11,249 bases of DNA from Streptomyces katrae (GTDB lineage: Bacteria; Actinomycetota; Actinomycetes; Streptomycetales; Streptomycetaceae): the NCBI RefSeq assembly GCF_000966975.1, contig NZ_JZWV01000713.1, positions 1 to 11,249 on the forward strand. Direction: 5' to 3'. Numbering within the stretch: position 1 is the first letter of the stretch; each line of letters begins with the position of its first letter. Position numbers and translations under genes: made by a program. Positions 1-11,249 of this stretch are shown here, piece after piece. The notes beneath the pieces were generated by a model. It had not been told where the DNA came from. It did no database searches and worked only from the letters and a program-made list of their open reading frames with translations.

Positions 1-1
1 G

Positions 2-349
2 GAGTACGGGCTGGGCCTGCTCACCAACGACCGCCGGCCCAAGCCGGCCGGGGCCGCCGTCGCCCGGATCGCCGCGGCCTGGCGGGGGCGGGAGCACCGC
101 CCGCCCGTACGGTCCACCGCGCTCGCCCTGGACACCGGGTCGGGGCAGTCGGTCTGCGCCCCGGGCGGGGCCTTCTTCGAGGCCTGGGCGGTCCTGGCGG
201 CGAAGGGGGTGCGTCCGGCGGTGGTGCGGGCGGAGCACGCGCAGGACCCGGGCCGGCTGGCCGCACGCGGCATCACGGAGGTGCTCCGCGTACGCGACGT
301 CGTGGCCGGCCCCGACCGGCCGGCCCCGACCCGGCCCGGCACGGCCTGA
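2..349 (+). CDS. C-terminal end of a probable glycoside hydrolase (partial)
   Basis: An open frame enters from the left edge and ends at TGA 347-349, leaving about 115 residues. It begins YGLGLLTNDRRPKPAGAA, which resembles the end of a TIM-barrel glycosidase, where a 'GLL..D..PKPAA' run follows the last barrel strand (seen in GH5-, GH42- and beta-galactosidase-like enzymes). The remaining roughly 85 residues look like a small alpha/beta accessory domain (APGGAFFEAWAVLAAKGVRPAVV, then LAARGITEVLRV). The GH85 endoglycosidase gene follows 55 bp downstream on the same strand, so an enzyme acting on the same glycan is plausible, for example a GH5_18-type beta-mannosidase of N-glycan cores. That family assignment is inference from context. 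The catalytic domain lies outside the window, so only a general glycosidase call is supported. Confidence 0.5.
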   Translation, partial: EYGLGLLTNDRRPKPAGAAVARIAAAWRGREHRPPVRSTALALDTGSGQSVCAPGGAFFEAWAVLAAKGVRPAVVRAEHAQDPGRLAARGITEVLRVRDVVAGPDRPAPTRPGTA

Positions 350-355
350 CGTCAG
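346..355. other. Perfect 10-bp palindrome CTGACGTCAG over the glycosidase stop codon
   Basis: CTGACGTCAG is self-complementary and contains the TGA stop of the upstream glycosidase, 50 bp before the GH85 start. It could be an operator for a dimeric regulator in the 55-bp gap. A 10-bp palindrome may also arise by chance in GC-rich DNA, so a function is not established. Confidence 0.3.
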
Positions 356-404
356 CCGCCCGCAGCGGCCCCGGCCCCGTCCCCCTGCCCCGAGGAGCCC
401 CCGC

Positions 405-2516
405 ATGTCCGACCCCGGCAACGGCGCCCGTCCCCGTACCGCCGCCTCCTTACGGCCGGCGCGCCGTACCGTCCTGGCCCTGGGCGCCGGGGCCGGTGCG
501 GCCGCCCTGCTGCCCGCCGCCGGACCGGCCGAAGCCGCCGCCCCCGCCGCCGAGCCCGGCGGCCTCGCCCCGTACGCCTCCTACTGGTTCCCCGACTCCC
601 TCCCCGCGGGCACGCCCGGGCCGGGCATCGTCTGGCGCTCCCTGAAGGAGTGGAGCCCGCAGGCGGATCCGGACCTGGCGCACAACACCGCGAGCGTCCC
701 CCTGGCTCCACGGTTCACCCCCGTCCCGGCGAACGCGGACGCCCGTGCGGGCCAGGCCCGGATCTCCTCGCTCGTCTCGTTCGGGCCCACCTCCCGCAAC
801 CCCTCCCAGGGCTCGGCGACCGCCGACTTCTACGCGCTGACGCACTGGGCGTACCTCGACGAACTGGTGTTCTGGGGCGGTTCGGCCGGCGAGGGCCTGA
901 TCCTCGCCCCGAACGCGCCCGTGGTCGACGCCGCCCACCGCAACGGCGTGCGGGTCCTGGGCAACGTCTTCCTGCCGCCCGTCGCCTACGGCGGGGACCT
1001 GCGCTGGACGCGGGAGCTGGTCCAGCGCGGCCCCGACGGGCGCTTCCCCCTCGCGGAGAAGCTGGCCGAGGTGGCGCGGACGTACGGGTTCGACGGCTGG
1101 TTCGTCAACGCCGAGACGGACGGCGGGGACAGCGCCCTCGCCACGCGGATGCGGGAGTTCCTGCGCGCCCTGCGGGCCGCCGGGGAGCCGCACGGGCTGC
1201 GCATCACCTGGTACGACGCCATGAACAGCACGGGCGCGGTGGGCTGGCGGGGAGCGCTCGACGCGCTCAATCAGGAGTTCTTCGAGGACCGAGGGGGCCG
1301 GGTCGCGGACACGGTGTTCGTGGACTTCCGCTGGACGCCCGGTTCACTGGCCTCCTCCGCCTCCCTCGCCGAACGGCTGGGCCGCTCCCGCCACGAGCTG
1401 TGGGCGGCGGTGGACGTGGAGTCCAGGGGCTGGGACTCCGAGGTCCGCTGGGACGCGGTCGTGCCGCGCGGCCGCGACCACGTCGTCAGCCTCGGTTTCT
1501 ACCGGCCCGAGTGGACCCTGGGCCACCTCGCCGACCGCTCCCCGGGCGCCTTCCACCGGGCCGACGACCGGTTCTGGACGGGCGAGTCCCTGGATCCGGC
1601 GCGGCCCGCGCCCGGTGCGGTCTGGCGGGCGCCCGCCACGGCCGTCGCCGACCCCGACCGGTCCACCGTCGGCGGGCTCCCGTTCGCCTGCTCCTTCAAC
1701 ACCGGGCACGGGCTGCGCTGGTACGAGGGGGGCCGGGCCGTCTCGGAGGAGCCCTGGAACCACCTCGGGCTCCAGGACGGGCTGCCGGGCCGCCGCTGGG
1801 TGGTGGACACCGCCGGGGAACGCCCGGACGTGTCCCTGGACTTCGCGGACGCCTGGCGCGGCGGCTCCAGTCTGCTCGTGGAGGGCTCTCTCACCGCCCC
1901 CGCCGCCGTCGGCCTGCACGCCGTCCGGCTGCCGCTGACCCCTTCCGCGGTCGCGGAGCTGGTCCACAGGGGCGGCCCGGGCCCGGTGGACGTCGAGCTC
2001 GGGGTCGCCGTCCGCGAGCCGGCCTCCCCGGGCGGGCAGGTCCCGTACACCTGGCTGCGGGCCGGTACGGCGGGCGGCGCCGGGGGCTGGCGGACCTCCC
2101 GGGTCCCCCTCGCGGCGCTGGCCGGGGAGACCGCGTACGCCCTTGCCGTACGGATCACCGCGCGCGGGAGGAGCCCGGTGTCCTGGCGGCTCGGAGCCCT
2201 GTCGGTACGCGACACCACCGCCGCCCGGCACCCGTCCCCGCCCTCGCTCCTGCGGGTCGACGCCTCGGCCCGCCGGGGCGCGGAGGCCGAGCTTCGCCTG
2301 TCCTGGCTGCGTGCTCCCGGGCCGGTCCGGCACTACGAGCTGTACCGGCGCCTGCCCGACGGCACCCGCCGCTTCCTGGCCGGGACCTGCGCCGCCGCCC
2401 TGTACCTGCCCCGCCTGGCCCGCGCCGGGCGGGAGCGGGAGGCCGCCTTCGAGCTGCGGGCGGTGGACGAGACCTACGCGGTCTCGGCCCCGGCCCGGGC
2501 GGGATTCCGGTGGTGA
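405..2516 (+). CDS. Secreted endo-beta-N-acetylglucosaminidase, GH85 family
   Basis: A 703-residue exported enzyme expected to cut the chitobiose core of N-linked glycans (GlcNAc-beta-1,4-GlcNAc), releasing the glycan and leaving one GlcNAc on the protein. ATG 405 is preceded by GAGGAG (392-397) at 7-nt spacing. The N terminus looks like a Tat signal: R20-R21-T-V-L, an Ala-rich hydrophobic stretch, then an AEAAA cleavage region near residues 41-46. The family-typical start of the barrel (LAPYASYWFPDSL, then VWRSLKEWSP) is present. The GH85 catalytic signature reads GFDGWFVNAET, with the Asn/Glu pair at N235 and E237 (family N-x-E; Glu is the acid/base, Asn assists the substrate acetamido group). 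Residues from about 615 to 703 look like a fibronectin-III-type module. Leu16 is encoded by TTA (450-452), suggesting bldA dependence. The stop lies 4 bp from the convergent gluK stop. Confidence 0.9.
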   Translation: MSDPGNGARPRTAASLRPARRTVLALGAGAGAAALLPAAGPAEAAAPAAEPGGLAPYASYWFPDSLPAGTPGPGIVWRSLKEWSPQADPDLAHNTASVPLAPRFTPVPANADARAGQARISSLVSFGPTSRNPSQGSATADFYALTHWAYLDELVFWGGSAGEGLILAPNAPVVDAAHRNGVRVLGNVFLPPVAYGGDLRWTRELVQRGPDGRFPLAEKLAEVARTYGFDGWFVNAETDGGDSALATRMREFLRALRAAGEPHGLRITWYDAMNSTGAVGWRGALDALNQEFFEDRGGRVADTVFVDFRWTPGSLASSASLAERLGRSRHELWAAVDVESRGWDSEVRWDAVVPRGRDHVVSLGFYRPEWTLGHLADRSPGAFHRADDRFWTGESLDPARPAPGAVWRAPATAVADPDRSTVGGLPFACSFNTGHGLRWYEGGRAVSEEPWNHLGLQDGLPGRRWVVDTAGERPDVSLDFADAWRGGSSLLVEGSLTAPAAVGLHAVRLPLTPSAVAELVHRGGPGPVDVELGVAVREPASPGGQVPYTWLRAGTAGGAGGWRTSRVPLAALAGETAYALAVRITARGRSPVSWRLGALSVRDTTAARHPSPPSLLRVDASARRGAEAELRLSWLRAPGPVRHYELYRRLPDGTRRFLAGTCAAALYLPRLARAGREREAAFELRAVDETYAVSAPARAGFRW
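450..452 (+). promoter_or_regulatory. TTA leucine codon (codon 16) in the GH85 gene
   Basis: The in-frame triplet at 450-452 is TTA, 45 nt after the ATG and inside the signal-peptide coding region. In Streptomyces, TTA is read by the bldA tRNA, which is mainly active late in growth, so TTA genes tend to be developmentally limited. I saw no other in-frame TTA in the genes of this window. The triplet is direct observation; translational control is inferred from the genus. Confidence 0.75.
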
Positions 2517-2520
2517 GGAC

Positions 2521-3933
2521 TCAGCCGCCGTCCGGGCCGGTGCGCGGGACGGCCACGGTCACGCGAAGCCCGTGGGGCTGGTTCTTGGCGTAGGAGAGGG
2601 TGCCTCCGCCGGTGGCGAGCAGGGCGCGGGAGATCGACAGGCCCAGCCCGGAGCCCTTGACGTTCTGGTGACGGCCGCTGCGCCAGAAGCGGTCGCCGAC
2701 GCGCAGCAGCTCCTCCTCGGTCAGGCCGGGCCCCCGGTCGGCGACGACGACGAGGGCGCTGGAGCCCTCCGCGGTGACGGAGACCTCGACCTCCTCGCCG
2801 GCGGGGGTGAACTTCAGGGCGTTGTCGATGACGGCGTCGAGCGCGCTGGACAGGGCGATGGGGTCGGCCCAGCCGGTGACGGCAGAGCGGCCCGTCTCGC
2901 TGAGCCGTACGCCCTTCTCCTCGGCGTACGGCCGCCAGGAAGCCACCCTTTCGGAGGCGAGGGCCGCGATGTCGGTGAGCTTGATCTCGGCGGAGGCGTG
3001 CTCGGCCAGGGCCAGGTCGAGGAGGTCGTCGAGGACCTGGGCGAGGCGTTTGCCCTCGGTGCGCACGGAGGCGATCTCCTCGTTGCCCTCGGGGAGTTCC
3101 AGGGCGAGGAGTTCGATCCGCAGGAGCAGCGCGGCGAGCGGGTTGCGCAGCTGGTGGGAGGCGTCGGCGACGAACGCCCGCTGCTGCTCCAGTACCTCTT
3201 CCACGTTGTCGGCCATCTCGTTGAACGAGCGGGCCAGGCGTCTGAGTTCCGGGGGTCCGCTGGCGGCCGCGACGCGGGAGTTCATCCGTCCGGTGGCGAT
3301 GCCGTGGGCGGCGGCGTCCAGGGTGCGGACGGGCTTGAGCACCCAGCCGGTCAGGCGGAGGGCGGCGCCGAAGGCGGCCAGCATGGCGGCGGCCAGTCCG
3401 GCGGCGATGAGCAGCCAGCCGTGCAGGATCCGGGCGCGCATCTGATCGGTGGGTGATTCGGTGGCGACGACGGCGACCACGTCGCCGTCGAGGACGACCG
3501 GGGAGACCACGAGGAGCTTGCCGTTGACCTGCCAGGGCCAGACCTGTCCGGGGTCGTGGCTGCGGCGTCCGGCGAGGGCCTCCTCGAAGGAGCGCCGGGC
3601 CTCGTCGGAGTCGGGCAGCTGCCACCAGCCGGGAGCGCGGACCATGGCGTTGTCGTCGCGGTAGAAGATGCCGACGCGGATGCCGTACAGCTCGTGGTAG
3701 CGGGCGAGTTCCAGCTGGAGGGTGTCGCGCCGCTCGTCGGCGCCGGTGGCCCCGGAGCCCTCGGCGTCGATGACGAACTGGGCGAGGGCGGCGAAGCGGG
3801 CGCTGTCGTCGATCCGGTCGACCACCACCTTCTGCTGCTGGGCGGCGGCGAGGCTGACGGCGAGCGGGAGCCCGAGGGCGAGCAGCACGCCCGCCATCAG
3901 GACGACGAGGAGCGGGAGCAGGCGGGCGCGCAC
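2521..3933 (-). CDS. gluK: Sensor histidine kinase of the glutamate two-component system
   Basis: A 470-residue membrane histidine kinase with a GTG start at 3933-3931. Order of parts: TM1 about 5-31, an extracytoplasmic sensor region about 32-168, TM2 about 170-195, HAMP about 196-248, then a HisKA domain with SHQLRNPL (phospho-acceptor H260). The HATPase domain has the N-box around N371 (DAVIDNALKF), G1 at DRGPG (399-403), F-box DRFWRS (414-419) and G2 GSGLGLS (427-433). It lies 11 bp downstream of gluR on the same strand, so the two are co-transcribed. Gene order beside gluABCD matches the S. coelicolor gluR-gluK system (SCO5778/5779), where the kinase is reported to sense external glutamate. 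The kinase call rests on sequence; the name and ligand rest on synteny. It ends 4 bp from the convergent GH85 stop. Confidence 0.9.
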   Translation of the reverse strand: MRARLLPLLVVLMAGVLLALGLPLAVSLAAAQQQKVVVDRIDDSARFAALAQFVIDAEGSGATGADERRDTLQLELARYHELYGIRVGIFYRDDNAMVRAPGWWQLPDSDEARRSFEEALAGRRSHDPGQVWPWQVNGKLLVVSPVVLDGDVVAVVATESPTDQMRARILHGWLLIAAGLAAAMLAAFGAALRLTGWVLKPVRTLDAAAHGIATGRMNSRVAAASGPPELRRLARSFNEMADNVEEVLEQQRAFVADASHQLRNPLAALLLRIELLALELPEGNEEIASVRTEGKRLAQVLDDLLDLALAEHASAEIKLTDIAALASERVASWRPYAEEKGVRLSETGRSAVTGWADPIALSSALDAVIDNALKFTPAGEEVEVSVTAEGSSALVVVADRGPGLTEEELLRVGDRFWRSGRHQNVKGSGLGLSISRALLATGGGTLSYAKNQPHGLRVTVAVPRTGPDGG

Positions 3934-3944
3934 GGCGGGCCCCG

Positions 3945-4655
3945 CTAGGGCGCTGCCGGGGTGACGAGCCGGTAGCCCACCCCGCGGACGGTCTCGATGA
4001 GGGCGGGCATGCCGAGCTTGGAGCGCAGGGAGGCCACGTGGACCTCCAGGGTGCGGCCGGTGCCCTCCCAGCTGGTGCGCCAGACCTCGCTGATGATCTG
4101 CTCGCGCCGGAAGACCACCCCGGGCCGCTGGGCGAGCAGGGCCAGGAGATCGAATTCCTTGCGGGTGAGGGGGACCTCGGTGCCGTTGACGGTGACGCGG
4201 CGGGTGGGCAGTTCGATCACGACCGGGCCGAGGCGGACCACACCGGGGTCGCCGGGCGGCCCGTCGGTGCCGACCGTGTCCTCGGAGCCGCCGGTGCGGC
4301 GGGCGACGGCGTGGATGCGGGCGAGGAGCTCGCCGGTGTCGTACGGCTTGACCACGTAGTCGTCGGCGCCCATGTTCAGGCCGTGGATGCGGGAGCGGAC
4401 GTCACCGCGGGCGGTCACCATGATCACGGGGGTGCTGGTGCGCTTGCGGATCTTGCCGCAGACCTCGTAGCCGTCCTGGTCGGGCAGGCCCAGGTCCAGC
4501 AGCACGACCCCGAAGGGCTTGGCCCCGGCGGGCAGCAGCGCCTGGAGGGCCTCCTCGCCGTTGCGGGCGTGGGTGACCTGGAAGCCGTGCCGCGCGAGGA
4601 TCGCGGACAGGGCGGCGGCGACGTGGTCGTCGTCCTCGACGAGCAGCAGTCTCAT
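3945..4655 (-). CDS. gluR: OmpR/PhoB-family response regulator of glutamate uptake
   Basis: A 236-residue regulator starting MRLLLVEDDD at ATG 4655-4653. A purine-rich GGAGAGGGGG ribosome site lies just upstream. The frame stays open to 4808, but the extension lacks family similarity and would put residues before the first receiver strand. The receiver domain has the acidic pocket D8-D10, phospho-acceptor D54 (VVLLDLGLPDQDG), T81 and K103 (VVKPYD). The C-terminal half (about 135-236) is an OmpR winged helix: LTRKEFDLLALLAQRPG, then a recognition-helix region TGRTLEVHVASLRSKLG and the wing VRGVGYRLV. The TAG stop is followed 11 bp later by the gluK start. It is divergent from gluABCD, consistent with direct control of that operon and of itself, as reported for the S. 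coelicolor orthologue. Confidence 0.92.
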   Translation of the reverse strand: MRLLLVEDDDHVAAALSAILARHGFQVTHARNGEEALQALLPAGAKPFGVVLLDLGLPDQDGYEVCGKIRKRTSTPVIMVTARGDVRSRIHGLNMGADDYVVKPYDTGELLARIHAVARRTGGSEDTVGTDGPPGDPGVVRLGPVVIELPTRRVTVNGTEVPLTRKEFDLLALLAQRPGVVFRREQIISEVWRTSWEGTGRTLEVHVASLRSKLGMPALIETVRGVGYRLVTPAAP

Positions 4656-4682
4656 GGTCGTCCCCCTCTCCTTCTCTCGCTC

Positions 4683-4700
4683 TTCGGATTCCGTTCGGAT
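4683..4700. promoter_or_regulatory. Direct repeat TTCGGAT-N4-TTCGGAT, candidate GluR box
   Basis: Two identical 7-bp copies (4683-4689 and 4694-4700) start 11 bp apart, about one helical turn. Tandem 10-11-bp-phased repeats are the usual layout bound head-to-tail by OmpR/PhoB-family dimers. The site lies 28-45 bp upstream of the gluR start codon, so autoregulation is a natural reading. The repeat is seen directly; the binding protein is inferred. Confidence 0.45.
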
Positions 4701-4717
4701 GGCAGATGGCCACCATG

Positions 4718-4747
4718 CATCCACGCCGAAGAAGAGTCCCACGTCAA
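4718..4747 (-). promoter_or_regulatory. Candidate gluR promoter
   Basis: On the minus strand, TTGACG (complement of 4742-4747) is followed after 18 bp by TGGATG (complement of 4718-4723). The -35 matches the HrdB-type consensus, while the -10 is weak. Transcription would start near 4711, which places the TTCGGAT direct repeat just inside the transcript. This is a tentative call. Confidence 0.35.
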
Positions 4748-4785
4748 GGGGGTTCCGGTCCGGCGCGTCTTCCGTTATGCACCCG

Positions 4786-4795
4786 GTACGCGTAC
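4786..4795. promoter_or_regulatory. Perfect palindrome GTACGCGTAC, possible operator
   Basis: A 10-bp perfect palindrome sits near the middle of the divergent region, about 130 bp from the gluR start and 143 bp from the gluA start. It could bind a dimeric regulator acting in either direction. No regulator can be named from the sequence alone. Confidence 0.3.
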
Positions 4796-4874
4796 AGCGT
4801 GCGTCCACGGGCCCGGGGCACGGAGCGTATCGGGGCGAGTCCCTATCGTTATCCTCAATTCTCGCTCAGATGTC

Positions 4875-4898
4875 GTGACGGTGTGCGCGCCCCGTCAC
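4875..4898. promoter_or_regulatory. Inverted repeat GTGACGG-N10-CCGTCAC over the gluA promoter
   Basis: Perfect 7-bp arms (4875-4881 and 4892-4898) with a 10-bp spacer exactly fill the -35 element and the spacer up to the -10 hexamer. A protein bound here would block or reposition RNA polymerase, so a repressor or MerR-like activator site is possible. The symmetry differs from the tandem sites usual for OmpR-type regulators, so a second regulator of the operon is suggested. Confidence 0.45.
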
Positions 4899-4904
4899 TA
4901 CTGT
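4875..4904 (+). promoter_or_regulatory. Candidate gluA operon promoter
   Basis: GTGACG (4875-4880) and TACTGT (4899-4904) are separated by 18 bp. They are close to the Streptomyces vegetative consensus TTGAC / TA-n3-T. The start of transcription would fall near 4911, just ahead of the GGAGGA/GGAG ribosome site of gluA. The -35 and spacer are covered by an inverted repeat. Confidence 0.5.
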
Positions 4905-4938
4905 CCTGCCAACCGACGGAGGACGGAGCAAGAAGCCG

Positions 4939-5724
4939 ATGAGCGGAGTATCAGTGGCCAAGGACGCGCAGGACGCGGCGGGCGCCGCGGACGGCCTGGT
5001 CGTACTGAGCAACGTCAACAAGCACTTCGGCGCGCTGCACGTGCTTCAGGACATCGATCTGAGCATCGCCCGCGGCGAGGTCGTCGTGGTGATCGGTCCT
5101 TCGGGATCGGGCAAGTCGACGCTGTGCCGGACCATCAACCGGCTGGAGACCATCGACTCGGGCACCATCACCCTCGACGGCAAGGAACTGCCGTCGGAGG
5201 GGCGGGAACTGGCCCGCCTGCGCGCCGACGTGGGCATGGTCTTCCAGTCGTTCAACCTGTTCGCGCACAAGACGGTGTTGCAGAACGTGATGCTGGGTCA
5301 GCTGAAGGTCCGCAAGAAGGACCAGGCGGCGGCGCTGGAGAAGGCGAAGTCGCTGCTGGACCGGGTCGGCGTCGGCTCGCAGGCCGACAAGTACCCCGCC
5401 CAGCTGTCCGGTGGCCAGCAGCAGCGCGTGGCGATCGCCCGGGCCCTGGCGATGGAGCCGAAGGTGATGCTCTTCGACGAGCCGACCTCGGCCCTGGACC
5501 CGGAGATGATCAACGAGGTGCTGGAGGTCATGCAGCAGCTCGCCCGTGAGGGGATGACGATGGTGGTCGTCACGCACGAGATGGGCTTCGCCCGCTCCGC
5601 GGCGAACCGGGTCGTCTTCATGGCCGACGGGAAGATCGTCGAACAGGCCACCCCCGAGCAGTTCTTCAGCAACCCGAAGAGCGACCGCGCCAAGGACTTC
5701 CTGTCCAAGATCCTGCACCACTGA
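4939..5724 (+). CDS. gluA: Glutamate ABC transporter ATP-binding protein
   Basis: A 261-residue ATPase of the polar amino acid (PAAT) uptake family that powers glutamate import at the inner face of the membrane. All ABC motifs are intact: Walker [10 protein letters not shown] (53-61), Q-loop Q103 in VFQSFNLF, signature LSGGQQQR (156-163), Walker B VMLFDEP (176-182, catalytic E181), D-loop SALD (184-187) and H-loop H213 (VVTHEM). ATG 4939 follows GGAGGA (4918-4923) and GGAG (4925-4928). A GTG six codons in is a possible alternative start, and the first 18 residues are poorly conserved in character. It is the first gene of the gluABCD operon and is divergent from gluR. The substrate is assigned from the gluABCD order and the adjacent gluRK; related transporters for glutamine or aspartate are possible. 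Confidence 0.93.
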
Positions 5725-5749
5725 CGCCCGCGTCTGGTAGTGATCCGGT

Positions 5750-5767
5750 CGACGGCGCACGCCGTCG
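5750..5767 (+). other. Stem-loop 1 in the gluA-gluB gap
   Basis: CGACGGC (5750-5756) and GCCGTCG (5761-5767) form a perfect 7-bp, all but one G:C, stem with a GCAC loop, 25 bp after the gluA stop. No U-tract follows, so it is more likely an RNA-processing or stability element than a terminator. Confidence 0.5.
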
Positions 5768-5769
5768 CA

Positions 5770-5792
5770 CACGACGTGTCCAGCTCGTCGTG
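5770..5792 (+). other. Stem-loop 2 in the gluA-gluB gap
   Basis: CACGACG (5770-5776) pairs with CGTCGTG (5786-5792) across a 9-nt loop, immediately after stem-loop 1 and 17 nt before the gluB ribosome site. An overlapping alternative fold, ACACG-A-CGTGT (5769-5779), competes with it. The pair of hairpins could set the 5' end of a separate gluB transcript. Confidence 0.45.
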
Positions 5793-5822
5793 CAACAACG
5801 TCTCACCTGAGGGAAGTTCACC

Positions 5823-6677
5823 ATGAAGGTTCTCAAGGCCGGCGCGGCAGTGGCCACGGCCGTCGTCCTCGCGCTGACGGCGACCGCCTGTGGCGGCGGC
5901 AGCAAGGACACCGCGAGCGACGCGGGGGCCTCCGGCGGCACCAAGTCGGACAAGATCGTCATCGGCATCAAGTTCGACCAGCCGGGCATGGGCCTGAAGA
6001 CCCCGGACGGCAAGTTCGAGGGCTTCGACGTCGACGTCGCCACGTACGTCGCCAAGGAGCTCGGCTACCAGCCGGACCAGATCGAGTGGAAGCAGGCCGT
6101 CAGCGCCGAGCGCGAGAACCTGATCTCCAACGGCGACGTCAAGTTCATCGCCGCCACCTACTCGATCAACGACAAGCGCAAGGCGAAGGTCGACTTCGCC
6201 GGCCCGTACTTCCTGGCCCACCAGGACCTGCTGGTCCGCGCCGACGACAACTCGATCACCAAGGTCGAGGACCTCAACAAGAAGAAGCTCTGCTCCGTCA
6301 CGGGCTCCACCTCGGCGCAGAACATCAAGAAGGACCTCGCCAAGGACGCCGACCTCCAGGAGTTCCCGGGCTACTCCGAGTGCCTGACCGGTCTGGAGAA
6401 CAAGGCCGTCGACGCCCTGACCACGGACGACTCGATCCTCGCCGGCTACGCCGCGCAGGAGAAGAACAAGGGCAAGTTCAAGCTCGTCGGCCTGAAGATG
6501 AGCAACGAGAACTACGGCATCGGTCTGAAGAAGGGCGACAAGGACCTTCAGACCAAGATCAACGCCGCGCTCAAGAAGATGGTCGCGGACGGCAGCTGGG
6601 AAGCGGCCGTGAAGAAGAACCTCGGCCCGGCCAACTACAAGAACGAGCCTGCCCCGCAGATCACCGAAGGCAGCTGA
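5823..6677 (+). CDS. gluB: Glutamate-binding lipoprotein of the ABC transporter
   Basis: A 284-residue extracytoplasmic solute-binding protein (SBP_bac_3 family) that captures glutamate and delivers it to GluCD. The start is well set: GAGGGA (5809-5814) lies 8 nt before the ATG. The N terminus is a lipoprotein signal, MKVLKAGAAV and a hydrophobic run, with lipobox TATAC, so Cys23 is the lipidated residue. A Gly/Ser/Asp-rich linker follows (24-42). The family landmark GFDVDVATYVAKELG spans 68-82. The ligand-region motif GSTSAQN lies at 161-167 and TTDDSILAGYA at 200-210. Cys157 and Cys187 are the only cysteines after the lipobox and could form a disulfide. Codon use is rich in Lys AAG and strongly biased, as expected for an abundant protein. 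Hairpins flank the gene on both sides. Confidence 0.93.
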   Translation: MKVLKAGAAVATAVVLALTATACGGGSKDTASDAGASGGTKSDKIVIGIKFDQPGMGLKTPDGKFEGFDVDVATYVAKELGYQPDQIEWKQAVSAERENLISNGDVKFIAATYSINDKRKAKVDFAGPYFLAHQDLLVRADDNSITKVEDLNKKKLCSVTGSTSAQNIKKDLAKDADLQEFPGYSECLTGLENKAVDALTTDDSILAGYAAQEKNKGKFKLVGLKMSNENYGIGLKKGDKDLQTKINAALKKMVADGSWEAAVKKNLGPANYKNEPAPQITEGS

Positions 6678-6681
6678 TTTC

Positions 6682-6737
6682 CCGGTGAGGTGCGCGCCGC
6701 CGCCCGCCCGTCCGCGGGCGGCGGGGCGCCTCACCGG
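6682..6737 (+). other. Large imperfect hairpin in the gluB-gluC gap
   Basis: CCGGTGAGG (6682-6690) pairs with CCTCACCGG (6729-6737). An 11-bp inner stem (6697-6707 with 6714-6724) closes a 6-nt loop CCGTCC (6708-6713). The two are joined by four further pairs, one of them G:U, with two single-base bulges, for about 24 bp in all. It starts 5 nt after the gluB stop and has no U-tract downstream. It is best read as a 3' stabiliser of gluB mRNA and a partial barrier to transcription of gluCD. Confidence 0.8.
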
Positions 6738-6763
6738 CCATCCTGGGGAGAGCGCAGGGCATC

Positions 6764-7438
6764 GTGTTCGACTTTCTTGAATCCGGGCAGTACGACCTGC
6801 TCGGAGCCTTCTGGGTGACGGTTCAGCTCACCCTCTACTCGGCGGTGGGCTCCCTGGTCTGGGGCACCGTCCTGGCCGGGATGCGGGTCAGCCCGGTCCC
6901 GCTGATGCGGGCCTTCGGCACCGCGTACGTGAATCTGGTCCGCAACACGCCGCTGACCCTGCTGGTCATCGGCAGCTCGCTCGGCCTCAGCCAGACCCTC
7001 GGCATCAACCTGGGCGGCGGGACCTTCAAGGAGACCGGCTTCCGCCTCGCCGTCCTCGCGCTGACCGCCTACACCGGCACCTTCGTCTGCGAGGCACTGC
7101 GCTCGGGCATCAACACCGTGCCCGTGGGCCAGGCCGAGGCCGCCCGCGCGCTGGGGCTGAGCTTCTTCCAGGTGCTCACCCTGATCGTGCTCCCCCAGGC
7201 CTTCCGGGCGGTCATCGCGCCGCTCGCCAACGTACTGATCGCCCTCACCAAGAACACCACGGTGGCGGCGGCCATCGGCGTGGCCGAAGCGGCCCTGCTG
7301 ATGAAGGAAATGATCGAGAACGAGGCGGACGCGCTCTTCGCCGTGTTCGGGATCTTCGCCCTCGGCTTCTGCCTGCTGACCCTGCCCACCGGTCTGCTGC
7401 TGGGCTGGGTGGCCAAGCGAGTGGCGGTGAAGCGATGA
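6764..7438 (+). CDS. gluC: Glutamate ABC transporter permease 1
   Basis: A 224-residue integral membrane subunit of the PAAT uptake system (BPD_transp_1 / HisMQ type). The GTG start at 6764 follows GGGGAG (6745-6750) at a rather long spacing. Hydrophobic segments are visible at about 14-40, 62-80, 93-112, 138-160 and 190-216. The cytoplasmic coupling loop that docks on the ATPase carries the EAA motif at 122-145 (GQAEAARALGLSFFQ, ending LPQA). The early motif NLVRNTPL (57-64) is typical of amino acid permeases. Its stop codon overlaps the gluD start (ATGA, 7435-7438), so the two permeases are translationally coupled and are expected to form a heterodimer. Confidence 0.92.
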   Translation: MFDFLESGQYDLLGAFWVTVQLTLYSAVGSLVWGTVLAGMRVSPVPLMRAFGTAYVNLVRNTPLTLLVIGSSLGLSQTLGINLGGGTFKETGFRLAVLALTAYTGTFVCEALRSGINTVPVGQAEAARALGLSFFQVLTLIVLPQAFRAVIAPLANVLIALTKNTTVAAAIGVAEAALLMKEMIENEADALFAVFGIFALGFCLLTLPTGLLLGWVAKRVAVKR

Positions 7439-8328
7439 ACTCGGTGCTGTACGACGTCCCCGGCCCCAAGGCCAAGGCCCGCAACTGGATCTACACGGCC
7501 GTCTTCCTGGTCCTGTTCGCGCTCGCCGCCTGGTGGATCCTGTCCGTCATGGCGGACAAGCACCAGCTCGACGCCGACAAGTGGACCCCCTTCGTCACCG
7601 ACGGCCGGGTGTGGACCACCTATCTGCTCCCCGGGCTCGGGGAGACCCTGAAGGCCGGCGCGATCGCCATGGTGATCGCCCTGCCGCTGGGTGCCCTGCT
7701 GGGCATCGGCCGGCTCTCCGACCACGCCTGGGTGCGCGGCCCGGTCGGCACGGTCGTCGAGTTCTTCCGCGCCATCCCGGTGCTGATGCTGATGATGTTC
7801 GGCTACGCGTTCTTCGTGAAGTTCGTGCCCGCCGTGGCCTCCGACTTCCGGCCTCTGTACGCGGTGGTCACCGGTCTGGTGCTGTACAACTCGGCCGTCA
7901 TCGCCGAGATCGTCCGCGCGGGTGTGCTCTCCCTGCCCCGCGGCCAGACCGACGCCGCCAAGGCGATCGGCATGCGCAAGGGCCAGACCATGGTCCACGT
8001 CCTGATCCCGCAGGCCGTCACGGCCATGCTGCCCGCCCTGGTCAGCCAGCTCGTGGTCATCCTCAAGGACACCGCACTCGGCGGCTCGCTGCTCGGCCTC
8101 ACCGACCTGCTGGCCGCGAACCGGCAGATCTCGGCGAACTACACCAACACCATCGCCTCGCTCGTGGTGATCGCCCTGATCTACATCGCGGTGAACTTCG
8201 CCCTCACCTCCTTCGCCTCCTGGACGGAGGGCCGGCTGCGGAAGTCGAAGAAGAGCACCGGCGCCGTGGTCGCCGTGGCCGAGGTCGACGACCTGGCCAC
8301 CGGGGCCAACTCGGCGGGTGTGGCGTAG
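7435..8328 (+). CDS. gluD: Glutamate ABC transporter permease 2
   Basis: A 297-residue partner permease, starting at ATG 7435 inside the gluC stop. An N-terminal TM segment (about 18-39) precedes a short external stretch. The core membrane domain then starts near 67 with helices at about 70-93, 110-130, 141-162, 196-212 and 239-262. The coupling-loop EAA motif is GQTDAAKAIGMRKGQ (170-184), ending IPQA (191-194), and FFRAIPVL (110-117) matches the permease family's R-[NA]-x-P stretch. About 30 hydrophilic residues follow the last helix (RKSKKSTG, then an acidic Ala-rich end), of no clear function. It is the last gene of the operon, followed at once by two hairpins including a strong terminator. 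Confidence 0.92.
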   Translation: MNSVLYDVPGPKAKARNWIYTAVFLVLFALAAWWILSVMADKHQLDADKWTPFVTDGRVWTTYLLPGLGETLKAGAIAMVIALPLGALLGIGRLSDHAWVRGPVGTVVEFFRAIPVLMLMMFGYAFFVKFVPAVASDFRPLYAVVTGLVLYNSAVIAEIVRAGVLSLPRGQTDAAKAIGMRKGQTMVHVLIPQAVTAMLPALVSQLVVILKDTALGGSLLGLTDLLAANRQISANYTNTIASLVVIALIYIAVNFALTSFASWTEGRLRKSKKSTGAVVAVAEVDDLATGANSAGVA

Positions 8329-8329
8329 G

Positions 8330-8350
8330 GGGCTGACGTCCGGTCAGTCC
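8330..8350 (+). terminator. Small hairpin just after gluD
   Basis: CTGAC (8333-8337) and GTCAG (8343-8347) pair, extended outward by a G:U and two G:C pairs to an 8-bp stem with a GTCCG loop. It begins 2 nt after the gluD stop and lies 18 nt ahead of the main terminator. It may act as a backup or a 3'-end protector. Confidence 0.4.
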
Positions 8351-8367
8351 GGTATGACCCGTAGCCT

Positions 8368-8401
8368 GTGTGGTGCGGCGGAACTCTCCGCCGCACCACA
8401 C
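8368..8401 (+). terminator. Strong terminator of the gluABCD operon
   Basis: Perfect 15-bp arms GTGTGGTGCGGCGGA (8368-8382) and TCCGCCGCACCACAC (8387-8401) enclose an ACTC loop, followed by TGCTTTGTCC. The long GC-rich stem with a short T-containing tail is the usual form of a Streptomyces intrinsic terminator. An ATG at 8370 lies inside the stem and is not a credible gene start. Confidence 0.88.
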
Positions 8402-8424
8402 TGCTTTGTCCGGACCCGGGTCAC

Positions 8425-8458
8425 TTGACGCCGGAACTTCCAGTGGGTTGCATACGTT
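8425..8458 (+). promoter_or_regulatory. Possible promoter region of the monooxygenase gene
   Basis: A TTGACG hexamer (8425-8430) lies downstream of the terminator, and candidate -10 elements follow. TTGCAT (8448-8453) has 17-bp spacing but a poor match. TACGTT (8453-8458) fits better but has a 22-bp spacing. A promoter here is likely because the terminator isolates the next gene, but the exact -10 is uncertain. Confidence 0.35.
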
Positions 8459-8459
8459 C

Positions 8460-8469
8460 TGTGATCACA
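8460..8469. promoter_or_regulatory. Perfect palindrome TGTGATCACA upstream of the monooxygenase
   Basis: A 10-bp perfect palindrome lies 23 bp ahead of the start codon and directly after the likely -10 region, where a repressor would block transcription. It lacks the 6-bp spacer of a CRP site. GntR-, TetR- or MarR-type regulators are possible binders, but none is encoded beside it in this window. Confidence 0.4.
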
Positions 8470-8492
8470 TACCGGACATCGGGAGCCGCATC

Positions 8493-10064
8493 ATGGACCC
8501 GGTGATCGTCGTCGGCTCGGGACCCGTCGGACTCTCCCTGTCCCTCGCCCTGGCCGGCCACGGCGTGCCCTCCGTCCTCCTCGACGAGGGGCCCGGCAAG
8601 GACGAGCCCCGGCCCGCCCGCAGTGTCGTCCTGCACTCCGACACCGCGGCCATGGTCCAGCGCCTGGGCTGTACGACCCTGCGCGACGAGGGAGCCCGGT
8701 ACGCGGCCTGGCGCACCATGAGGCGCCGTCAGGAGACCCGGCGGATCACGTTCGAGGACCACCCCGCGCCCCTGCACCTCCCCCAGCACGCCCTCACGCG
8801 CGGGCTGCGCGCCGCCGCCGGCGCACACCCCCTGGTCCAACTGGCCACCGACACCAAGCTGGAGTCCCTGGAGCAGGACGACCGCGGGGTCACCGCCCGC
8901 ACCCGGGGCGGGGACACGACCTGGTGGCGCGGCAGCCACCTGGTCGGCTGCGACGGCGCCCGCTCCACCGTGCGCAAGCTCCTCGGCATCCGCTTCCCCG
9001 GCTGGACCGCCGTCGAGCGGCACGCCGTGGCCGCGCTGCGCGCCGAACTGCCCTGGCCCGGAGAGGCCTTGCTGCACCGCAACCCGCCGTCCGGGCCCGA
9101 GGAGATCACCGCCCGGCCGCTGCCCGACGGGATCTGGCGGCTGGACTGGCTGCTGCCGCCGCGCGGGGACCTCGTCACCCCGGACGCCCTCGTCACCCTG
9201 ATCCGCGACACCCTGGCGCTGTGGTGCGGGGGCAGCACTCCCCCGTACGACCTCATCGACACGGGCGTGCACATCCAGCACCACCGCCTCGCCCGGCGCT
9301 GGCGCGACGGCCGGGCCTTCCTCGCCGGGGACGCCGCACACCTGCTGGGCGCGCTCGGCACCCAGAGCGTCGAGGAGGGGCTGCGCGACGCGGAGAACCT
9401 GGCCTGGAAGCTGGCCCTGGACTGGCACCAGGGCGCCTCCGACGCCCTGCTCGACAGCTACGAGGGCGAGCGGCGCACGGCAGTCGCCGCCCGGCTGCGC
9501 GCCGCCGACCAGACCATGCCCGTCCTGCGCGGCGGAGCCGGCCTGCGCAGCCTCCTGCCGGGTTCGGGCAGGTCGGCCGAAGGCCTGCTGACCGACGGGC
9601 ACCTGGGCCGGGGCCCCCTGGGCGGCCGGCCGGTGTACGCGCCTCCGGTGGCCGTGCGCGAGGTCCCCACGGACACGGAGCCCGGCGGGCCCGTGGCGAA
9701 CGTACCCGTCTCCGCGCCCGACGGGTCCACCGTCCCGCTGCGGGACCTGCTGGGCCGGGGGAAGCTGCTGGTGCTGCTGGTGGCGCCGGGCACCGGAGTG
9801 TGGGACCGGCGCCACTGGGCGGGGGCCGGGCTGATGCCCCGGCTCGCCGCGGCCGTGACCGCGCTGCCGGTCCCGGCCGAGCTGCTGGTGGCGGACGCCT
9901 ACCCGGGGGCCCCGGCGCACACCGTGCTCCTGGTACGGCCCGACGGGCACCTCGCCGCGACCTTCGCGGGGGTCCGCCCGGCCGAGCTGTACGCGGCGGC
10001 GGACGCGGTGCGGGCGGGTGCTCCGGCGGGCGTCCCCGCCACACCCGCGCCCGTGATCGATTGA
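8493..10064 (+). CDS. FAD-dependent monooxygenase (aromatic hydroxylase type) with thioredoxin-like tail
   Basis: A 523-residue class A flavoprotein hydroxylase (PF01494-like). Such enzymes use NAD(P)H and O2 to hydroxylate an organic, usually aromatic, substrate. ATG 8493 has GGGAG (8481-8485) at 7-nt spacing. The in-frame ATG at 8370 lies inside the gluD terminator and is rejected. Motifs: dinucleotide fold VGSGPVG (7-13), the 'DG' motif at C153-D154-G155 (VGCDGARSTVRKLLG) and the 'GD' motif at FLAGDAAH (276-283, D280). After GDAAH the usual P-x-G-G-x-G-x-N run is replaced by LLGALGTQSVEEG. Residues from about 425 to 515 resemble the thioredoxin-like C-terminal domain of phenol- and polyketide-type hydroxylases, without a CxxC pair. 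The substrate is unknown. Its stop overlaps the promoter candidate of the next operon. Confidence 0.85.
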   Translation: MDPVIVVGSGPVGLSLSLALAGHGVPSVLLDEGPGKDEPRPARSVVLHSDTAAMVQRLGCTTLRDEGARYAAWRTMRRRQETRRITFEDHPAPLHLPQHALTRGLRAAAGAHPLVQLATDTKLESLEQDDRGVTARTRGGDTTWWRGSHLVGCDGARSTVRKLLGIRFPGWTAVERHAVAALRAELPWPGEALLHRNPPSGPEEITARPLPDGIWRLDWLLPPRGDLVTPDALVTLIRDTLALWCGGSTPPYDLIDTGVHIQHHRLARRWRDGRAFLAGDAAHLLGALGTQSVEEGLRDAENLAWKLALDWHQGASDALLDSYEGERRTAVAARLRAADQTMPVLRGGAGLRSLLPGSGRSAEGLLTDGHLGRGPLGGRPVYAPPVAVREVPTDTEPGGPVANVPVSAPDGSTVPLRDLLGRGKLLVLLVAPGTGVWDRRHWAGAGLMPRLAAAVTALPVPAELLVADAYPGAPAHTVLLVRPDGHLAATFAGVRPAELYAAADAVRAGAPAGVPATPAPVID

Positions 10065-10090
10065 CCGCCCTCGGCCACTCGTGGTTCACT
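10061..10090 (+). promoter_or_regulatory. Candidate promoter of the leader / dioxygenase / rhodanese operon
   Basis: TTGACC (10061-10066) overlaps the TGA stop of the monooxygenase. TTCACT (10085-10090) follows after 18 bp. Transcription would start near 10097-10098, which gives a short leader of about 40 nt before the Cys-rich peptide. The -35 is good and the -10 is imperfect. Confidence 0.4.
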
Positions 10091-10136
10091 CGCCGACATG
10101 ACCGGCAACGACGTACGCCTGTGGCGGAGGGTTCAC

Positions 10137-10184
10137 ATGGACCTGCTCCGCTATGCGGGCTGCGTGTGTCGCCCCTCCTGCTGA
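10137..10184 (+). CDS. Cysteine-rich regulatory leader peptide, MDLLRYAGCVCRPSC
   Basis: A 15-codon reading frame with a strong ribosome site (GGAGG 10126-10130, 6 nt before ATG), ending at TGA 10182-10184, 80 nt before the dioxygenase gene. Three of its last seven residues are cysteine (C9, C11, C15). Short actinobacterial peptides with Cys-rich ends preceding sulfur-metabolism genes are commonly annotated as putative leader peptides, and Cys-rich upstream ORFs in mycobacteria are reported to mediate cysteine-responsive attenuation. Ribosome speed over the Cys codons would therefore report charged tRNA-Cys and set expression of the two genes behind it. An in-frame upstream ATG at 10098 would give a 28-residue version, but it has no ribosome site. 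The coding call is strong by pattern; the mechanism is inferred. Confidence 0.8.
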   Translation: MDLLRYAGCVCRPSC

Positions 10185-10264
10185 TTCGCCCCTCTCCCGC
10201 GCGCCCCGCTGCCCTTCCGGGCCCGCGCGCCCCTTTCGCGAACCCCCAGGACGGTCACGTTCCC

Positions 10265-10798
10265 ATGTCTGCTCCCGTGCCCACGCACGCCCCCGCCCGC
10301 ACCTCCGCCCCCACCGCGGCGGAACTCCTCGACTTCGCCCTGCGCACCGCCGCCGACCCCGAGATCATCGACTCCCTCCCCCTCGATCCGGAGGGCCGGA
10401 CCTGGATCCGGCTCGACGGGCCGGGCGGCAGCGAGGCCTGGCTGATCGGCTGGCCGCCGGGCACCGGCACCGGCTGGCACGACCACGCCGAGTCCCGGGG
10501 CGCTTTCGCCACCGCCCGGGGCCGGCTCACCGAGCACTCCCTGACGGTGCGGCTGCCCTCGGAGGGGTGGCGGACCCTGGAGCTGACCCCGGAGGTGGAC
10601 CGCACCCGCAGCCTCGGCGCGGTGACCGGGCGGGCGTTCGGCGAGCACCACGTCCACGAGGTGCTCAACGAGTCCGACTCCGAGCACGCGATCTCGGTCC
10701 ACGCCTACTACCCGCCGCTCCCGCTGATCCGCCGCTACAGCCGCAGCGGGGCGGTCCTCAGGCTGGAGCACGTCGAGCGCCCGGCGGACTGGCAGTGA
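10265..10798 (+). CDS. Cysteine dioxygenase family protein (cupin thiol dioxygenase)
   Basis: A 177-residue cupin of the cysteine dioxygenase type I family, expected to oxidise a thiol (cysteine to cysteine sulfinate, or a relative such as 3-mercaptopropionate) with a mononuclear Fe(II) and O2 in the cytoplasm. ATG 10265 follows AGGACGG (10248-10254). The iron ligands are H72 and H74 (GWHDHAESRG) and probably H131 (HHVHEVLN). The S-x-H-x-Y triad is S144-H146-Y148 (SVHAYYPPL). R49 is in the place of the carboxylate-binding Arg. The position of the mammalian cross-linking Cys93 is Gly79, as is usual in bacterial enzymes. The first 18 residues are a Pro/Thr/Ala-rich tail of no clear role. The stop overlaps the next start. 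Cysteine versus another thiol cannot be decided from sequence. Confidence 0.88.
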   Translation: MSAPVPTHAPARTSAPTAAELLDFALRTAADPEIIDSLPLDPEGRTWIRLDGPGGSEAWLIGWPPGTGTGWHDHAESRGAFATARGRLTEHSLTVRLPSEGWRTLELTPEVDRTRSLGAVTGRAFGEHHVHEVLNESDSEHAISVHAYYPPLPLIRRYSRSGAVLRLEHVERPADWQ

Positions 10799-11196
10799 GC
10801 GGCGGCGCGGCCCCGGTGGGCATCGACGAGCTGCTGGAGCGGGTGCGGGCGACGTACACCCGTGTCGACGCGCGTTCCGCGTACGAGGAGTGGCGGGGCG
10901 GGGACGCCCTGCTGGTGGACATCCGCTACCAGGCGCTGCGCGAGCGGGACGGGGTGATCCCGGGGGCGGTGGTGGTGGAACGGAACGAACTGGAGTGGCG
11001 GCTGGACCCGCTGGGGTCCCACCGGCTCCCGGAGGCCGTCTCGCACGATGTGCGGGTGGTGGTGATCTGCAACGAGGGCTACGCGTCCTCGCTGGCCGCG
11101 GCCTCGCTCCACGCGCTGGGGCTCCGCCGGGCGACGGACCTCACGGGCGGCTACCAGGCCTGGCGCTCCGCGGGCCTCCCGACCGCCCCCGCCTGA
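10795..11196 (+). CDS. Single-domain rhodanese (sulfurtransferase)
   Basis: A 133-residue rhodanese-fold protein expected to carry sulfane sulfur on a cysteine persulfide. GTG 10795 overlaps the dioxygenase stop (GTGA, 10795-10798), so the two are translationally coupled. Landmarks: R27-S-A-Y-E-E-W (substrate-side helix), VDIR (41-44), VIPGAV (54-59), and the active-site loop VVICNEGYASS with nucleophile C92, the only cysteine. The final segment LTGGYQAWRSAGLP is the usual rhodanese end. The loop C-N-E-G-Y-A-S is of CdsH/GlpE-like size (six residues after Cys). Pairing with a cysteine-dioxygenase-family enzyme suggests handling of sulfite, thiosulfate or persulfide made during thiol breakdown. 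The exact donor and acceptor are unknown. Confidence 0.9.
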   Translation: MSGGAAPVGIDELLERVRATYTRVDARSAYEEWRGGDALLVDIRYQALRERDGVIPGAVVVERNELEWRLDPLGSHRLPEAVSHDVRVVVICNEGYASSLAAASLHALGLRRATDLTGGYQAWRSAGLPTAPA

Positions 11197-11221
11197 CGGT
11201 CGTCCGCTGCGCGGAGCCGTC
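11195..11221 (+). terminator. Candidate terminator after the rhodanese gene
   Basis: GACGG (11195-11199) pairs with CCGTC (11217-11221), and TCCGC (11203-11207) with GCGGA (11211-11215), around a TGC loop. This gives a 10-bp stem broken by a 3x1 internal loop, and it overlaps the TGA stop. No T-run follows, so termination here is plausible but not certain. The last 28 bp of the window show nothing further. Confidence 0.4.
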
Positions 11222-11249
11222 TCCCCGCCCCGCCCTTCGCCCGTTCCCC

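Follow-up and report, generated by a model that had tools for sequence, protein, structure and literature searches.

To address why a gene for a cysteine-oxidising enzyme should lie behind a leader that reads cysteine codons, we analysed a stretch of Streptomyces katrae DNA of 11,249 nucleotides (contig NZ_JZWV01000713.1; the window), near the end of which a cysteine dioxygenase (CDO) gene is followed by a rhodanese gene. The preliminary description, made from the letters alone, had named this pair, and the assignment is borne out by Pfam, as the CDO product matches CDO_I at 147.3 bits (cut-off 23) and the rhodanese product matches PF00581 at 51 bits (cut-off 22.2), and by the 4-bp overlap of the two frames, GTGA. 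A rhodanese match shares the locus with CDO in 28 of 31 other Streptomycetaceae loci. The puzzle that the description saw here, a leader that reads cysteine placed on an enzyme that oxidises it, is genuine. Our results indicate that the leader very probably switches CDO according to cysteine supply and that it likely does so as a translational attenuator. Taken whole, the best explanation is a cysteine-dependent translational attenuator that is ON when cysteine is short, to which we give an even chance. The features discussed are collected in Table 1.

Table 1. Leader, control elements and genes of the CDO-rhodanese operon; positions are those of the window.
Feature	Position	Strand	Remarks
Promoter-like element	10061..10090	+	TTGACC (10061-10066), 18 nt, TTCACT (10085-10090); read from sequence
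Leader ORF	10098..10184	+	28 codons, MTGNDVRLWRRVHMDLLRYAGCVCRPSC and stop; NF042934 match, conservation; probably leaderless
Stem of codons 10-18	10125..10150	+	CGGA(G)GGUUC-ACAU-GGACC..UCCG; holds SD-like CGGAGG and ATG 10137
Cys22 codon	10161..10163	+	TGC
Cys24 codon	10167..10169	+	TGT; Cys conserved family-wide, from codon counts
Anti-Shine-Dalgarno (tail)	10173..10180	+	codons Pro26-Ser27-Cys28; CCCTCCTG in the window, CCGTCCTG commonest
TTCGC after leader stop	10185..10189	+	pairs with GCGAA 10238-10242
GCGAA before CDO SD	10238..10242	+	partner of TTCGC
Shine-Dalgarno (SD) of CDO gene	10247..10254	+	CAGGACGG; predicted by folding to be sequestered by the leader tail
CDO gene	10265..10798	+	start ATG; Arg-type cysteine dioxygenase family protein, 177 aa; Pfam CDO_I
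Rhodanese gene	10795..11196	+	start GTG; single-domain, Cys in loop ICNEGYASS; PF00581

Relatives of the locus were collected by CDO protein search, and the best 80 of 556 confirmed stretches were compared with 17 loci of a class-wide draw and the window, giving 98 rows. A frame ending CVCRPSC had been proposed ahead of the CDO gene; it is present (ending GCVCRPSC and stop), lies far above chance and recurs in 79 of the 80 named relatives (the best 80 of 556), but the length of 15 codons ascribed to it does not hold. The frame has 28 codons and starts at ATG 10098; the match to the leader family NF042934 covers residues 6-24, and the family motif therefore begins before ATG 10137, the start that had been assumed. 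That ATG is codon 14 of the frame and is kept in 96 of the 98 Streptomyces rows. What had been called its ideal ribosome site, CGGAGG, is itself part of the coding frame and stays where codon 14 is not ATG: codon 14 is ATG in none of the 27 leaders of other Streptomycetaceae genera (CTG in 23), 11 of which keep CGGAGG, so the hexamer is not kept for initiation at 10137. A start there with a ribosome site of its own was rejected on these counts. The frame opens with ATG or GTG in 97 of the 98 aligned rows, and the exception (L055) has an ATG one codon further upstream.

The -10-like element of the window, TTCACT, ends 7 nt before the leader start; the corresponding distance is 7 nt in 90 of the 98 loci and 6 nt in 7, and TTGA stands 17 or 18 nt upstream of the -10-like element in all 98. 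This constant spacing suggests that the leader transcript is probably leaderless; a generic sigma-70 scan found no promoter. The -35-like TTGACC shares bases with the stop codon (10062-10064) of an FAD-binding monooxygenase gene that lies upstream. Within the leader, each of the nine pairs of the stem of codons 10-18 is formed in at least 95 of the 98 Streptomyces rows, with little variation. Membership in this stem would explain the use of the rare codon AGG for Arg11 in 95 of the 98 rows, against 19 of 1635 Arg codons in sulfite reductase (Sir) genes.

Beyond the relatives, the leader was found in all 18 class-wide-draw loci with a full match to this CDO (CDO1), the window's copy counted, and in 27 of 31 other Streptomycetaceae loci; it was not seen in a nineteenth class-wide locus, L110, where the CDO1 match is C-terminal only. 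The eightieth relative, L069, has the leader start and is deleted from Cys24 on. It is a natural mutant of the switch, in which the leader tail and the spacer are deleted and CAGGACGG is kept. The Cys codons are conserved, with Cys at position 22 in 98 of 98 rows and at position 24 in 97, while Cys28 is lost in 14. The conserved Cys of the family sits 11 codons after the His of HxDL and is encoded by TGT in 97 of 98 CDO1 rows (the 98th has lost it), 28 of 28 MoaD leaders and 30 of 30 Sir leaders; in Sir genes TGT accounts for 3 of 151 Cys codons. A rare TGT at the sensing position would fit a slow codon suited to a decoding sensor. Cys22 is absent from the Sir and MoaD sibling leaders, which have Ala (57 of 58) or Ser (1 of 58), and from 7 of the 27 other-genus leaders, five of them from one genus. 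The CDO1 leaders of L287, L290, L291, L293 and L297, all of one genus, end in VGALCTAG or similar, without Cys22, and the three of them that could be scored have no tail-SD pairing.

The leader matches NCBIfam NF042934, "putative leader peptide", at 36.9 bits (cut-off 27) over profile positions 1-19 of 19. Six matches to this family lie above the cut-off in the window's genome and four below it at E <= 1. Behind the former are genes for a sulfatase, a MoaD/CysO-like carrier with cysteine synthase, this CDO, a sulfite/nitrite reductase, a thiosulfate sulfurtransferase and a glutathione-transferase-like protein, the sibling names being our own reading of the downstream frames. Three of the matches below the cut-off precede a flavin reductase, an oxygenase and a transporter gene, and the fourth (L008) lies within a 456-codon frame and looks like chance. 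Among these leaders, L010 (G000:C50) ends AACCCCR, scores below the cut-off and has a symporter-like gene behind it, and L006 (G000:C96), before the glutathione-transferase-like gene, is a family leader without the conserved Cys (..CSAANPPHP..). At E <= 0.001, the family has 3-13 matches per genome in 41 of 41 Streptomyces genomes and none in 14 control genomes. All 30 sulfite reductase loci have a leader, as defined by the motif, ahead of the gene, and so do 28 of the 30 carrier loci (26 of 30 by a stricter rule). The codons TTG and AGT are rare in Streptomyces. In the Sir leaders (L241-L270), TTG GTG AGT and CAC GTC are identical in all 30 loci, which is an RNA-level constraint. At gathering scores, Rfam returned no known RNA family.

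What distinguishes the CDO1 leader is its end. The SD of the CDO gene, an odd one, is CAGGACGG in 90 of 97 loci and CAGGAAYGG in 7, and the last codons of the leader (mostly CCNUCCUG; commonly CCG TCC TG, in the window CCC TCC TG) are the reverse complement of CAGGACGG. Folding at 30 °C gave a probability above 0.5 for a helix between SD and tail in 89 of 94 leaders; the mean was 0.79, and the SD was unpaired at 0.06. Folding left out four of the 98, namely L086 (no SD match), L069 (its deletion misplaces the SD), and L059 and L075 (spacers above 140 nt); the omission of the last two favours the tail-SD reading, because both have an uncompensated tail change. As controls, SD pairing with the whole leader averaged 0.10 for the second Streptomyces CDO, CDO2 (n=27), 0.15 for MoaD (n=28) and 0.09 for Sir (n=29), each out of 30 loci, and a few of these leaders do pair with the SD (e.g. 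L181-L183, through the 5' part, L225 and L246). Random synonymous recoding of codons 25-28 lowered the pairing from 0.81 (n=43) to 0.51 (n=172), with Pro and Ser codon weights that are our own estimates. The second helix, TTCGC with GCGAA, has a block of at least five Watson-Crick pairs in 70 of 103 loci, against 0 of 103 for a control stretch downstream of the SD.

Some covariation accompanies the pairing. Three loci of one other genus (L272, L276, L279) combine U to C in the tail with A to G in the SD, converting U-A to C-G, and L271 and L273 have U-G at the same position; six of the seven other-genus leaders with this tail type fold the tail on the SD, the seventh being L279 (0.05). Across 96 of the 98 rows and these seven loci, 776 of 824 tail-SD cells are paired, against a maximum of 772 in 2000 shuffles that ignore relatedness, with the inserted A of 7 SDs taken as a bulge, which tilts the count towards pairing. 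The tail has changed without the SD in L277 and in four Streptomyces (L055, L059, L075, L105), and tail position 3 is mismatched in 25 of 103 loci, the window among them. The clear double change counts as one event and the pairing varies little within Streptomyces; moreover, the evidence from pairing is weakened by the fact that both strands are constrained otherwise, one as codons and the other as SD. Tail-SD pairing was scored in 21 of the 27 other-genus leaders, no SD being recognised in 6, and in the 14 loci of other genera with other tails it was found in none, with the leader kept. Outside Streptomyces the helix is thus confined to a few neighbours, and it probably arose later than the leader. 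SD sequestration was rejected as a general mechanism of the family, in which the sibling leaders rarely pair and the other-tail CDO1 leaders do not. The earlier idea that a leader with Cys codons controls the CDO-rhodanese operon is well backed by conservation, family membership and the anti-SD character of the last codons.

We then consider how a ribosome on the leader would affect the SD. Folding predicts that, with no ribosome present, the tail pairs with the SD, helped by UUCGC/GCGAA, and CDO translation would be low. A ribosome whose A site holds Cys24, Cys28 or the stop codon is predicted to cover the tail and break the pairing. With masks at these three positions, tail pairing exceeds 0.5 in none of 94 leaders, while a mask placed for Cys22 leaves the tail on the SD in 76 of 94. 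Even with the tail masked, the SD is unpaired only 26-28% on average. For masks with the 3' edge at +11, +13 and +15, the Cys22 position leaves mean tail pairing at 0.84, 0.81 and 0.66 (43 leaders), and the shorter masks still separate Cys22 from Cys24, although with them Cys24 opens the SD less (0.84 vs 0.42 at +11; 0.81 vs 0.13 at +13). On this modelling, the sign of control is not settled by anatomy alone, as the Cys22 mask and the Cys24/Cys28 masks predict opposite outcomes.

Simple kinetics favour one of the two signs. If ribosomes pause at each Cys codon and then continue, the tail would be covered longer in cysteine shortage, and the operon would be ON when cysteine is short. When Cys-tRNA is scarce, ribosomes would dwell at Cys24 and Cys28, the SD would be free more often, and CDO and rhodanese would be made. 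The operon would then belong to a sulfur-supply regulon together with its siblings (sulfite reductase, the sulfur carrier by cysteine synthase, sulfurtransferase and sulfatase), into which CDO and rhodanese may feed sulfite or sulfane sulfur. Given the switch, this is the sign towards which we lean, the opposite sign being a serious if lesser possibility. Among the points against it, 14 of 98 rows lack Cys28, where a stall would open the SD, while the non-opening Cys22 is present throughout; CDO mRNA rose in two Streptomyces on feather; and CDO would be expected to destroy cysteine.

The last point turns on the substrate, and the preliminary description had suggested that the enzyme might work on another thiol. 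The active site does not favour this way out. The CDO family residues H72, H74, H131, H146 and Y148 are invariant, position 144 is Thr in 19 of 90 loci and Ser in the other 71, which include that of the window, and position 49 is Arg in 36 of 42 relatives and 73 of 90 loci. We take R49, by a mammalian motif, to be the equivalent of mammalian Arg60, and CDO1 has Gly at the site of the mammalian crosslinking Cys93. With the CDO_I match, the His ligands, the Ser-His-Tyr triad and the Arg60 equivalent, the enzyme is of the Arg type, although its identity to the Arg-type CDOs of human and rat and to YubC of B. subtilis is about 20%. Because R49, the His ligands and the Tyr are kept, cysteine is the likely substrate. 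A 3-mercaptopropionate dioxygenase of the Gln type finds no support, as R49 stands where Gln is expected; Gln instead of Arg marks that type, according to PMC8050391. Yet the closest solved structure is the ergothioneine dioxygenase of Thermocatellispora (8qfl-8qfr), nearest in fold, which has Ser where CDO1 has Arg49. Ser replaces Arg49 in 10 class-wide loci, and neither the leader nor a rhodanese match occurs in any of these.

Cys-rich leaders also precede other CDO genes. CDO2, about 36% identical to CDO1, lies behind an unrelated poly-Cys leader (e.g. ...RCSCCCCSSC) in 29 of 30 loci of a separate draw (L181-L210), and in the window's own genome a second CDO gene (L121, G000:C1230) is likewise behind a poly-Cys leader. 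Its mechanism must differ, because the CDO2 SD is mostly unpaired with the leader (the mean of 0.10 given above). Of 13 further Streptomyces loci in the class-wide draw, 12 have no rhodanese match, and the thirteenth (L131) has both a rhodanese match and an RxHxD leader. Outside Streptomyces, where 58 of 63 matches were used (one with only 76 nt of upstream sequence), CDO lies behind an RxHxD or poly-Cys leader in 13 of 58 loci, of which at least L109 looks doubtful. The other 45 loci have no such leader by the same rule, which picks out none of the 58 reverse strands and 7 of 1160 dinucleotide shuffles. A minimal leader, MRCCC and stop, shared by several loci of one genus, occurs in L151, L160, L167, L170 and L180. 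Promoter-like GATTAT, or AATTAT in the case of L180, stands 7 nt ahead of it, and CTCCGG just past its stop is complementary to CCGGAG before the CDO start. L164 and L169, of the same genus as L151, carry an RxHxD leader (ending MRRHIDLKRTCTAICR and stop) at the spot of MRCCC, so leader types swap within one genus.

This recurrence, together with the conservation of the leader and its NF042934 membership, makes it very improbable that the frame is not regulatory and owes its conservation to another cause. That the leader acts chiefly on transcription, for example through Rho-dependent early termination, as may hold for its siblings, with the tail-SD helix as a minor layer, is doubtful. The spacer is C-rich, most siblings and the other-tail CDO1 leaders lack tail-SD pairing, and Rho was proposed for actinobacterial cys leaders in a comparative study of 2005 (PMC1262725); but a scan of 9900-11249 found no terminator-like site, and so no intrinsic terminator in the leader, and action on transcription leaves unexplained the tail-SD complementarity, the second helix and the codon choice that is friendly to pairing.

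The opposite sign of translational control deserves more weight, though we regard it as possible rather than likely: the leader would sense cysteine surplus, a stall at Cys22 keeping the helix shut and full translation of the leader opening the SD. This is the inverted control of the preliminary description, with which the geometry is compatible, as a Cys22 stall mostly leaves the SD shut, and against which simple kinetics speak: it needs ribosome loss at Cys22, since equal waits followed by continuation give the opposite sign. Conservation is on its side, as Cys22 is present in every CDO1 leader of the 98 rows and in none of the 58 Sir/MoaD siblings, although 7 of 27 other-genus leaders do without it; so is the enzyme, which keeps the Arg of cysteine-specific dioxygenases. 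Expression on feather, a cysteine-rich food, points the same way in part. In two Streptomyces, CDO mRNA rose 50- and 8-fold on feather relative to LB (PMC7181669), and 21.7- and 6.4-fold on feather at 96 h relative to 0 h (PMC12763843). The sulfate-assimilation genes, however, also rose at 96 h, variably (PMC12763843), which suggests that the culture may be short of internal cysteine, and the feather data thus cut both ways. Moreover, such mRNA changes need not stem from the CDO1 leader, and the two cdo genes of these studies may be CDO1 or CDO2. A tentative form of this alternative is that the addition of Cys22, two codons ahead of Cys24, and of the anti-SD tail turned a starvation attenuator into a surplus sensor.

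With either sign, the locus offers a concrete, mutable RNA switch with base-level predictions, in which a cysteine-reading leader sits on a cysteine-oxidising enzyme. If the operon is ON when cysteine is short, the actinobacterial CDO-rhodanese pair is to be re-read as sulfur supply. If the sign is inverted, codon placement in a leader can flip the sign of an attenuator, and cysteine leaders would govern both the supply and the disposal of cysteine, with codon position setting the sign. CDO genes repeatedly lie behind Cys-rich leaders of unrelated sequence (RxHxD type, poly-Cys and minimal MRCCC), which makes the question wider than one genus.

Parts of this picture are known already: NCBIfam catalogues the leader family, and actinobacterial Cys leaders are in print. 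In the literature searched, which did not cover the main mycobacterial paper, we found no link between CDO and a leader peptide or attenuator in Streptomyces, though that paper could hold one, and no description of an SD-sequestering leader tail in Streptomyces. With NF042934, annotated cis_reg_atten, the CDO1 leader shares the 19-residue motif end to end above the cut-off and the sulfur-gene surroundings; it differs from its siblings by the extra Cys22, in most cases Cys28, and the pairing of its tail with the downstream SD, which is uncommon in the Sir and MoaD leaders.

The closest likeness in working is to the polycysteine leaderless short ORFs of mycobacteria (Canestrari 2020). In the mycobacterial case the leader region reportedly sequesters the downstream SD. 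According to PMC9031893, leaderless ORFs of M. smegmatis with contiguous Cys codons set downstream translation through cysteine-dependent elongation speed; PMC13236596 describes uORF stalling that unmasks a paired SD, and these later authors (PMC9031893; PMC13236596) call the mycobacterial control translation attenuation. By analogy, this precedent, together with the kinetics, favours an operon that is ON when cysteine is short. Alike in the two systems are a Cys leader before sulfur genes, control by the speed of Cys decoding (here as proposed) and sequestration of the SD (here predicted for 89 of 94 folded leaders, with some covariation); a leaderless start, as in mycobacteria, is probable here from the promoter-to-start spacing. 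The leader scores 17.7 bits against NF042933, the Ms5788A Cys-rich leader, below the cut-off of 45. Since its Cys codons 22, 24 and 28 are interrupted, we liken the CDO1 leader to the mycobacterial attenuators in its working and do not count it as a member; unlike them, it has no Cys run, encodes a different peptide and sits on an enzyme of a cysteine-degrading type.
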